This document shows positions 1 to 64,000 of a stretch of DNA of 64,000 nt, one piece after another (position 1 is the stretch's first letter; every line of letters starts with the position of its first letter). Source of the DNA: Dyadobacter luticola. GTDB taxonomy: Bacteria > Bacteroidota > Bacteroidia > Cytophagales > Spirosomataceae. The stretch is from assembly GCF_005860805.1 (NCBI RefSeq), contig NZ_VCEJ01000008.1:248001-312000 (forward strand), read 5' to 3'. A program made the translations under genes and the position numbers. The notes under the pieces were generated by a model. That model did no database searches and had not been told where the DNA came from. It saw only the letters and a list, made by a program, of their open reading frames with translations.

Positions 1-179
1 GTTACAATGTCATCTTTCACTAGCGGATAGTCTTCGAAATAGGCCGAAGCATTAGCAAAATAGCAGGAATAATGAGCGCCAGATTCAGTCTGAAAAAGGT
101 ATTCCTTGTCGCCGCCTCTATATTCGACGGTGTAATCATAGGCCCTAAATGAACCTGACTCCTCGTGCGTGTAATTCAT
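1..179 (-). CDS. Small Bacteroidota protein of unknown function, 3' end outside the window
   Basis: An open frame starts at the ATG at 179-177 and is still open at the left edge, giving at least 59 residues. The product is rich in Tyr, Phe, Glu and Asp, with a central alternating aromatic pattern (EYLFQTESGAHYSCYF, about residues 26-41) that suggests a beta-sheet. It resembles small Bacteroidota proteins of the DUF6169 type, but that is a weak recollection. It overlaps the gene upstream on the same strand by 35 bases in another frame, so the two are probably translationally coupled. I do not know its function. The whole frame and its neighbour must be read to the left of this window. Confidence 0.5.
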   Translation of the reverse strand, partial: MNYTHEESGSFRAYDYTVEYRGGDKEYLFQTESGAHYSCYFANASAYFEDYPLVKDDIV

Positions 180-318
180 CCCTGGTTATTTTTCCGTCGT
201 AAAACAGATTAATAGTTTCTTGATCCGCTCTTACTTTTTCAATAAAGCGGGTCAATCGGTCTCCCTTCTTTTCACCATTAGCAGCTTCTGCCACAGGTGC
301 TTTTGCCGTTTTGTTCAT
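145..318 (-). CDS. Small hypothetical protein (57 aa), first of an overlapping pair
   Basis: An ATG at 318-316 opens a 57-codon frame ending in TAG at 147-145. The product begins MNKTAKAPVAEAANGEKKGD and is charged and probably helical (DRLTRFIEKVRADQETINLF), ending ELHARGVRFI. It has no signal peptide, membrane segment or cysteine. Codon use looks like that of neighbouring genes. The downstream gene starts inside it and overlaps by 35 bases, an arrangement typical of coupled small gene pairs, including some toxin-antitoxin loci. Nothing in either sequence proves that role. It lies on the same strand as lhgO and is separated from it by a 40-bp palindrome. Confidence 0.5.
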   Translation of the reverse strand: MNKTAKAPVAEAANGEKKGDRLTRFIEKVRADQETINLFYDGKITRDELHARGVRFI

Positions 319-435
319 GGTTTTTTGGTTTCGATTTTTCTCTTTTTGAACGTAGTAATGAGCGACAAGTCTTTTCAGGGAGCTTATCAGCGCGAATAAA
401 ATTAGAAAGAAAAATTTATTAATAAAATTCAGCCT

Positions 436-475
436 CTTTCTTTAACCCCGGGCTTAAGCCCGGGGTTAAAGAAAG
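436..475. repeat. 40-bp perfect palindrome without a loop
   Basis: The left arm CTTTCTTTAACCCCGGGCTT (436-455) is followed directly by its exact reverse complement (456-475). It sits between the end of lhgO and the small gene pair, all on the minus strand, so it could end lhgO transcription as a very stable hairpin. There is no U-tract after it on either strand. A perfect loopless dyad could also be a protein-binding site or a cruciform. Confidence 0.85.
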
Positions 476-551
476 TGAGTTTCAGACCTAGGACTGAGGC
501 AAAGGTTGCGGGCAAACAGACTTTGACCCGCGGCAAAGGATGGTGCGGCTG

Positions 552-1751
552 TCAAACCCTAGCCAAAACCCTTTCCGAAACCGTCTGCCCGATCGACAGC
601 GAAGAAGTAGCCGCCGGCGAAGGCGCATTGCAGACATTAATTGCCATTTTATTCTCAATGATCGAGAAATCATCCAGCAAACCGCCGTCGTAGTCGCAGG
701 CCTGCGCGCGTACGCCGGAGCCGCCAGGGATGAGGTCTTCGCTTTCTATTTGCGGGATCAGGCCTTGCAGGGCTTTGGTGAATGCGGCTTTGGAAAAAGA
801 GCGGTAGTATTCGCCCATGCCCGTTTTCCAATATTTGGCCGCCACTTTGCGGAAGCCTGGCCAGGCCAGCGATTCGAATAACTCAGGAAAATTAATATCC
901 AGCTTGTTGTAACCCTCGCGCCGGAAGGCAAAGACAGCATTTGGGCCAGCCTCAATCCCGCCTTCAATCATACGTGTAAAATGCACGCCGAGGAAAGGGA
1001 AGTTAGGATCAGGAACAGGGTAAATCAGGTTTTTGACAAAGAAATGTTTCTCCGGCCGGATTTTGTAATATTCACCGCGGAAAGGAATGATGCGAACTTT
1101 GATATTCTCGGGTTGAGTTAGTTGAGCAACTTTGTCGGAATAAAGACCGGCGCAATTTACAACCAGTTTTGTTTCAAAAACTTTGCCCGTCGCTGTGACT
1201 ACTTCGGAATGTGTGTTGCGGTTTTTAATGTCCGTTACTTTTTGGCCAAACTGAATCTCGCCATCCAGCCTGCGCAAACATTCCGCATATTTTTCACAAA
1301 CGACTTTATAATCAATAATGCCGGTATAAGGCACCCAAATCCCCTCCAAACCATTTACATAGGGCTCAATTTCCTTGATTTCCCCCTGCGAAATCATCCG
1401 GTTTTTGATCAAACCATTCTGGTTTCCCCGTTCAAAAAGATTGCGCAATAACGGTCGCTGCTCCTCGGTGGTTGCCACAACGATCTTCCCGCACAGATCA
1501 TAGTGCACATTTTCCCGATCACAAAAATCAATTAGCATCTGGTATCCTCGGATGCAGTTGGTGGCTTTGAGGCTGCCCGGTTTGTAGTAAAGCCCCGAAT
1601 GTATCACGCCGCTATTATGGCCGGTTTGGTGCTTCGCCACCTCGTTTTCCTTTTCGAGGAGCAGCAATTTAAGCGAAGGTTTCTGTTCCTTAATGCGGAG
1701 CGCCGTGGCGAGGCCCACAATGCCGCCGCCGATGATGGTAATGTCGTACAT
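552..1751 (-). CDS. lhgO: L-2-hydroxyglutarate oxidase
   Basis: The 399-residue protein opens with an FAD-binding Rossmann motif (MYDITIIGGGIVGLATALRI, GxGxxG at residues 8-13), followed by HNSGVIHSGLYY near residues 45-56, the conserved segment of the LhgO branch of the DAO oxidoreductases. Length is normal for the family, which oxidises L-2-hydroxyglutarate to 2-oxoglutarate and passes electrons to the membrane quinone pool. The start is an ATG at the expected N-terminus. It is a single-gene unit. A perfect palindrome lies about 80 bases after its stop. A DUF1338 protein at 46078-46986 belongs to a family with a member that makes 2-hydroxyglutarate, so a metabolic link is possible. Confidence 0.9.
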   Translation of the reverse strand: MYDITIIGGGIVGLATALRIKEQKPSLKLLLLEKENEVAKHQTGHNSGVIHSGLYYKPGSLKATNCIRGYQMLIDFCDRENVHYDLCGKIVVATTEEQRPLLRNLFERGNQNGLIKNRMISQGEIKEIEPYVNGLEGIWVPYTGIIDYKVVCEKYAECLRRLDGEIQFGQKVTDIKNRNTHSEVVTATGKVFETKLVVNCAGLYSDKVAQLTQPENIKVRIIPFRGEYYKIRPEKHFFVKNLIYPVPDPNFPFLGVHFTRMIEGGIEAGPNAVFAFRREGYNKLDINFPELFESLAWPGFRKVAAKYWKTGMGEYYRSFSKAAFTKALQGLIPQIESEDLIPGGSGVRAQACDYDGGLLDDFSIIENKMAINVCNAPSPAATSSLSIGQTVSERVLARV

Positions 1752-1998
1752 CTTATCCTTTATCTTTAGTGTAAAGAAAATGGATAGCCTCCTATATGTG
1801 GCAAGAAAAGTAAAAAGTAACGCTACTTTTGTTAAATCCTCAACACGTTCCTGCGATACAAATCGGCGTGCTGAGAAGCTACATTCAAGTAATACCGAGA
1901 TAACAAGATGGTTTTACACAACGGGCGATCTTGCATACGCATCAAAGAATAATCCAAAGCGCCCGCCAAATCGCGGATCGTTTACTGACTTTTGACGG

Positions 1999-2030
1999 TT
2001 GCCTGCTGAGGTAGTTTGAAGCTAAGTTTG
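1999..2030 (+). promoter_or_regulatory. Bacteroidota-type promoter for the small membrane protein gene
   Basis: TTG (1999-2001), a 21-base spacer and TAAGTTTG (2023-2030) match the Bacteroidota -33/-7 consensus TTG...TAnnTTTG. Transcription would start near 2037, about 43 bases before the gene. The rest of the 1752-2079 intergenic stretch shows no convincing gene or hairpin. Confidence 0.45.
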
Positions 2031-2079
2031 CGAAGTAACAAATCTGAAATCAGTATGGACGGATGCGCTGGCGGAAATA

Positions 2080-2469
2080 ATGCGATTTCAACCGAATCCG
2101 GAGATGAATAAAACAATCTTCAACATTAAAGTTATCAACTGGGCGCTGATATTAACTGCCTTGGTGTACATTTTGCTTGGGGCTTATTATCCCAGAATGA
2201 TGTTTAATCATGGCGGGATCTACATAGTCCTCGGTATTTTCTGGACGTTTCTGTTTTTGAAAATTAACTTTCTTTCGAAAGAGGAAAGGGTTGAAAGTTT
2301 TTTCAAGAAAAAAAAGCAGCTTCCGCTATTGTTGTATATGCTAATGATTGGGCTGCTCCTACACAGATATCTGGAAACCGTTTACTGGGCTCCTAAACGA
2401 CAAAAAGCATTTGAGGAAATTCAGCGGAAGTATGAGGAGCGCAGTGGGAGGTCTGAGCAAAATAGATAG
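2080..2469 (+). CDS. Small membrane protein of unknown function
   Basis: The 129-residue product has three hydrophobic segments (roughly residues 17-34, 46-61 and 81-95) and a charged C-terminal tail (EEIQRKYEERSGRSEQNR), suggesting an inner-membrane protein. The ATG at 2080 is preceded by a GGCGGA-like sequence at suitable spacing. An in-frame ATG at 2104 is the alternative start. I do not recognise the family. Its stop codon (2467-2469) lies one base from the stop of anmK on the opposite strand, so the two genes converge with no terminator between them. Confidence 0.6.
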   Translation: MRFQPNPEMNKTIFNIKVINWALILTALVYILLGAYYPRMMFNHGGIYIVLGIFWTFLFLKINFLSKEERVESFFKKKKQLPLLLYMLMIGLLLHRYLETVYWAPKRQKAFEEIQRKYEERSGRSEQNR

Positions 2470-2470
2470 G

Positions 2471-3664
2471 TTACTCAGGAAACGAAACCTTCCCCATACT
2501 CACATCCGGCACGCCGTCCTTTTGACCAAAATGCGACTGTGTGCCGGCAACTGCCTCGTTAGCCAAAACAGCGAAGAGAACTGCCTCTTTCGCATCGCCT
2601 GAAACGCCCAACTCATCGATCAGTTTTACTTCCGATGGTAGGTTTTCGCGGATTGCGTTCATGAGGGCAATGTTATGTGCACCGCCGCCGCTGGCGTAGA
2701 TCGTGTACTTTTCATCGGGAGAGGTGACGCTGGCGATGGCTTCGGAAATGGTGTCGGCGCTGAGGCGGGTTAAGGTGGCTATGATGTCCTGGCGGGTGAG
2801 GGATGTTAGTTTTGATTTTTGGATGGCGGCTTCTACGTATTCGAAATTGAAGACTTCCGGGCCCGTGGTTTTCGGGAAGGGGAGTTTGAAAAAGGGCAGG
2901 GATTTTAATTCTTCCAGTAATATCACATTGACTTTTCCGCTTGCGGCAATTTCACCGTTTTCGTCGAAAGGTTTGTGGAAAAAGCGGCGGGTATAGGCGT
3001 CCAGTAACGTATTTCCGGGGCCGGTATCGGTTGTGAAAACTGTGTTGGAATCTAATGTTGCAGGCAGGTAAGTGAAGTTGGCGATGCCTCCCATGTTTAA
3101 TAGAATGCGGTTTTCCCCTTTTTTTGAAAAAAGGAAATAATCACCATAAACTGCCAGCGGGGCACCTTCTCCGCCTGCGGCAATGTGTTTTTGCCGGAAA
3201 TCGCTGAGTGTGATGATGTTGGTTTTTACTGCAGTATGATCGCCGTCGCCGATTTGCAATGTTGCGTTTGGAAAACCTGAAAGCTTGTGTTGCTTTTTTG
3301 GAGCGTGAAAAACGGTTTGGCCATGGCTCGCGATCAGGTCGATATCATTTGTGGGGATGTCCCATTCTCCTAGACAATCCAGTATCATCTTTCCGTGCGT
3401 GGTTCCAATGTATGGATTAAGCAGACAGAGCTGCTGAAAGTCGATCTCGCGTTTTGCGAAAATTTTCCTGATCTCATCCCGAAAATCATCCTGATAAGGT
3501 ACGGTAGCAAATTTTTCCAATTTTAAAACCGTATCTGTGCCGCTGCCTTCGATCCGGCAAAGCGCAACGTCCAGCCCGTCCAGCGAGGTGCCCGACATTA
3601 AGCCGATGATCCTCCGGGATTTGGCCTGGGCGATTTCGTAAAGCTTTTCAATGGATTTTTTCAT
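2471..3664 (-). CDS. anmK: Anhydro-N-acetylmuramic acid kinase
   Basis: AnmK phosphorylates and hydrolyses 1,6-anhydro-MurNAc to MurNAc-6-phosphate during peptidoglycan recycling in the cytoplasm. The 397-residue protein carries the family signature GLMSGTSLDGLD near residues 21-32 and further conserved stretches such as LNMGGIANFT and DTGPGN, and matches the usual length (about 370-400). It is transcribed away from the PSP1 gene's terminator, so it probably has its own promoter in the short gap. No other MurNAc catabolic gene (murQ, for example) is adjacent. A peptidoglycan amidase lies elsewhere in the window at 38686-39483. Confidence 0.92.
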   Translation of the reverse strand: MKKSIEKLYEIAQAKSRRIIGLMSGTSLDGLDVALCRIEGSGTDTVLKLEKFATVPYQDDFRDEIRKIFAKREIDFQQLCLLNPYIGTTHGKMILDCLGEWDIPTNDIDLIASHGQTVFHAPKKQHKLSGFPNATLQIGDGDHTAVKTNIITLSDFRQKHIAAGGEGAPLAVYGDYFLFSKKGENRILLNMGGIANFTYLPATLDSNTVFTTDTGPGNTLLDAYTRRFFHKPFDENGEIAASGKVNVILLEELKSLPFFKLPFPKTTGPEVFNFEYVEAAIQKSKLTSLTRQDIIATLTRLSADTISEAIASVTSPDEKYTIYASGGGAHNIALMNAIRENLPSEVKLIDELGVSGDAKEAVLFAVLANEAVAGTQSHFGQKDGVPDVSMGKVSFPE

Positions 3665-3677
3665 AAAACAAGATCGT

Positions 3678-3712
3678 AAAAAAAGAAGTCAAGTTTATAA
3701 AAACCTGACTTC
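3678..3712 (-). terminator. Rho-independent terminator after the PSP1 gene
   Basis: Read on the minus strand, a 12-bp stem with one mismatch (arms 3701-3712 and 3685-3696, loop TTAT) is followed by seven T residues (3684-3678). It separates the PSP1 gene from anmK. Confidence 0.8.
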
Positions 3713-3741
3713 CCGGCAATGTGAAATGTATCTCAAACCTC

Positions 3742-5223
3742 TTAGCTTTTTGGCGTAGGTGTCGGCGCTGCCGCCGGTTCCTGCTTATTCTGTTTCCGCT
3801 GATTGTTTTGATTCCTGTGGTTTCCCTGACTTCCCGAATTGTTCTGGTTCCCCGGATTGTTCTGGTTTTTAGGATTACCTTGGTTTTTCTGACTTCCCTG
3901 ATTATTCGGATTGCCCTGTTTATTCGGGTTACCCTGATTCGGATTTCCCTGGTTATTCGGCTTGCCTGGATTCGGGTTACCTTGATTCGGATTACCTTGG
4001 TTATTGGGCGTGCCCTGAATCTCAGCGGCTCCCACATTCTCCTGGTTATCCGGGCTATTCTGACCGCTTGGATTATTCTTGTTCTTGCCCGATTTATTCT
4101 TCTTTTTCTTCTTTTTCTTCTGCTCGTCGCTATACTTTTTATCGAGATTTTCCAGATCACTATTCAATTTTCCAGGCACTCGATCCAGACTTTTCTCAGG
4201 TTCCGGCGTCAGGATTTCCAGCGATTCCGGAATAACACCTTGTTTGTTCAACTCAATGATCTCCAATACTTTCTGGATTGCCACAGGGTACCAGTTGGTA
4301 TCTTTATCAAAGCCAAACCACATGATTTTCTTGAAGATATCGGTCTTCTGCAAGGTAGCGACTCCCTTTTTTGTCCTCAAAGGCGCTTCCACTGTCGGAA
4401 TGTCGCGCAGGGCATCAATGTATGTTTCCAGCTCGTAATTGAGGCAGCATTTCAGCCTGCCGCATTGTCCCGAGAGTTTGGCAGGATTTAGGGAAAGGTT
4501 TTGATACCGTGCCGCAGAAGTTGAAATATTCTTGAAATCAGTTAACCAGGTAGAGCAGCACAATTCCCTGCCGCAAGATCCCAAACCACCGAGCCGGCTC
4601 GCTTCCTGGCGCAGACTGATCTGCCGCATTTCGATCCTGACTTTGAATTCCGAAGCTAGCGATTTGATCAGCTCGCGGAAATCGACCCTTTCTTCGGAAG
4701 AATAATAGAATGTTGTTTTAGTGTTATCCGATTGAAATTCCACATCAGACAGCTTCATATTCAGCTTCATTTCGCGGATAATTTCTCGCGTCCGGTACAA
4801 TGTGGGCATTTCTCGGGCGATGGCCTGCGTGTGTTTGTCGAGGTCCTTTTCGGAAGCTACCCGGTACACCACGTGCATATCATCGCTGATCACCACATTT
4901 TTGCGCTTCATTTGCAGCCTGACGAGCTCGCCTTGCAAAGAAACCGTTCCTATATGCTGGCCAGAGGCCATTTCACAAACCACATAGTCGCCTGTGACAA
5001 ATTCCAGTTGATTAATGTTGCGGAAATATTCCTTTCTTCCTCCTTTAAACTTCACTTCAACAACATCAAAACGCTGACCGGCAGGCACATCCATGTGACT
5101 CAGCCAGTCGAATACATTCATTTTGTTGCATCCGCCAGTCCCGCAACTTCCACTACTTCCACATCCTGATACGGCTGAACCGTTGGTTCCGCAGCCGCCG
5201 GATGTACATGATCCACATCCCAT
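3742..5223 (-). CDS. PSP1-domain (RicT/YaaT-like) protein with Cys-rich head and Asn/Gly/Pro repeat tail
   Basis: The 493-residue protein has three parts. Residues 1-35 are Gly/Ser-rich with six cysteines (MGCGSCTSGGCG and so on; C3, C6, C11, C21, C27, C32). Residues about 40-320 are the PSP1 domain with its diagnostic CGRELCCSTWL and CGRLKCCLNYE motifs. From about residue 360 a Lys run leads into a low-complexity tail built from NQGNPNQGNPN-like units. PSP1 proteins such as Bacillus RicT act in RNA maturation complexes, and the Ric complex binds iron-sulfur clusters, so the Cys-rich head may be metal-binding. That is inference. It starts 16 bases after the stop of purD on the same strand, consistent with a recQ-purD-PSP1 transcription unit ending at the hairpin at 3678-3712. 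Usual Bacteroidota members are shorter at the C-terminus. Confidence 0.85.
   Translation of the reverse strand: MGCGSCTSGGCGTNGSAVSGCGSSGSCGTGGCNKMNVFDWLSHMDVPAGQRFDVVEVKFKGGRKEYFRNINQLEFVTGDYVVCEMASGQHIGTVSLQGELVRLQMKRKNVVISDDMHVVYRVASEKDLDKHTQAIAREMPTLYRTREIIREMKLNMKLSDVEFQSDNTKTTFYYSSEERVDFRELIKSLASEFKVRIEMRQISLRQEASRLGGLGSCGRELCCSTWLTDFKNISTSAARYQNLSLNPAKLSGQCGRLKCCLNYELETYIDALRDIPTVEAPLRTKKGVATLQKTDIFKKIMWFGFDKDTNWYPVAIQKVLEIIELNKQGVIPESLEILTPEPEKSLDRVPGKLNSDLENLDKKYSDEQKKKKKKKNKSGKNKNNPSGQNSPDNQENVGAAEIQGTPNNQGNPNQGNPNPGKPNNQGNPNQGNPNKQGNPNNQGSQKNQGNPKNQNNPGNQNNSGSQGNHRNQNNQRKQNKQEPAAAPTPTPKS
3820..4020 (-). repeat. Degenerate 15-18 bp coding repeat in the PSP1 gene
   Basis: The coding strand repeats units translating to NQGNPN, NPGKPN and NKQGNP. 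The repeat is imperfect at DNA level and stays in frame. Such arrays change length by slippage, so unit number may vary among strains. Confidence 0.7.
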
Positions 5224-5239
5224 AATTATCGTCCCTTCA

Positions 5240-6529
5240 TCAATCGTTATAACGAATTAAATCCACACCGATATCGTGACGAAAATATTTACCCTCAAAC
5301 TGAACAACCTGCGCAGCACGCTGCGATTTATGGACAGCATTTTCAAGGGAATTGGCCAGGCCGGTAAGTACCATCACCCGTCCTCCGTTCGTCACTACCT
5401 CGGTATTTCCATTAAAAGTAGTGCCAGCATGAAATACGTGCACATCCTCTGTTTTATCACTGCCCGAAATTACCTTTCCTTTTTCATAATCCCCCGGATA
5501 ACCGCCAGAAACCACCACCGTAGTGACCGCCACCTGCGGAGATACCTGCATTTCAAAATCGTGCAGCGTACCTTTTGCCGTAGAAGCCATCAGCATCGCA
5601 AAGTCCGACTGAATGCGCGGAATGACCACTTCCGTCTCCGGATCACCCATACGCACATTGTATTCGATCACGTAAGGTTCGCCTTTTATGTTCATAAGGC
5701 CGATAAAAATAAAACCTACGTACTTAATGCCTTCATTTTTTAATCCGGCAAGTGTCGGCTTGACCACTTTTTCATCAACTTTCCTTAGAAAATTGGCATC
5801 AGCAAAAACCACAGGCGATACTGCGCCCATACCGCCGGTGTTCAGGCCGGTATCATTTTCACCGATGCGTTTGTAATCTTTTGCTTCGGGTAAAATTTTA
5901 TAATGTTCGCCATCCGTCAATACAAAAACAGACAGTTCAACACCCTTCAAAAACTGCTCTACAACTACTTTATGCCCGGCAGTGCCAAATTTTCCATCAA
6001 TCAGCATTTCCCTGAATGCTGTTTCGGCCTCCGCATGTTTTTCGGCGATGATCACCCCTTTTCCGGCAGCAAGTCCGTCGGCTTTCAGTACGATCGGAAG
6101 CGTATGTGCTTCCAGGTATTCCAGGCCGATCGCCAATGTTTCGGGCGTAAATGTGCGCGAAGAAGCAGTTGGAATGCCATATTTCTGCATAAACTGCTTG
6201 GAGAAATCCTTGCTTCCTTCCAGCTGGGCACCTGCTTTATTTGGCCCGATCACTTTTACCTTTGCAAGATCACTTCTTGATTCAATAAAATCCACGACAC
6301 CATTTACCAGCGGCTCTTCCGGTCCTACGATCACCAGCTCAATGTTGTTCTGGGTGATGGCGTTGGCAACAGAATCAAAATCATTATAAGAAATAGAGAG
6401 GTTGGTCGCGATAGCAGCAGTACCCGCATTTCCGGGCGCTACAAACAACTGATCGCAAAGAGGGCTTTGGGCAAGTTTCCAGGCAAAGGCATGCTCTCTT
6501 CCGCCTGATCCCAATATTAGTATATTCAT
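5240..6529 (-). CDS. purD: Phosphoribosylamine-glycine ligase
   Basis: PurD joins glycine to phosphoribosylamine with ATP, the second step of purine synthesis. The start is placed at MNILILGSGGREHAFAWKL, the conserved N-terminus. An upstream in-frame extension of 12 residues is not family-like. The 429-residue-scale protein shows the ATP-grasp core (VLKADGLAAGKGV, near residues 138-150) and YNVRMGDPETE near the metal site, at normal length. It follows recQ with a 55-base gap and precedes the PSP1 gene by 16 bases, all on the minus strand. No other pur gene is in the window. Confidence 0.95.
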   Translation of the reverse strand: MNILILGSGGREHAFAWKLAQSPLCDQLFVAPGNAGTAAIATNLSISYNDFDSVANAITQNNIELVIVGPEEPLVNGVVDFIESRSDLAKVKVIGPNKAGAQLEGSKDFSKQFMQKYGIPTASSRTFTPETLAIGLEYLEAHTLPIVLKADGLAAGKGVIIAEKHAEAETAFREMLIDGKFGTAGHKVVVEQFLKGVELSVFVLTDGEHYKILPEAKDYKRIGENDTGLNTGGMGAVSPVVFADANFLRKVDEKVVKPTLAGLKNEGIKYVGFIFIGLMNIKGEPYVIEYNVRMGDPETEVVIPRIQSDFAMLMASTAKGTLHDFEMQVSPQVAVTTVVVSGGYPGDYEKGKVISGSDKTEDVHVFHAGTTFNGNTEVVTNGGRVMVLTGLANSLENAVHKSQRAAQVVQFEGKYFRHDIGVDLIRYND

Positions 6530-6584
6530 AAATAGGTTAAAAAAATCCGCTTTGCAGGCGGACAAGTAGGTCTCTTAGGGTTTA

Positions 6585-8798
6585 TTAGTTTGCAAGTTCG
6601 GATAAAAACTTGATGCGCATCAGCCGCAGCTCTTCTTCGCTGATCTCATCATTTGCAAATTCGTCCAAAGCTACGGCAATGTTATCGGTTTCGGCAGACA
6701 TGAAATAATCGTAAATGTCCTGCTGCCGCTCGCGGTCGATCACCTGGTTAATGTAATAATCCAGGTTGAGTTTGGTACCCGAGTAACATATATGCTCCAC
6801 CTCCTCGATCACATCCGCCAGGTCCAGCGCCTTCACCTCCGCAATTTCATCCAGGCTCACTTTGCGGTCTACCTGCTGGATGATAAAGATCTTGATTTTG
6901 GACTTATTAACCGTGGATTTGATCACCACATCCTTGGCCGTTTCAATCTCATTTTCCTCCACATACCGTGTGATGGTATCGATAAACTGGCGTCCAAATT
7001 TTTGCACCTTCCCCATCCCGACGCCATTGATCTGCGCCATTTCCTGCTGGGTGGTAGGGTAAGTTGTGGCCATTTCTTCCAGGGAAGGATCCTGGAAAAT
7101 AACGTAAGGAGGCAGATTCTTTTCTTTCGCTACCTTCTTCCGCAAGGCTTTCAGCATCCCGAGCAGCGCCTCGTCATAAGCATGGGCACTGCCGCCGCCT
7201 GCTGCGGCATCCTTATCGTCGTCCTCCGGTTTTACTTCCTCCTCTTCAAAGTTATGGTCTTTGTGCAATGTAACCTGGTAAGGATCATTTAGATAGCGCG
7301 CGCCTTTTTCTCCAAGCCGGATCACGCCATAATTTTCAATGTCCTTTTCAAGATAATTCAATATCACAAGCTGGCGTATCGTCGAAACCCAGTAATCACG
7401 GGATTCATTCAGCTCGAGGCCTTTACCGTACACATCGAGTTGGTCGTGCTCGTAGCTTTTAACGTATTGATTTTCAGTAGCCGTCAGCAGATCGGCAATG
7501 TGGTCAGCGTCAAATCGCTCGTCGGTTTGCGCTACTGCTCTCAGTACCAGGATCACATCTTCCTGCACTTTTGATTTTTCAGTGGGCTTAATGCAGTTGT
7601 CGCAGAAGCCGCAATCTTTTTCAAGATATTCACCAAAGTAACTCAGCAGCTGACGTCTCCGGCACACGCCCAATGTCGAATACGCCACCATTTCATTCAA
7701 TAAATGGCGCGCATTATCCCGCTCCGTGACGGTTTTATCCTTGTTAAATTTTTCCAGCTTCTGAATGTCCTCGTAGCTGTAAAACATCAGGCAGTTACCT
7801 TCGAGGCCATCCCGACCGGCGCGGCCAGTTTCCTGATAATATCCTTCCAGCGACTTGGGAACATCGTAATGTATCACAAAACGCACATCCGGCTTGTCGA
7901 TGCCCATTCCGAATGCGATGGTCGCCACAATCACGTCACATTCCTCATTCAGGAATGCATCCTGGTTGGCCATGCGGGTGTTACTATCCAGTCCGGCGTG
8001 GTACGGTAATGCACGAACGTCGTTGACATTCAGCAGCTCCGCCACCTCTTCCACCGTCTTGCGGCTGAGGCAATACACAATGCCCGATTTTCCTTTGTTA
8101 TTGCGGATATACCGGATCAGCTGCTTTTTTACATCCTTCTTGGGACGTATTTCGTAGTAAAGATTTTTCCGGTTAAAAGACGATTTAAATGTTTCTGCCT
8201 CCTCCATTTGCAGATTTTTGCGGATATCCTGCTGCACTTTCGGGGTAGCCGTGGCAGTGAGCGCAATGATCGGAAGCTGGCCGATATTCTCGATAATACC
8301 ATAAATCCGGCGGTATTCCGGCCTGAAATCGTGGCCCCACTCAGAAATACAGTGGGCTTCGTCTATCGCTACAAATGATATTCTTACTCTTTTGAGAAAA
8401 TCGAGGTTATCTTCCTTCGTCAGGGATTCGGGGGCAATGTAAAGCAGTTTCAGGGTGCCGTCGAGCGCATCGGTTTTAACGCGGGTCATCTCGGCTTTGG
8501 TCAATGTTGAGTTAAGAAACTGGGCGTTAATTCCAAAGGCGGTCAGCTGGTCGACCTGGTTTTTCATTAAGGCAATCAGGGGAGAGATAACAATGGTCAG
8601 TCCGTCGCTGACGAGTGCAGGCAATTGATAACACAGTGACTTACCTGCCCCGGTGGGCATAATTACAAATGTATTTTTACCAAGGAGAATGTTTTGAATA
8701 ATGACTTCCTGTTCCCCGCGAAATTGACTGTATCCAAATATTTCTTTTAGTTTCTCTTTTAAGGTGTCTAAGACAACTTGATCAACCTGCTTTACCAT
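6585..8798 (-). CDS. recQ: ATP-dependent DNA helicase RecQ
   Basis: The 737-residue protein has the RecQ helicase motifs in order: motif 0 FGYSQFRGEQ (21-30), Walker A MPTGAGKS (47-54), the DEAH box IDEAHCISEWGHDFRPEY, and motif VI QETGRAGRDG. A Cys cluster in CGFCDNC marks the RecQ zinc-binding domain, and an HRDC-like domain (from about residue 540, YDEALLGMLKALRKKVAKEK) is followed by a further C-terminal helical extension. This is longer than E. coli RecQ (609 aa) but normal for Bacteroidota. RecQ unwinds 3'-tailed DNA in recombination and fork repair. The gene diverges from kdsD and leads the purD-PSP1 transcription unit. Confidence 0.95.
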   Translation of the reverse strand: MVKQVDQVVLDTLKEKLKEIFGYSQFRGEQEVIIQNILLGKNTFVIMPTGAGKSLCYQLPALVSDGLTIVISPLIALMKNQVDQLTAFGINAQFLNSTLTKAEMTRVKTDALDGTLKLLYIAPESLTKEDNLDFLKRVRISFVAIDEAHCISEWGHDFRPEYRRIYGIIENIGQLPIIALTATATPKVQQDIRKNLQMEEAETFKSSFNRKNLYYEIRPKKDVKKQLIRYIRNNKGKSGIVYCLSRKTVEEVAELLNVNDVRALPYHAGLDSNTRMANQDAFLNEECDVIVATIAFGMGIDKPDVRFVIHYDVPKSLEGYYQETGRAGRDGLEGNCLMFYSYEDIQKLEKFNKDKTVTERDNARHLLNEMVAYSTLGVCRRRQLLSYFGEYLEKDCGFCDNCIKPTEKSKVQEDVILVLRAVAQTDERFDADHIADLLTATENQYVKSYEHDQLDVYGKGLELNESRDYWVSTIRQLVILNYLEKDIENYGVIRLGEKGARYLNDPYQVTLHKDHNFEEEEVKPEDDDKDAAAGGGSAHAYDEALLGMLKALRKKVAKEKNLPPYVIFQDPSLEEMATTYPTTQQEMAQINGVGMGKVQKFGRQFIDTITRYVEENEIETAKDVVIKSTVNKSKIKIFIIQQVDRKVSLDEIAEVKALDLADVIEEVEHICYSGTKLNLDYYINQVIDRERQQDIYDYFMSAETDNIAVALDEFANDEISEEELRLMRIKFLSELAN

Positions 8799-8833
8799 AC
8801 TCTGTTAACAAAATGGTTATCCCCAAACTTCTT

Positions 8834-8841
8834 TATCTTTG
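8834..8841 (+). promoter_or_regulatory. -7 element for kdsD
   Basis: TATCTTTG fits the Bacteroidota -7 consensus TAnnTTTG and ends 11 bases before the kdsD ATG, so the transcript would have a very short leader. No clear TTG stands 19-21 bases upstream. A TGTTAACA dyad lies at 8803-8810 between recQ and kdsD. Confidence 0.45.
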
Positions 8842-8852
8842 CTTTTTTTGAA

Positions 8853-9869
8853 ATGAATTTTGACGATTCTATCCCCTTAAACTGTGTTTCAGATTTGAAA
8901 TTAATAAAAAATATTCAGTCAATAGCAAAAGAAGTAATACGGCAGGAGGCAGAAGCTTTGCATAAAATTATTGAACTGATAGATGATGAATTTGAAAACT
9001 GCGTATATGCTATTTTGAACTCCGGAGGGCGTGTTGTGATTTCCGGAGTGGGTAAAAGTGCGATCGTCGGACAGAAAATCGTAGCCACCCTCAACTCTAC
9101 CGGAACACCCGCACTTTTCATGCACGCCGCCGATGCGATACATGGCGATCTGGGTATGATCCAAGACAATGATATCGTGTTAGTAATTTCCAAAAGCGGG
9201 GATACTGCGGAAATTAAAATGCTGGTACCGCTGCTCAAAAGGATCAATGTTACCATGATCGCAATGGTCAGTAACAGAGACTCTTACCTTGCTAGAAATA
9301 GTCAGTTTGTGCTGCATGCACAGGTTTCGAAAGAAGCCGACCCGCTTAATCTCGCACCTACGACAAGCACTTCCGTCACGATGGCGCTCGGCGATGCGCT
9401 GGCGATTTGTTTACTGGAAGCCAGAGGGTTTACCCATGATGATTTTGCCAAATTTCACCCTGGCGGTTCGCTGGGTAAAAGGCTTTATCTGAAAGTCTGC
9501 GACATTTACCCGCACAACGAACTTCCGATGGTGCCGGCAAGCGCAACATTACAGGAAGTGATCCTGGAAATGACTTCCAAAAGATTAGGGGCAACCGCCG
9601 TAAAAATGGCTGACGATCAAATGATTGGCATCATTACCGACGGAGATTTGCGCCGCATGCTAAAAGAACATCAGGGGACCAGGATCCTGACATTAACGGC
9701 AGCAGATATCATGACAAAATCCCCCATTTCCGTCTCGCCGGACGAATATGCCGTGAAGGCGCTGGAAATCATGCAGGCAAAAAGTATTACCCAGCTTGTG
9801 GTCGTGGAGGAAGGAAAAGTCCTGGGTTTCGTGCATTTGCACGATTTACTGCGAGAAGGTTTGGTCTAG
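8853..9869 (+). CDS. kdsD: D-arabinose-5-phosphate isomerase (KpsF/GutQ family)
   Basis: KdsD converts ribulose-5-phosphate to arabinose-5-phosphate, the first committed step towards Kdo for LPS. The start is set at MNFDDSIPLN (8853), because the open upstream extension has no family similarity and the -7 element lies inside it. The 338-residue product has an N-terminal SIS domain (SGVGKSAIVGQKIVATLNSTG, shown here as separate conserved blocks SGVGKSA and ATLNSTG) with the family's DAIHGDLGM and FHPGGSLGK, then two CBS domains near residues 205-335. KdsC, a later enzyme of the same pathway, is encoded at 59968-60489. Confidence 0.92.
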   Translation: MNFDDSIPLNCVSDLKLIKNIQSIAKEVIRQEAEALHKIIELIDDEFENCVYAILNSGGRVVISGVGKSAIVGQKIVATLNSTGTPALFMHAADAIHGDLGMIQDNDIVLVISKSGDTAEIKMLVPLLKRINVTMIAMVSNRDSYLARNSQFVLHAQVSKEADPLNLAPTTSTSVTMALGDALAICLLEARGFTHDDFAKFHPGGSLGKRLYLKVCDIYPHNELPMVPASATLQEVILEMTSKRLGATAVKMADDQMIGIITDGDLRRMLKEHQGTRILTLTAADIMTKSPISVSPDEYAVKALEIMQAKSITQLVVVEEGKVLGFVHLHDLLREGLV

Positions 9870-9875
9870 CGCAGG

Positions 9876-10352
9876 CTACCGGAAACGCTTCGATTGCTGC
9901 ACTTCGCGCTCGTCTTTCCTGATGAAACGGTTGGCAAAAACATTGGCCAGCATTGCACCCACCAGACCGTAAAAACCGATATCATATTTGCCTGGAAGTT
10001 CAGGATCAAACAATTTCGCGGTTTTATAAAAAGTGAAATAAATGACCAAACCCATGATAACGGTCATCAATATAGAATTCACCGCACACAGCGCAGATTG
10101 CAACACACGGTTGCGAAATTGAAAGATCGTATAAGCCGCCACGCCCGCCACCAGCACCGCCAGAATGATCAGATAATAAACCGGCTGAATATTTGACTGG
10201 GTTTCGCTTACCTGATGCGTCAGTTTTAATGCAGTCAATTCTGCATGCTGTACGCCCGCCAGCGCAACTTTATTCCAGATCGGGAAGGCAATAAAAAGCC
10301 CCATACCGACGATTGTGATGGCTAAAAAAATGGATTGGATTCGTTGTAACAT
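9876..10352 (-). CDS. DUF4293 family membrane protein
   Basis: This 158-residue protein starts MLQRIQSIFLAITIVGMGLF and has four predicted membrane segments (about residues 6-27, 60-79, 88-108 and 120-140). The N-terminal QRIQS pattern and topology are those of the Bacteroidota-specific DUF4293 family, whose function is unknown. It converges with kdsD (six-base gap) and lies downstream of rimO on the same strand with a 68-base gap, so it may be the end of that unit. Confidence 0.8.
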   Translation of the reverse strand: MLQRIQSIFLAITIVGMGLFIAFPIWNKVALAGVQHAELTALKLTHQVSETQSNIQPVYYLIILAVLVAGVAAYTIFQFRNRVLQSALCAVNSILMTVIMGLVIYFTFYKTAKLFDPELPGKYDIGFYGLVGAMLANVFANRFIRKDEREVQQSKRFR

Positions 10353-10420
10353 GTGTTAATCTATGCTTGAATGTTTTTATTGGTCAAATTTAAGAAGGCC
10401 GCGCTAGCAGAAAAAGGGAA

Positions 10421-11731
10421 TCAGGTAATCACTTCGCCATACAAATCAAATTCCTCCGCGGCTGTAATTTTCACTTGCGCAAAATCTCCAAGCCTCACAT
10501 ACTGACTTGCCGGTACAAGTACCTCATTATCAACTTCGGGTGAATCAAATTCCGTACGGCCGATAAAATGTCCGCCTTCTTTCCGGTCAAAAAGCACTTT
10601 GTAAGTATTGCCGATTTTCTGCTGGTTCAATTCGTACGAAATGCCTTGCTGCAATTCCATGATAGCATCGGCGCGCTCCTGCTTGATTTCTGCCGGAATG
10701 TCATCGGGCATGGTGTAAGAATGTGTGTTATCCTCATGCGAGTACTGAAATGCGCCCAATCTGTCGAACCGCATCTTTTCAACAAACTCATAAGTTTCAT
10801 CAAATAACGATTCAGTCTCGCCCGGGTGCCCTACGATCAATGTGGTTCTTAATGTAATTCCAGGCACTTTCTCACGGATCGACCAGATGAGCGACTCCGT
10901 TTTTTCGCGGGTAATTCCCCGCCTCATCGATTTCAGCATTTCCGTCGAGCCTGATTGCAGGGGCATATCCAGGTACTTGGCAATGTTGCTCCGCTCGTTC
11001 ATTACGTCCAGCACATCCATCGGAAATCCGGCCGGATAAGCATATTGCAGCCTGATCCACTCAATACCTTCCACATCGGAAAGTTGGGCGAGCAGGTCGG
11101 AAAGGTTTCTTTTTTTATAAATATCAAGACCATAATAAGTCAGGTCCTGCGCGATGAGTATCAGCTCTTTAGTACCTCGTTTGGCGAGCGATTTTGCCTC
11201 TTTCACAAGCTCGTCGATCGGTCTGGAAACGTGGCCGCCGCGCATGATCGGGATAGCGCAAAAACTGCACGGACGGTCACAGCCTTCGGCAATTTTCAGG
11301 TATGCGTAATGTGCGGGAGTTGTGAGCAGGCGCTCACCTACGAGTTCGTGCTTATAATCTGCTTTGAGTGTTTTGAGCAGCCGAGGAAGTTCGTTTGTTC
11401 CAAACCAGGCGTCAACAGTTGGGATTTCTACCGAGAGTTCGTCCTTGTAACGATGTGACAAACAGCCAGTAACATACACTTTGTCCACGATTCCGGCCGC
11501 CTTTGCATCGGCGTATCGCAGGATGGTATTGATCGATTCCTCTTTTGCATTATCGATAAATCCGCAGGTATTGATCACAACAATCTGCGAATCATCTTTC
11601 TTGGATTCATGCGCTACCGCAAATCCGTTTCCTTTGAGCTGTGTGTAAAGTACCTCCGAATCCACCAGGTTCTTGGAACAACCCAGGGTAACTATATTGA
11701 CTTTATTCTTGATTATTCCTTTGGTTTTCAT
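10421..11731 (-). CDS. rimO: Ribosomal protein S12 methylthiotransferase
   Basis: RimO is a radical-SAM enzyme that methylthiolates an aspartate of ribosomal protein S12. The 436-residue protein has an N-terminal UPF0004 domain with TLGCSKNLVDSE and further cysteines for the auxiliary cluster, the radical-SAM CxxxCxxC motif in CDRPCSFCAIP (about residues 150-160), and a C-terminal TRAM domain. CSKNLVDSE separates RimO from MiaB. It follows ftsY on the same strand across 129 bases, an arrangement common in Bacteroidota (rpmG, DUF4295, ftsY, rimO). Confidence 0.95.
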   Translation of the reverse strand: MKTKGIIKNKVNIVTLGCSKNLVDSEVLYTQLKGNGFAVAHESKKDDSQIVVINTCGFIDNAKEESINTILRYADAKAAGIVDKVYVTGCLSHRYKDELSVEIPTVDAWFGTNELPRLLKTLKADYKHELVGERLLTTPAHYAYLKIAEGCDRPCSFCAIPIMRGGHVSRPIDELVKEAKSLAKRGTKELILIAQDLTYYGLDIYKKRNLSDLLAQLSDVEGIEWIRLQYAYPAGFPMDVLDVMNERSNIAKYLDMPLQSGSTEMLKSMRRGITREKTESLIWSIREKVPGITLRTTLIVGHPGETESLFDETYEFVEKMRFDRLGAFQYSHEDNTHSYTMPDDIPAEIKQERADAIMELQQGISYELNQQKIGNTYKVLFDRKEGGHFIGRTEFDSPEVDNEVLVPASQYVRLGDFAQVKITAAEEFDLYGEVIT

Positions 11732-11860
11732 TGGAGAGTAGCTGCGAGCGACTGGCTTTCAGCTATATGTGTTAAATGAAAAATAATGCAATTCCTGTAT
11801 CAGCGAATCAATTGACTGTGAACCGCTAAACGGGCCGCAAAGTTCGGGAAAATCTAATTG

Positions 11861-12823
11861 TTAGCCAATCTTTTTAAACAGAGAATCCACAAACTCGCCA
11901 CGGTCGAAAACCTGCAAGTCGTCCATTTTTTCGCCTACGCCGATGTATTTGACGGGGATTTTAAATTCGTCGGAAATGCCGATTACGACGCCTCCTTTGG
12001 CGGTGCCGTCGAGTTTGGTGATGGCGAGAGCCGTGATATCGGTTACTTTGGTGAATTCTCTGGCCTGGATTACAGCATTTTGTCCTGTGCTTCCGTCTAA
12101 AACGAGCAAAACCTCATGCGGCGAATCGGGGATGATCTTTTGCATCACGCGCTTGATCTTCGATAACTCATTCATGAGGTTGACCTTGGTATGCAAGCGG
12201 CCGGCGGTATCAATAATGATCACGTCCGCGCCGATTTCTATGCCTTTTTTCAAAGCATCATAAGCCACTGCCGAAGGATCGGTGTTCATGCCGTGGTCGA
12301 TCACCGGAACATTCACGCGTTTTCCCCATAATTTCAGCTGGTCCACAGCCGCTGCGCGGAAGGTATCTGCAGCACCCAGCACCACCTTATGGCCCCGCTG
12401 ATTGAACTGATGCGCCAGTTTACCAATCGTCGTCGTTTTTCCAACACCATTTACGCCCACCACCATAATTACGTAGGGTTTGGGTAAATGTTCGGTTTCG
12501 AAACTATCCTTAATGTCAACGGATTTATTTTCAGTAAGTAATGCGGCGATTTCGTCCCGAAGAATGTTGTCGAGCTCCGCAGTGGTGGCATATTTATCAC
12601 GGGCTACGCGTTCTTCAATCCGACGGATTACCTTCACGGTAGTCTCGACACCCACATCGGAGCTGACGAGAATATCTTCCAGCTCATCGAGCACCTCTTC
12701 ATCGATAGTCGTTTTGCCGACGATCGCCCGGGAAAGTTTGCCGAAGAAGCTGTCTTTGGTTTTTTCGAGACCTTTATCTAATGTTTCCTTTTTTTCCTTT
12801 GAAAAAAAATCAAATAAACCCAT
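11861..12823 (-). CDS. ftsY: Signal recognition particle receptor FtsY
   Basis: FtsY is the SRP receptor GTPase that docks ribosome-nascent chains at the membrane. The 320-residue protein consists essentially of the N and G domains: a short N-terminal tail, then VGVNGVGKTTTIGKLA (P-loop), DTFRAAA, DTAGRLH and TKLDGTAKGG. It lacks the long acidic A domain of E. coli FtsY, as is normal in Bacteroidota. A terminator for the rpmG-DUF4295 unit lies just upstream, so ftsY must have its own promoter or depend on read-through. Confidence 0.95.
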   Translation of the reverse strand: MGLFDFFSKEKKETLDKGLEKTKDSFFGKLSRAIVGKTTIDEEVLDELEDILVSSDVGVETTVKVIRRIEERVARDKYATTAELDNILRDEIAALLTENKSVDIKDSFETEHLPKPYVIMVVGVNGVGKTTTIGKLAHQFNQRGHKVVLGAADTFRAAAVDQLKLWGKRVNVPVIDHGMNTDPSAVAYDALKKGIEIGADVIIIDTAGRLHTKVNLMNELSKIKRVMQKIIPDSPHEVLLVLDGSTGQNAVIQAREFTKVTDITALAITKLDGTAKGGVVIGISDEFKIPVKYIGVGEKMDDLQVFDRGEFVDSLFKKIG

Positions 12824-12856
12824 AGTGCTAATGTTAGAGGCTCAAAAATAAAACAA

Positions 12857-12879
12857 AAAAGTCCCAAAAAGGGACTTTT
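12857..12879 (-). terminator. Terminator after the rpmG-DUF4295 unit
   Basis: On the minus strand the stem AAAAGTCCC / GGGACTTTT (arms 12871-12879 and 12857-12865, loop of five) runs into a T-rich stretch (TTTTTTGTTTTATTTTTG). It separates the ribosomal-protein transcript from ftsY. Confidence 0.85.
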
Positions 12880-12950
12880 CATTTTCAATATCACGCTTCG
12901 CCTTCGCTTAGTATAATAATATCATTTTTAATTGTGCTACGGACCAACAT

Positions 12951-12976
12951 TGTCAGTCTGAGCGCAGTCGAAGACT
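12951..12976. repeat. REP-like intergenic sequence
   Basis: The segment TGTCAGTCTGAGCGCAGTCG plus AAGACT resembles the short repeated extragenic sequence (GTCAnnCTGAGCGnAGTCGAAG) scattered through many Bacteroidota and other genomes. It is the only copy I noticed here. It touches the stop codon of the DUF4295 gene (12975-12977). Confidence 0.5.
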
Positions 12977-13127
12977 AGTTTTTCAAAGCGCCTTGAACAC
13001 CGTCAAGGGGTACGATCTCTTCTTTGAAGGTATAAGCTCCGGTTTTAGGAGATTTTACGGCTTTAATTACTTTCGCAAATGCTTTGCCGCCTTCTTTTTT
13101 CAGGGTAGCAACTACTTTCTTTGCCAT
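12975..13127 (-). CDS. DUF4295 family small basic protein
   Basis: A 50-codon gene starting MAKKVVATLKKEGGKAFAKV and ending QGALKN matches the DUF4295 family, a Lys-rich protein almost always encoded right after rpmG in Bacteroidota and therefore suspected to be ribosome-associated. That role is inferred from context only. The ATG is at 13127-13125, 28 bases after the rpmG stop. Its stop codon abuts a REP-like sequence, and a terminator follows about 95 bases on. Confidence 0.88.
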   Translation of the reverse strand: MAKKVVATLKKEGGKAFAKVIKAVKSPKTGAYTFKEEIVPLDGVQGALKN

Positions 13128-13155
13128 GTCGGTATATATTAAAGTTTAAAAAAAC

Positions 13156-13338
13156 TTATTTAATTTCTTTGTGAACGGTATAACGTCTCAGGAAAGAATT
13201 GAATTTTTTCAACTCCATACGGCCTGGCGTATTTTTCCGATTTTTTGTCGTCACATAACGTGACATACCTGGAACACCGCTTTGTTTTTGTTCTGTGCAC
13301 TCCAGTATGACCTGTACTCTATTGCCTTTCTTAGCCAT
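13156..13338 (-). CDS. rpmG: 50S ribosomal protein L33
   Basis: The 60-residue product [20 protein letters not shown]... contains the L33 core with [19 protein letters not shown]. It retains only one cysteine (C14), so it is the non-zinc type of L33. In many Bacteroidota rpmB (L28) lies directly upstream, but here the upstream 270 bases contain no rpmB. A strong promoter sits 30 bases upstream. DUF4295 follows in the same transcript. Confidence 0.95.
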
Positions 13339-13367
13339 TTCTTTTATTCGTTTTACAAATAGGAGTG

Positions 13368-13398
13368 CAAAAGTAACAACATGAAATGTAAATCACAA
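13368..13398 (-). promoter_or_regulatory. Bacteroidota promoter of rpmG
   Basis: On the minus strand TTG (13398-13396), exactly 20 bases and TACTTTTG (13375-13368) form a full -33/-7 pair. The -7 box continues as TTTGCACTCC, the same ten bases as at the rplM promoter (63075-63084). Confidence 0.75.
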
Positions 13399-13611
13399 TA
13401 TTATCATTTAAATAAAACCTAAAATTTGTAAAGTTTCCCTCCTGATCGCGTCTGTTAATGTGTTGTATAGCAAAAGAGTATCTTTTCAACATTGGCCAAA
13501 GGCCCGTAATTTATGCTGGGTATATGAAGGAAATCTAAGTCAAACTTAGTTTCTTCGTGTGATGATTTAATCTCAACCTTAATCTGGCGGAATTCTTAAA
13601 AATTGAAAACA

Positions 13612-14187
13612 ATGACACTTAAACTCAGTACTTCCCGGGCATTTATCGCCCTCGCGGTTGCTTTCTGCATCGGCTGTTCGTCCAAGGAGGATCGCGACAA
13701 GTACAATACTTTCTACGGATCGGAAAGTAAGGCCAGGGAAGAATCGGCGCTTGTAAAGCTTCAAAACGACAGAAAAAATCAACCTGAGCTGCCAGCAGCT
13801 GCACCTGCTGCCGCACCCGCAGCATCACCTGCCGATTCATCGCGCGGAAAATCTGCTGATACTACCAAAGCTGCCGGTGCTGAAACTGCCACCGCAGCCC
13901 CGGCTGCCGCAGCTCCGGCTGCCGCACCAAAACGCAAGCCTGTTCCTGCTGATGTTTTGGCATTGCTGAACAAGCACGCATGTTTTGCATGTCACCAGGC
14001 TTATGATAAAGTGATCGGGCCGGCTTACTCGGAAGTGGCCAAGAAGAAATATACGCCGGATCAAATCGTAGAATTGGTACACAGCCCAAAACCGGAACAT
14101 TGGCCTGGTTACCCTCCGATGGCACCACTGGCGCACGTTCCGAAAGCGGATATCGTTGTGATTGCCAACTGGATCAACGGTTTATAA
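13612..14187 (+). CDS. c-type cytochrome lipoprotein with Ala/Pro-rich linker
   Basis: The start is set at the ATG at 13612. A TTG three codons upstream is also open. The 191-residue protein has a hydrophobic signal ending in CIGCSS (likely lipidated Cys near residue 21), a charged segment, an Ala/Pro-rich linker (about residues 60-108), and a small class-I cytochrome c domain with haem motif CFACH (about residues 124-128) and a distal Met in YPPMAP. It is probably anchored in a membrane facing the periplasm, with the linker letting the haem domain reach a partner. Nothing adjacent names that partner. It ends at a strong hairpin. The sequence between rpmG and this gene holds only promoters. 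Confidence 0.82.
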   Translation: MTLKLSTSRAFIALAVAFCIGCSSKEDRDKYNTFYGSESKAREESALVKLQNDRKNQPELPAAAPAAAPAASPADSSRGKSADTTKAAGAETATAAPAAAAPAAAPKRKPVPADVLALLNKHACFACHQAYDKVIGPAYSEVAKKKYTPDQIVELVHSPKPEHWPGYPPMAPLAHVPKADIVVIANWINGL

Positions 14188-14208
14188 GTCAACATTCCAT
14201 ACCGCATA

Positions 14209-14245
14209 AAATACGGGCCGTCCACAACTTGGACGGCCCGTATTT
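14209..14245. terminator. Strong terminator after the cytochrome gene
   Basis: A perfect 15-bp stem, AAATACGGGCCGTCC (14209-14223) and its complement (14231-14245), has a seven-base loop and A/T flanks, so it could work in both directions. The gatB -7 element begins two bases after it. Confidence 0.88.
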
Positions 14246-14246
14246 G

Positions 14247-14254
14247 TATCTTTG
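14247..14254 (+). promoter_or_regulatory. -7 element for gatB
   Basis: TATCTTTG matches TAnnTTTG and lies 21 bases before the gatB ATG. The -33 region would fall inside the preceding terminator hairpin. A TTG at 14229-14231 is only 15 bases away, so that element is weak. Confidence 0.45.
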
Positions 14255-14275
14255 CGAAAGCATTAACACAATATT

Positions 14276-15772
14276 ATGATTCAAAACGCCCTCCGACCTT
14301 CTGACATCAGCGATGAAATTTTGGCTGGTTATGAAACGGTTATTGGCCTGGAAGTACATTGCCAGCTGCAAACCGAGTCGAAGCTATTTGCCAGGGATTA
14401 CAATCTTTTTGGCGCGGAACCGAATACCAACATTGGCCCGCTCACACTCGCCTTACCGGGAACATTACCCAAAGTCAATAAAAAAGCCATCGAGTACGCG
14501 GTCCGCCTGGGCCTAGCCTGCGGCTGCTCGATCAGCAAAAAAACCATTTTTGACCGTAAAAATTATTTTTATCCCGATCTGCCAAAAGGTTACCAGATTT
14601 CACAGGATAAAAAGCCGATCTGTGAAAATGGCGGTGTGACGATTTCGATAAAAGGTGCACATAACCAGTTAGTTGAGAAGACAATCCGCTTTCACCACAT
14701 TCATTTAGAAGAAGACGCGGGGAAATCGGTGCATGACGGAAGCTATACTGAAACATTGCTGGATTATAACCGTGCGGGCACGCCGCTGGTGGAAATGGTA
14801 TCCGAGCCTGATCTGAGATCGGCGGAGGAAACCGGGGCATTTGTGACGGAAATCCGGAGATTGGTGCGATACCTGCAAATCAGCGATGGAAATATGGAAG
14901 AAGGCTCGCTGCGCTGCGATGTGAATGTTTCTGTGCGTAAAAATGGCGCGCCGGCATATGGTACCAAGGTGGAAATCAAGAACATGAACTCGATCCGCAA
15001 CATGATGCGGGCGATCAGCTTTGAGGAAAGACGTCAGATAGCATTGCTGGAAAATGGGGAGCAAGTGTTGCAGGAAACGAGAATGTTCGACGTCGAAAGC
15101 GGCCAGACTTACGGCATGCGGGTGAAAGAAACCATGAATGATTATCGCTATTTTCCTGATCCCGACCTGGGTCCGGTGGTGATTTCGGAAGAATGGCTTT
15201 CGGAAATCCAGCAAAGCATGCCAGCATTGCCGCATGAGCTGCGTGAAAAATTCGTGAGCCAATATGGCATCCCGGCTTACGACGCCGTGGTTTTAACTGA
15301 TACAAGAGAACTGGCTATCTATTTTGAAGCAGTTTGCGCCAATACAAATGCCTACAAATCAGCTTCGAACTGGCTGATGGGGCCGGTTAAGTCTTTTTTA
15401 AATGAGCACGAAGGCAACATTGAACGTTTCCCGATCGGCGCAGCAAACCTGGCAGCATTGATCGAGCTGGGCGAATCGGGCGTTGTGAGCCATTCTGTGG
15501 CTACGCAAAAGATTTTCCCGGTGATGTTGACCGAGCCTGCACGTTCTCCCAAAGACATTGCGGAGGCAAATAACTGGTTGCAAAACAGCAATACAAACGA
15601 GCTGGAATCGTTGGTAGATGAGGTAATTAGCGTGATGCCGGATAAAGTTTTCGCTTATAAAAAAGGTAAAAAGGGGCTGATCGGCTTGTTTGTGGGAGAA
15701 GTGATGAAGAAATCGAATAACACGGCTGATCCCAAACTTGTCAACCAGCTTTTGGCCAAGAAACTGATCTAG
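14276..15772 (+). CDS. gatB: Aspartyl/glutamyl-tRNA amidotransferase subunit B
   Basis: GatB activates and transamidates misacylated Glu-tRNA(Gln) or Asp-tRNA(Asn) together with GatA and GatC. The 498-residue protein carries YETVIGLEVHCQLQTESKLF, the GatB signature DYNRAGTPLVEMVSEPD and a C-terminal helical tail (GatB/YqeY type, from about residue 350). Length is typical (about 480-500). It has its own -7 element and is followed after 21 bases by a thioredoxin-like gene on the same strand, which may be co-transcribed. gatA and gatC are not in the window. Confidence 0.96.
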   Translation: MIQNALRPSDISDEILAGYETVIGLEVHCQLQTESKLFARDYNLFGAEPNTNIGPLTLALPGTLPKVNKKAIEYAVRLGLACGCSISKKTIFDRKNYFYPDLPKGYQISQDKKPICENGGVTISIKGAHNQLVEKTIRFHHIHLEEDAGKSVHDGSYTETLLDYNRAGTPLVEMVSEPDLRSAEETGAFVTEIRRLVRYLQISDGNMEEGSLRCDVNVSVRKNGAPAYGTKVEIKNMNSIRNMMRAISFEERRQIALLENGEQVLQETRMFDVESGQTYGMRVKETMNDYRYFPDPDLGPVVISEEWLSEIQQSMPALPHELREKFVSQYGIPAYDAVVLTDTRELAIYFEAVCANTNAYKSASNWLMGPVKSFLNEHEGNIERFPIGAANLAALIELGESGVVSHSVATQKIFPVMLTEPARSPKDIAEANNWLQNSNTNELESLVDEVISVMPDKVFAYKKGKKGLIGLFVGEVMKKSNNTADPKLVNQLLAKKLI

Positions 15773-15793
15773 TCACACATTTTATCAAGCATT

Positions 15794-16945
15794 ATGAAGG
15801 GTTTTATCAAAGAGAGTATCTTTCTGGCAGTGACCGTTTTTGCAGGCTTCTCGTCTCTGGCGCAGCTAGCCCCGAAGAATTTTACAGTTTCGGGCAAAGT
15901 AAAAAACGGATCAAAAGGCGAGAAAGTGATTCTATCTCAGTCGGTTGTCGGCGGGCCAGCCATTAAACTGGATTCTGCGCAACTCGCAGCAGACGGAAGT
16001 TTTGCGCTTAAATCCACTGAAAAAGACCGCGGCAGTTTTTTTACATTAAATATTGCTGATCGTCAAAAAGTGGTGCTCCTGGTAGAAGGCGGTGAAAATT
16101 TCAATGTACTGGCCGACGGCACGAGTAAGGATAGCAAAGGAAACGGCGGAAAAGCGGAAGTGACCGGCTCGAAAAACATGGAATACTACGCGAAAGTGGA
16201 TCATTTGATGCAAAACTTCGCAGCAAAAGTGACCAAGTGGAATGAGGACTACGCCGCAGCCGAGGAGAAAAAGGATGCTAAAAAAATTGCGGAAATCCAG
16301 CAGGCTTTTGCAGCCGCGGATCAGGAGCGGATCAATGTCATTAAAGGGTTAATCCCTGAAATGGGTACTTCGCTGGTGGCACTTTTTACAGCTAACAATT
16401 TCCTGCGTCCGGAGAATGATCTGGAAACATTGAAAAAGCTGGCGGATAATTTTGGAAAAGTGGATCCAATTCCCACATTAGCAAAGAGTTATATTGGTCA
16501 AATTAAACGCATTGCCGGTTTGGCAGTAGGTGAAATGGCGCCCGATTTTACATTGACCAGCCCTGAGGGAAAGCCAGTAGCCTTGTCGTCCCTGCGCGGA
16601 AAATTTGTGCTGATCGATTTCTGGGCATCTTGGTGCGGACCCTGCCGGATGGAAAATCCGAATGTGGTGCGGATGTATGATAAGTTCAAAGACAAAGGTT
16701 TTGACATTTACGGCGTCTCGCTCGACGATAATGAAAAGGCCTGGAAAACGGCCATCAGCCGGGATAACCTGAAATGGCAGCATGGTTCTGAATTGAAAAA
16801 ATGGAACTCCGGTGTTGCGCAAACGTATGGCGTGAATGCGATTCCAGCCACATTTCTGCTGGATAAGGATGGCAAGATCATCGCGAAAAACCTGCGCGGC
16901 CCGGATCTGGAAAGCAAGCTGACAGAGTTGCTAGGAGCTCAGTAA
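15794..16945 (+). CDS. TlpA-like periplasmic thiol-disulfide oxidoreductase with N-terminal DUF4369-like domain
   Basis: The 383-residue protein has a signal peptide ending near SSLAQ, a beta-rich N-terminal domain (residues about 28-110) of the DUF4369 type common in Bacteroidota, a helical middle with Lys/Glu-rich segments (about 130-190), and a C-terminal TlpA/AhpC-TSA thioredoxin fold. The active site is WASWCGPCRME (CxxC around residues 280-285) and the cis-Pro region is NAIPATFLLD. Such proteins reduce periplasmic disulfides, for instance in cytochrome c maturation, and a c-type cytochrome lies one gene away, though a direct link is inference. It ends at a terminator. Confidence 0.9.
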   Translation: MKGFIKESIFLAVTVFAGFSSLAQLAPKNFTVSGKVKNGSKGEKVILSQSVVGGPAIKLDSAQLAADGSFALKSTEKDRGSFFTLNIADRQKVVLLVEGGENFNVLADGTSKDSKGNGGKAEVTGSKNMEYYAKVDHLMQNFAAKVTKWNEDYAAAEEKKDAKKIAEIQQAFAAADQERINVIKGLIPEMGTSLVALFTANNFLRPENDLETLKKLADNFGKVDPIPTLAKSYIGQIKRIAGLAVGEMAPDFTLTSPEGKPVALSSLRGKFVLIDFWASWCGPCRMENPNVVRMYDKFKDKGFDIYGVSLDDNEKAWKTAISRDNLKWQHGSELKKWNSGVAQTYGVNAIPATFLLDKDGKIIAKNLRGPDLESKLTELLGAQ

Positions 16946-16969
16946 TATTCATTTTGGTTAAAATAATGC

Positions 16970-16999
16970 AAAAATCCGCGGGGCTACCTGCGGATTTTT
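16970..16999 (+). terminator. Terminator after the TlpA-like gene
   Basis: AAAAATCCGC (16970-16979) and GCGGATTTTT (16990-16999) form a 10-bp stem with a ten-base loop, followed by T residues. It lies between two convergent genes and may serve both. Confidence 0.88.
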
Positions 17000-17018
17000 T
17001 TGTTTTCTCAGTTCACTT

Positions 17019-17897
17019 TTAAAGTGTGTCTTTGATCGAATAAAAGAAGTTGAGCGGATCAGGATAAAGTAAAGAATAGGAGAAATCTTTATCAAGTTTT
17101 TCCCCTGAAATCACTTTAAAAGCGGGCTTCTCAGCATTTTGTGCATAAGTGGGTGCTTCCCAGCCAAACTGGTCGCAAGATTTCTGATAAATTTCCGCCC
17201 GTGTCGGGTGGTGCGGCGCAACAATGTTATACGTTTCGTTTTTTAAACCTTTCTCAATCATTATTGCCAGAATAGTCGCAGCATCGTCGCGGTGGATGTA
17301 ATTGACTGGGATTTCACCAGTTAGCATATTTTTCTGGCCCTGCACATACTTGCCCGGAATCCGGTTGTAGCCCAGCAAACCTGCCAGCCTGGCGATCGTC
17401 ACATTTCTTTCAGGACTTAATGCCTGAACCAGATTTTCGGCCAGGACCATTTCAGGAGAAGCGGAATGTTCGGGTTTAGTGACATCAGTTTCCGACATTA
17501 CACGGTTCAGGTCGGGATAAACGCTGGTCGAGCTGATGAACAAAATGTCCGTTATTTCAGATGCTTGTATTTTTTCGACTACCGCCTCAATTTGTTTTGG
17601 ATAAAATCCCGGCTCGTTTTTTGTCAGTCGTGGAGGCAAGGAAATGACGAGCGTGTCCACTTTAAAAAAATTTTCATTGTCCTCATTTTGGTCTGGAAAG
17701 CCGGGGTTCAAATCAAATAGATGGGCCTCAATTCCGTTGTTAGCAAATTTGAATACTTTCTCCATGGAAGTCGTACTGCCTCTGATTTCCTGCGTACTAG
17801 GCTGGCGGCGCAGGCGTTGAGCTAATGAAAATCCAAGCCAGCCACATCCCAGGATGCTTATTCGTTTTTTTTCTACTTTTGAACCGCTGTCTGTCAT
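17019..17897 (-). CDS. NAD(P)-binding epimerase/dehydratase-like protein
   Basis: The 292-residue protein begins with a Rossmann dinucleotide motif (ISILGCGWLGFSLAQRL, GxGxxG near residues 17-22) and contains LFISSTSVYPD and NYIHRDDAATI, patterns of atypical (YeeZ-like) extended short-chain dehydrogenases. It lacks a clear YxxxK catalytic pair. The substrate cannot be told. Its start codon lies only 19 bases from that of gldB on the opposite strand, so both promoters must overlap the coding regions. Confidence 0.75.
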   Translation of the reverse strand: MTDSGSKVEKKRISILGCGWLGFSLAQRLRRQPSTQEIRGSTTSMEKVFKFANNGIEAHLFDLNPGFPDQNEDNENFFKVDTLVISLPPRLTKNEPGFYPKQIEAVVEKIQASEITDILFISSTSVYPDLNRVMSETDVTKPEHSASPEMVLAENLVQALSPERNVTIARLAGLLGYNRIPGKYVQGQKNMLTGEIPVNYIHRDDAATILAIMIEKGLKNETYNIVAPHHPTRAEIYQKSCDQFGWEAPTYAQNAEKPAFKVISGEKLDKDFSYSLLYPDPLNFFYSIKDTL

Positions 17898-17903
17898 GTC
17901 ACT

Positions 17904-17911
17904 TACCTTTG
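17904..17911 (+). promoter_or_regulatory. -7 element for gldB in a 19-base divergent gap
   Basis: TACCTTTG fits TAnnTTTG, with TTG at 17879-17881 (22-base spacer, inside the divergent gene). Transcription would start at or next to the gldB ATG at 17917, implying a leaderless or nearly leaderless mRNA. Confidence 0.45.
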
Positions 17912-17916
17912 GTCGA

Positions 17917-18927
17917 ATGTATTATTTGAGAAACTTTATCCTTTTTTCTGCTTCAATACTTTTCTTTTTCTCCTGCAAAACAAACAGCAAAAAGGAAGCA
18001 GATACTAATTCGGCGGAAATAAATTTGGTGTCCGAAAATCTCGACCAGGAATTGTTTGCCTGCAAGTCGGTTGCCGAAGTGCAAAATTTGCTGGATAGAC
18101 ACCCGGCTGTCTCAAAATTTTACTTCGTCGATTCCGGCGTCGACTCTACCAAACTGGCAGCGCATCTCTTTAACATTTCTCAAAATCCTGATTTACAGAC
18201 ATTCAGGCAGCAACTGGATTCTCTTATCGGGGATAGAAATACTGAAATCATCAAGCCGCTCGCCGCAGCATTTAAGCAAATCAAACATTACTATCCTGGC
18301 ATCCAGGTCCCGAAAATTCAGTTTATGGTGACAGGCTTTACAGGAAACGATCTGTACATATCTGATTCTGTAATTGTTATTGGCCTCGATTATTTTGGTG
18401 GACCGGCTGCAAGGTATCGTCCCAATGTTTTTGATTACCAGCTCAGAAGATACCGGAAAGAATACATTGTGCCTTCAATTGTATTTTTTGAGTCAAACAG
18501 GTTCAATAATGTTGACGCAGGCGATCAGAGTTTACTGGCAGATATGGTAGGATACGGGAAGGGTTATGAGTTTGTAAAACAGGTCATGCCGGACACGCCC
18601 GACAGCCTGATCATTGGGTACTCGGAAGAAAATCTCAGACGTACCTATAATAGTCAGCTGGACATTTGGAGTTACTTTATTTCCAGCAAATTGCTGTACG
18701 AAAAAAGTGACCTGGTCAAGCGGAAATACATTGAAGAGCGCCCTTTTACGACCGAGATCGGTGCCAAAGTCCCTGGCGCGATTGCCCGCTGGGTGGGCTG
18801 GCGCATTGTCAGCAGTTACATGGCGCGGAACCCGGATACCACATTGCCGCAACTGATGGAAATCGGAAATCCTGCGCGCATTTTACAGGAATCAGGTTAT
18901 AAAGGCCAGCCGGACGAAGAGGAGTAA
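17917..18927 (+). CDS. gldB: Gliding motility lipoprotein GldB
   Basis: The start is placed at MYYLRNFILFSASILFFFSC, which gives a lipoprotein signal with the acylated Cys near residue 20. An open extension of 21 codons upstream overlaps the divergent gene and is unlikely. The 336-residue product carries GldB family patterns: HYYPGIQVPKIQ, VIGLDYFGG, YIVPSIV and, near the C-terminus, RWVGWRIVSSYMARNPD. GldB is an essential component of Bacteroidota gliding and type IX secretion in Flavobacterium johnsoniae, acting at the envelope. The usual flavobacterial neighbour gldC is absent. Instead nuoH follows after 15 bases, possibly in the same transcript. Confidence 0.88.
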   Translation: MYYLRNFILFSASILFFFSCKTNSKKEADTNSAEINLVSENLDQELFACKSVAEVQNLLDRHPAVSKFYFVDSGVDSTKLAAHLFNISQNPDLQTFRQQLDSLIGDRNTEIIKPLAAAFKQIKHYYPGIQVPKIQFMVTGFTGNDLYISDSVIVIGLDYFGGPAARYRPNVFDYQLRRYRKEYIVPSIVFFESNRFNNVDAGDQSLLADMVGYGKGYEFVKQVMPDTPDSLIIGYSEENLRRTYNSQLDIWSYFISSKLLYEKSDLVKRKYIEERPFTTEIGAKVPGAIARWVGWRIVSSYMARNPDTTLPQLMEIGNPARILQESGYKGQPDEEE

Positions 18928-18942
18928 GTTTTTTGGTTAGTT

Positions 18943-20061
18943 TTGCAACATTCACATGACCGCGATTCACGTTTGATACCGTTTACACTCATATTTTTCC
19001 TGCTTTTCGTTCCCGGATTTGTAGTCATCGGCGTGTATCTCGAACGCAAAGTGTCGGCATTTATTCAGGACAGGATGGGGCCGATGGAAGTGGGTAAATG
19101 GGGGTTGCTTCAACTCTTTGCAGATTTGCTTAAACTGCTTCAAAAGGAGGACATTGTACCCAAAGCTGCCGACAGAAGCCTTTTTCTCGTCGCACCTTTC
19201 GTGATATTTCTTTCCGTATTTACCGGTTTTGCAGTAGTTCCCCTCGCACCCGATCTGGCTGGCTCCGGCGCGGCGGTCGGCGTTTTTTTTCTGCTGACGA
19301 TTGTTTCCATTGATGTAGTAGGCTTGCTGATGGCGGGGTGGGGGTCTAACAATAAATTTGCGCTTTTTGGCGCGATGCGGGCCGTCGCACAAATCATTTC
19401 CTATGAAATCCCGCTGGGACTTTCGATTCTTTGCGTGGTGATGTTAACTCAAACATTGGATCTTCAACTGATCAGCTACCAGCAGGGGATTTATGCCAAC
19501 GAAACAACTTATTTATTCGGAATGAGGCAGTTAGGAATTGAGGTAAATGCGGTGGGTGGATTTCTCTCCTGGAACATTATCCGAAACCCATTTCTGCTGC
19601 TGGCCTACATAATCTTTTTTATTGCCTCTCTGGCTGAATGTAACCGCGCTCCTTTTGACCTTCCAGAGGGCGAATCTGAGCTGGTAGCCGGTTTTCATAC
19701 CGAATATTCAGGGATGCGGTGGGCGCTTTTTATGCTTTCCGAATACGGCATGATGCTGCTCGTATCTCTGCTCGGCGCGATCCTTTTTCTTGGAAGCTGG
19801 AACACGCCTTTCCCAAACATTGGACCGATAAAACTGGCCGACTGGACCAGCGGCGAGCCAGGTACCTGGTTCGGCTACCTCACAGGAATTTTCTGGATTT
19901 TGAGTAAAGCCATGCTGGGAATCCTGATCCAGATGTGGGCGAGATGGACATTGCCGCGTCTCCGTGTGGATCAGCTGATGTATCTTGGCTGGAAAGTACT
20001 CACGCCGGTGGGACTGGTATTGTTCTTTATTTCAGGGATCTGGCGGCTTGTCGGGATTTAA
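18943..20061 (+). CDS. nuoH: NADH-quinone oxidoreductase subunit H, standing alone
   Basis: NuoH is the membrane subunit of complex I that helps form the quinone site. The 372-residue protein has about eight membrane segments and classic motifs: LERKVSAFIQDRMGP near residues 28-42, LLQLFADLLKLLQKED, and EGESELVAGFHTEYSG. No ATG lies in frame at the 5' end, because a stop sits at 18925-18927 (the gldB stop). The start must be TTG at 18943 or TTG at 18973, and the first membrane segment is complete with either. No other nuo gene is in the window. Its stop overlaps the stop of the convergent gene in a TTAA. It may be a second NuoH copy or a dispersed complex I gene. Confidence 0.92.
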   Translation: MQHSHDRDSRLIPFTLIFFLLFVPGFVVIGVYLERKVSAFIQDRMGPMEVGKWGLLQLFADLLKLLQKEDIVPKAADRSLFLVAPFVIFLSVFTGFAVVPLAPDLAGSGAAVGVFFLLTIVSIDVVGLLMAGWGSNNKFALFGAMRAVAQIISYEIPLGLSILCVVMLTQTLDLQLISYQQGIYANETTYLFGMRQLGIEVNAVGGFLSWNIIRNPFLLLAYIIFFIASLAECNRAPFDLPEGESELVAGFHTEYSGMRWALFMLSEYGMMLLVSLLGAILFLGSWNTPFPNIGPIKLADWTSGEPGTWFGYLTGIFWILSKAMLGILIQMWARWTLPRLRVDQLMYLGWKVLTPVGLVLFFISGIWRLVGI

Positions 20062-20510
20062 TTGGTGATCTCCGCGCTGTCCAGAATGTAGTTCATCTGG
20101 TAAATGTCGTCCGCGTTTAATTTCAATGTTCCTGTAAATGTCAGGCGCTCGTCTGTTTTAAATTTCCGTCCGTCTTTTTTCTTAAAATTCAATGTCATTA
20201 CCGACTCCGGACCAGCGCCGCCGCAAAAAAAGCAGGCGCTGAAAGGAAATGCGGAAAGCACATACAAGTTTGCATCCAGATCGACCGGCAGAATGTATCC
20301 GGTGATGGAAACCTGCTGGTTTTTAAGCTTCTGCACATTTGGTCCGAATGTTGGATGCAACATATAAATTGATTCTTCCGGGTACCACTTCTTTTTAAAA
20401 GTCACATCGCGCAAAGTTTCCCAGGTAAGTTTCACCGGCTCCACGGTAGGCCGGAAAGCTGATAGTGAAGTGATTAAGAGAAAAAATAAGGCAACTTTTA
20501 AAGATTTCAT
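20058..20510 (-). CDS. DUF3299-like exported protein
   Basis: The start is at MKSLKVALFFLLITSLSAF, a Sec signal peptide. The 150-residue product then shows LTWETL, VSITGYILPVD and SACFFCGGAGPESVM with a Cys pair at about residues 93-96. The layout (W..L, GY..P, a Cys-containing motif in place of the proteobacterial GACIHVPPPP) resembles DUF3299 periplasmic proteins, which co-occur with an ABC ATPase and an FtsX-like permease in zinc-uptake loci (ZrgABCDE in Vibrio cholerae). The same partners lie just upstream on this strand. The CFFC pair suggests metal binding. The DUF3299 assignment is mine and should be checked by profile search. Confidence 0.65.
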   Translation of the reverse strand: MKSLKVALFFLLITSLSAFRPTVEPVKLTWETLRDVTFKKKWYPEESIYMLHPTFGPNVQKLKNQQVSITGYILPVDLDANLYVLSAFPFSACFFCGGAGPESVMTLNFKKKDGRKFKTDERLTFTGTLKLNADDIYQMNYILDSAEITN

Positions 20511-20568
20511 TTGGGCGGAATTTTCGGGTTTCAAATGTTGAACCGGATTAACAAAATTACAGACATTA

Positions 20569-21822
20569 TCATTCCTCGGCCAAAGTTCTCGAAATATTCA
20601 GCCTGTAAATGCCCAGGGAAGGAAGCGCCGCGGCCACCGCGCCGATGAATAATGCGCCGAAAAACAGGAAAACTTCTTCTTTCAAAAGACCAAATCCTTT
20701 GAGAGAATAATGAAAATCCTGCTCCGCCGCGCTGGAAAACAACGATAATCCAACCCTGCTCAGCAAAATCCCTGCAAAATAACCGACCACTGCCAGCAGC
20801 AATCCTTCAATTAATAACATTAAAAAAAGTCGCGTGCGGGTAGCCCCCATAGATAACATTAAAGCCATTTCGTATTTTCTTTCTTTCAAAGAGTTATAGA
20901 GGGAAACAAAAACGCTCACGCCTGCAATGCCGATAATGATCATCGCCAAAGCTCTCAATGTTTCAATCCCGACTCCCAACAGAGAAAACAGGCGGCTGAT
21001 TTCAATGCTGGGCAAGGCAGCCTGCATGGATGTGTTATCATTGATCTGCCGTGGGATTGTCAGCAAACCCATCGGGTTTCGAAATTGCACTAATGCGCTG
21101 GTCACCTGCTTGTTCTCCTCGTCCGGCTCTGGCTCGGCTTGTCCCGGAAGTGGCTTGTGATGTTCTTCGTGCGACTTTTCAGACGATCCTTTTGAATGTT
21201 CTTCCGCATGTTCATGGATGTCCCAAACACTTGACAATCGGGTCAGTATCAGCTGGTCAACCACACTACCGTTTGGCGAGAAAATGCCGGTAACCTTGTA
21301 TTTTTTCTCCCCATGCTTTTCTCCTGCCTGGTCGAGACCGTGTGCGCTTGAAAACTGGTCACCAACTTTCAAATTGGTCATTCTGGCAACTTTATTACCG
21401 ATCGTCACTTCCAAGGAAGCATTGTAAACCTGGCCCTGCGCAAGCTTCGCGCCGAAATGTTCGATATACTTTGGGGTTGTGCCCACAATCCTGAAACCCT
21501 GAAAATTATCACCCATAGAAAGCGGGATCACAGTTTTTACAAACGGATTTCTGCGCAAAGCATTCACTTCCGCCAGAGGCACATTGCCCGTCGGCGCATC
21601 GATTTGGTAAATACTGGAAAGGATTAGTTGCAGTGGGCTTCCCTTGGCACCGACGACCATATCAATTCCCTTGATATTTTTCCTAAATTGTTCGTCCAGC
21701 TGCTTATTCAGCAAGAGGAGCAGGGATATCATGCCGATTCCCAGAGTAAGCAGCAGCGCGCTCAGAAAACTGTTGAGCTTTTTTTCCTTGAGATTCGCGA
21801 GACTGATCTTTAACAAATTCAT
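20569..21822 (-). CDS. FtsX/MacB-type ABC permease with a histidine-rich periplasmic loop
   Basis: The 417-residue protein starts at MNLLKISLANLKEKKLNSFL (a TTG two codons earlier is also open). It has one N-terminal membrane helix (about 20-40), a large periplasmic domain, then three C-terminal helices with GIAGVSVFVSLYNSLKERKYE, the MacB/LolC-type architecture. Inside the periplasmic domain, about residues 203-238 form a His/Glu-rich loop (IHEHAEEHSKG, KSHEEHHKPLPGQ) followed by PEPDEEN. That loop is a plausible zinc or copper site. It is translated after the ATPase gene (14-base gap) and before the DUF3299-like gene (58-base gap). Confidence 0.85.
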   Translation of the reverse strand: MNLLKISLANLKEKKLNSFLSALLLTLGIGMISLLLLLNKQLDEQFRKNIKGIDMVVGAKGSPLQLILSSIYQIDAPTGNVPLAEVNALRRNPFVKTVIPLSMGDNFQGFRIVGTTPKYIEHFGAKLAQGQVYNASLEVTIGNKVARMTNLKVGDQFSSAHGLDQAGEKHGEKKYKVTGIFSPNGSVVDQLILTRLSSVWDIHEHAEEHSKGSSEKSHEEHHKPLPGQAEPEPDEENKQVTSALVQFRNPMGLLTIPRQINDNTSMQAALPSIEISRLFSLLGVGIETLRALAMIIIGIAGVSVFVSLYNSLKERKYEMALMLSMGATRTRLFLMLLIEGLLLAVVGYFAGILLSRVGLSLFSSAAEQDFHYSLKGFGLLKEEVFLFFGALFIGAVAAALPSLGIYRLNISRTLAEE

Positions 21823-21836
21823 TCCCAATGTATTAT

Positions 21837-22463
21837 TTACAAAATCACCTGATTTGAAAACTCGTCTTTCAGTCGCTGGTCGTGCGTAACTACCACAAGA
21901 CTTGCGCCGATAGACGCCGACTGGGCTTTAAGGAGCTGAATTACTTTCTGGCAGTTTACGTCATCGAGGTTCGAGGTAGGTTCGTCGGCCAGGATCACAT
22001 TTGGGTTGTTCATCAGCGACCGGGCAATGCTCACGCGCTGCTGCTCTCCCTGACTTAGCTGGTGTGTTTTTTTAGATAAATGCTCGGTAAAACCCAGCTG
22101 CTCCGCCAGTTGCACTGCTTTTACTTTATCCTGTTTTTGATTAACCAAAAAGTTGGGAAGCAGCAGGTTATCCAGCACAGATAATGCACTTACAAAATGT
22201 GGACGCTGGTAAATGATCCCAATGTTTCGGGCCCTGAGACTCGTCAATTCTTCCTGAGAAAGTGCGTTACTGGACTTATCTGCAATCCGTACTTCACCAG
22301 ATTCGGGTTTCAGAAGAAGCGCCAGCAAATGCAGCAAAGTGGTTTTCCCACGGCCAGATTGACCGAGTATCAGTAATGTTTCCTTATTGCCGCATTGAAT
22401 GTCGGGAAAGCTGAATTTTTTCTGAGGTGAGTACGAAAAGCGGAGATTGCGGCTCGAAATCAT
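21837..22463 (-). CDS. ABC transporter ATP-binding protein (LolD/MacB type)
   Basis: The start is set at MISSRNLRFSYSP. A 43-codon open extension upstream encodes no ABC-like sequence. The 208-residue ATPase shows Walker A GQSGRGKTT (an Arg in place of the usual Ser or Ala), Q-loop IIYQRPHFV, signature LSQGEQQRVSIARSL, Walker B NVILADEPTSNLD and the switch His in VVTHD. It powers the downstream permease. This class of exporter or mechanotransmission transporter takes lipoproteins or peptides, or, in Zrg-like systems, supports metal uptake. It is the first gene of the three-gene unit. Confidence 0.9.
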   Translation of the reverse strand: MISSRNLRFSYSPQKKFSFPDIQCGNKETLLILGQSGRGKTTLLHLLALLLKPESGEVRIADKSSNALSQEELTSLRARNIGIIYQRPHFVSALSVLDNLLLPNFLVNQKQDKVKAVQLAEQLGFTEHLSKKTHQLSQGEQQRVSIARSLMNNPNVILADEPTSNLDDVNCQKVIQLLKAQSASIGASLVVVTHDQRLKDEFSNQVIL

Positions 22464-22598
22464 TGCTAAAATCTTTTTTGCGTACACAATGATAAGGAAG
22501 ATTTGTATCCCTGCCGGAAAAAAGAAGAGGCCTACAAATAAATTTTGGCGAAATACGTTGAAATGGTGTTGCAGCCTGTAGAAAACCAACAACTATCC

Positions 22599-22606
22599 TA
22601 TTTTTG
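22599..22606 (+). promoter_or_regulatory. -7 element for the first DUF6089 gene
   Basis: TATTTTTG fits TAnnTTTG. A CTG lies at the -33 position. It is 35 bases before the preferred ATG at 22642. Confidence 0.4.
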
Positions 22607-22641
22607 CAAAAAAATCGACCCACATGCTTAGAGATTTCGAA

Positions 22642-23634
22642 ATGAGAAAAGTATCCGGAGCGCTGACTTTGATCTTGACTTTTGGGCTATTACTATCAAA
22701 TGAGCGCGTTCAGGCGCAAAGCCGCGGGATATTCGTTCCTTATTCAACAGCAGGTTTTGGTATCGGTACTTCCAGTTATTTTGGTGATTTTGCTCCTTAC
22801 CGGAGGCCGCTCGCATCTACTTTTTACATGATGCGTTGGAGTGTAGGAGGTAATTACACACGCCACTTTACACCACGTCTGGCTGCCAGGGCGAGTTTTA
22901 TTTATGGTCGTATTGCTGGTGACGATTACATTATGAACCGCAGCTCGAAGTATGAAAACAGCGTCTTTTATGCCCGAAATCAGCATTTCCGTAATGATTT
23001 GAAGGAGTTTTCGGTTCAGGGGATTTTTAAATTAATACCAGATAATAGAAGCTATGACAGACGTCCGCAGTTCGGCGCCTATCTTTTTGCAGGTATTGCT
23101 CTAACCGCCCACAATCCAAAAGCATTAGACTCTCTAAATGGCGACTGGGTGAAGTTACAGCCGCTGGGTACTGAGGGTCAGGGCAATGAAGGCTATCGCA
23201 AACCTTATTCACTGGTCCAATTTGCAATTCCACTGGGTATCGGTGTCCGGTATAAAATCAATTCCAAGCTGGATGTCTCGGCGGAACTTGGTTTTAGAAA
23301 AACATTTACAGATTATCTGGACGATGTGGCTGGAAATTACGCAGACCCCGCTTTGTTTGCTGATAATCCTACGGCGCTTGCGGTTCAAAACCGCTCTGCT
23401 AATCAATTTGCAACCCGAAAAGGTGCTGACAGAACGGAATCCATCAGGAAGTTCCTGATTTCGAATTACAACTTAGATTCCAATGATCCTCTGGCAACCT
23501 TGCCCACTACGGGTTACGGCGCACCGGGTACACCGAGAGGTTACAGCCCAAAATACAAGGACAATTATATGTTTGGCATGATCCATATCAATTACATGCT
23601 GCCTTCACAAATCAAATGTCCACCACTTAAGTAA
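22642..23634 (+). CDS. DUF6089-type outer membrane beta-barrel protein, first of two
   Basis: Either of two ATGs is possible (22624 or 22642). The second gives a cleaner signal peptide (MRKVSGALTLILTFGLLLSN, cut near VQAQ). The 330-residue mature protein is rich in alternating aromatic beta-strands (AGFGIGTSSYFGDFAP at the start, ELGFRKTFTDYLDD near residue 225) and ends KCPPLK. It is predicted to be an outer-membrane barrel of unknown role. A shorter paralogue follows after 32 bases and shares RKTFTDYLD and the DNYM/DNYY end. They were probably produced by tandem duplication, with an insertion of about 60 residues in this copy between YLDD and the last strands. Confidence 0.8.
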   Translation: MRKVSGALTLILTFGLLLSNERVQAQSRGIFVPYSTAGFGIGTSSYFGDFAPYRRPLASTFYMMRWSVGGNYTRHFTPRLAARASFIYGRIAGDDYIMNRSSKYENSVFYARNQHFRNDLKEFSVQGIFKLIPDNRSYDRRPQFGAYLFAGIALTAHNPKALDSLNGDWVKLQPLGTEGQGNEGYRKPYSLVQFAIPLGIGVRYKINSKLDVSAELGFRKTFTDYLDDVAGNYADPALFADNPTALAVQNRSANQFATRKGADRTESIRKFLISNYNLDSNDPLATLPTTGYGAPGTPRGYSPKYKDNYMFGMIHINYMLPSQIKCPPLK

Positions 23635-23666
23635 TCCGGTTAGCATTGAAATACCTTTTTAAAAAG

Positions 23667-24344
23667 ATGAGTTACAAATACTTGCTTCCTTTTCTGGTCG
23701 CAGGTATTTGTTTTTTTGTGCTGGGGAATGTTCATGTTCTCGCACAAAAAATAGAGATAGGTGCGGGAGTCGGCGGCTTTAATTATAAAGGTGACATTTC
23801 TCCTTCCGTAAGAGCACGGTTTTTCAAACCGGGTGGAAGTCTTTTTTTCAGATATAATCCAAGTCAAGCACTTTCACTTCGTGCTGAGGTCGCAGGTGGC
23901 TTGATTGGCGCGAAAGACCGTTACAGCAAAGATCCTTTTCAGCAGGCGCGCAATATGGAATTCAAAACATCCATTTTTGAAGGCAGCGCAGTGGCGGAAT
24001 ATAATTTTCTCAATTTTCAGGAACGCAGGTTTGCCGTAAATTGGAGCCCATACCTTTTTGGGGGAATTGGGTTCAACAAGTTTAATCCGCAAGTTCAGAC
24101 GAGTTCTTACAAAACCAGCGGCCTGGTGCTGCCTTACGGGGTTGGTATCAAATATCAGATTAAGAGACCCTGGAACATTGGCCTGGAATACGGTATCAGA
24201 AAAACATTTACCGATTACCTGGACAACCTTGGCGGTCAACCCATTACGACAGACAAAATGCAGGGTGATCCTTCCCTGAAAGACAATTATTATTATCTGA
24301 GACTTTCTGTCAGCTATACTTTTTACAAAATCGTTTGCCCCTGA
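23667..24344 (+). CDS. DUF6089-type outer membrane beta-barrel protein, second of two
   Basis: The start is the ATG at 23667 (MSYKYLLPFLVAGICFFVLG), seven codons inside a longer open frame that begins with TTG. The 225-residue product has a signal peptide cut near VLAQK, opens with IGAGVGGFNYKGDISPS, includes GLEYGIRKTFTDYLDNLGG and ends YTFYKIVCP. It is a compact barrel similar to the gene just upstream. The substrate or partner is unknown. DUF2911 follows after four bases, implying one transcript. Confidence 0.8.
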   Translation: MSYKYLLPFLVAGICFFVLGNVHVLAQKIEIGAGVGGFNYKGDISPSVRARFFKPGGSLFFRYNPSQALSLRAEVAGGLIGAKDRYSKDPFQQARNMEFKTSIFEGSAVAEYNFLNFQERRFAVNWSPYLFGGIGFNKFNPQVQTSSYKTSGLVLPYGVGIKYQIKRPWNIGLEYGIRKTFTDYLDNLGGQPITTDKMQGDPSLKDNYYYLRLSVSYTFYKIVCP

Positions 24345-24348
24345 TTCT

Positions 24349-24891
24349 ATGAAAAAAATTCTCCTTATCCTCCTAGGAGTAATTGTAGTAGCCTTGATCG
24401 GTTTCTTCGGAGTCCGGAAATACACGAAATCATTCAGTCCCGAAGCAATTGCCGAAACACAGGCAAATGGCGTAAAAATCAAGGTTATTTATAGTAAACC
24501 GAGCAAAAAGGGCCGGCTGATCTTCGGACGCGAGCAGGACAAGGCGCTCGTCCCTTACGGAAAAGTTTGGCGTACTGGTGCCAATGAAGCCACATTGATC
24601 GAATTTGGAAATGATGTTCTCATCGCCGGAAAACCGGTAAAAGCGGGTACTTATTCTTTGTATTCGAGCCCTGGCCAGAGCAGCTGGAAAATTATCCTGA
24701 ACTCCGAAACCGGCCAGTGGGGTACGGAATACAATGATGGCAAGGATATTCTCAGGGTAGAAGTCCCGATACGTATCCGTCCGACTGTGCGGGAGCTTTT
24801 CAATGTTTCTTTTGAGGAAATACCTGGTGGCGTCAATATGGTGCTCAGCTGGGACCAGACAGAAGCGTTAGTGCCCTTCACGCATCAATAA
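24349..24891 (+). CDS. DUF2911 family protein
   Basis: The 180-residue protein has an N-terminal membrane anchor or signal (MKKILLILLGVIVVALIGFF) and the DUF2911 core: IYSKPSKKGRLIFG, LVPYGKVWRTGANEAT, AGTYSLYSSPG. The family is abundant in Bacteroidota. Its function is unknown and it is probably periplasmic. It lies four bases after the second barrel gene and 18 before the protease gene, so all may be co-transcribed. Confidence 0.85.
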   Translation: MKKILLILLGVIVVALIGFFGVRKYTKSFSPEAIAETQANGVKIKVIYSKPSKKGRLIFGREQDKALVPYGKVWRTGANEATLIEFGNDVLIAGKPVKAGTYSLYSSPGQSSWKIILNSETGQWGTEYNDGKDILRVEVPIRIRPTVRELFNVSFEEIPGGVNMVLSWDQTEALVPFTHQ

Positions 24892-24909
24892 ACCGACTAA
24901 CAGATCCCT

Positions 24910-25797
24910 ATGTTTGTCGAAGCTATTGAAAAAGTAGAACAGTTTACCCGGCCTATCCACTTCATTTTCAGATATTACGGCGGCAGCGACATTGTGCCGG
25001 GCACAGCTACGTTATTTTTTGTCAACGAAGATGGATTTGCAATCACTTGCAAGCATGTCGCCCGGCAGATCCTTTATGCCAAATCTATTTACGAGAACTA
25101 TCTGAAATTCAGGGCTGAACTCAGAAAGTTTGAGAAGGATCCAGGCTTCGATACGCAGCGCCAGCTTTTAGAATCCAGATATAAGATTACTGAAGAAAAC
25201 CCGATCCGGGTACTTTACAATTTTATTCACTGCGTACAATCCTATAAGGCGCTCAACATTCACCTGCATCCCACGCAGGACCTGGCGATTATCCAGTTCC
25301 GAGATTTTGAATCCATTCAGTATCAAGGTAGAGCCGAATTTTTAAAAGATAGTCGCCTGGTAAAACAAGGCAGGTACTTATGCCGGTTGGGTTACCCTTT
25401 CCCTGAATTTACCAACTATCAATACAACAAAGCCACCGGCGACATTGAATGGTTGAAGGAAGGCAAAATCAAAACGCCGAGCTTCCCGATCGACGGTATT
25501 ATTACCCGGCACATTGGCGAAGCGAATGAAGTAACCGGTATTGAAATGAGCACGCCGGGACTTCGCGGACAAAGTGGCGGCCCGCTTTTCGATCCGAATG
25601 GTTTGATTTACGGCATGCAGACTTCCACCAGACATTTGCACCTTGGGTTTGATCAAATCAACAAAGAAGTCGTTTCTGACGGATACCGCCGTCGGGTTTC
25701 CAATTATCCGTTTTTGAATGTGGGCCAATGTGTCCACGTCGATGTGATCAAACGGTTTTTGCGCGAAAACAAAATTACCTTTCACGAAGTAGGTTAG
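24910..25797 (+). CDS. Trypsin-like serine protease without a signal peptide
   Basis: The 295-residue protein contains a chymotrypsin-fold triad: His49 in ITCKHV, Asp123 in PTQDLAIIQF and Ser221 in GLRGQSGGPLFD. A helical, charged insertion of about 60 residues separates His from Asp. No signal peptide or membrane segment is visible, so it appears cytoplasmic, which is unusual for this fold outside DegP-like or regulatory proteases. No PDZ domain is present. The substrate is unknown. It follows DUF2911 with an 18-base gap and precedes the PhyH gene by 54 bases. Confidence 0.78.
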   Translation: MFVEAIEKVEQFTRPIHFIFRYYGGSDIVPGTATLFFVNEDGFAITCKHVARQILYAKSIYENYLKFRAELRKFEKDPGFDTQRQLLESRYKITEENPIRVLYNFIHCVQSYKALNIHLHPTQDLAIIQFRDFESIQYQGRAEFLKDSRLVKQGRYLCRLGYPFPEFTNYQYNKATGDIEWLKEGKIKTPSFPIDGIITRHIGEANEVTGIEMSTPGLRGQSGGPLFDPNGLIYGMQTSTRHLHLGFDQINKEVVSDGYRRRVSNYPFLNVGQCVHVDVIKRFLRENKITFHEVG

Positions 25798-25851
25798 CAG
25801 GGTAGTTTTGACAACTTTGGCTCTTTTCAGGTTAGTCAAATACTTCCAGCG

Positions 25852-26676
25852 ATGACCGATTCTTACACTGATTCTCTTCAAACTGAGCTTGCTGCGCCTT
25901 ATTCACTTCCCCAGGGCGTTGTCGAACATTTCGAAACTTACGGGTATGTGAAGTTGAAGGATGTTTTGAGTCCGCAGCTGCTAGAACATTACAGTTCACT
26001 GATTACAGACCTGGTTTTCAAGCTAAACAAGCTCACCAAACCGATGGAGGAGCGGACGACTTACGAGCGCGCATTTTTGCAGGTGATGAACCTTTGGCGG
26101 GAAAGTGATGAGGTGAAAGATTTTGTTTTTTCAAAAAGGCTGGCAAAAATCGCGACGGATCTTTTACAGGTGAAAGGCGTGCGGCTCTACCATGATCAGG
26201 CCTTGTACAAAGAATCATCCGGCGGTATAACTCCCTGGCATGCAGACCAGTTTTACTGGCCGCTATCTTCTCCAAAAACAGTGACTGTCTGGATTCCTCT
26301 TCAAAAAACCGAAATGGAAATGGGCCCGCTGGCATTTGCTGAGAAAAGCCATCATGTAGAAATTGGCCGTGATCTGGAAATCAGTGATGAAAGCGAGGCG
26401 TTGATGACGGAGCAGCTCAAACAGTTTGAAGTAAATGAAGGTCCGTTTGATCTCGGTGAAGTGAGCTACCACGCTGGCTGGCTTTTTCACCGAGCGGGGG
26501 CGAATGCTTCCGGACAGCCGCGAAAAGTGATGACAATGATTTATATGGATCAGGATCAACAGATTGTGCCACCACGCAACGAATATCAGCAGGCTGATTG
26601 GGAAACCTGGCTTTTGTCGAATCCGATCGGCGGCCCCGCTGACAGTGCGCTGAATCCGGTGCTTTTTACTTACTGA
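25852..26676 (+). CDS. Phytanoyl-CoA dioxygenase (PhyH) family protein
   Basis: PhyH proteins are Fe(II)/2-oxoglutarate dioxygenases that hydroxylate diverse small molecules. The 274-residue protein has the metal triad HxD...H: His130 and Asp132 in TPWHADQFYW and a distal His near 213 in LFHRAGAN, followed by an Arg for 2-oxoglutarate (QPRKVMT). The substrate cannot be inferred. Its stop codon is immediately followed by the stop of the convergent HAD gene, with no intergenic base. Confidence 0.85.
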   Translation: MTDSYTDSLQTELAAPYSLPQGVVEHFETYGYVKLKDVLSPQLLEHYSSLITDLVFKLNKLTKPMEERTTYERAFLQVMNLWRESDEVKDFVFSKRLAKIATDLLQVKGVRLYHDQALYKESSGGITPWHADQFYWPLSSPKTVTVWIPLQKTEMEMGPLAFAEKSHHVEIGRDLEISDESEALMTEQLKQFEVNEGPFDLGEVSYHAGWLFHRAGANASGQPRKVMTMIYMDQDQQIVPPRNEYQQADWETWLLSNPIGGPADSALNPVLFTY

Positions 26677-27372
26677 TTATAGGATATACATCAATTCTTC
26701 CAGCCGCCGAATGTCATAAGTTGGCGACTCATCGAATTTCAGGCCGGCCGGGTTGAGGTACACCGTATCCAACCCGACTTTTTTTGCGCCCATAATGTCG
26801 GCCACCCAGTTATCGCCGACCATGATGCTTTCATGTTTGAGCGCTTTTGTTGCATCCAGCGCAAATTCGAAGATTGCGGGATCAGGTTTTTTAGCATTTG
26901 CAGTTTCAAAGGTGACTACGTGCTCAAAAAAGTGGCCGATCTGAGAGCTGGCAATTTTCTTTGCCTGGATCTCATTAAAACCATTGGTAATAATGTGCAG
27001 CCGGTAGCCCGCGGCGGTCACGTAGTTCAACAGATCCAGTGCACCTTCGAGCAAATGCTTTTTATCGGGCAGGGCAAGTAGGTATAATTCACCGATTTCG
27101 GTGTGATTTGGCGGACATTCGACGCCCAGCTCCTCGAAAACCAATTTAAACCGGTTCTCGCGTATATAGGTATGGTGCAATTTCCCCTGATCGAAGTCAT
27201 TCCAAAGCGCCATGTTTATTTTCAGGAAAGACGTGATGAAATGCTCCATGGACGTAATTCCATACTGGCTCAATGTCAGTTTATGAAAAATTTCTTCCAG
27301 CGATTCGGATGAATTTCGCTCGAAGTCCCATAGTGTATGGTCGAGGTCAAAGAAAATATGTTTGTATTTCAT
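26677..27372 (-). CDS. HAD-family nucleotidase (YjjG type)
   Basis: The start is placed at MKYKHIFFDLDHTLWDFERN (27372), and an open 12-codon extension is ignored. The 231-residue protein has HAD motif I DLDHTLWD, motif II ITNG, Lys in NAKKPDPAIFE and motif IV VGDNWVADIMGA, with the helical cap between I and II. The YjjG group dephosphorylates non-canonical pyrimidine nucleotides (house-cleaning), and this is the closest subfamily by motif. The exact substrate is uncertain. It is a single-gene unit converging with the PhyH gene. Confidence 0.85.
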   Translation of the reverse strand: MKYKHIFFDLDHTLWDFERNSSESLEEIFHKLTLSQYGITSMEHFITSFLKINMALWNDFDQGKLHHTYIRENRFKLVFEELGVECPPNHTEIGELYLLALPDKKHLLEGALDLLNYVTAAGYRLHIITNGFNEIQAKKIASSQIGHFFEHVVTFETANAKKPDPAIFEFALDATKALKHESIMVGDNWVADIMGAKKVGLDTVYLNPAGLKFDESPTYDIRRLEELMYIL

Positions 27373-27449
27373 ATCTTGAAAATGTTCAATAATTATAAAA
27401 AAAGTCAAATAAAAATCTTGCGGATAATATAATAAAGGTTCAAGATCCG

Positions 27450-27472
27450 AAATGATCCAAAACGGGTCATTT
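27450..27472. other. Hairpin in the long leader region upstream of the ECF sigma gene
   Basis: AAATGATCC (27450-27458) pairs with GGGTCATTT (27464-27472) around a five-base loop, including one G-U pair. The 380-base gap 27373-27752 is very AT-rich and contains no gene. Its other visible structures are the two dyads annotated next. Confidence 0.5.
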
Positions 27473-27567
27473 TATCGTATATTTATTTGATAAGTTCTAT
27501 TATTTGTTTTAAAAAGGACAAGTGGTGCGATTTGGGCTGACGGATTTTGTAGAAGAGTTTAGAGTTG

Positions 27568-27639
27568 TTAACATCTGTTAATAATAAATATTTTACAAAA
27601 AAAACAATCCCAAAGATTTGCAAATTATTTCCCAAATCT
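27568..27639. promoter_or_regulatory. Two inverted repeats upstream of the ECF sigma gene
   Basis: TTAACA-TC-TGTTAA (27568-27581) is a perfect dyad. AGATTTG (27614-27620) and CAAATCT (27633-27639) form a second dyad with a 12-base spacer, the first arm also being part of ATTTGCAAAT. They are candidate operators or a protein-binding region. AT-richness makes chance dyads possible. Confidence 0.35.
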
Positions 27640-27752
27640 ATTTCTTTGATTTATATAATTCGAAATACAGATAATACTTCATTTTTTTCACCATACAGAA
27701 AGGAGAAACAATATCGACGAACTGCTCTACGTTAACTAAATCGAATAGGAAA

Positions 27753-28352
27753 ATGGAGAAAGTCCAAGTTAGCGACAGTGAGTTGGTAACGTTGTATGTC
27801 CGTGGTAATGAGAAGGCCTTTGAAAAGCTGGTTCAGCGCCATAAATCAAGAATTTACACCACTATTTATCTGATTGTCAAGGACCAATATGTAGCCGAAG
27901 ATTTATTGCAGGATACATTTATTAAGGCAGTTGATACGATAAAAGGTGGTAGATACAATGATGAGGGCAAGTTTCTGCCCTGGATTATACGAATTGCACA
28001 CAACCTCGCCATTGATTATTTCAGACGCGATAAACGCTACCCCAATGTAGTGTTCGAAGATGGAAGCAGTGTATTTAATACGCTGGATTTTTCGGAAGAT
28101 TCCGTTGAGTCAATCCAGATTCGTCAGGAGACACATGAGCAACTGCGGGAGATGATCCAGCGGTTACCCGACGTGCAGAAGCAGGTACTGATCATGCGCC
28201 ACTATGAGGACATGAGCTTTCAGGAAATTGCGGATGCTACGGGTGTGAGTATTAATACGGCATTGGGAAGAATGCGTTACGCGTTGATAAATCTGCGTAA
28301 ACAATTTAACCAACGTGCCCCACAGTATGACAAAAACTTTTACTTACGATGA
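27753..28352 (+). CDS. ECF-type RNA polymerase sigma factor
   Basis: The 199-residue protein has sigma region 2 (YVAEDLLQDTFIKAVDTIKG, then FLPWIIRIAHNLAIDYFRRD) and region 4 (LPDVQKQVLIMRHYEDMSFQ followed by EIADATGVSINTALGRMRYAL), the layout of extracytoplasmic-function sigma factors. A 380-base, AT-rich, dyad-bearing leader precedes it, suggesting tight control. The next gene overlaps its 3' end by 26 bases. That gene encodes a small soluble protein, not a typical membrane anti-sigma factor. Regulon unknown. Confidence 0.92.
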   Translation: MEKVQVSDSELVTLYVRGNEKAFEKLVQRHKSRIYTTIYLIVKDQYVAEDLLQDTFIKAVDTIKGGRYNDEGKFLPWIIRIAHNLAIDYFRRDKRYPNVVFEDGSSVFNTLDFSEDSVESIQIRQETHEQLREMIQRLPDVQKQVLIMRHYEDMSFQEIADATGVSINTALGRMRYALINLRKQFNQRAPQYDKNFYLR

Positions 28353-28575
28353 TGTTGTAAGGTATTTATACGCCGAGACAACAGAGAATGAAAATGAACT
28401 GATTGTTGAAGCACTCGCGCTCGACGACAATTTGATGAACTTCTATCTGGATTCGCTTGAAATTCAGAGTCAGATGAACAAAATTACCCGCACTCCTTCG
28501 GATGGGGCGATTTCGGAAGTGATCAAATATTCACAGCAATTTTCTTCTAAAAGGCCTGCCGCTCTCTTGTATTAG
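28327..28575 (+). CDS. Small soluble protein coupled to the ECF sigma factor
   Basis: The ATG at 28327 (a GTG four codons earlier is possible) opens an 82-residue frame, MTKTFTYDDVVRYLYAETTE..., acidic and helical with LDDNLMNFYLDSLEIQSQMN in the middle and KRPAALLY at the end. It overlaps the sigma gene by 26 bases, so translation is probably coupled. Position and size suggest a regulator of the sigma factor. It lacks a membrane helix and the ZAS zinc motif. I do not recognise a family. A terminator follows 24 bases after its stop. Confidence 0.65.
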   Translation: MTKTFTYDDVVRYLYAETTENENELIVEALALDDNLMNFYLDSLEIQSQMNKITRTPSDGAISEVIKYSQQFSSKRPAALLY

Positions 28576-28599
28576 GATTTAGCAGCAGGTTTTTTTGTG

Positions 28600-28622
28600 C
28601 CAGCCATTCCATGAGTGGCTGG
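28600..28622 (+). terminator. Terminator after the sigma-factor unit
   Basis: CCAGCCA (28600-28606) and TGGCTGG (28616-28622) form a stem with a nine-base loop, followed by ATTTTCTATTTTTTGG. Confidence 0.75.
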
Positions 28623-28650
28623 ATTTTCTATTTTTTGGTATTGACTATTT

Positions 28651-29316
28651 ATGAAGAAACAAGAACGTTTCAGGCTTTTCCTTGATTATTTCACACACAA
28701 CTTTCCGGAGCCAGAAACAGAGCTGCATTACGATAATCCCTATCAGTTACTGGTTTCGGTGATTCTTTCGGCGCAATGTACCGACAAGCGGGTAAACATT
28801 GTTACGCCACCGCTTTTCGAGCGTTTTCCCGACCCCGTATCGCTGGCTGCTTCCAATGCCGAAGAAGTTTTCACTTACATTCGATCCATTTCTTACCCCA
28901 ATAACAAGAGTAAACATTTGGTTGGTATGGCCCGGATGCTGGTGGAACAGTTTGATTCTGAGGTTCCAGCTTCCATCGACGATTTGCAGAAATTACCGGG
29001 CGTGGGTCGAAAAACGGCTAATGTGATTGCATCGGTGATTTTTAATCAGCCCGCGATGGCGGTTGATACGCATGTTTTCAGGGTTTCGCATCGTTTGGGA
29101 TTGGTGCCGACTACGGCAACTACGCCGCTTGCGGTGGAAAAAGAACTGGTAAAATACATTCCTAAAAGCCTGGTACACAAGGCACATCATTGGCTTATAC
29201 TCCACGGTCGCTACATTTGTATTGCGCGGAGCCCGAAATGTTCGCAATGTCCTCTGACCGGTTTTTGTAAATATTTTGAGCAGAATGTAAAAATGGGACT
29301 TGTGCCTGCTGCATGA
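28651..29316 (+). CDS. nth: Endonuclease III (DNA glycosylase/AP lyase)
   Basis: Nth removes oxidised pyrimidines and nicks the abasic site in base-excision repair. The 221-residue protein has the helix-hairpin-helix LPGVGRKTANVIASV with the catalytic Lys, the catalytic Asp in AVDTHVFRVSHRLGL, and a [4Fe-4S] Cys set CIARSPKCSQCPLTGFC (C-x6-C-x2-C-x5-C) near the end. Length is normal (about 210-220). It is preceded by a terminator and followed by an unrelated lipoprotein gene. Confidence 0.95.
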   Translation: MKKQERFRLFLDYFTHNFPEPETELHYDNPYQLLVSVILSAQCTDKRVNIVTPPLFERFPDPVSLAASNAEEVFTYIRSISYPNNKSKHLVGMARMLVEQFDSEVPASIDDLQKLPGVGRKTANVIASVIFNQPAMAVDTHVFRVSHRLGLVPTTATTPLAVEKELVKYIPKSLVHKAHHWLILHGRYICIARSPKCSQCPLTGFCKYFEQNVKMGLVPAA

Positions 29317-29370
29317 TTGCAACCAATGTCGGAGGTAACGAGTCTATCGATAAATTAATAAATTTTAAGA

Positions 29371-30240
29371 ATGAAAGTCAGCAAAATGAAGCGTGTAAGT
29401 TTAGTATTTAGTTTTCTCGCCGTCATGACATTGGCCATGTCCGGATGTATGAACTCAGACGGGGGGCAGGACGAGCAAAAAATTGCAGAAAATGAAGCAG
29501 CTATCGCAGCTTATTTGAAAACGGATAGCCTGGGTTCGACAGCCGTGGTCGATAGTTCGGGCCTTTATTACTTTATCCGGAAACCTAATCCTGCGGGAGA
29601 GCGCGTAAAAACGGGTGATGGCGCAACAGTGAAGTTCACTGGTTATCTTTTAAATGGTGCCAAAGTTTTGTCTACGCCTGGTGATTCAGCTTTCACCTTT
29701 CCAGCTTTGGGTTATTCAACTGGCTTTGCAGGCTTGGAGCGTGCGATATTTCTGATGCGTACCGGCGAAAAAGCGTCTTTCTTGCTACCCTATTATCTGG
29801 CGTTCGGGAATGTTGAGCGAGTGAATGTTCCGGCATATTCTCCGATCAGATTGGAAGTTGAGTTTGTGAAAAAACGCAACGAATTGCAGCAAATCGATGA
29901 TTTTGTCGCCCGGAAAAAATTTGTTGTTTCGGACAAAACTTCTGATGGGTTGGTGATTGTCAGGACTAATACGGTTACAGGAGAAGCGATCGGAAGCGGC
30001 AAGTCGGTGACGGTGAAGTATGTGGGTAAGTTTTTGGATGACAAAAAGTTCGATGAAGGTACTTTTAGCCTGACTACCGGGGCAAATCAGGTGATCCCGG
30101 GTTTCGATGCGGCAGTTCAGAAAATGAGGAAAACGGAGAAGGCGATCATTATTTTCCCTTCTTCTCTGGGATACAAGTCAACCGGCTCCGGTTCGATTCC
30201 TCCCTACACACCTTTGCAATTTGAAATTGAGGTAAACTGA
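29371..30240 (+). CDS. Lipoprotein with two FKBP-type peptidyl-prolyl isomerase domains
   Basis: The 289-residue protein has a lipoprotein signal (LAMSGCMNSD, Cys near residue 26) and two FKBP-fold repeats: residues about 55-170 (GDGATVKFTGYLLNGAKV...YLAFGN) and about 190-289 (GSGKSVTVKYVGKFLDDKKF...QVIPGFDAAVQKM...IPPYTPLQFEIEV). The second is closer to consensus, and the first looks degenerate at the active site. It probably assists folding of periplasmic or outer-membrane proteins. In other Bacteroidota similar proteins are linked to gliding (GldI). A strong terminator ends the gene. Confidence 0.88.
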   Translation: MKVSKMKRVSLVFSFLAVMTLAMSGCMNSDGGQDEQKIAENEAAIAAYLKTDSLGSTAVVDSSGLYYFIRKPNPAGERVKTGDGATVKFTGYLLNGAKVLSTPGDSAFTFPALGYSTGFAGLERAIFLMRTGEKASFLLPYYLAFGNVERVNVPAYSPIRLEVEFVKKRNELQQIDDFVARKKFVVSDKTSDGLVIVRTNTVTGEAIGSGKSVTVKYVGKFLDDKKFDEGTFSLTTGANQVIPGFDAAVQKMRKTEKAIIIFPSSLGYKSTGSGSIPPYTPLQFEIEVN

Positions 30241-30255
30241 TTTCATGAAGTTTTT

Positions 30256-30289
30256 AAAATGGCAGCCGATATTCGTCGGCTGCCATTTT
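30256..30289. terminator. Bidirectional terminator between convergent genes
   Basis: AAAATGGCAGCCGA (30256-30269) and its complement (30276-30289) form a perfect 14-bp stem with a six-base loop and T-rich exits on both strands. It ends the FKBP gene and the pgl-like cluster. Confidence 0.9.
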
Positions 30290-30293
30290 TGCT

Positions 30294-31418
30294 TTATAAT
30301 GTCAGGGATATCACCTCGCAAATCTCAAAAATCGAACTTTCCGACAAATCGGAACCTGATGGCAGGCATAATCCTCTTCGAAATAAATTCTCAGCTACCT
30401 CACCTCCCCAGTATTCACATTTTGTAAAAACCGGTTGCAAATGCATAGGCTTCCATAGCGGCCTGGACTCGATGTTTCTTGCCTCTAATGCTAACCTTAT
30501 TTTTTCCGGAGTTACACTTTCAGAAGTTTCAGATAGCAAAAGCGCAGTCAGCCAGCGGTTAGAAAACGCAGCCGGTGGTTCTTCCTGGAAGCGAATATTT
30601 TCAACCCCACCTAAATGTCTTTTATAAACGGCAAAGTTGCGCCTTCTCTGCAAGACGCGCTCGGGTAGCACTTCCATTTGTCCCCGCCCGATTCCGGCGG
30701 AAATGTTGCTCATACGGTAGTTATAACCAATTTCTTTATGTTCGAAATGCGGGACAGGTTCACGCGCCTGGGTTGCCAGGTAGCGGGCTTTTTCAATGTA
30801 TTTTTGGTTTGAAGAAACCAGTGCGCCGCCTCCCGATGTGGTTATGATCTTGTTTCCATTAAAAGAGAATATCCCCAAATCACCGAATGTACCGAGTTTT
30901 TGCCCTTCATATTCCGATCCCAGCGCCTCGGCTGCGTCCTCGATCAAGACCAATCCATACTTTTCACAAATCGATTTGATATCAAGAATCTTGCAAGGCA
31001 TGCCATATAAATGCACGCAAATAACGGCTTTTGGTTTTTTACCGATGCGCTGGTAATGTTTGATTGCATTTTCCAGGGCGTCCGGGCAAACATTCCAGGT
31101 GTCAGGCTCGCTATCGATAAATACGGGAATAGCATTGAGATAAGTGATCGGATTGGCGGAGGCAGCGAAAGTGAGCGACTGACAGAGAACAAGATCACCG
31201 CTTTGAATCCCCAGAACGCACAATGCTAAATGCAATGCAGCTGTCCCAGAGGCGAGCGCGACAACATTTTTCGCACCGGTATATTCCCTTAAATTATTTT
31301 CAAAGGCGTCAATATTCGGCCCGATAGGCGCAATCCAGTTCGTATCAAAAGCTTCCTGGATGTATTTCATTTCATGCCCGTTCATGTGCGGAGGCGAGAG
31401 CCAGATTCTCGGAGTCAT
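30294..31418 (-). CDS. DegT/DnrJ/EryC1 aminotransferase (PglE-like)
   Basis: These PLP enzymes aminate nucleotide keto-sugars. The 374-residue protein has the family N-terminus (RIWLSPPHMNGHEM), the PLP-binding ASGTAALHLAL near residues 56-66, the cofactor Asp in LIEDAAEALGS, and the catalytic Lys190 in FSFNGNKIITTSGGG. Length is typical. With the acetyltransferase and phosphoglycosyl transferase upstream it matches pglE of UDP-N,N'-diacetylbacillosamine pathways. The 4,6-dehydratase (pglF) needed to supply the keto-sugar is not here. Confidence 0.88.
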   Translation of the reverse strand: MTPRIWLSPPHMNGHEMKYIQEAFDTNWIAPIGPNIDAFENNLREYTGAKNVVALASGTAALHLALCVLGIQSGDLVLCQSLTFAASANPITYLNAIPVFIDSEPDTWNVCPDALENAIKHYQRIGKKPKAVICVHLYGMPCKILDIKSICEKYGLVLIEDAAEALGSEYEGQKLGTFGDLGIFSFNGNKIITTSGGGALVSSNQKYIEKARYLATQAREPVPHFEHKEIGYNYRMSNISAGIGRGQMEVLPERVLQRRRNFAVYKRHLGGVENIRFQEEPPAAFSNRWLTALLLSETSESVTPEKIRLALEARNIESRPLWKPMHLQPVFTKCEYWGGEVAENLFRRGLCLPSGSDLSESSIFEICEVISLTL

Positions 31419-31429
31419 AGTATGTGAGT

Positions 31430-32020
31430 TTAATGTTTAATAACTCTGCCGGGATTTCCGCAGACAGTAACATTGTCGGGAATGTCGCGGATAATGACAC
31501 TCCCTGCGCCTATGACGCAATTTTTACCAATAACAATATTGGGGACGAGAGTAGCACCGGCACCAACCAATGTAAAATCGCCGACCGTGACCGATCCACA
31601 AACAATAGCGCCCGGAGCGATATGAACAAAATCACCAATCACCGCATCGTGCTCTACGATCGCGCCCGTATTGATAATGCAATGATTGCCGATCCGGGAT
31701 CCAGCTTGAATTACCACCCGGTGCATCACAAAATTACCCGCTCCGATGTTGATATTGTTTGTGATCAGAGCCGAGGGATGTATCACATTTACAAAGCGAT
31801 GACAAATACGCCGGGCAATGTTGCCCCGAGTAGCATTGTCACCTATTGCAAGGACGATCGGTTCTTCCGGAAATAGGTTTGGCGAATAAGGGTAAACAGG
31901 ATAATCTAGAAACTGATTTATCCCAACATCGTCATCAAAAACGGCAGTTATCGAACCTCCATCCGCATTGATGACGTCACAAATTACTTTCGCATGACCG
32001 CCAGCTCCGTATACGATCAT
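31430..32020 (-). CDS. NeuD/PglD-family sugar N- or O-acetyltransferase
   Basis: The 196-residue protein starts with a small Rossmann-like substrate domain (MIVYGAGGHAKVICDVI, the NeuD/PglD signature) and continues with a left-handed beta-helix of hexapeptide repeats (IGAGNF, IGDFVH, VGDFTL, IGKNCV). His124 in IVEHDAVIGD fits the catalytic histidine of this family. It acetylates an amino-sugar nucleotide. Its start overlaps the stop of the sugar transferase gene by four bases (ATGA), so the two are translationally coupled, and the aminotransferase follows after 11 bases. Confidence 0.88.
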   Translation of the reverse strand: MIVYGAGGHAKVICDVINADGGSITAVFDDDVGINQFLDYPVYPYSPNLFPEEPIVLAIGDNATRGNIARRICHRFVNVIHPSALITNNINIGAGNFVMHRVVIQAGSRIGNHCIINTGAIVEHDAVIGDFVHIAPGAIVCGSVTVGDFTLVGAGATLVPNIVIGKNCVIGAGSVIIRDIPDNVTVCGNPGRVIKH

Positions 32021-32604
32021 AATCCTGAGCCTTTAAATTTTTCGAAACCTACTTCGCCAGGCGATACAATTCCTCGACATTGAAATACCCTTTTGACAGT
32101 CAGAAGCAGAATTTCAAAATCCAGTTTGAAGGATTGATTTTGGACATACCATAAATCAAAAGCGAATTTATCTTCCCAGCTGATTGCATTCCGACCATTC
32201 ACTTGCGCCAGCCCGGTAATGCCCGGACTTACCGAATGTCTCTTTCGCTGCTCAGTATTATATAGTGTCAGATATTCCGTCAGTAAAGGTCGCGGCCCTA
32301 CAAGGCTCATATCCCCACGCAGCACATTCCAGAGTTGTGGCAATTCGTCGAGGGACGATTTTCGAAGGAGATGTCCGATGAATGTAATGTGCAGTTTTCG
32401 AGGCGAAGCTTCTCGCATCGACCGAAATTTGATCAGGCGGAAAACCTTTTCATTTTTCCCTGGCCTTGCTTGAAGAAAAAACGGTCTTCCTGAAAAATGA
32501 AACCACAGCAAAACAGTCAGAAAAATAAAAAGCGGGAACAGGATGATCAATCCCGTCACCGCCAAAAAAATGTCGAATGTCCTTTTTCCAAATTTTCGAT
32601 ACAT
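32017..32604 (-). CDS. Monotopic phosphoglycosyl transferase (PglC-like sugar transferase)
   Basis: The 195-residue enzyme has one N-terminal hydrophobic re-entrant helix (KRTFDIFLAVTGLIILFPLF), the small-PGT motif IKFRSMRE, catalytic Asp-Glu in SLDELPQLWNVLRGDMSLVG, and PRPLL with GITGLAQVNGRN. This core transfers a sugar-1-phosphate to undecaprenyl phosphate, the first membrane step of O-antigen, capsule or protein glycan synthesis. It leads the cluster. Only 14 bases separate it from the upstream fused E1 gene, so promoter position is unclear. The final product is unknown. Confidence 0.9.
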   Translation of the reverse strand: MYRKFGKRTFDIFLAVTGLIILFPLFIFLTVLLWFHFSGRPFFLQARPGKNEKVFRLIKFRSMREASPRKLHITFIGHLLRKSSLDELPQLWNVLRGDMSLVGPRPLLTEYLTLYNTEQRKRHSVSPGITGLAQVNGRNAISWEDKFAFDLWYVQNQSFKLDFEILLLTVKRVFQCRGIVSPGEVGFEKFKGSGL

Positions 32605-32618
32605 GAAATCAAACCGCG

Positions 32619-35027
32619 TTAGAATAGCTCCGGATACTGTTCGGGCGCTGCTTCTCGCATGATTTGATATACAGTTTCAAAAATATCGTCCATATTGGGT
32701 TTCGAAAAATAATCCCCGTCAGACCCGTAAGGCGGGCGGTGATCCTTGGCAGAAATGGTTACCGGCGCGGCATCCAGCCAGCGGTAAGCATTCTGTTTCT
32801 CAACCACTTGCTGCATCATATAACCCGATGCACTCCCCGGTAAATCTTCATCTGCGAAGATTACCCGGCTGGTTTTTTTGATAGACTCTACAATGCTACT
32901 GTTAATGTCAAACGGCAAAAGTGTCTGCACGTCAATTACCTCAGCATCAATGCCGACATGCTGTAATTGAGAAGCGGCCTCCATTACAATACGACACATT
33001 GAACCATAAGTAACAATCGTAATGTCTTTTCCTTCGCGGATAATTTCAGGAATGCCGAGCGGGACACACATTTCGCCGATATTATCAGGCAATGTTTCTT
33101 TCTGACGGTAGGAATTGAGCGGCTCCACCACCAGCGCAGGGTCGTCGCCTTTTAGTAAGGTGTTATAAATGCCCGCCGCCTGGGTAAAGTTTCTTGGAAC
33201 AGCTACGTGCATCCCGCGCAAGCTGCTGAGGATGGTACCCATCGGTGAGCCCGAATGCCAGATACCTTCCAGCCGGTGACCTCTTGTCCTGACAATCAGC
33301 GGGGCTTTTTGGCCACCAGCCGTGCGATAGCGCAGGGAAGCAAGGTCGTCCGTCAGTGTTGCCAAGGCGTAATAAACGTAATCGAAATACTGAATTTCCA
33401 CAATCGGACGTAAGCCACGCATGGCCAGGCCGATTCCCTGACCGATAATAGTCGCTTCGCGGATGCCGGTGTCTGTAATCCTTAACTCTCCGAAACGCTC
33501 CTGCAAACCGGCAAACCCCTGATTTACATCACCGATCATCCCGATATCTTCTCCCAGCGCCACTATCGCCGGATTTTTTTCAAACTGAGAATAAAAAAAC
33601 GAGCGGATCACTTCCCGACCGTCCACAACCGCACTTTGGTCTGAATAAGTCGCCGCAATGGGCTCTACAAGCAGGGGAGATTCAGGCGTTTCGCTGTAAA
33701 GATGGGTATTGAAGCGGGCCGCATTTTCTTGCAGATGGCTGCGGAGATATTCTTTGAGGGAGTCTTTAACCGGATTTTCTTCTTTGCCGACGTTCCGGAG
33801 CGCTTTCCGGATACTTCCTATAAAATCGCGTCGGGTAGGCAGGTAAGTCTTTGAAAGTTCCAGGACAACATTGCTGAGATCGCTGGCAAATTTACTGGCT
33901 TTACCTGTTTCCTGCAGCAGCTGAATGGTTTCAAGATACTCTCTGTCAAGCTCTTTCCGGTAAGCCTGCCAAGCCTGGTTTCTTGCCTGATAAGCTGTTT
34001 CCTTCGCCTCTGTTTCTATTTGTTCAAGTTCTTCGTCGGTCGCATAGCCATTTTTGAGAATCCAGTCACGGAATCGAATGTTGCAATCGTGCTCAATTTC
34101 CCAGCCCAGTCGCTGCTTCGATTTGTACCGCTCGTGAGAGCCCGAAGTGGAGTGTCCCTGCGGCTGGGTAAGTTCCGTAACATGAATCAGCACAGGCACT
34201 TGCTCTTCCCGGCAGAGGGCGGCAGCTTTCTGATAGGTTTCGATCAATGTTGGATAATCCCAGCCATGTACCGTAATAATTTCCATCCCGGGTTCATCTT
34301 CATTGCGCTGCAAACCGGCCAGTGCTTTTGAAATACTGCCTTTCGTCGTTTGGTACTCGATCGGGACGGAAATGCCGTATCCATCGTCCCAAACCGAAGT
34401 GAGCAGCGGGATCTGCAAAACACCCGAAGCATTCATCGCTTCCCAAAACATGCCCTGGGAAGTGGATGCATCACCGATCGTGGCGAAAACTATTTCTTTT
34501 CCCTGACGGGTAAAGTTCGTAAAACCGTGTAGTTCTTTATTTTCCCGGAATAATTTTGAGGCGTAGGCAAGGCCTACTGCCCGGGGAATCTGGCCCGCTG
34601 TGGAAGAGATATCACAAACGGAATTGTACAATTTAGTCTGGTCAAGCCACTTGCCGTCTTCATCGAGCCAGCGGGTAGAAAAATGGCCGTTCATAGACCT
34701 GCCGCCGGTACTGGGCTCATGTTCGAGATCCGCGTGCGCGTACATTTGCGCGAAAAATTCCTGCCAGGTCAAATTGCCCAAAGCTGCTTCGATTGTCTGG
34801 TCGCGGTAGTAGCCCGAGCGGAAATCTCCCTGCTTAAAAGCCCTTGCAAGTGCAATTTGCGCCACTTCCTTACCGTCCCCGAAGATGCCAAATTTGGATC
34901 GACCGCCCATGGTATCCTTTCTCCCCAGCAAGCTTACCTGACGACTTTCGCACGCTAAACGATAGTCCTGGATAATATTTTCTTTACTGAGAACACTGGA
35001 ACCGGTTAAACTGTCATTTTCAAGCAT
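32619..35027 (-). CDS. Fused E1 (alpha plus beta) of a branched-chain 2-oxoacid dehydrogenase complex
   Basis: The 802-residue protein (ATG at 35027; an earlier TTG is also open) joins an alpha subunit (residues about 20-370, with thiamine-diphosphate motif IGDASTSQGMFWEAMNASGV) to a beta subunit (about 470-800, with AIVALGEDIGMIGDVNQGFAG and IVEIQYFDYVYYALATLTDD). Such fusions are typical of Bacteroidota and decarboxylate branched-chain 2-oxoacids with E2 and E3. Neither partner is in the window. The nearby acyl-CoA carboxylase beta (40576) and HIBADH-like (42211) genes belong to the same catabolic area. Another E1 beta, unfused, lies at 55156. Confidence 0.9.
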   Translation of the reverse strand: MLENDSLTGSSVLSKENIIQDYRLACESRQVSLLGRKDTMGGRSKFGIFGDGKEVAQIALARAFKQGDFRSGYYRDQTIEAALGNLTWQEFFAQMYAHADLEHEPSTGGRSMNGHFSTRWLDEDGKWLDQTKLYNSVCDISSTAGQIPRAVGLAYASKLFRENKELHGFTNFTRQGKEIVFATIGDASTSQGMFWEAMNASGVLQIPLLTSVWDDGYGISVPIEYQTTKGSISKALAGLQRNEDEPGMEIITVHGWDYPTLIETYQKAAALCREEQVPVLIHVTELTQPQGHSTSGSHERYKSKQRLGWEIEHDCNIRFRDWILKNGYATDEELEQIETEAKETAYQARNQAWQAYRKELDREYLETIQLLQETGKASKFASDLSNVVLELSKTYLPTRRDFIGSIRKALRNVGKEENPVKDSLKEYLRSHLQENAARFNTHLYSETPESPLLVEPIAATYSDQSAVVDGREVIRSFFYSQFEKNPAIVALGEDIGMIGDVNQGFAGLQERFGELRITDTGIREATIIGQGIGLAMRGLRPIVEIQYFDYVYYALATLTDDLASLRYRTAGGQKAPLIVRTRGHRLEGIWHSGSPMGTILSSLRGMHVAVPRNFTQAAGIYNTLLKGDDPALVVEPLNSYRQKETLPDNIGEMCVPLGIPEIIREGKDITIVTYGSMCRIVMEAASQLQHVGIDAEVIDVQTLLPFDINSSIVESIKKTSRVIFADEDLPGSASGYMMQQVVEKQNAYRWLDAAPVTISAKDHRPPYGSDGDYFSKPNMDDIFETVYQIMREAAPEQYPELF

Positions 35028-35143
35028 AAGCAAAAAGGAACGGGATTGAATCCGTAGTTAAATTACATTTTTTTGGATGGACACCAAAATCAGGCCGCAA
35101 AATAATAAACGCTCCGGTTGTCCGTATAACTTTTACAAGCTTC

Positions 35144-35161
35144 TGTTAATATTGGTTAACA
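35144..35161. promoter_or_regulatory. TGTTAA/TTAACA inverted repeat between the E1 and DUF1573 genes
   Basis: TGTTAA (35144-35149) and TTAACA (35156-35161) are separated by six bases in a divergent intergenic region. Similar half-sites occur at 8803-8810 and 27568-27581. Possibly an operator, but AT-rich DNA makes such dyads common. Confidence 0.3.
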
Positions 35162-35236
35162 ATTATTATTTTTCTCATTAATGCATTAATCTTGTTTGCT
35201 AAAAATTGTTTCACCACTAAATATATAGTCACGATT

Positions 35237-35638
35237 ATGAAAGTGTTTTTTTCAGCGCTGGTTCTTTTGGTAGGTCTTTCTACCGTTAGTTTTGCTCAAA
35301 AAGGTGTTTTGAAATTCAAAGAAGAAACACACAAATTTGGTAAAGTACCTCAGGGAACTCCTGTAACGCATGAGTTTACCTTCGTTAACACAGGTACCGA
35401 CCCGATCGTCCTTTCCAATGTTACCGTTTCTTGCGGATGTACTACACCGGTTTGGTCGAAAGACCCTGTATTGCCAGGAAAAACGGGATCTGTAAAAGCT
35501 ACTTTTAATGCAGCTGCTTCTGGTCCTTTCAATAAGCCTGTTACGGTTTTCAGTAACACAGAAGGTGGATCAATTACTTTATATCTGAATGGTGAAGTGG
35601 TGCCTAAGGCTGCTGCTGCAAAGACATCGTCCAAGTAA
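35237..35638 (+). CDS. DUF1573 family exported protein
   Basis: The start is the ATG at 35237 (MKVFFSALVLLVGLSTVSFA), giving a signal peptide, and an open upstream extension is not used. The 133-residue protein is one ASPM-SPD-2-Hydin-like Ig domain with the DUF1573 core: THKFGKVPQGTPVTHEFTFVN, in which NTGTDPIVL and SCGCTTPVW follow. These are abundant, uncharacterised periplasmic or surface proteins in Bacteroidota. A terminator follows. Confidence 0.88.
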   Translation: MKVFFSALVLLVGLSTVSFAQKGVLKFKEETHKFGKVPQGTPVTHEFTFVNTGTDPIVLSNVTVSCGCTTPVWSKDPVLPGKTGSVKATFNAAASGPFNKPVTVFSNTEGGSITLYLNGEVVPKAAAAKTSSK

Positions 35639-35659
35639 TTTTTTCCGAAGACATTCATT

Positions 35660-35685
35660 AAGGCCGGCCTGCAAAGGTTGGCCTT
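35660..35685 (+). terminator. Terminator after the DUF1573 gene
   Basis: AAGGCCGGCC (35660-35669) and GGTTGGCCTT (35676-35685) form a 10-bp stem with two G-U pairs, followed by TTTTG. Confidence 0.85.
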
Positions 35686-35704
35686 TTTTGTTTTCAGGGG
35701 TAGG

Positions 35705-38611
35705 TTAATATGCGGCCCGGTCGTAGAATGAGCGGCGGCGGGTCACTTTTAAATCCTGCAAAATCGCGGATTTAACTTTCAATGTGAAGTTGTAATTACT
35801 TACCCGTGAGGCCGCTCCCGCAAAAGGTGTCCAGCTGAAACTCATATCCCAGCAATGCAGGTCGCGGTATAAGGTAAGCGAGGTAATGGTCGGAGAGAAT
35901 GCCGTAAAGTCAAAACCGGTATTGATACTGATCTTGAAATTCTTGGACAAGCTCAGGTCGCCCGTAGCCTGCACCGCCTGGATCAATTGCGCCTTGGAAA
36001 GTCCTGGCTTCGTTAAACCGAAGTTATAGTTCAGCGATAAATTCCAGGGTACATTGAAATCCACATATAGATCCGGGTTTTGCTGAACAAAGTCTTTCGC
36101 AGCCTGTAAATCCTCCGTAGCCGCGGCATTGTTGGCCGTATTGGGCTGCGTTTTATTCTTATCCGTGCTTTTCGGGTTGAAACTGGTACCCAATGTAAAG
36201 CCCATGCTTTGCAAGTTTGCCAATCCCTGGCCCTGCGTGATCGCATATTTGTTCACCTTAGTACCCACCTGGTTGGTCAAAATCCTCGGATTGGCCTCGT
36301 AAGCATACGGATCCAGGTTCATGTTGAAGTTCAGGTTCAGATTCCTGCCAATCCTTGCATTCGCATTGATGGTAATGTTGGATAAATTCAGCGAATCCGC
36401 CAGCAGGTTATAACTTCCGCCCAAACTCAGGTTATCCAGCAGCGATACCTTTTCAAACTGCGTGGCGGCGGTGTCACTTTTCGTTTTCAGCTTCATTTCA
36501 AAAGAATTGTTCAAGCTGAAAGAAACTACGCTGGAAGCCAGACCATTACCCACCCCGCTGCCAATTCCCCGGAAACGCGAAAGGTTATACTCCTTGATCT
36601 CGCCACTCGTGCTGCGGACATTTATTTTTTGATAAAAACCAAAAGCGTCACCCGTGAAATCTGGTGTATAAGTGAATGACAAAGAAGGGATTACAGTATG
36701 CCGGATAGCTTCCAGCCGCTTGCCGCGTATGAAGAATGTCCCATAAAAGCGTGTATTCATTCCCGCCCCGAAGTTGTAGGAATATTCCGTCCCGGCCTGC
36801 TTCAATGTATCGATCGTCACCCGGTTATCTTCGCCTACCCGATAGTTATATTGTTTGGTAAAAACTTCACCTTGTAGCGAAATGCTCGGGGTAATGTTGA
36901 TAAACCGTAAAACCTTAAAGTTGGGAAGCGAGATCGGCAGACTGTACCGACCGGTAAATTGCGCATCCTTCAACATTTGAGGCAGGTTACCAATGTTGAA
37001 TGGTATTACCTTGGTTGTATTGAGGCGAGAAGTATCAATGTCGTTAGCGATCGTAAAACCAAGTCGTGCGGCAGAAGTATCGATGGATGTCAGGGAGTTC
37101 GTCAGGGTGTAGTTTCCACTAAAATCCAAACCTAGACGAAAGCTTTCATACCACCGGCCGGTGCCGCCTTTCAATGCAAAAGGTGCGATTTGGTTGACGC
37201 CGAAACTGAAATCGGAGGATACGTTTGTCTTACCGCCTTTTCGTTTGTTTCCATCATTTGGATCAGCCTGACCAAAGTTTTGGTTCACCCGTAAACTTGC
37301 AGCCGCACGCATATATTGCCCGAATGTCCGATTGTATTGAACCGATGAGCTTGCAACATTGGAAATGTACTTCTGCGTGTTGAATTCCTGAAACTGGTTG
37401 TAACTATTGCTGCTGACATTCACATTCGCAGAAAACTGAGAGTTTCCCCGCGGTTTTGGAGCGTGAGACCATAACACGCTGAAATCATTGGTTACACCTC
37501 TCCCCAGCAATCTATCGATTTCATCACTCGATTTATTTTTGTTGAAACGAAAAGCAAAGTTACCACTGTACTGATAGCGCTTGATATAAGTAGATTGAAG
37601 GCCCACACCCCAGCTTCCAGTTGAATAAATCTGCCCTGTCACAATCGCATTCACATATTCACTAATCGCAAAGTAATAGCCGCCATCACGTAGATAAAAT
37701 CCACGTCCGTTGGGTTCCTCGCCATAAGTTGGAATGATAATCCCGCTGGTACCGCTTTCTTTTTTCTTGGGAAAAGGAAAAAACCCGAAGGGTAATGCAA
37801 TCGGTAGTGGTACGTCGCTGATTACCAGGTTGAATGGTCCGGAAATAACCTGTTTTTTATTGACCATCTTGATCTTCGGCGCATTGATAAAATAATGCGG
37901 GTGAGTCAGGTTACAGGTCGTGTAAATAGAATGCCTGATGTAAAAGTTACCCTCGGCATCTTTTTTCACCTTTTCGCCCCGGATATTCCCGTCGCCTTCC
38001 TGCGTCACAATGCCCTGGATCAGCGCTTTTTGCGACTTGAAGTTGTACCTGATTTCCTTCGTATTGTAAGTCTCCGGGCCATCCTTGAAAATGGGTTCTC
38101 CCACCATCTTTTTAGAAGTGGAATCGAATGTACCTATCGCGTAAACTTCATTGGTCACCCAGTTGAGGCGGATGTAATTAGCTTGGAGATTAATGGTACC
38201 ATACGTCACTTCCGCGTTACCATATAAGTGCACCTGTTTGAGGACCGCGTCCATGATCGTCGAATCTTCGGCGGTATACTGGACGGTATTTTGAAGATCG
38301 TCGGGATTAGATAAGGTATCCGTGGCCGTGGAATCGGACGTTAAACCGTTGTTAATTAAAGAAGTATCTCCCTTTGCGAGGGCAGCATTGGACGTACCAG
38401 CCTTACCGGTACCTGATGTATCTGCGCCGGTTTTTTGATTTGCTTTAAGAAGAGAATCCGCTGATTGCTTGTCAGAAATGGAAACTTTCTGCTTACTCTT
38501 ATTTTTCCCGGACCCCCTTGTTCCCTGCCTTATACAGCCTAATGTGCTGAGCAGGAGAAACACCGCTACTACAGACGATATAATAATCGCCTTTCTTTTC
38601 AGTTCTAACAA
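35705..38611 (-). CDS. lptD: LPS assembly protein LptD (Bacteroidota type)
   Basis: The 968-residue protein has a hydrophobic N-terminal signal with a possible lipidated Cys (LSTLGC), a Ser/Thr/Lys-rich linker (about 30-105), an OstA-like periplasmic jellyroll (about 110-270, with LYGNAEVTYGTINLQANYI), and a long C-terminal barrel with PFGFFPFPKKKESGTSGII at its entry. LptD receives LPS and inserts it in the outer membrane with LptE. No ATG is in frame near the start: a stop lies seven codons upstream and the first usable codon is TTG at 38611. It is divergent from the amidase gene. lptE is not seen here. Confidence 0.87.
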   Translation of the reverse strand: MLELKRKAIIISSVVAVFLLLSTLGCIRQGTRGSGKNKSKQKVSISDKQSADSLLKANQKTGADTSGTGKAGTSNAALAKGDTSLINNGLTSDSTATDTLSNPDDLQNTVQYTAEDSTIMDAVLKQVHLYGNAEVTYGTINLQANYIRLNWVTNEVYAIGTFDSTSKKMVGEPIFKDGPETYNTKEIRYNFKSQKALIQGIVTQEGDGNIRGEKVKKDAEGNFYIRHSIYTTCNLTHPHYFINAPKIKMVNKKQVISGPFNLVISDVPLPIALPFGFFPFPKKKESGTSGIIIPTYGEEPNGRGFYLRDGGYYFAISEYVNAIVTGQIYSTGSWGVGLQSTYIKRYQYSGNFAFRFNKNKSSDEIDRLLGRGVTNDFSVLWSHAPKPRGNSQFSANVNVSSNSYNQFQEFNTQKYISNVASSSVQYNRTFGQYMRAAASLRVNQNFGQADPNDGNKRKGGKTNVSSDFSFGVNQIAPFALKGGTGRWYESFRLGLDFSGNYTLTNSLTSIDTSAARLGFTIANDIDTSRLNTTKVIPFNIGNLPQMLKDAQFTGRYSLPISLPNFKVLRFINITPSISLQGEVFTKQYNYRVGEDNRVTIDTLKQAGTEYSYNFGAGMNTRFYGTFFIRGKRLEAIRHTVIPSLSFTYTPDFTGDAFGFYQKINVRSTSGEIKEYNLSRFRGIGSGVGNGLASSVVSFSLNNSFEMKLKTKSDTAATQFEKVSLLDNLSLGGSYNLLADSLNLSNITINANARIGRNLNLNFNMNLDPYAYEANPRILTNQVGTKVNKYAITQGQGLANLQSMGFTLGTSFNPKSTDKNKTQPNTANNAAATEDLQAAKDFVQQNPDLYVDFNVPWNLSLNYNFGLTKPGLSKAQLIQAVQATGDLSLSKNFKISINTGFDFTAFSPTITSLTLYRDLHCWDMSFSWTPFAGAASRVSNYNFTLKVKSAILQDLKVTRRRSFYDRAAY

Positions 38612-38617
38612 ATAGAG

Positions 38618-38625
38618 TATTTTTG
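38618..38625 (+). promoter_or_regulatory. -7 element for the amidase-MCE unit
   Basis: TATTTTTG matches TAnnTTTG and lies 60 bases upstream of the amidase ATG. No clear TTG stands at -33. Confidence 0.35.
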
Positions 38626-38685
38626 CATATTAATTTCAAAATTAGCAGAGAAACCTCTTACGAGTTACGCCCCAATTAAAAAATA

Positions 38686-39483
38686 ATGTTAAAAGTTCTT
38701 AAACTGGTAATTGTTGCAAGTTTTTTGCTCGCAAGTGTCTCTTTTATAATCCGACAAGAACCGGACGCCCACAAATCCCCAAGTAAAGTAAATACCGTTG
38801 TGATCGACGCCGGCCACGGTGGAAAAGACCCTGGAACACGGGGAAGCCGCACCAAAGAAAAGGATGTTGCGCTGGCCGTAGCGCTCGAACTGGGCCGCAA
38901 AATCAAGGAAGAGACGCCAGAAGTTAAAGTACTTTTTACCCGCTCCACCGACGTTTTTATTGAATTGGGTGAGCGCTCGGCTTTTGCCAACCGCAACAAT
39001 GCCGACCTTTTTATTTCCATACATTGCAATGCAACGCCCAGCTCACGGTCGGTTCGGGGAACTGAAAGTTATGTAATGGGTTTACACAAAACACAAGGCA
39101 ACCTGGAAGTGGCGAAACGTGAAAACTCGGTAATCTTGCAGGAAACCAATTACAAGCAAAAGTACAAGGGGTTTGATCCTAATTCCCCGCTGGCACATAT
39201 CATGCTGGCCAATTACCAGAGTGCATTTATTTCAAGCAGTCTTCGTCTGGCAGACCTAATCGAAAAAAAGTTTAAGTCTGTTTCGGACCGGGATAGCAGA
39301 GGCGTGAAACAAGCTGGGTTTCTGGTGTTATGGCGGTGTGCAATGCCCGCGATCCTGATAGAAACCGGTTTTTTATCCACACCCGACGAAGAAGATTACC
39401 TTCGCTCAGAAGACGGGCAGGAGGAAATTGCGGAATCCATTCATCAGGCATTTATGGCCTATAAAAAAGATATGGACCGCTAA
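38686..39483 (+). CDS. N-acetylmuramoyl-L-alanine amidase (Amidase_3, AmiC-like)
   Basis: The 265-residue protein has a signal anchor (MLKVLKLVIVASFLLASVSF) and the Amidase_3 zinc site: VVIDAGHGGKDPGTRG (first His), Glu in ERSAFANRNNADLF, SIHCNA (second His) and catalytic Glu in ILIETGFLSTPDEE. It cleaves the lactyl-alanine bond in peptidoglycan, needed for cell separation. It is followed after 27 bases by the MCE gene in one transcript, a pairing that recurs in Bacteroidota. Confidence 0.92.
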   Translation: MLKVLKLVIVASFLLASVSFIIRQEPDAHKSPSKVNTVVIDAGHGGKDPGTRGSRTKEKDVALAVALELGRKIKEETPEVKVLFTRSTDVFIELGERSAFANRNNADLFISIHCNATPSSRSVRGTESYVMGLHKTQGNLEVAKRENSVILQETNYKQKYKGFDPNSPLAHIMLANYQSAFISSSLRLADLIEKKFKSVSDRDSRGVKQAGFLVLWRCAMPAILIETGFLSTPDEEDYLRSEDGQEEIAESIHQAFMAYKKDMDR

Positions 39484-39510
39484 ATGAGTGAATTCTAATA
39501 AATTTAGTCC

Positions 39511-40476
39511 ATGAAATTATCAAGAGAAGCAAAAGTCGGGATCATGGCCATCTTCGCCATGGTTATGCTCTATTTCGGCTTTCATATCCTCAAAGGCTCC
39601 GACGTTTTTTCCCGCACCTATAAGTATTACATTGTTTACGACAACATTGATGGTCTGACAGCTTCTAATCCCGTCCTGCTCAATGGTTTGAATGTGGGCC
39701 GCGTGCAGGAAATCAAATTATTGCAGAGCCGTAACAATCATTTACTGGTAACGATCGACGTGCAAAAAGGGGTGGTACTGCCAAAAGGTACAGCAGCGAT
39801 TTTGGCCGACGGGGGTCTTCTGGGCGGGAAAGTTATTAATCTCGCAGTAGGTACCGGTGCAGCTTTGCAGGATGGGGATACACTTTTAGCCAAAAAAGAA
39901 TCTGGCATCTCCGCAGTTTTGCAGGAACAAGCATTACCGCTCGTGACCCACGCCGATTCACTTATCAAAAATCTCGATCAGGTAGTAGCAGGTTTTCAGG
40001 AAACCGGTTTGATTCTGAATCAGGTTTTGAAAAACTATAACCAGACTGGTAGCAGCCTGCAAGGATTATTAAATGAAAACAGAAGTAACCTGCTCGCATT
40101 AACTTCCAATTTGAATAAACTATCTACCTCACTGGTTGAAACTGAAAAAGAGCTGAAACCGCTTCTTTCCAAAACCGGATCATTGGCCGATTCGCTGAGC
40201 GCATTAAGGTTGGGCGAAACATTGCAGGGAGTGAACCGGACGATCAATGAGTTGCACACGCTTCTGGCGAGTGTGGAATCCGGCAAAGGTACCGCCGGGA
40301 AAATCGTGAAGGATGAAACATTATATAACAACATTGACAGGACGATCGTCAGCCTGAACAAGCTCCTGACGAACCTGCGCGAACATCCGAAACGCTACAT
40401 TAACATTTCTGTTTTTGGTAAAAAAGACAAAGGACCAGCCGAATCGCCGCTGGATACCACTACGAAAATCAAGTAG
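39511..40476 (+). CDS. MlaD/MCE-family lipid-transport protein
   Basis: The 321-residue protein has one N-terminal membrane helix (EAKVGIMAIFAMVMLYFGFH), one MCE domain (residues about 38-115: YYIVYDNIDGLTASNPVLLN, GLNVGRVQEI, GGLLGGKVINL), and a long helical C-terminal part. MCE proteins form periplasmic rings that shuttle phospholipids between the membranes. The ABC ATPase and permease of the system are not adjacent here. It ends at a terminator. Confidence 0.9.
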   Translation: MKLSREAKVGIMAIFAMVMLYFGFHILKGSDVFSRTYKYYIVYDNIDGLTASNPVLLNGLNVGRVQEIKLLQSRNNHLLVTIDVQKGVVLPKGTAAILADGGLLGGKVINLAVGTGAALQDGDTLLAKKESGISAVLQEQALPLVTHADSLIKNLDQVVAGFQETGLILNQVLKNYNQTGSSLQGLLNENRSNLLALTSNLNKLSTSLVETEKELKPLLSKTGSLADSLSALRLGETLQGVNRTINELHTLLASVESGKGTAGKIVKDETLYNNIDRTIVSLNKLLTNLREHPKRYINISVFGKKDKGPAESPLDTTTKIK

Positions 40477-40509
40477 CATTTACAGGTTGTCATACCTCAA
40501 ATTATAATC

Positions 40510-40539
40510 AAAGTCGTTTGCTTACCGGTGAACGACTTT
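40510..40539 (+). terminator. Terminator after the amidase-MCE unit
   Basis: AAAGTCGTT (40510-40518) and AACGACTTT (40531-40539) form a 9-bp stem with a 12-base loop, followed by TTATTTTCG. It overlaps the upstream part of the open carboxylase frame and supports the later start at 40576. Confidence 0.75.
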
Positions 40540-40575
40540 TTATTTTCGCCTATCATACAACTTCATCGCCGCACC

Positions 40576-42189
40576 ATGACCAGCCAGGAATCACTTCCCG
40601 AATTACTTCAAAAACTCAGGACAAAATACGAAGAAGTGAAACTGGGCGGCGGCCTGAAAAAGATTGAGGCGCAGCATAAAAAGGGCAAGCTCACAGCCCG
40701 CGAGAGGATTGACTATCTAATTGATACGGATTCATATTTCCTGGAAATCGGGGCTTTCGTCGGGGACGGAATGTACCAGGAAGAAGGCGGCTGCCCGGCT
40801 GGCGGCGTAGTGGCCGGGATAGGTTATGTGTCGGGAAAACAATGTATGATCGTGGCCAATGATGCCACCGTGAAAGCCGGCGCGTGGTTTCCGATCGCTG
40901 CCAAAAAGAATTTGCGGGCGCAGGAAATCGCGATGGAAAACCGGCTGCCTGTGATTTATCTGGTCGACAGCGCCGGGGTATATCTGCCGATGCAGGCGGA
41001 GGTTTTTGCGGATAAAGAACATTTCGGGCGGATTTTCCGGAACAATGCTAAGATGTCGGCGATGGGCATTGTGCAGATCGCCGCGATCATGGGCAGCTGT
41101 GTGGCTGGCGGGGCCTATCTCCCGATTATGTCCGATGAAGCATTCATCGTGGAAGGCACCGGCTCGTTATTTTTGGCAGGGCCATTTCTGGTAAAATCGT
41201 CGATAGGCGAAGAAGTGGATGCTGATTCGCTCGGCGGCGCTACGATGCATTGCGAAATCTCCGGCGTAACCGACAACAAATTCCCAGACGACAAAACCTG
41301 CCTCGATGCCATCAAAAGGCACATTGATAAAATAGGAAAACCGCAGTCCGCCGGTTTCGACCGTAAAATCGCGATTACGCCGAGGAGAAACGCGGAAGAA
41401 ATTTACAACCTCCTCCCCACCGACCGCCTCAAACCATACGACGTGCTGCCGATCCTGGAATGCATCGTGGATGATTCGGAGCTCGATGAATACAAACCCG
41501 ATTACGGAAAAACATTGATCTGCGCCTACGCTCGCGTCGATGGCTGGGCGGTAGGAATCGTGGCAAACCAACGGAAAATGGTGAAATCCGGAAAAGGTGA
41601 AATGCAGATGGGCGGCGTGATTTATGGCGAGTCTGCGGATAAAGCAGCCCGTTTTATCATGAATTGTAATCAGAAGAAAATCCCGCTGCTCTTTTTTCAT
41701 GACGTCACCGGCTTCATGGTCGGCAGCCGCGCGGAGCAGAGTGGTATCACCAAAGACGGTGCCAAAATGGTGAATGCGGTGGCAAATTCCGTGGTGCCCA
41801 AGTTCACATTCATTATTGGAAATTCTTACGGCGCGGGCAACTACGCCATGTGCGGAAAAGCATATGATCCACGCCTGATATTTTCGTGGCCCACGGCACA
41901 AATGGCGGTGATGAGCGGAGCTACCGCAGCCAAAACATTGTTACAGGTACAAACCGCCACATTGAAGGCAAAAGGAGAAACATTGACTGAGGAGGCAGAA
42001 AATGAACTTTTGAAACAAATAACCGACCGGTATAACCAGGAATTATCCCCCTATTATGCCGCAGCGCGACTTTGGGTAGACGGTATCATCGACCCCGTCG
42101 AAACCCGGCGCATCATTTCAACAGGCATTGAAGCCGCCGACCAGGCACCGATCGAAAAGCCTTTCAATGTGGGCATTTTACAAGTTTAA
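40576..42189 (+). CDS. Acyl-CoA carboxylase beta subunit (methylcrotonyl-CoA carboxylase type)
   Basis: The start is the ATG of MTSQESLPELLQKLRTKYEE. An upstream GTG lies inside the terminator hairpin. The 537-residue protein has the carboxyltransferase N and C halves with GGGLKKIEAQHKKGKLTARE, IMGSCVAGGAYLP and SYGAGNYAMCGKAYDPRLIF (the last block listed only in part). Length and the FTFIIGNSYGAGN region favour methylcrotonyl-CoA carboxylase (leucine breakdown) over propionyl-CoA carboxylase. The biotin-bearing alpha subunit is not in the window. The HIBADH-like gene follows after 21 bases. Confidence 0.85.
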   Translation: MTSQESLPELLQKLRTKYEEVKLGGGLKKIEAQHKKGKLTARERIDYLIDTDSYFLEIGAFVGDGMYQEEGGCPAGGVVAGIGYVSGKQCMIVANDATVKAGAWFPIAAKKNLRAQEIAMENRLPVIYLVDSAGVYLPMQAEVFADKEHFGRIFRNNAKMSAMGIVQIAAIMGSCVAGGAYLPIMSDEAFIVEGTGSLFLAGPFLVKSSIGEEVDADSLGGATMHCEISGVTDNKFPDDKTCLDAIKRHIDKIGKPQSAGFDRKIAITPRRNAEEIYNLLPTDRLKPYDVLPILECIVDDSELDEYKPDYGKTLICAYARVDGWAVGIVANQRKMVKSGKGEMQMGGVIYGESADKAARFIMNCNQKKIPLLFFHDVTGFMVGSRAEQSGITKDGAKMVNAVANSVVPKFTFIIGNSYGAGNYAMCGKAYDPRLIFSWPTAQMAVMSGATAAKTLLQVQTATLKAKGETLTEEAENELLKQITDRYNQELSPYYAAARLWVDGIIDPVETRRIISTGIEAADQAPIEKPFNVGILQV

Positions 42190-42210
42190 AAACCAATAAA
42201 ACATTCAATT

Positions 42211-43089
42211 ATGTTCGATAAAATCGCATTTCTGGGCCTTGGAAATCTGGGCACGCCGATAGCGGAAAGTTTGATAGAGGCAGGATATGAGTTAACCGTC
42301 TGGAACCGGACTGCATCGAAAGCCGAGCCGCTGGCCAAACTGGGCGCAAAAGTGGTGGAAGATCCGATGGACGCTATCACCGAGGGCGGTTTGGTCATTT
42401 CGGTTTTGGCTGACGACGCAGTTTTGGAGGATGTTTTCTCCATGGAATTGATTGAAAAACTGGGAAAAGGCGGGATACACATTTCGATGAGTACCATTTC
42501 GCCGGAAACTGCCAGGCAGCTCAGCAAAATTCATGATTGGTATGGGTCAACGTATGTCGGCGCACCGATTTTTGCACGTCCGGATGCCGTCAAAGCGAAG
42601 GTGGGCAACATTGCTATATCAGGTAAATCCGACGCCAGAGAAGCCGTGAAGCCTATCTTGCAAACATTCGTCAAAGGTATTTTCGATTTCGGAGAAGATC
42701 CCGGCGCAGCGAATGTGGTGAAGCTCGCAGGAAATTTCATGATTGCGGCGAGCCTCGAAATGATGGCAGAAGCATTTACGATGGCAGAAAAAAATGGCAT
42801 TTCGCGCCAGAGCATTTACGAAATGCTGACGCAGACGATTTTCGCCGCGCCGATTTTTCAAAATTATGGAAAGCTGGTAGCCGCAAACAAATATGAACCT
42901 GTCGCATTCAGGTTACCGCTGGGCTTGAAAGATATTAAGCTGACTTTGGAAACCGCCGAGCGGGTGAATGTACCGATGCCATTTGCTGACATTGTCAGAA
43001 ACCGGTTTGTATCGGCCCTGGCAAAAGGAAGAGAAGATATGGATTGGGGCGCACTGGCGCTGGGTGCATCTGATGACTCGGGGAATTAA
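42211..43089 (+). CDS. 3-hydroxyisobutyrate dehydrogenase-like NAD(P)-dependent oxidoreductase
   Basis: The 292-residue protein has a beta-hydroxyacid dehydrogenase layout: Rossmann GLGNLGTPIAESLIEAGYEL (GxGxxG at residues 8-13), NRT after the second strand (indicating NADP preference), substrate segment STISPETARQL, and catalytic Lys in VVKLAGNFMIAASLEMMAEA. It might act in valine catabolism or as a succinic/glyoxylate semialdehyde reductase. Co-transcription with the carboxylase gene favours branched-chain catabolism. A strong terminator follows. Confidence 0.85.
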   Translation: MFDKIAFLGLGNLGTPIAESLIEAGYELTVWNRTASKAEPLAKLGAKVVEDPMDAITEGGLVISVLADDAVLEDVFSMELIEKLGKGGIHISMSTISPETARQLSKIHDWYGSTYVGAPIFARPDAVKAKVGNIAISGKSDAREAVKPILQTFVKGIFDFGEDPGAANVVKLAGNFMIAASLEMMAEAFTMAEKNGISRQSIYEMLTQTIFAAPIFQNYGKLVAANKYEPVAFRLPLGLKDIKLTLETAERVNVPMPFADIVRNRFVSALAKGREDMDWGALALGASDDSGN

Positions 43090-43093
43090 AACA

Positions 43094-43126
43094 AAAAAAG
43101 GGAGCGCTTCAAACGCTCCCTTTTTT
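43094..43126. terminator. Bidirectional terminator
   Basis: AAAAAAGGGAGCG and its complement (arms 43094-43106 and 43114-43126, seven-base loop) form a 13-bp stem between convergent genes. T tracts exit on both strands. Confidence 0.92.
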
Positions 43127-43137
43127 CAATTTCAATG

Positions 43138-43425
43138 TCAGGCTTCTCTCAGCTCCAATAACATTTCATCGGTAATGTTATTTTTCGATTTAAAATCTGC
43201 GACGGTTTCTGTGAAAGAAGTTTGCAGATCTTCAACGTGCTGCAGATTCTGGTAAACCCCATCATATATCTCATTCAGGGATTTATCGAGGCCCTGTACA
43301 TTCACATTCATATTCTCAGTTTCAATCTGGCCGATCTTTTTGATCACCGCAGTTTCGCTGTTTTTCAAATCTTCTATTTCACGGAGAATCTTCTCCATCG
43401 TCTTGAATTTCTCGATCTTATCCAT
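43138..43425 (-). CDS. Small coiled-coil protein of unknown function
   Basis: The 95-residue product (MDKIEKFKTMEKILREIEDL...) is highly charged with heptad-like hydrophobic spacing along most of its length, predicting a coiled coil. It has no signal peptide, membrane segment or cysteine. I do not recognise the family. It is a single-gene unit sharing the terminator at 43094-43126 with the dehydrogenase gene, and it diverges from the two-domain esterase gene with a 96-base gap. Confidence 0.65.
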   Translation of the reverse strand: MDKIEKFKTMEKILREIEDLKNSETAVIKKIGQIETENMNVNVQGLDKSLNEIYDGVYQNLQHVEDLQTSFTETVADFKSKNNITDEMLLELREA

Positions 43426-43521
43426 GAGTTCGTATTAGATTGTTTAGGGTGTATAGTTCAAATATCGTACCATTAGAGTTTTCGTACCGGTAAATTAGGC
43501 GCTCAAACTCCTTTAAAAACT

Positions 43522-45459
43522 ATGAAAAACAGATTTTTAAAGGGAATTCTTCTCCTGACTTTTTGCTTTATAAACCTCGCCTCCTTCGCTCAGATCGAAG
43601 AAAAAACGACTTCCTGGAAGGGTTTTGACAAAGTAGATTTCAAGTTCGAAGGTCGTGATGCCTGGTATGTAAAACCAAAGAAGGCTATCGCTGGGAATCC
43701 GTGGATTTGGCGGGCACATTTCCCCACCTGGCACACCGAGATGGACAGTATCCTGCTTTCCAGAGGTTTTTATGTGGCTTATGTCAATACCAATGATCTG
43801 TTCGCGCATCCCAAAGCCATGCAGGTGTGGGACGATTTTTATGATTATCTGGTCAAACAAAAACAATTTGCGCCCAGGGTGGCGCTGGAAGGCGTGAGCC
43901 GCGGTGGATTGTATGTGTACGGCTGGGCTAAAAGAAATCCCGATAAAGTAAGTTGCATTTACGCCGAGGCGCCGGTATGCGATCCGAAAAGCTGGCCGGG
44001 TGGAAAGGGAAAAGGCAAGGGTTCCAAAGAGGATTGGGCTTCGTGGCTGAAATTGTTTAACCAGACGGAGGAGCAGGCGGCAAATTTCAAAGATATACCG
44101 ATCAACGATCTGGCAGGGCTGGCGTCTTTCAAAGTTCCGGTGGTGCATGTTTTGGGTTTGCAGGATAAATTGGTCCCGCCCGACGAAAACAGCGACATTC
44201 TCCTCAAAAACTATCAGGCGCTGGGTGGCCCGGTGAGTGTATACCCGATGACGCGCGGCGAGCAAACATTGGAAGGCCATCATTTCCCGATCGAGCATCC
44301 CGAGATTTTGGCTGATTTTATCGTATCCAACAGCGTGCCGGTTTTGAAACCACTATCCCGCCAGCCCTACATTGAGGTAAATAAAGGTTTGGGAAATGCT
44401 TTTGAAAAATTCACGAAAGAGAAAAAAGGTACCGTGGCATTTCTTGGCGGCTCGATCACGCACAATCCTGGTTGGCGAAACAAAACCTCGCAGTATTTGC
44501 AGGAACATTTTCCGGATACTGAATTTACATTCATTGCCGCTGGTATCCCGTCGCTGGGAAGCACGCCACACGCATTTCGTTTTAGCCGCGATGTTCTGGC
44601 AAAAGGTACGCCCGATTTGCTTTTTGTTGAGGCAGCCGTAAATGACCGAGGAAATGGATTTAGCGAAAAAGCGCAGATCCGCGGCCTGGAAGGTATTCTG
44701 CGCCAGATGTATGCCAAAAACCCGAATGCCAATGTAGTAATGATGGCTTTTGCCGAGCCGCACAAGAATACAGATTATGAAAAGAGAAAAGAGCCCACCG
44801 AAGTTGCGGTACATCAAAGAGTGGCCAAATATTACGGGGCAGCTTACATTAACCTGGCCAAAGAAGTGTACGACAGGATTACCGCCGGGGAATTCAACTG
44901 GAAATATGATTTTAAAGATCTCCACCCGTCGCCATACGGACAGGAAGTGTATTTTCAGACGATCAAAGAATTATTGAAAATGGAATCCAAGCCAGAAAAT
45001 GCCATCCAGCTGCCCACCCCGATCGATGAATTTTCCTACGCAAAAGCAAGCTACCACGCACTGACAGAAGCCAAGAATCTGAAAAATTTCACATTGGTAA
45101 GTGATTGGAAGCCAGCTGACAAAGTTTCCACCCGCGAAGGTTTCGTGAATGTGCCCATGCTAGTCGGAGAGCAGGCAGATGCATCTTTTGATCTGGATTT
45201 CAAAGGCCGCGGCATCGGTATCGCCCTCATCTCCGGCCCCGACGCCGGAAAAATCACTTACACTATCGACGGCAAAAAACCGCAAACATTAGACCTCTTC
45301 ACGCAGTGGAGCAACCAGCTGCATTTGCCCTGGTACTTAATGTTGGCCGATGAATTGAGTTCAGGCAAGCATAAGTTGCATTTGGCGATTGATCAAAATA
45401 AGAATGAAAAGAGTGTTGGTACTGCGCTGCGGGTGGTGCATTTTTTGGTTAATGAGTGA
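43522..45459 (+). CDS. Secreted two-domain hydrolase: alpha/beta hydrolase plus SGNH/GDSL esterase
   Basis: The 645-residue protein has a signal peptide (cut near SFAQ). Residues about 30-275 form an alpha/beta hydrolase with nucleophile Ser126 in ALEGVSRGG, an Asp in VLGLQDKLVPPDE and a His near residue 253 or 259. Residues about 300-490 form an SGNH hydrolase with Ser311 in AFLGGSITHNPGW, the block III Asn in AVNDRGNG and Asp466/His468 in FKDLHPSPYG. A C-terminal beta-rich domain (about 530-645) contains KITYTIDGKKPQTLD. Both catalytic sites look intact. Such fusions suggest successive removal of acyl groups from plant or algal polysaccharide. The substrate is inferred. No SusC/SusD or glycoside hydrolase is next to it. 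Confidence 0.82.
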   Translation: MKNRFLKGILLLTFCFINLASFAQIEEKTTSWKGFDKVDFKFEGRDAWYVKPKKAIAGNPWIWRAHFPTWHTEMDSILLSRGFYVAYVNTNDLFAHPKAMQVWDDFYDYLVKQKQFAPRVALEGVSRGGLYVYGWAKRNPDKVSCIYAEAPVCDPKSWPGGKGKGKGSKEDWASWLKLFNQTEEQAANFKDIPINDLAGLASFKVPVVHVLGLQDKLVPPDENSDILLKNYQALGGPVSVYPMTRGEQTLEGHHFPIEHPEILADFIVSNSVPVLKPLSRQPYIEVNKGLGNAFEKFTKEKKGTVAFLGGSITHNPGWRNKTSQYLQEHFPDTEFTFIAAGIPSLGSTPHAFRFSRDVLAKGTPDLLFVEAAVNDRGNGFSEKAQIRGLEGILRQMYAKNPNANVVMMAFAEPHKNTDYEKRKEPTEVAVHQRVAKYYGAAYINLAKEVYDRITAGEFNWKYDFKDLHPSPYGQEVYFQTIKELLKMESKPENAIQLPTPIDEFSYAKASYHALTEAKNLKNFTLVSDWKPADKVSTREGFVNVPMLVGEQADASFDLDFKGRGIGIALISGPDAGKITYTIDGKKPQTLDLFTQWSNQLHLPWYLMLADELSSGKHKLHLAIDQNKNEKSVGTALRVVHFLVNE

Positions 45460-45513
45460 GAGTTTCGGATATTTAATAATCAATTTTTTATTCACACACT
45501 AAATCAAAAGTCA

Positions 45514-45777
45514 ATGCCGGAAATATCGCGCTTCTTTGGAATTACGATTTACATGTATTTCAAAGACCATTTACCTCCACACTTTCATGCTTATTATGGT
45601 GATCAAGAAGCTCAATTTTCAATTGAAACCGGGAATGTGATCGTAGGGGACTTGCCAAGAAAACAGATACGTTTGATCCAGGCCTGGGTCGAGTTATATC
45701 GTGAAGATTTATATCAGAATTATGTTGAAGCTCAAAGTGATAATGGGCAGCTGAGGAAAATAAGACCACTTCAATAA
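45514..45777 (+). CDS. DUF4160 protein, first of a coupled pair
   Basis: The 87-residue protein MPEISRFFGITIYMYFKDHL... has the DUF4160 core (PHFHAYYGDQEAQFSIETGN, LPRKQIRLIQAWVELYREDL). The family is usually encoded just before a DUF2442 gene, and the pair looks like a toxin-antitoxin or small regulatory module, though I know of no established function. The stop overlaps the start of the next gene by one base (TAATG). Confidence 0.85.
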   Translation: MPEISRFFGITIYMYFKDHLPPHFHAYYGDQEAQFSIETGNVIVGDLPRKQIRLIQAWVELYREDLYQNYVEAQSDNGQLRKIRPLQ

Positions 45778-46076
45778 TGAATCCCAGAATTAAAAAAATA
45801 TTATCCGTTAGTCCTTTCACGGTCAAAGCTTTATGGAGCGACGACCATGTTAGGCAGATAGATTTTGGTAGTCTGTTGAGTGAATATTTCGAAAAAGAGG
45901 AAAGTCTGTTTTATAAGATACTACAACCCGACACTTTCATAAATGCCAAAACAGATGGGAAGACCATTTATTGGGATAACATTACCAAAATGAAGGATTA
46001 TAGTGGAGCAATGATCGATGCACCGCTGGATTTTGATCCGGACGTCTTGTTTGACCAAGCGGAATTCATTTCCTGA
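45777..46076 (+). CDS. DUF2442 protein, second of a coupled pair
   Basis: The 99-residue protein (MNPRIKKILSVSPFTVKALW...) matches DUF2442: a small alpha/beta domain with VRQIDFGSLL, an extended centre (FYKILQPDTFINAKTDG) and TIYWDNITKM. It starts at 45777 inside the DUF4160 stop, so translation is coupled. Its stop nearly touches the stop of the convergent DUF1338 gene. Confidence 0.85.
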   Translation: MNPRIKKILSVSPFTVKALWSDDHVRQIDFGSLLSEYFEKEESLFYKILQPDTFINAKTDGKTIYWDNITKMKDYSGAMIDAPLDFDPDVLFDQAEFIS

Positions 46077-46077
46077 G

Positions 46078-46986
46078 CTACTTCAAAGTCTGCGTCGTGT
46101 ACGTACTCTCAAAAATCTTATCCGCATTACCAGCCTCAAAACCGTCCCTGCGGTGTTTTCTTTTGATTTCAGCTTGCGGTAAGTTCTGAAATTCAGGGAG
46201 GATTCTTCTTTCGGCAAATTCGACGTAGGAGCCCGAGATGGTTAAATGTTCTCCATTTGCAAATTCAGCATTGAGCATTTCAGCAACGGTTGCACTTTGC
46301 AGCAAGCCGCCATCGGGGCTTACCTTAATTTTTCCTCCGGAGGTATTCAGCTTAATGCCATTTTTTTCCAGAAATTCATTGAATGTCGCGACGGTGTCGT
46401 AGCCGGGTGGCAAATTGTGTACGCTGATCGTGAAGTGATTGAGGTAATACCGGTTGTAAATTACCCAGGCCGCATATTCGCTTTCCTTCAAGAGTGCCTG
46501 GTAATCTGTGGCGGAAGGTGTGCGCCAGAGCGGGCGGTGCAGAAATGCGTCCACTTCAAGCCCATTATCCAGGTCGAGCGCATCCACCGGGTCGCTGGTT
46601 ACTTCGTCGGTGTAACTTTTGATGATGCGCTGACTTTCCTCGGAAAGATCCCCGACGCGCAGCTCGCTCACGAAAATCCGGGGATCAGTTTCGCGCGGCG
46701 GACTGTACCACCAGGCATCCAGTTTTTTACTTTCGAAAAAATAATGATCCCGTTTTTCGTAGCCGTAATGCACGAATATTTTTTCGAAAGACTTTACGCC
46801 CAGCTGCTGCACGCCCATGGTGCGGAATGCAATGTGATCGTTTTCAATGTCGTTCGTGCTGGCAACGATCCCGTCGCGGACCATGGCATTTAAAATGATA
46901 CCGACGTCGGGTACGCGTTCTTTGTAGCGGCGCATGAGTCCGTCGAGGACAATGTCGAGCGTGGCGAGTTTGTCAGAAGAAGTCAT
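46078..46986 (-). CDS. DUF1338 domain protein (2-oxoadipate dioxygenase/decarboxylase family)
   Basis: The 302-residue protein carries DUF1338 features: His in ENDHIAFRTMG (about residue 50), His in NRYYLNHFTISVHN, and Glu in SGSYVEFAERR, a plausible metal-binding triad of a vicinal oxygen chelate-like fold. Characterised members (YdcJ/HglS) turn 2-oxoadipate into 2-hydroxyglutarate in lysine catabolism. This protein is shorter than HglS (about 460 aa), so the substrate may differ. It lies on the same strand as proC, 49 bases downstream of it. Confidence 0.8.
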   Translation of the reverse strand: MTSSDKLATLDIVLDGLMRRYKERVPDVGIILNAMVRDGIVASTNDIENDHIAFRTMGVQQLGVKSFEKIFVHYGYEKRDHYFFESKKLDAWWYSPPRETDPRIFVSELRVGDLSEESQRIIKSYTDEVTSDPVDALDLDNGLEVDAFLHRPLWRTPSATDYQALLKESEYAAWVIYNRYYLNHFTISVHNLPPGYDTVATFNEFLEKNGIKLNTSGGKIKVSPDGGLLQSATVAEMLNAEFANGEHLTISGSYVEFAERRILPEFQNLPQAEIKRKHRRDGFEAGNADKIFESTYTTQTLK

Positions 46987-47035
46987 AGTGTTGATAGTTA
47001 AATGTTTATAGTGGTGCGCAGTGACTTTTGGTTTG

Positions 47036-47839
47036 TTAGCCTTTTGATAGCTCTGTCGATCTTACCTGCGCGGCGATGATCCCGTCTTTCAATGTCTGAT
47101 CCAGCTGTCCTGCTTCGAATTGCCGCAATGCTGCCTCGGTAGTGCCGCCTTTTGAGGCGACGGCTTTGATCAGATCATCCAGCGATTTATCCGCAGTATT
47201 GATCAAATGATACGACCCCAGCATGGTTTGCTTCACCAGAAGGGCCGCGACGGATTCTTCAAAACCCATTTGTTTGCCTGCCTCGATCATCGCTTTTACC
47301 ACATAAAAGAAATAAGCCGGTCCGCTGCCGCTCAATGCAGTCACTGCATTCAGCTGATCCTCGTTTTCCAGAAATACGGAGCGCCCGGTAGCATTGATCA
47401 GGTTTTCGATTTTTCTTAACTGGTTGATATCCACCTCTGGCGACGCAGAGTATGCGGTAATACCCATGCCGAGCATCGCCGGTGTATTGGGCATCGCGCG
47501 GATCACCGCTTTATGGTCTAATGCATTTTGAATAATCTGGATCGTGATCCCCGCCATGATGGATAATACCACCTGGTTGGGCTTTACTACTGCTTTTAAT
47601 GCTTCCGAAACAGACAAAAAATCCTGCGGTTTTACCGACAAAATGATCAGATCGTACTCGCCAATCTGTGGGCCGATGACGCCGGTAATCACACCCGGTT
47701 GAAAGCTGGTCAGACTTTCCATGCGGTCGAGACTTTTTTCAACCAGCAGAAAATCTTCTTTTTTGACCAGATCAAATTTCAGGAAAGCGCGGGCGAAGGC
47801 CATGCCCATATTGCCGCAGCCGATAATTGCAATTTTCAT
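47036..47839 (-). CDS. proC: Pyrroline-5-carboxylate reductase
   Basis: ProC reduces pyrroline-5-carboxylate to proline with NAD(P)H. The 267-residue protein begins MKIAIIGCGNMGMAFARAFL (GxGxxG), has the substrate segment VIRAMPNTPAMLGMG, and ends with the dimerisation domain that carries ALSGSGPAYFFYVVKAMIEA and ASKGGTTEAAL. Length is normal. It is followed by DUF1338 on the same strand. Confidence 0.95.
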   Translation of the reverse strand: MKIAIIGCGNMGMAFARAFLKFDLVKKEDFLLVEKSLDRMESLTSFQPGVITGVIGPQIGEYDLIILSVKPQDFLSVSEALKAVVKPNQVVLSIMAGITIQIIQNALDHKAVIRAMPNTPAMLGMGITAYSASPEVDINQLRKIENLINATGRSVFLENEDQLNAVTALSGSGPAYFFYVVKAMIEAGKQMGFEESVAALLVKQTMLGSYHLINTADKSLDDLIKAVASKGGTTEAALRQFEAGQLDQTLKDGIIAAQVRSTELSKG

Positions 47840-48143
47840 TCAGATTTAATGGATATGGTAAGGATACAGGCGAATTACGTAACTTTTAAAGAATAATCCG
47901 GCTGCGGCGGTTATTTACTCTTTTGAGATTGGAATGAATATCAGATAGGGCACGTTAGCCTTTCAGGGTACCTGTTATCCAACTATTTTATTGAATAGGT
48001 AAAAATCAATGAGTGTAGAATAAAATTTTGTTTAAATTATTTAATGTGGATGTATATTTTGAAAAACAACTAATATCCATTTTTTTAGGATCGGGTAATT
48101 CTCTTCCAGCCTAACTAATCAAGTTTAATGTAATACTCCTATT
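47840..48143. other. Divergent intergenic region between proC and the transglutaminase operon
   Basis: These 304 bases are AT-rich with no gene, hairpin or exact TAnnTTTG element that I could support. The operon promoter is probably here, and TATATTTTG at about 48051-48059 is one base longer than consensus. Confidence 0.4.
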
Positions 48144-51100
48144 ATGGCTATAAAAGTTGCTATTTCGCACAAAACAAAATACAAATTTGACCGGAGTGTT
48201 TCACTATCACCGCATATTTTTCGACTCAGACCTGCGCCACATTCCCGGACAGCCATAGAAGGATACTCGTTTAAAATTTCCCCTGAAAATCACTTTATCA
48301 ACTGGCAGCAAGACCCTTTCGGTAACTATCAGGCGCGGGTTGTTTTTCCTGAAAAAACAACGGAACTGAGCATCGATGTAGAGGTGATCGCCAAGTTACA
48401 GGTGATCAACCCATTTGATTTTTTTGTTGAAGATTATGCCGAAAAATTTCCTTTCAACTACGAATCTGGCTTAAAGAAAGAACTCGGGCCATATCTCGAA
48501 CCAAGAGAGTCGGGCCCGAAACTGATGCAGTGGATTGCCGACAACCGGCCAGCCGACGGCATTAAGATCGTCGATTTTTTGGTGCATCTCAACCAGCGGA
48601 TTTTCAGGTCGATCGGATATAACATTCGCATGGAGGCCGGCGTGCAGACCTGCGAGGATACATTGAATATGCAAAGCGGCTCCTGCCGTGATTCTGCCTG
48701 GATGTTTGTCCAGGTTTTGCGGCATTTGGGTATTGCGGCGCGGTTTGTTTCCGGGTACCTGGTGCAGCTTACTTCCGACATTAAATCGCTCGATGGTCCG
48801 TCTGGCCCCGAGGAAGATTTTACTGATTTGCATGCCTGGGCGGAGGCTTACGTTCCTGGTGCGGGCTGGATTGGTCTGGACGCAACTTCCGGCCTTTTTG
48901 CCAGTGAGGGCCACATTCCGCTTTGCTGTACGCCCGACTATGCGAGCGCGGCGCCTGTTACCGGTGCTACCGACGTATGCGAGGTAACATTTGAATTCGA
49001 CAACAAAGTGTACCGCATCCACGAAGATCCGCGCGTCACCAAACCTTATACTGAGGAGCAGTGGGCGGCGGTGATGGAAGTGGGCAATGTAGTTGAAAGG
49101 GATTTGCAGGAAAACGATGTGCGCCTGACGATGGGCGGCGAGCCGACCTTTATTTCTATTGACGACTACGAATCGCCGGAGTGGAATACTGCGGCGGACG
49201 GACCTCTGAAACGTCAGCTGGCGTATGACCTTTCGCTGAGACTGAAAAAGCGTTTTGCGCACGGCGGGCTGCTGCATTTTGGTCAGGGAAAATGGTATCC
49301 TGGCGAACAATTTCCGCGCTGGCAATATGCCTTATATTGGAGAAATGACGGCGTGCCGATGTGGCGCAATGATGATCTGGTGACCAAAGAAGGTCAGACC
49401 AAATATACTTTTCGCGAGGCGGAGCTTTTTACCACGGAGCTTTCGAAATACCTCGGCATTGATACCAACAACATTACCCCGGCTTACGAGGACCCGATTT
49501 ACTGGGCGATGGAAGAGGGGAAAATTCCGGTAAATGTTGATCCATTGAAAGTTAACCTGAAAGATTCGGTTGAGCGGAGAACATTGGCAAAGCTGCTGGA
49601 AAAAGGGCTTAACAATCCTGCGGGATTTATTTTGCCGATTAAATGGAATACGGAAGGTGAACATTGGGCGAGCAGTGCCTGGCAGTTTCGCCGCAACAAT
49701 TGTTTCCTGATCCCGGGAAACTCGGCAATCGGTTACCGGCTGCCGCTGACCGCGCTCCCGGAAGTAGCGAAAGAAAGACGCGAGCAGCCCATCGAGCGCA
49801 GCCCATTTGAAGATTTGCCTCCGCTGGCGGATTATAAGCCTATCGTGCAGTCGCGATACGGCTCTGTGGCGCCTGCCTATCAGTTGCCTTTGAATGTGCT
49901 GCCGGACGAGGAAGGTGAGAAAATAGAGAAGGACGCAACATTGCTTTTTGATGTGCCGATCATTAAAACGGCGATCTGTATTGAGGAGCGGGACGGGATC
50001 ATTTACATTTTCCTTCCGCCCACAGATTATCTGGAACATTACCTGGACTTGATGGCGTCCATCGAGGCGACAGCTGAAAAATTGCAAATGCCGGTCCGCA
50101 TTGAAGGTTACCCGGCGCCTTCGGATTACCGCGTTCAGAAATTGATAGTTACGCCGGATCCCGGTGTGATTGAAGTAAACATTCACCCTGCGAAAAACTG
50201 GCAGGAGCTTGTTGATAACATTAGTGCGCTTTACGAAGAAGCATTTTTCTCGCGCCTCGGCACAGATAAATTTATGGTCGACGGGCGGCATACGGGAACT
50301 GGCGGGGGTAACCACGTCACGATCGGTGGTGCGAAACCGGCTGACAGTCCGATACTTCGGCGGCCTGACTTGCTTAGAAGCCTTTTGACTTATTGGCAGC
50401 ATCACCCGGCGCTGAGCTACCTTTTTGCGGGACCATTTATCGGGCCTACCAGCCAGGCGCCGCGGATCGATGAAGGTCGGGATGAAAGGCTTTATGAAGT
50501 GGAAATTGCATTTGACCAGATTCCGGAAGGTGAAGAAGTGCCTTTCTGGATGGTGGACCGCATTTTCAGGAATTTGCTGGTAGATATTACGGGAAATACG
50601 CACCGGTCGGAATTTTGTATGGACAAGCTGTATTCGCCGGATTCTTCGACGGGACGACTGGGTATCCTCGAATTTCGCGCATTTGACATGCCGCCGCATA
50701 AGCACATGAATTTGGTGCAAACATTGCTCATCCGGGCTTTGATCTCTAAGTTTTGGAAAAACCCTTATAAACATAAGCTGATCCGCTGGGGTACCGAGCT
50801 GCACGACCGTTTCCTGCTGCCGCATTTTGCGTACCTGGATATGGTGGATGTGGTAAATGATTTGAAAGAAGCGGGTTACCATTTCGACATTTCATGGTTT
50901 GATCCGTTCTTCGAATTCCGTTTTCCGCATTATGGCGGGATCACCGTAGATAACATCCAGCTGGACCTGCGCCTGGGTATTGAGCCGTGGCATGTCTTGG
51001 GTGAAGAGTTATCTAACTCAGGAACAGCACGTTTTGTGGATTCTTCGCTGGAAAGATTGCAGGTAAAAGTGAGCGGCTTCGTGGAAGGCCGGCACATTCT

Positions 51101-51551
51101 GGTATGTAACAGCTGCCGCGTGCCGCTGAGAAGTTCGGGCATTAAAGGCGAATATGTTTCAGGAATCCGCTACAAAGCGTGGAATCCGCCGTCAGCATTA
51201 CACCCGACGATCGGGGCTGATGCGCCGCTGGTTTTCGACATTGTCGATACCTGGAATAACCGTATCTTGGGTGGCTGTACCTATTTTGTTTCGCATCCCG
51301 GCGGACGTAGTTTTGATACGTATCCTGTCAACAGTTTTGAAGCAGAATCTCGGAAAATCAGCCTTTTCCAAGGATTTGGCCACACGCCATCTTCCCGGCA
51401 GGAAGTGCAGATCAAGGAAGAATCTACCGGCGGTGTTTCCCGGTTTGTAGCCGAAACCAAAAAAGAAATGCGGGCCGACACGCCGATAGAATTAATCAAT
51501 CCGGAGTATCCGAATACGCTGGATTTACGTAAATACTGGAAATCAAAATAG
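48144..51551 (+). CDS. Transglutaminase fused to DUF2126 (permuted GS-like ligase family)
   Basis: The 1135-residue protein begins with a bacterial transglutaminase N-terminal beta domain (residues about 3-110) and a transglutaminase core with catalytic Cys181 in SGSCRDSAW, His230 in DLHAWAEAYVP and Asp246 in GWIGLDATSG. From about residue 325 to the end lies DUF2126, starting LTMGGEPTFISIDDYESPEW, with GTGGGNHVTIGGAKP near 715-730 and FRAFDMPPHKHMN near 850. DUF2126 was proposed in published comparative genomics to be a circularly permuted glutamine-synthetase-like ligase. No signal peptide: cytoplasmic. It leads the three-gene unit that follows within 32 bases, implying joint action on peptides or a protein tag. 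Confidence 0.88.
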   Translation: MAIKVAISHKTKYKFDRSVSLSPHIFRLRPAPHSRTAIEGYSFKISPENHFINWQQDPFGNYQARVVFPEKTTELSIDVEVIAKLQVINPFDFFVEDYAEKFPFNYESGLKKELGPYLEPRESGPKLMQWIADNRPADGIKIVDFLVHLNQRIFRSIGYNIRMEAGVQTCEDTLNMQSGSCRDSAWMFVQVLRHLGIAARFVSGYLVQLTSDIKSLDGPSGPEEDFTDLHAWAEAYVPGAGWIGLDATSGLFASEGHIPLCCTPDYASAAPVTGATDVCEVTFEFDNKVYRIHEDPRVTKPYTEEQWAAVMEVGNVVERDLQENDVRLTMGGEPTFISIDDYESPEWNTAADGPLKRQLAYDLSLRLKKRFAHGGLLHFGQGKWYPGEQFPRWQYALYWRNDGVPMWRNDDLVTKEGQTKYTFREAELFTTELSKYLGIDTNNITPAYEDPIYWAMEEGKIPVNVDPLKVNLKDSVERRTLAKLLEKGLNNPAGFILPIKWNTEGEHWASSAWQFRRNNCFLIPGNSAIGYRLPLTALPEVAKERREQPIERSPFEDLPPLADYKPIVQSRYGSVAPAYQLPLNVLPDEEGEKIEKDATLLFDVPIIKTAICIEERDGIIYIFLPPTDYLEHYLDLMASIEATAEKLQMPVRIEGYPAPSDYRVQKLIVTPDPGVIEVNIHPAKNWQELVDNISALYEEAFFSRLGTDKFMVDGRHTGTGGGNHVTIGGAKPADSPILRRPDLLRSLLTYWQHHPALSYLFAGPFIGPTSQAPRIDEGRDERLYEVEIAFDQIPEGEEVPFWMVDRIFRNLLVDITGNTHRSEFCMDKLYSPDSSTGRLGILEFRAFDMPPHKHMNLVQTLLIRALISKFWKNPYKHKLIRWGTELHDRFLLPHFAYLDMVDVVNDLKEAGYHFDISWFDPFFEFRFPHYGGITVDNIQLDLRLGIEPWHVLGEELSNSGTARFVDSSLERLQVKVSGFVEGRHILVCNSCRVPLRSSGIKGEYVSGIRYKAWNPPSALHPTIGADAPLVFDIVDTWNNRILGGCTYFVSHPGGRSFDTYPVNSFEAESRKISLFQGFGHTPSSRQEVQIKEESTGGVSRFVAETKKEMRADTPIELINPEYPNTLDLRKYWKSK

Positions 51552-51583
51552 ATTTCCTGATAAACCCCCTTTTTGAAGAAAAC

Positions 51584-54142
51584 ATGCTTACCGAGGCTTC
51601 TGTGAACCTTTTAGAATCATATACCAGTGGATTGAGTTCTTACGACGAAGTCCTGGATCTGAACGGAGTAATCAAACCTCATTGGAAAGCACTTTTCGGA
51701 ACGATTGAAAAATTGGGTATCGGCGAGCTCAACAGCAGGAACCAGGAAATTGTCAGCAAGCTCCGCGAAAACGGTGTTACCTACAATGTTTACGGCACGC
51801 CCGACGGCATGAACCGTCCCTGGCAGCTTGATCCGATTCCTTTTTTAATCGAACAAAAAGAATGGAATGCGATTGCAAAAGGCTTGGAGCAGCGGGCCGT
51901 TTTGCTGGATTTAATGTTGAAGGATCTGTATGGTCCACGCAATCTGGTCAAAGACGGCATTATTCCCGCCGAGCTGGTTTTTGACAACACCGGTTTTTTC
52001 CGGCCGTGCACGGATGTAAAACTCCCTGCAAATCAGCAGCTGATCTTATTCGCCGCCGATATGGCGCGCGGTCCGGACGGGCAAATGTGGATCGTGGATA
52101 ACCGCACGCAGGCGCCGTCGGGCTCAGGTTATACGCTCGAAAACCGCGTGGTGATGAGCAAGCTGCTGCCCGAGCTGGCGCAGGGAATGTACGTCAGCAA
52201 GCTTTCGCCTTATTTTAATAGTTTACAAAATACCGTTCTCCGGCTTTCCGATAAAAGCAAAGATGCTCCCAACATTGTATACCTCACGCCGGGGCCGAAC
52301 AATGAAGCGTATTTTGAACACGCCTATCTGGCTTCCTACCTCGGCTATACATTGGCCCAGGGGGATGATCTTTTGGTGAGAAATGGCTGCGTGTGGCTCA
52401 AATCCATCGATGGTCTGCAAAAAGTGGATGTTATAGTTCGTCGGATCGATGATGACTGGTGCGATCCGCTGGAACTTCGGGAGGATTCTCAACTGGGCGT
52501 GCCGGGTTTGCTGCAGGCGATCAGGATGGGACATGTGCAGGTGCTGAATGCGCCGGGTACCAGTGTGCTGGAAAACCATGCATTCCTGGCATTTATGGAG
52601 AATATCTGCCAATATTTTTTGAAGGAAAAACTGATCATGCCTTCCGTGGCGACCTGGTGGTGCGGCCACGCGAAAGAGCTGAGCTATGTGCTGGAAAACA
52701 TCGATGAGCTGATCATTAAAAAAGCCAACCGGAAAACAAGATTCCGGTCGATTTATGGCCGGCTGCTCACCAGCATTGAAAAGGAGGATTTGAAAAGAAT
52801 GATCGAGGCGGCCCCGCACGAATTTATCGCCCAGCAGGAGGTAAGCCTTTCTACAACGCCTTCATTGATCGACGGTAACATTGAGCCGCGCTACGCGGTG
52901 CTGCGGGCATTTATGGTGGCCGATGGAAATGGTTACCACGTGATGCAGGGCGGACTTACGCGCAGCTCAGCGGTGAAAGACCGGTTTGTAATCTCCAATC
53001 AATATGGCGGTTTTTCAAAAGATACCTGGATTGTTTCCGATAAAACCGTGGATACGCAGGAAAAGGTAACATTGATCACGCCGGCATCGGTGAACAAGCA
53101 CGTTTCGCTGCCGAGCCGGAGTGCCGAGAATTTGTTCTGGGTGGGCCGGTATTGCGAGCGGACGATGGCGGTGATCAAATTTATGAACATTACTATCAAT
53201 GTGCTCAACCTCGACCGCAACTTCGGCGGCTCGGCCAAGCAGGAACACATTAAAGTGCTTTTACAGGCGCTGACACATCTTTCTTCTACTTACCCCGGCT
53301 TTTTAGACGAAACAGAGGACAAATTTCAGGATCCTTACAAAGAGGTGATCGATATGATTTCCAATATTTCGCGGGCTGGGTCGGTGGCAAGTAACATTGG
53401 CTCGTTTCTGAACGCGGTAGGGGCGGTGCGCAACCAATGGGACCTGGAAATCTGGCGGATCGTGGACCTGATCGATAAAGGGTTTCACAGCATCCGCAAT
53501 GCTTCGAGCATGAATAGTACCAACATTCAAAAAACACTCGACGGGCTTTTTAACAATATGTTCACTTTCCTGGGCGTGATCGCGGAAAGTATGCCGCGGG
53601 ACAATAGTTTTCTGCTGCTCGAAACCGGGAAGCTGATCGAGCGTATCCTGTCGCGGATCAGTGTGATACAATCTAATTTTGGTGTGAAAAATGCGCCTGC
53701 GGTGGAAAATGAGTTGATCGAAGCCACATTGATCAACCATCATTTGCTGGTGAATTACCGGCAGATTTATAAATCACATTTAAGTGTAGAGGCGATGCTG
53801 GATATGGTGCTCCTTGAAAAAAAGCTGCCTTATTCGCTGGCTTATATGCTGGATGAATTGAAGAAAAACCTCGGTCATTTACCCACAACCACACGCGGAG
53901 AAAGATTAAATGAGGCGGAGAAATTTGTGTTGAAAGCTTCCACGTTGATCAAGCTGGCGGATATTGCCGATTTGAGTAAAAGCAACCGGAATTCGGAGCG
54001 GGAAGAGTTATTCGACTTGCTTTCTGAGGTAGCGAGGCTGATCAGCTCGGTTTCTACTACGTTGAACAATATGTATTTCAGCCACACATTAATGCACCAC
54101 TCGTTTTTTGACCCTGCGGACTACGATACCGATGAAATATAA
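51584..54142 (+). CDS. Circularly permuted ATP-grasp fused to an alpha-E domain
   Basis: The 852-residue protein joins a type 2 permuted ATP-grasp domain (residues about 70-480, DUF404/DUF407-like, with DGMNRPWQLDPIPFLIEQKE and MWIVDNRTQAPSGSGYTLEN) to an alpha-E (DUF403) helical domain (from about residue 508, SLPSRSAENLFWVGRYCERT) that runs to the end. In most bacteria these are two separate genes, so the fusion is stable evidence that they work together. ATP-grasp enzymes form peptide-like amide bonds through acyl phosphates. The partner proteins on both sides are transglutaminase-like. It is followed by the third gene with an 11-base overlap. The substrate is not established. Confidence 0.88.
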   Translation: MLTEASVNLLESYTSGLSSYDEVLDLNGVIKPHWKALFGTIEKLGIGELNSRNQEIVSKLRENGVTYNVYGTPDGMNRPWQLDPIPFLIEQKEWNAIAKGLEQRAVLLDLMLKDLYGPRNLVKDGIIPAELVFDNTGFFRPCTDVKLPANQQLILFAADMARGPDGQMWIVDNRTQAPSGSGYTLENRVVMSKLLPELAQGMYVSKLSPYFNSLQNTVLRLSDKSKDAPNIVYLTPGPNNEAYFEHAYLASYLGYTLAQGDDLLVRNGCVWLKSIDGLQKVDVIVRRIDDDWCDPLELREDSQLGVPGLLQAIRMGHVQVLNAPGTSVLENHAFLAFMENICQYFLKEKLIMPSVATWWCGHAKELSYVLENIDELIIKKANRKTRFRSIYGRLLTSIEKEDLKRMIEAAPHEFIAQQEVSLSTTPSLIDGNIEPRYAVLRAFMVADGNGYHVMQGGLTRSSAVKDRFVISNQYGGFSKDTWIVSDKTVDTQEKVTLITPASVNKHVSLPSRSAENLFWVGRYCERTMAVIKFMNITINVLNLDRNFGGSAKQEHIKVLLQALTHLSSTYPGFLDETEDKFQDPYKEVIDMISNISRAGSVASNIGSFLNAVGAVRNQWDLEIWRIVDLIDKGFHSIRNASSMNSTNIQKTLDGLFNNMFTFLGVIAESMPRDNSFLLLETGKLIERILSRISVIQSNFGVKNAPAVENELIEATLINHHLLVNYRQIYKSHLSVEAMLDMVLLEKKLPYSLAYMLDELKKNLGHLPTTTRGERLNEAEKFVLKASTLIKLADIADLSKSNRNSEREELFDLLSEVARLISSVSTTLNNMYFSHTLMHHSFFDPADYDTDEI

Positions 54143-55007
54143 GCTGATCCATAAAACGGAATATAAGTATGCCCAGGCCGTGAACAATTATCATAGCCTG
54201 CTGTGCCTTACGCCGCGGACATTGAATAACCAGTCTTGCAAGGATTTTAGCATTGAAGTCACGCCCAAACCTTCCGAGCTCGTCAGCCGGACGGATTTTT
54301 ACGGAAATACGGTACATTATTTTTCCCTGCACTCGCCGCATAAAACATTGACGGTGCTGACAAAAGGTATTGTCGAGCGGTTTCAGGAAAGTACGGGGTC
54401 GCTTTTTATGCCGTCGGAAATTAGCTGCGCGACGGTGCGGCATCGGGTGCAAAATGACCGTTCACTAAAAATTTCGCTGATAGAATTTATGCTGCCGAGT
54501 CCCTCGGTAAAATGGGACCGGGAAATTGTGGGTTATGCCAGCGATTGTTTTCAGGAAAGCCGGCCTTTGTATGAATGTGTCCAGGCGCTTTGCCGGAAAA
54601 TCTATACGGAATTTGATTTTGTACCTGATTTCACGACGGTTAACACACCTATAAAAGAGGTTCTGCACGCCAGAAAAGGAGTTTGTCAGGATTTTTCTCA
54701 TTTGGCGATTGCCTGTATCCGAAGTTTTGGCTTTGCGGCGCGGTATGTAAGCGGCTACCTGGAAACATTGCCACCGCCGGGCAAGCAGAAATTGCAGGGC
54801 TCCGACGCGTCTCACGCCTGGATTTCGGTTTTCATTCCCGACTACGGCTGGTGCGATTTTGACCCTACCAATAATGTGGTGCCCGGCGAAAGACATATCA
54901 CCACCGCCTGGGGCCGCGATTATACCGATGTGCCGCCGCTGAAAGGGATTATATTCAGCTACGGAAAACACACGCTTAAAGTGGAAGTAGATGTAATTCC
55001 CGTTTGA
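54132..55007 (+). CDS. Transglutaminase-like cysteine peptidase
   Basis: The start is the ATG at 54132 (MKYKLIHKTEYKYAQAVNNY), which overlaps the end of the ATP-grasp gene by 11 bases. The 291-residue protein has the same N-terminal beta domain as the first gene of the operon and a transglutaminase core with Cys185 in ARKGVCQDFSH, His228 in SDASHAWISVF and Asp244 in CDFDPTNNV. It is a compact, stand-alone version of the module fused to DUF2126. Such proteins usually act as peptidases. With the adjacent ligases it could trim or remove what they attach. It is the last gene of the unit. Confidence 0.9.
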   Translation: MKYKLIHKTEYKYAQAVNNYHSLLCLTPRTLNNQSCKDFSIEVTPKPSELVSRTDFYGNTVHYFSLHSPHKTLTVLTKGIVERFQESTGSLFMPSEISCATVRHRVQNDRSLKISLIEFMLPSPSVKWDREIVGYASDCFQESRPLYECVQALCRKIYTEFDFVPDFTTVNTPIKEVLHARKGVCQDFSHLAIACIRSFGFAARYVSGYLETLPPPGKQKLQGSDASHAWISVFIPDYGWCDFDPTNNVVPGERHITTAWGRDYTDVPPLKGIIFSYGKHTLKVEVDVIPV

Positions 55008-55155
55008 CAATTGGGCTTGTTTCTCTAATTTTACCAGACATTTCGAAATAAGTATCCAAAACCTCTTTTGATGTAACCACAGTAGTCAAATCCAAACATT
55101 ATACCGGGTTTTGCGATGGTTTCTTCTAAGGATTAAATAATTATAAAAATTACGA

Positions 55156-56136
<981 letters not shown>

Positions 56137-56153
56137 GGTTTCAATTTGAGTAC

Positions 56154-56188
56154 ACAAAGCCATTTCCTGGAACAGGATGTGGCTTTGT
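56154..56188 (+). terminator. Terminator after pdhB, overlapping the next promoter
   Basis: A 16-bp stem (56154-56169 with 56173-56188, three-base loop) has a two-base internal mismatch. ACAAAGCCA/TGGCTTTGT is its lower part. The right arm carries the TTTG of the next promoter. No clear U-tract follows. Confidence 0.6.
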
Positions 56189-56215
56189 TAGGTTATAAGA
56201 ATACTAGTACTTTTG
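56184..56215 (+). promoter_or_regulatory. Bacteroidota promoter of the DksA-like gene
   Basis: TTTG (56184-56187), exactly 20 bases and TACTTTTG (56208-56215) form a complete -33/-7 pair about 47 bases before the gene. Confidence 0.75.
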
Positions 56216-56261
56216 TAATCCTAAACACTCCTTGATAATAACAAAATCAACGTAAGAGATT

Positions 56262-56645
56262 ATGCAAGAAGAACGCACAAGATATTCGGAGGAAGAATTG
56301 AGGGAATTTGAGGAGCTGATCCGTGGGAAGTTGGACGCAACAATGAGCGAGCTTAATTATATTAAAGGAGGGCTTAGCAAGAAAAACGACAGTGGTACCG
56401 ACATTACGGCTGGTTCAGCCAAATTAGTGGAAGACGGCGCCGACGCCAGCGAGCGTGAAAATCTCAGCCAGCTGGCAGCACGTCTGCAAAAATATTCCAT
56501 CCAGCTTGAAAATGCCCTAGTACGCATTAAAAACGGCACTTACGGGATCTGTATCGACACAGGAAAGTTGATTCCGAAAGAACGTTTGAGAATTGTACCG
56601 CATACGCAGCAGACAATTGAGGCGAAGCTGCGCCGGGCTAGCTAA
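56262..56645 (+). CDS. DksA/TraR-family protein with degraded zinc finger
   Basis: The 127-residue protein has the coiled-coil N-terminal part of DksA/TraR (YSEEELREFEELIRGKLDAT) and the C-terminal ICIDTGKLIPKERLRIVPHT, aligned with the CxxCG..I...RL...P segment of DksA. Only one of the four zinc-binding cysteines remains, as is common in Bacteroidota. In E. coli DksA binds RNA polymerase with ppGpp. A similar role here is plausible but unproven. It has its own promoter and terminator. Confidence 0.85.
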   Translation: MQEERTRYSEEELREFEELIRGKLDATMSELNYIKGGLSKKNDSGTDITAGSAKLVEDGADASERENLSQLAARLQKYSIQLENALVRIKNGTYGICIDTGKLIPKERLRIVPHTQQTIEAKLRRAS

Positions 56646-56660
56646 CATTTCCGGATATCA

Positions 56661-56695
56661 AAAAAGCCAGGCAAATCGCATTTGCCTGGCTTTTT
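56661..56695. terminator. Bidirectional terminator between the DksA-like gene and sbcD
   Basis: AAAAAGCCAGGCAAAT (56661-56676) and its exact complement (56680-56695) form a 16-bp stem with a three-base loop, flanked by T or A tracts for both strands. Confidence 0.92.
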
Positions 56696-56717
56696 CATTT
56701 TAGAAAAATCAATGTTA

Positions 56718-57938
56718 TCATTCCCCCTCAGTCCCCAATACCTCCCGAAAAACTTCCAATAACCCTTCCGAAGGTTCCTGTCCCTTGTTCTTTGATTTGA
56801 AGTATTCCTGAAAGAGTTTTTCCATGCTTAAAGACAAGTCTATTTCTGAACCGGTTTCGGCGACTTCAGCTTTTTTTACTTGCGGGATGATCTGGATGAT
56901 GCCTGAATGTGCTTCCATGAGACGCTTTTTGTCAGCGGCTTCGAGGTAGTTGTCGGAAATGATGGTGAGCTCGATCAGATCGTCGGCGTGTTCTTGCAGC
57001 CACTCGATCGCTTCGTCGATTTTGTGGAAGCTTTTTCTTCTGAGTTTTTTGCCTTTGAATAATTCGATGGGCTGGTAACCAATCAGTTTCCCGGCGGAGG
57101 CTTCGATCAGGACGACGAATTTCCTTTGATTGGCTTCGGAAAAACTATAAGCCAGCGGGCTGCTGGAATAGATTGCCGGTGCCGGTTCTTTGTCTACTAC
57201 CTGAAACCGGTGCAAATGTCCGAGCGCAATGTAATGTACCTGTTTTGGGAAATTTTCGGTGTAAATGGCCTGGGCGCCGCCAATGTGAAGGATCGGTCGC
57301 TCGTCGTCAGGTTCTTCGGGCATCGGGCCTTCTTTTTGCATCACGTATAAATGTGTTGCGAGCAGGTTAAAACCTTTGTTGTCCAGGTAAGTGTCGGCCA
57401 GATCCTGCCAATGTTGCTGCAAATTCAGGCGCAAAGCTTCCTCCGAATCTTCCACGCCCAGAAATGTTTTGAGACGCTGCTCGTTGGCATAAGGTGTGTG
57501 CAGAATGCGGAGGGGAAAGTCGCAGTTCGGAAGCATGATTTCGATAAAACCTTTTGCGGTGCGGACAATATCCACTTTTCCCTGCGTACAAAATGGTTTT
57601 ACTTCGGTATTGGGAAACCCGACGAACAGAATGCCGCAAACCTTCGCCAGCGCATCGGGTACCTGGATGCGCTCGGGCGAATCGTGGTTGCCGGCGATGG
57701 CGATGACGGCGCGGCTGCCATTTGCTGAAAGCCGGTGTAATGTGCTGTATAAAAGTTCGGTAGCTTCGGAGGACGGATTGAAATTATCGAAAAGATCTCC
57801 GGCAATCACTACCGCATCAACAGCCTCTCGCTCAGCGATTTCGCATATCTCGTCCAAAACCAGCCGCTGCTCGTCAAGACGTGAAAAGAGATCGAGCTTT
57901 TTGCCAATGTGCCAGTCGGCCGTGTGGAGAATTTTCAT
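56718..57938 (-). CDS. sbcD: Exonuclease subunit SbcD
   Basis: The start is MKILHTADWHIGKKLDLFSR at 57938. A 10-codon open extension is dropped. The 406-residue protein has the calcineurin-like nuclease metal residues D8, H10, D48, N84-H85-D86 (IAGNHDSPE), LLATHLYV and ALGHLHRFQ. SbcD is the nuclease of the SbcCD (Mre11-Rad50-like) complex that opens DNA hairpins and protein-blocked ends. The partner ATPase gene sbcC, usually directly downstream, is not here: the next gene is the convergent DksA-like gene. Confidence 0.92.
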   Translation of the reverse strand: MKILHTADWHIGKKLDLFSRLDEQRLVLDEICEIAEREAVDAVVIAGDLFDNFNPSSEATELLYSTLHRLSANGSRAVIAIAGNHDSPERIQVPDALAKVCGILFVGFPNTEVKPFCTQGKVDIVRTAKGFIEIMLPNCDFPLRILHTPYANEQRLKTFLGVEDSEEALRLNLQQHWQDLADTYLDNKGFNLLATHLYVMQKEGPMPEEPDDERPILHIGGAQAIYTENFPKQVHYIALGHLHRFQVVDKEPAPAIYSSSPLAYSFSEANQRKFVVLIEASAGKLIGYQPIELFKGKKLRRKSFHKIDEAIEWLQEHADDLIELTIISDNYLEAADKKRLMEAHSGIIQIIPQVKKAEVAETGSEIDLSLSMEKLFQEYFKSKNKGQEPSEGLLEVFREVLGTEGE

Positions 57939-57968
57939 TTGTGTGATTAATTTTAGCGAAAATAACAT

Positions 57969-58817
57969 TTGACTCCCGAAGTATTGAAATATAGATCATC
58001 GAGGTTTGCGTGGCTTGCTACATTAACGGTTCTTTTTTTAGCCGGAATGTTCCTGGCGGGCTGTATGCCGGATGCAAAAAGTCATGAACAAGCCGGTATC
58101 GCTATTTCTTTTGACGATCATTTTATCAGCGACTGGCATGCATTGAGGCCGCTTTTTAAAAAATATAATGCTAAGGTTACTTTCTTCATCACCTGCCCTG
58201 ATAGTCTTACCAAAGAAGAAGTTACGCAGCTAAAAGAGCTGGAAAGTGACGGACATGAAATTGGTTTTCATAGTACCACCCACGGAAAGTCGACAGAACT
58301 GATCGCGGCAGTCGGGCCGGCGGGATATGTGGAGCGCGAATTGAAACCGGGCTTGGGATTTATGGCGGCTGCCGGTTTTTTCCCGAAATCTTATGCGCAT
58401 CCTGGTGGAAATCACAATGATCAGGTGGATTCGGTTCTTTTTGCAAATGGTTTTAAAATTCTCCGCGATGTAGGCGTTTCAAGAAGAAAGCTTTTTGGAA
58501 TCCAGATTTATGCCCTCGCGCCCCGGTTTATGAACTGGGTATATTATCGATTTGACCAAAAGAAATCGGTAGACGCATTATTCATCGATACGGACTCGGA
58601 AGTGACGGAGGTGGAAATGGCTGAGGCGATTCAAAAAGCGAAGGATACGAATACAGCCTTGATGATCTTCGGTCACCAGCCACTTTACGCCGCGCCAAAA
58701 AACGGTCAGTACGGTTTTAATGTACCTTTTCTTGAAAAAATATTGAGAGAAGCGAGCCGACAAAAATTGAAATTCTACACGATGTCTGAGCTGCCTGACC
58801 AGACTTCCACGGACTAG
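57969..58817 (+). CDS. Lipoprotein polysaccharide deacetylase-like protein (NodB type)
   Basis: No ATG is suitable. TTG at 57969 or 57984 starts the frame, the latter giving a basic n-region and then a lipoprotein signal ending in FLAGC (LAGC lipobox near residue 32 of the longer form). The protein has NodB motif 1 ISFDDHF (two Asp), motif 2 HSTTH and a motif 3-like YAHPGGNHND. The fold removes acetyl groups from peptidoglycan or other polysaccharide. It diverges from sbcD with a 30-base gap and converges with the acyltransferase gene. Confidence 0.75.
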   Translation: MTPEVLKYRSSRFAWLATLTVLFLAGMFLAGCMPDAKSHEQAGIAISFDDHFISDWHALRPLFKKYNAKVTFFITCPDSLTKEEVTQLKELESDGHEIGFHSTTHGKSTELIAAVGPAGYVERELKPGLGFMAAAGFFPKSYAHPGGNHNDQVDSVLFANGFKILRDVGVSRRKLFGIQIYALAPRFMNWVYYRFDQKKSVDALFIDTDSEVTEVEMAEAIQKAKDTNTALMIFGHQPLYAAPKNGQYGFNVPFLEKILREASRQKLKFYTMSELPDQTSTD

Positions 58818-58825
58818 TCAGAACA

Positions 58826-59989
58826 TTACCTGCCGAACTTTCGGTCTTTGAAAGCGAGCAAAGGTTTTTCCAGATAAGAATAAGAAAGAGAAGCCACCAG
58901 CACAGAGCCGATGAATGTCAGAATGTACAGAACGGTTTGATAAACAGGCCCTTCCCACTTAGGCGCATAGGCGGCAAGCAGGTTGATAATCAGCACGATC
59001 ACCACGACGTGGTAAATGTAAAGTCCATAGGAAATCTTTCCCAAATGATCCATCACCGGGTTTTGCAAGCTGATAATGCTGTTTTTATTACAGGAAACAT
59101 TCAGGACGAAGAACGCAAAAAACAGCGCGTACACTTCCAGAAAACCATTGAAATGTATGCCTGAAAAAAACAATGCAGCGAGCAGCAGGTAAGCCATGAT
59201 CTGCAAATCTTTCCTGAAAATAATGTCGAGCACACGCTTTTTGTCTTTGTAAACCAGCCACGCGCAAAAGCCGCCGAGCGCCATCGTCTGTATCCTGAAT
59301 TGGCCGAGGAATGTGGTGATGATGGCATCCTTCATTTCTTCGGAGGGATCAACAAAATACAAACCGAGGTAAAGCACGCCGGCGGTGATCGCCAGGAAGG
59401 CGAGGATGATGGGGATACTTCTTTTGGGATATTTGATCAGCCAGGGCCAGAGGTAATAAAATTGTTCTTCTACGCCAATAGACCACGTTTGGGCACACCA
59501 GTACGGCAGGTCGTAAAGGACGAATGCAAAATTTGGAAGGACAAGTAGCAGTAATGTCAGTCGCTCGCCCGCGTGGATTTCCAGTTTTTCCTGCGCTCCG
59601 GGATAGTAAAGCAGGTCAATGTGGGAGAAGACAAAAAAGGAGAGAAAAATGATGAGAAAGTAAATTGGCCAGATCCTGAAAACGCGGCGCAGATAAAACT
59701 TTTTGGCATCTACGTCCCCGAATCGCCCTTTTTCTTCCAATAATAAATAGGTGATCAAAAACCCGCTGAGCACGAAAAATAGCCCAACCCCCAGTCTTCC
59801 GGCATGCTGAATGATAGGCGAATCGTAAACATTGGCGATTCCCAGCGCATGTTTGGCTTGTTCCAGATGGTGAAAAACCACCAAAAGCGCCGCAATGCAG
59901 CGAATGCCATTGAGATTGGGGAAATAACGCTTTTTTTCCAATGATTCCACGCCGGGATTTTTCTCAGTTAATCGAACCAGGACATCCAT
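58826..59989 (-). CDS. Membrane acyltransferase (OafA/YrhL family)
   Basis: The 387-residue protein has about ten membrane segments and the acyltransferase-3 signature RCIAALLVVFHHLEQ (catalytic His) with GRLGVGLFFVLSGFLITYLL. It transfers acyl groups to surface polysaccharides such as LPS or exopolysaccharide. The start overlaps the end of kdsC by 22 bases on the same strand, which suggests coupled translation and a link to LPS modification. Confidence 0.9.
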   Translation of the reverse strand: MDVLVRLTEKNPGVESLEKKRYFPNLNGIRCIAALLVVFHHLEQAKHALGIANVYDSPIIQHAGRLGVGLFFVLSGFLITYLLLEEKGRFGDVDAKKFYLRRVFRIWPIYFLIIFLSFFVFSHIDLLYYPGAQEKLEIHAGERLTLLLLVLPNFAFVLYDLPYWCAQTWSIGVEEQFYYLWPWLIKYPKRSIPIILAFLAITAGVLYLGLYFVDPSEEMKDAIITTFLGQFRIQTMALGGFCAWLVYKDKKRVLDIIFRKDLQIMAYLLLAALFFSGIHFNGFLEVYALFFAFFVLNVSCNKNSIISLQNPVMDHLGKISYGLYIYHVVVIVLIINLLAAYAPKWEGPVYQTVLYILTFIGSVLVASLSYSYLEKPLLAFKDRKFGR

Positions 59990-60489
59990 TTTCCCTGAAC
60001 CTTCATCACCTGTTCAATGAGATCGCGCACGGCGCCGTGGCCGCCGGTTTTTGGAGATATGTAATCGGATAAGGCAAGAATTTCTTCGGAAGCGTCGGCC
60101 GGACAAGCCGCCAGCACATTGGTACGCATCACTTCATAATCGGGCAGGTCGTCGCCCATGAACACAATTTCGTCTTCGCTAAGGTTATTTTCGCTCAGGT
60201 ATCTTTTGAAAACGGGCAATTTTCCATCCGGCGATGTGCCCAGGAAAATTTCTTTAATTCCCAGGTATTCAAGGCGTTTACGAACCCCTACCTGGCCTTG
60301 CGCCGAAATAATAGCGACCCTGTAACCCAGCCTGACCGCACGGTTCAAAGCATATCCGTCCCTGACATTAAAAACCCTGGGTTGCTCACCGGATTCCAGC
60401 GCAATCACGCTTCCGTCGGTCAAAACACCGTCGACATCAAAAATCAAAGTGGTTATGCGCTGAAATCGCTCCGTTAACGAAGAATCCAT
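59968..60489 (-). CDS. kdsC: 3-deoxy-D-manno-octulosonate-8-phosphate phosphatase
   Basis: The start is MDSSLTERFQRITTLIFDVD at 60489 (an open extension of nine codons upstream is ignored). The 173-residue cap-less HAD protein carries motif I DVDGVLTDG (D18, D20), motif II SAQG, the Lys in SPDGKLPVFK and motif IV GDDLPDYEVM. KdsC hydrolyses Kdo-8-phosphate to Kdo. Together with kdsD at 8853 it supplies two of the Kdo steps. A DUF2520 gene lies upstream in the same unit. Confidence 0.92.
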   Translation of the reverse strand: MDSSLTERFQRITTLIFDVDGVLTDGSVIALESGEQPRVFNVRDGYALNRAVRLGYRVAIISAQGQVGVRKRLEYLGIKEIFLGTSPDGKLPVFKRYLSENNLSEDEIVFMGDDLPDYEVMRTNVLAACPADASEEILALSDYISPKTGGHGAVRDLIEQVMKVQGKWMSWFD

Positions 60490-60552
60490 GAAAATGAAAA
60501 GTAGTGACTCCTGCAAATATAGCCTAACTTTTTCCAGACGTCGCGCATTCTA

Positions 60553-61356
60553 CTATTTTGAAATGTAGAAGTTGCGGATCTTGTCAGTCAGAAGCCGGTA
60601 AATTTCTGTCCAGTCTTCATTGGTTTCCTGAAGATATTCGAGGTGCCGGGCTGTGGTTTTCCAGTCGCCGCGCCGGGCAGGGCCGGTTTGTCCGAAGGCT
60701 GGGTCGTTTGTAGATAATGCTTTGTGAATGGTGGTTTGGATCAGCGGTTTTAGCAGCTCGAAGTTAATTTGCTCGCGTTCCAGGAGATTTTGGGAAACCG
60801 TGAGCATGTAATTGGTGAAGTTGCTGGCAAAAACGGCGGCGACGTGCAGGATAAATCGTTCATCGGAATCCATGCGCGTGACATTGTTACTGATGCTTTG
60901 GGCAATCAGAATGAGCTTATTTTCAATGAGTTCATTTTTTGATTCAATACAAAAAGGCAAATCCTGGTAATCCATTTCAATGTCCTTCGAGAATGTTTGC
61001 AAAGGATAAAAAACACCGGTATGTACATATACGTCGCTGTAAATCTCGACCAGCTTCTGAAATTCGGCCAGCGACCGGGTACCCGAAGTATGGACCAGAA
61101 TCACGCCTTCCGGCAGCACAATCCGCTGTAAAACCTCTTCAATCGCATCGTCGCTGACTGCGATGACGATCACTTCGGCTTCGCTTTCCGAAAAATTCAG
61201 GTCGGGCTGGATGTTGGTATCATATAATACAGCGGCGAGCTGACGCGCTTTTTGCGTATCGCGGCTGTATACCTCGCAGATCCAATGTCCGGCGTCTTCA
61301 AAAGCCTGGGCAAGATGCCACGCAACATTGCCGGCACCGATAAAGGAGATTTTCAT
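60553..61356 (-). CDS. Rossmann-like and DUF2520 domain protein
   Basis: The 267-residue protein has an N-terminal NAD(P)-binding motif (MKISFIGAGNVAWHLAQAFE, GxGxxx), a domain similar to F420-dependent or ProC-like reductases, and a C-terminal DUF2520 helical domain from about residue 135 (GVFYPLQTFSKD, AVFASNFTNYML). The activity is unknown. It precedes kdsC (63-base gap) on the same strand, a neighbour pair common in Bacteroidota. A small hairpin, AGCCGG-AAA-CCGGCT, at 61385-61399 lies between it and the upstream DUF1080 gene. Confidence 0.82.
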   Translation of the reverse strand: MKISFIGAGNVAWHLAQAFEDAGHWICEVYSRDTQKARQLAAVLYDTNIQPDLNFSESEAEVIVIAVSDDAIEEVLQRIVLPEGVILVHTSGTRSLAEFQKLVEIYSDVYVHTGVFYPLQTFSKDIEMDYQDLPFCIESKNELIENKLILIAQSISNNVTRMDSDERFILHVAAVFASNFTNYMLTVSQNLLEREQINFELLKPLIQTTIHKALSTNDPAFGQTGPARRGDWKTTARHLEYLQETNEDWTEIYRLLTDKIRNFYISK

Positions 61357-61406
61357 GCAACTGAATATTTATCCGTAAGATATCAGCCGGAAACCGGCTT
61401 CACAAA

Positions 61407-62138
61407 TCAATTCACAACCGGCGCGGTTTGTTCAGCCGAAGTGATGCCACCCGGCAGTTCCAGAATGCGGATGTTGCGGAAGTGAATTTCGGCCCCTTCG
61501 GCTTCCAGGCAGATATATCCTTTCTTCCGCTGAGAGTCGCGCAAGCCATTTACAAACTTACCGTTGACAGATAATTTGACGACGCCATCGACGCAGACAA
61601 CCACATATTTGTTCCACTCGCCTTTTCCTTTGCATCTCTTTTCCAGCGACTTGCTCCGGATCCCGCGTGGATTGTCGGGCGTGGCGGTCATACCCATCGT
61701 CGGGAAAAGTTCACCGTGAACATAGTCTTCGGTGGCATTATGGATGGGCGCATATTGTAGTTCCAGCATTTGCACTTCAATCGCTTTAGTGAGCGGATCA
61801 TCCGGTTGCGGCGTCCCTTCGCTCCAAATAAAAACGCCCGAATTCCCGCCAGCTTCCATGTGTTTCCACTCCACTTCAAGAATAAAATTCTCATACTGCC
61901 GGTCACTCCGCATCACGCCAATCGGCTTGCCTGAGCATATCAATGTGCCATTTTTAACCTTCCACGTTTCCTTCGAAGTATTCACATCCACCCAGCCATC
62001 GAGGTTCTTACCGTTGAAGAGCGGCTTGAAGGCCAGCATGTCGTAGGACTGGGAATTAACATGGTGGTTTAAGAGAAAAATGCTTAATAGTAAGGCTGAC
62101 CGTAAAAAAAATATTTTACCGGAGAATAAATGCTTCAT
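61407..62138 (-). CDS. DUF1080 (3-keto-disaccharide hydrolase) family secreted protein
   Basis: The 243-residue protein has a signal peptide (through about residue 30) and a concanavalin-like DUF1080 domain with [28 protein letters not shown] and [20 protein letters not shown]. Many members are found with sugar-oxidising enzymes, and some hydrolyse 3-keto-glucosides. The substrate cannot be told. It is followed by DUF2520 on the same strand. Confidence 0.85.
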
Positions 62139-62277
62139 GGGTTTAGGCGATTTGAATGGGGATTGTCAAGTTTTACAATGTAAGAATATCACAGTTCTTC
62201 TCCTCGGCAAGCATATATTTATCACCGCTTATAGCATCGGTCTTAATTTTTAACACACTGATCCAATAAAATTTCGA

Positions 62278-62967
62278 ATGAAAAAAGTCCTTCTTGGCTG
62301 TGTTTTCCTGGCAGCTATTCATCCGGCTTTCGGCCAAAATCAATCAAATGTTAATGCTGGAATTGACGTGGGCACAGGCTTCAAAAATTCCGCCTGGGCA
62401 CCATCTTTACTTTACCACGAAGAGGTGGGCATCGGGAAGCTTAGCTGGCTCAGACTTGGGTTGGGATTACGGGCCTGGGCATATTATGGAGAAGGCGCGA
62501 CGCTGTCAAGCAAAGATGAAAGTAACAATCTTTTATTTCGCAAAACTTCTGTCAATGGTGCAAGCTTCGTGGCTGGTTTTAATTTCTGTTTTCCGAGGGT
62601 TGATATAGGTATCAACACAGATATAGGCGGTCTGGCGCTCGGTTCAAAACGCAGCGGATTCTACGAAAAGACTACTTCCACTCCTGGTATTGGTGAACTA
62701 TTTTATAATACCTGGCTTTCCACTTCGCCTGTGAATTTCGATTTTCTTCCCTTGTTTTTAAAAAATTATAATGGTCAGTCAGAAATATATGCACGGATTT
62801 ATCTGTCGAAAAAGATGGGTTTAAAACTGGGATATGTTCTGGGCCAGATTGCTTACAAGACGAATAATGTCAAAGAACGCAAGGTTCTCCTCGATGATAG
62901 AGAGCGTCGTGTTTTTGACAGATATAGCTTGCCGTATGCAGCGTTATCCTTTTCTCTGTCTGACTGA
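62278..62967 (+). CDS. Outer membrane beta-barrel-like exported protein of unknown function
   Basis: The 229-residue protein has a signal peptide (MKKVLLGCVFLAAIHPAFGQ) and many alternating hydrophobic and aromatic strands (GKLSWLRLGLGLRAWAYYGE, VDIGINTDIGGLALGS), ending FSLSD, consistent with an 8-10-stranded barrel. I do not recognise a family. It is a single-gene unit upstream of the rplM promoter region. Confidence 0.65.
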   Translation: MKKVLLGCVFLAAIHPAFGQNQSNVNAGIDVGTGFKNSAWAPSLLYHEEVGIGKLSWLRLGLGLRAWAYYGEGATLSSKDESNNLLFRKTSVNGASFVAGFNFCFPRVDIGINTDIGGLALGSKRSGFYEKTTSTPGIGELFYNTWLSTSPVNFDFLPLFLKNYNGQSEIYARIYLSKKMGLKLGYVLGQIAYKTNNVKERKVLLDDRERRVFDRYSLPYAALSFSLSD

Positions 62968-63047
62968 TCGGATACTTTTTTCAGAGAACTTTGCAGAGTT
63001 ACAAATATGCGTAGAGATACCCTAGTGGCGAAATTTCTCAGACATAC

Positions 63048-63078
63048 TTGTTATTCAAATTGTTAAACTCTATATTTG
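63048..63078 (+). promoter_or_regulatory. Bacteroidota promoter of rplM-rpsI
   Basis: TTG (63048-63050), exactly 20 bases and TATATTTG (63071-63078) form a complete -33/-7 pair. The -7 box continues as TTTGCACTCC, the same as at the rpmG promoter. Confidence 0.8.
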
Positions 63079-63081
63079 CAC

Positions 63082-63114
63082 TCCCATTTTGCGATGGGAC
63101 TGTCTTGTTACAGT
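63082..63114 (+). ncRNA. Two small hairpins in the rplM mRNA leader (candidate ribosomal-protein leader)
   Basis: TCCCAT (63082-63087) pairs with ATGGGA (63094-63099). ACTGT (63099-63103) pairs with ACAGT (63110-63114). The two stems share base 63099, so they may stack or compete. L13 operons of Bacteroidota are known to carry leader structures that bind the protein product. This is a candidate of that kind, not a confirmed match. Confidence 0.45.
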
Positions 63115-63151
63115 GTAATTTATTGAAAATCAATTAAATTTTTTGTTAATC

Positions 63152-63595
63152 GTGGATACGTTAAGCTACAAAACCATCTCGGCGAACAAAAACACAGTAA
63201 ACAAGGAGTGGATTGTTGTGGATGCTAAAGATGCAGTTCTTGGTCGTTTGGCCAGTGAAATTGCGAAAATTATCAGAGGCAAACATAAAGCAAGTTACAC
63301 TCCTCATGTGGATTGTGGCGATAACGTAATTGTTATCAACGCCGATAAGATCAAGTTGACCGGTAAGAAAATGACCGACAAAGTGTATGTCCGTCACACA
63401 GGTTACCCAGGAGGTCAACGTTTTCAGACTCCTCGCGAGTTGCTCGAAAAACACCCTGAGCGTGTGATCGAGAAAGCCGTAAAAGGCATGCTTCCAAAGA
63501 ACCGTTTGGGACGTCGTTTATTCACTAACCTGTTTGTTTACGCTGATGCAGAACATCCTCACAGCGCTCAGCAACCTAAACAAATCCAGCTGTAA
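63152..63595 (+). CDS. rplM: 50S ribosomal protein L13
   Basis: The start is set at the GTG at 63152, because Bacteroidota L13 typically begins MDTLSYKT and no ATG is in frame. A TTG three codons upstream is also open. The 147-residue protein has [20 protein letters not shown], the L13 core with [19 protein letters not shown], and the signature that includes [15 protein letters not shown] and [12 protein letters not shown]. It begins an operon with rpsI (three-base gap) driven by a clear promoter. Confidence 0.95.
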
Positions 63596-63598
63596 TTC

Positions 63599-63985
63599 AT
63601 GGAAGTGATCAACACAATTGGCAGAAGAAAAACAGCCGTGGCCCGTATTTATATGACGCCAGGGAAAGGAGATATCAAAGTTAACGGCCGCGATTACAAA
63701 GAATACTTTCCGTTTGAAGTACACCAGATCGTTCTTCAGCAGCCTTTCGCTACGATCAGCGGTGGTAATGGATATGATATCAAAGTAAACGTAAGAGGCG
63801 GTGGGATCTCAGGTCAGGCGGAAGCAATCCGTATGGCAGTTTCCCGCGCACTGTGCGAATACAATGGTGAATTCCGTCCTGCATTGAAAAAAGAAGGATT
63901 TCTTACCCGTGACCCACGTATGGTTGAACGTAAGAAATACGGACGTGCAAAAGCGAGAAGAAGATTCCAGTTCTCGAAACGTTAA
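63599..63985 (+). CDS. rpsI: 30S ribosomal protein S9
   Basis: The 128-residue protein MEVINTIGRRKTAVARIYMT... has the S9 core (GGGISGQAEAIRMAVSRAL) and the very conserved basic C-terminus ending KARRRFQFSKR, which contacts the P-site tRNA. It follows rplM after three bases, the widely conserved L13-S9 order. The window ends 15 bases after its stop. Confidence 0.97.
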   Translation: MEVINTIGRRKTAVARIYMTPGKGDIKVNGRDYKEYFPFEVHQIVLQQPFATISGGNGYDIKVNVRGGGISGQAEAIRMAVSRALCEYNGEFRPALKKEGFLTRDPRMVERKKYGRAKARRRFQFSKR

Positions 63986-64000
63986 TATTTCGTCCAGACA

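Follow-up and report, generated by a model that had tools for sequence, protein, structure and literature searches.

A transglutaminase, DUF2126 and ATP-grasp operon of Dyadobacter luticola in which the fused ATP-grasp is most likely a conserved pseudo-ligase

Results

Operon layout and domain identity

In this work, we are analysing three adjacent genes on the + strand of a Dyadobacter luticola window, that is, the whole analysed stretch of 64,000 nucleotides (contig NZ_VCEJ01000008.1, positions 248,001 to 312,000). According to ORF translation and Pfam, they encode a transglutaminase-DUF2126 protein, a circularly permuted ATP-grasp (CP-grasp) joined to alpha-E and a stand-alone transglutaminase. 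Genes 1 and 2 are separated by 32 bases, while genes 2 and 3 overlap by 11 bases (54132-54142) when gene 3 is taken from its ATG; its longest frame opens upstream of ATG 54132, at TTG 54108. The features are as follows.

48144..51551, +: gene 1, transglutaminase-like domain and DUF2126 (GS-superfamily-like putative amidoligase), 1135 aa
48159..48389, +: Bact_transglu_N of gene 1, aa 6-82 (Pfam 91.6 bits)
48579..48884, +: Transglut_core of gene 1, aa 146-247 (Pfam 59.6 bits)
48684-48686, 48831-48833 and 48879-48881, +: gene 1 triad C181, H230 and D246, respectively (alignment)
48972..51530, +: DUF2126 of gene 1, aa 277-1129 (Pfam 1294.7 bits, 826/826 positions)
51584..54142, +: gene 2, CP-grasp fused to alpha-E, 852 aa (Pfam, structure model, Foldseek)
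51839..52966, +: CP_ATPgrasp_2 of gene 2, aa 86-461 (Pfam 490.5 bits; 3n6x match 1.6e-88)
52097..52105, +: altered metal motif of gene 2, D172-N173-R174 (E-D-N in stand-alone ligases)
52577..52579, +: H332 of gene 2 (Lys at that column in 42/42 stand-alone ligases)
52736..52747, +: lost glycine-rich loop of gene 2, T385-R-F-R388 (G-G-Y-G in stand-alone ligases)
53108..54079, +: Alpha-E of gene 2, aa 509-832 (Pfam 183.1 bits)
54132..55007, +: gene 3, stand-alone transglutaminase-like protein, 291 aa from ATG
54684-54686, 54813-54815 and 54861-54863, +: gene 3 triad C185, H228 and D244, respectively (alignment)

Protein 2 additionally matches CP_ATPgrasp_1 (325.8 bits), protein 3 matches Bact_transglu_N (87.5 bits) and Transglut_core (74.4 bits), and the Pfam scores of all three proteins far exceed the curated cut-offs. 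These profile searches confirmed the domain content given in the initial annotation, and its 11-base overlap of the last two genes holds with the ATG start of gene 3. None of the three proteins hit a PADLOC-DB model at E 0.001 (0 families), hence no match to known anti-phage defence was obtained.

Transglutaminase domains and DUF2126

Both transglutaminase domains contain the Cys-His-Asp triad of transglutaminase-like (papain fold) enzymes. The previously proposed residues proved invariant: C181/H230/D246 in 61/61 aligned gene 1 proteins (out of 81 available) and C185/H228/D244 in 37/37 aligned gene 3 proteins (out of 41).

In the alignment of DUF2126, E333, E677-x-N679, H716, N723-H724, R821, E823 and E843-x-R845 are invariant candidate ligands, with E333, E677, N679, H724, E843 and R845 each found in 61/61 proteins. 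Foldseek related the DUF2126 protein to glutamine synthetase chains weakly (probability 0.72-0.97, E 0.014-0.054, low TM-scores), and 1tt4 was also among the weak matches; the four matches below 0.001 were all transglutaminase-like. With GCS2, E843-x-R845 was the sole DUF2126 motif that paired in hhalign, again weakly (E 0.055, probability 1%). The first strand of DUF2126 reads E-P-T, at a place where GS/GCS2 enzymes presumably have E-x-E. DUF2126 is a putative GS-type ligase, probably active and ATP-dependent.

Distribution and co-occurrence

The transglutaminase-DUF2126 fusion was present in 80/80 loci, and in 36 of these 80, coming from several phyla, the three genes lie in the same order on one strand; in 31 of the 36, genes 1 and 2 lie less than 300 bases apart. 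For fused genes longer than 780 aa, a transglutaminase directly adjoins in 40/45 loci. An amidoligase/transglutaminase/alpha-E system was reportedly predicted in 2009 by Iyer, Aravind and colleagues, and the domains together with the 36/80 ordered loci uphold the initial placement of these genes in such an ATP-grasp/GS-like ligase/alpha-E system. The operon is a member of this already predicted, widespread and uncharacterised system.

A genome with the fused gene almost always contains a second, unfused alpha-E, as seen in 28/29 genomes of the order (one-sided Fisher p 1.4e-12) and in 47/49 genomes tested across phyla. By record label, the fused gene and its intact stand-alone paralogue occur together in nine phyla.

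Neighbours were compared at 21 loci from the order, using frames of at least 90 aa and excluding operon genes and within-genus neighbours; only two other gene families turned out to be common, each to two loci. No oxidase, dehydrogenase or transporter family next to the operon was recognised as common across genera in these 21 loci, and neither was a small tag-like or Pup-like gene within this frame size.

Fold and ligase residues of the fused CP-grasp

The model of the fused domain matches 3n6x in Foldseek (E 1.1e-31), so the CP-grasp fold is kept; further matches are glutathione synthetases and E. coli glutathionylspermidine synthetase (Gss) 2io7 (E 5.9e-7). A single branch of the tree splits fused from stand-alone CP-grasps (SH-aLRT 100).

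We compared six ligase elements comprising the E-x-N metal motif, lysines and the glycine loop. All six together were found in 52/52 stand-alone CP-grasps versus 0/64 fused ones, namely 42/42 and 0/57 in the first sample and 10/10 and 0/7 in a further sample. Three sites are changed in every fused protein of both samples, namely the metal motif, the glycine-rich loop (with no consistent replacement in the aligned fused proteins) and one of the two ATP lysines; the fused protein thus lacks the full set of E-x-N, both lysines and glycine-rich loop that marks an active ligase of the CP ATP-grasp type. The D318-like aspartate and the K533-like lysine are retained in 50/57 and 49/57 fused CP-grasps, respectively, and some nucleotide binding is therefore possible.

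We take the functional roles of the tested residues to be those of E. coli Gss, whose residue letters agree with these roles. Profile comparison with GSP_synth scores low (hhalign probability 0.3% for the stand-alone and 6% for the fused family); these low-scoring alignments pair Gss D318, K498 and K533 with fused D159, H332 and K379, and Gss K498 and K533 with stand-alone K327 and K374. In the fused alignment, Gss E330 and N332 are placed opposite I170 and D172, two residues ahead of the assigned motif; the E-x-N equivalence is drawn from the order and spacing of the motifs together with the common fold.

The fused family has conserved residues of its own, such as G182 and E297 (each 57/57), W359 and G361 (each 56/57) and R174 (52/57), and evolves under strong purifying selection (dN/dS 0.047). 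Its alpha-E part, in gene 2, keeps the E-R motifs; the R-E-N-x-R motif that stand-alone alpha-E carries is missing. Given the loss of the three ligase sites listed above, the fused CP-grasp is most likely a conserved pseudo-ligase, and of the two ligase domains in the operon one alone appears intact from its residues.

A second gene set and Anbu

Outside the operon, the same genome encodes Anbu, a stand-alone CP-grasp, a stand-alone alpha-E and two transglutaminases; Anbu, CP-grasp, alpha-E and transglutaminase genes are spread over at least four places. The Ntn-hydrolase Anbu (G000:C1:910872-911591) lies on a contig other than the operon's. The initial statement that an NTN-hydrolase partner is absent is therefore right for the operon, which has no Anbu gene beside it, but misleading for the organism as a whole. 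Within the order, Anbu was found in 32/38 DUF2126 genomes and was not detected in 6/38, including all three of family f18. Six loci (L109, L112, L113, L115, L117 and L145) hold Anbu together with the fused-adjacent type of transglutaminase.

Discussion

From the gene content, domains, residues and co-occurrence observed here we infer the role of the pseudo-ligase, its partnership and the chemistry as follows. On balance, we favour the operon being the accessory arm of a two-part amide-ligation system, linked to nitrogen limitation and arranged around a conserved pseudo-ligase. The core, encoded elsewhere in the genome, would consist of the stand-alone CP-grasp ligase, stand-alone alpha-E, transglutaminase-like proteins and Anbu. 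To this the operon would add the putative DUF2126 ligase joined to a Cys-His-Asp transglutaminase/hydrolase domain, a second CP-grasp/alpha-E pair in one chain with a glutathione-synthetase-like fold and acting as pseudo-ligase, and a stand-alone transglutaminase-like enzyme with intact triad. The core CP-grasp and DUF2126 may activate a carboxylate with ATP and form amide bonds. Transferring or hydrolysing such amides, or related ones, may fall to the transglutaminase-like and Ntn enzymes. The fused protein would position the substrate or control the active ligase, possibly by serving as a scaffold that binds the substrate or as an allosteric partner of either DUF2126 or the stand-alone ligase, and the product would serve nitrogen storage, salvage or recycling. 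We give about even chances to the sharper proposal that the fused protein is an ancient, widespread pseudo-amidoligase acting only with its intact stand-alone paralogue, where stand-alone CP-grasp and DUF2126 ligate and the pseudo-ligase selects the substrate or gates the reaction in an amide cycle of nitrogen limitation.

The link to nitrogen comes from the literature. Induction by nitrogen limitation or NtrC has been published for related sets in proteobacteria (PMC7801951, PMC3325844, PMC8050072, PMC5491218). In a nitrogen-limitation table PP_2686-2688 have values of 11.0 to 37.3, and the Anbu gene PP_2685 shifts only 1.1- to 4.8-fold (PMC7801951); under the same limitation I35_5080-5083 show log2 values of -8.2, -9.4, -9.4 and -6.0 in an ntrC mutant relative to wild type (PMC5491218, Table 1). 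On nitrate versus ammonium, PP_2685 and PP_2688 reach log2 4.44 and 3.99, and the PP_2685 promoter reporter is described as nitrogen-agnostic (PMC8050072), while a passage of PMC5666114 cites data in which the operon was unchanged under various conditions. Nitrogen regulation is thus known from proteobacteria, where it is not uniform, and not from the order of our host. Since proteobacterial sets of this kind are switched on under nitrogen limitation, a role of the product in storing, salvaging or recycling nitrogen is probable.

A possible, though not our first, explanation is a nitrogen-salvage cycle in place of tagging, in which an amine or peptide is blocked by ATP-dependent amidation, processed, and released by transglutaminase-like and Ntn hydrolases; it is compatible with the pseudo-ligase reading. 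PuuA and glutathionylspermidine synthetase, the latter among the matches of the fused CP-grasp model, amidate polyamines with ATP. The nitrogen responses listed above (PMC7801951, PMC5491218, PMC8050072) agree with such a cycle, as does the association, in marine metagenomes, of urea-metabolism domains with the domains studied here (PMC3597751), but no oxidase, dehydrogenase or transporter family was recognised as shared across genera by the 21 loci of the order, and in PMC5491218 polyamines are not among the nitrogen sources named for the ntrC mutant, which was affected on 7/95. A re-wired yet active fused CP-grasp, with Arg174 in place of a metal and Glu297/Glu330 as a new site, is rather unlikely. 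Its family-specific residues, purifying selection and mostly retained K533-like lysine would suit an enzyme, yet the fused family has also lost the glycine-rich loop, with nothing consistent in its place, and the second ATP lysine. Some pseudokinases proved active, which offers a parallel.

We regard as improbable the peptide-tagging model put forward in the initial annotation, where two active ligase-type domains build an amide-linked chain and two Cys enzymes transfer or trim it. The domain content fits, and passages of PMC6376114 and PMC5666114 propose tagging or peptide synthesis in print. However, the loss of ATP- and metal-binding residues, named beforehand as the finding that would speak against this model, is what the fused CP-grasp displays at its metal motif, lysine and glycine loop, none of the 64 fused proteins keeping all six elements, and the 21 loci share no small tag-like gene among frames of at least 90 aa. 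It is very hard to maintain that the stand-alone transglutaminase fills the role of a missing Anbu, as was also suggested. The operon indeed has no adjoining Anbu and six DUF2126 genomes have none detected, but co-occurrence in the host genome, in 32/38 genomes and in six shared loci contradicts such replacement. The conserved pseudo-ligase beside an intact core remains our preferred reading.

Published proposals for these genes, in the parts of the literature available to us, are peptide synthesis, tagging or protein turnover, with no substrate or product named. The residue comparison marks the stand-alone CP-grasp and DUF2126 as ligase candidates and the fused protein as a partner. Such a split could help explain negative results from single-protein tests. 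Against our reading, PMC6376114 reports that no specific interaction of Anbu with co-expressed operon proteins was detected. The nesting of the fused gene among genomes with an unfused alpha-E and the published nitrogen-limitation response point to concrete growth conditions and strain designs.

Comparison with known systems

The fused CP-grasp domain shares the fold of Gss and glutathione synthetase (2io7, 3n6x), and differs from them at the metal motif, the glycine-rich loop and one lysine, all of which are lost in the fused family. DUF2126 may be related to glutamine synthetase/GCS2/PafA-Dop, to judge from weak Foldseek matches and the weak E-x-R alignment to GCS2, but is fused to a transglutaminase domain, and in contrast to PafA/Dop has no Pup-like partner beside it among frames of at least 90 aa. 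A paper of 2008 already names the fusion of transglutaminase and ligase, e.g. Rv2566, and states that this family has no Pup-like small protein (PMC2588565). In Rlo and RimK/RimB an ATP-grasp stands beside a transglutaminase-like or peptidase gene, as in our operon, but these systems feature a RimK-like ATP-grasp, a membrane-bound inactive transglutaminase and a retropepsin, and the available passages of PMC12239564 do not mention DUF2126 or alpha-E for them. The Anbu operon, as described in parts of PMC5666114 and PMC6376114, has a CP-grasp, alpha-E and transglutaminase paralogous to those studied here, whereas our operon contains fused, altered paralogues and DUF2126, without Anbu. The operon has its domains, the fusion and an operon arrangement across several phyla in common with the system that Iyer, Aravind and colleagues predicted; in our reading it would combine one probable ligase and one pseudo-ligase with a separate intact core.

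The operon and its conservation

The three genes of the operon lie on one strand, and all three proteins match Pfam far above cut-off:

48144-51551, + strand: gene 1, transglutaminase N-terminal region, transglutaminase core and DUF2126
51584-54142, + strand: gene 2, CP_ATPgrasp_2 and Alpha-E, i.e. the fused circularly permuted ATP-grasp (CP-grasp)/alpha-E gene
54132-55007, + strand: gene 3, stand-alone transglutaminase, N-terminal region and core

These matches confirm the domains assigned in the initial annotation, in which the transglutaminase triad positions and the 11-base overlap of genes 2 and 3 were also correct; an alternative TTG start of gene 3, 24 bases 5' of the ATG, is possible and would enlarge that overlap. 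NCBIfam assigned no family to any of the three proteins. Upstream of the operon, on the opposite strand (46078-47839), lie a 2-oxoadipate dioxygenase-like gene (HGLS) and a pyrroline-5-carboxylate reductase gene, a neighbourhood found only within the genus among 21 loci compared in the order Cytophagales.

A mobile or defence island was considered and is unsupported: the operon proteins had no match in the PADLOC defence library, 81 pattern-matched viral stretches gave 0 confirmed relatives on viral contigs, and the window holds no tRNA and nothing at the Rfam gathering score. Scanning the window gave 8 promoter-like sites versus a shuffle mean of 9.7, i.e. no excess, and 12 terminator-like sites versus 9.4 in shuffles, from which nothing is claimed.

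With each species represented by one genome, a scan gave at least 583 relatives of gene 1, and the best 80 loci were retained, labelled Bacteroidota, Pseudomonadota, Nitrospirota, Planctomycetota, Verrucomicrobiota, Poribacteria, Campylobacterota and others. The operon is a conserved unit, with the three genes in order on one strand in 36 of these 80 loci and genes 1 and 2 less than 300 bases apart in 31 of the 36. A transglutaminase gene directly adjoins the full fused gene in 40 of the 45 loci having one, often overlapping it by 4 bases. Many loci carry an additional split pair, a stand-alone CP-grasp (about 485 aa) with an alpha-E protein (about 320 aa); an unfused CP-grasp frame occurs in 41 of the best 80 loci (2 shortened by contig ends) and an Anbu gene in 15. 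When the operon genes and neighbours common to one genus or to closely related genomes were set aside, the 21 loci of the order had only 2 other gene families in common (frames of at least 90 aa), each shared by 2 loci.

Several single loci deserve mention. In Flavobacterium restrictum and F. aquicola (L104, L105) DUF2126 is 74-76% identical to that of the window and the fused CP-grasp sits in a clade otherwise of the window's order (support 98-99), which suggests horizontal transfer into Flavobacterium. A metagenome contig titled Helicobacter pylori (L129) has all three genes, the fused one lying 4 kb away from DUF2126, and clusters with Aliarcobacter-like sequences; its species label may be wrong. 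On the Acidithiobacillus caldus megaplasmid (L250) CP-grasp and alpha-E follow a protein of the transglutaminase family with about 842 aa, possibly a further variant, and in Tsukamurella (L249, L252) the fused and split sets are on separate records, the split set adjoining rpsT.

Ligase residues of the fused CP-grasp

We aligned the CP-grasp domains of 57 fused and 42 stand-alone proteins. All 42 stand-alone domains keep D156, E169-x-N171, K327, K374 and the G-G-Y-G loop, whereas of the 57 fused ones a single one keeps the glutamate of E-x-N and none keeps the asparagine (Arg instead in 52), the first lysine or the GG pair; D and the second lysine are mostly retained (50/57 and 49/57). The initial annotation had named loss of ligase-site residues as evidence against its reading, and this is what the fused ATP-grasp displays, with no intact site among 57. 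A further sample of plasmid records (Acidobacteriota and Actinomycetota included) and other genomes of the order had all tested elements intact in 0/7 fused versus 10/10 stand-alone proteins; in the seven, the alignment may be off in some columns of the loop and K374, while the E-x-N columns are clear. For the plasmids, 12 of 60 listed rows (117 records) were picked for taxonomic spread. Partial frames were left out of the counts (fused L110, 586 aa; stand-alone L123 and L163), L084 and L108 are one protein entered as two rows, and the pair L099/L100 and the group L238-L242 consist of near-copies. The family alignments comprised 61 of 81 (A4), 44 of 46 (A5) and 37 of 41 (A6) sequences.

The stand-alone motifs parallel, in order and spacing, D318, E330-x-N332, K498 and K533 with its following glycine of E. 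coli glutathionylspermidine synthetase (Gss), residues which we take to be catalytic and whose letters were verified. Both lysines occur in every one of 13 GSP_synth sequences, and D, E and N occur in 12 of the 13 (one gap). Using hhalign, the CP-grasp families gave no usable alignment with Gss alone and a low-scoring one with the 13-sequence alignment; the latter supports equivalence of D318, K498 and K533, but in the fused family places E330/N332 two residues before the assigned motif. The E-x-N mapping therefore relies on the order and spacing of the motifs, the fold and the agreement of letters. Two bins (L131, L139), one labelled Aliarcobacter, have a stand-alone alpha-E of reduced length (232-234 aa); their stand-alone CP-grasps are very divergent, yet keep every tested catalytic residue.

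The gene 2 model (mean pLDDT 85.6) keeps the fold, matching 3n6x and glutathione synthetases in Foldseek; none of its solved-structure matches could be assigned to alpha-E. Some residues are conserved specifically in the fused family, namely G182 and E297 (57/57) and W359 and G361 (56/57). Gene 2 is under purifying selection: against genome G073, dN/dS is roughly 0.047 for the fused CP-grasp part and 0.013 for the stand-alone CP-grasp, both rough with dS near saturation; only this pair is quoted, because dS is about 2 there and unresolved in most other pairs. One branch divides fused from stand-alone proteins (SH-aLRT 100) in a tree built by a quick method with midpoint root and a long-branch warning. 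Of 39 stand-alone alpha-E proteins, 36 to 39 keep each position of an R-E-N-x-R stretch; in fused alpha-E the stretch is mostly not kept and both E-R motifs mostly are, so that the alpha-E part has, by its alignment, diverged in parallel with the CP-grasp part.

DUF2126 as candidate ligase

Protein 1 found nothing among solved structures with phmmer, and its profile found only two entries below E 0.01, both transglutaminase-type. The gene 1 model (mean pLDDT 78.2) matches 3isr, a Cytophaga transglutaminase-like structure (E 3.7e-13). Far weaker matches are to many chains of glutamine synthetase (probability 0.72-0.97, E 0.014-0.054) and to 1tt4, which is predicted to be a glutathione synthase; these weaker matches presumably fall on the DUF2126 part. 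Candidate ligands E333, E677-x-N679, N723-H724, R821, E823 and E843-x-R845 are identical in 61/61 sequences, and hhalign against GCS2 gave a single weak 32-column match (probability 1%, E 0.055) on the E843-x-R845 strand. Because of these invariant residues and weak matches, DUF2126 is the better candidate for a ligase within the operon, despite its first strand reading E-P-T.

The core set elsewhere in the genome

The Dyadobacter luticola genome (6.4 Mb, 99.98% complete) encodes a full core set outside the operon:

C3:788923: stand-alone alpha-E
C3:1221518: stand-alone CP-grasp
C1:619268 and C3:782905: two further transglutaminases
C1:910872: Anbu-type Ntn-hydrolase

Only alpha-E and one transglutaminase are near each other, 6 kb apart. 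Anbu starts Met-Thr, provided that an internal ATG is the start codon; this threonine is a candidate nucleophile in published work (PMC6376114). A third relative of the CP-grasp fold, a GSP_synth-family (glutathionylspermidine-synthetase-like) ATP-grasp, lies at C5:292048-293181 (L192).

Of 194 genomes in the order, 38 have DUF2126, 76 alpha-E and 56 Anbu; alpha-E is present in 38/38 DUF2126 and 56/56 Anbu genomes, and Anbu in 32/38 DUF2126 genomes versus 24/156 others. These genomes are akin, therefore Fisher values overstate independence. The absence of an NTN-hydrolase partner thus holds for the operon and not for the organism, and the suggestion that the stand-alone transglutaminase replaces it is rejected, since Anbu is present here and in most DUF2126 genomes of the order.

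The distribution of the fused gene is nested within that of the core set. The gene occurs in 29 genomes of 7 families of the order, 28 of which have a second, stand-alone alpha-E and also a stand-alone CP-grasp, the lone exception (G193) being 84% complete. The reverse fails: 47 of 75 order genomes with stand-alone alpha-E are without the fused form. Across phyla, 50 of the 80 best loci were tested; 49 of the 50 genomes bear the fused gene (cut by a contig end in G199), and 47 of these 49 have an alpha-E match outside it, short and weak in G211 and G215; G210 and G231, the two that lack such a match, are bins from metagenomes. The cross-phylum genomes were chosen via DUF2126, those of the order by neither gene.

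Published expression and biochemical data

In three P. putida strains under nitrogen limitation, the changes are 11.0 to 37.3 for PP_2686-2688 but only 1.1 to 4.8 for PP_2685, the Anbu gene, and NtrB/NtrC control of PP_2685-2688 is described as likely (PMC7801951); PP2685, PP2686 and PP2687 are raised in another study (PMC3325844). On nitrate versus ammonium PP_2685 is up log2 4.44 and PP_2688 log2 3.99, whereas in promoter reporters PP_2685 is nitrogen-agnostic and PP_2688 induced 3.7-fold (PMC8050072). In a B. cenocepacia H111 ntrC mutant under nitrogen limitation, a cluster of a DUF404/DUF407 protein, a DUF403 protein, a transglutaminase-like protein and a 'large protein containing transglutaminase-like domain', probably the DUF2126 fusion, is down log2 8.2, 9.4, 9.4 and 6.0 (PMC5491218). 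Nitrogen limitation is the likeliest context of the operon.

For Yersinia, phosphate release from ATP is described for the Anbu-operon ATP-grasp, and for Anbu no detectable peptidase activity and no specific complex (PMC6376114). Serine-protease activity is reported for Rv2569c in a text whose relevant passages lack the word transglutaminase (PMC11081392), which we do not rely on; the passages on the CP-grasp gene in PMC13207237 and PMC8407117 merely list it. Literature searched outside Iyer et al. 2009 had no mention of the name 'DUF2126', nor of an 'inactive', 'pseudo-' or 'degenerate ATP-grasp'.

Discussion

Given its kept fold, own conserved residues, purifying selection and single-branch separation, the fused gene looks like a functional pseudo-enzyme and not a decaying gene. 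A re-wired, still active site is possible in the fused CP-grasp. The mechanism first proposed, in which two ligase-type domains build an amide-linked chain, is half right: one probable ligase, DUF2126, stands, and the fused CP-grasp has lost the E-x-N motif, the first lysine and the glycine loop. Our results favour an operon of one probable ligase and one conserved pseudo-ligase, tied to the intact core ligase that the same genome encodes outside the operon; peptide tagging is a possible role. The system, long an open problem, can be tested in another way, and the operon itself is a further member of this known predicted system, ordinary in kind.
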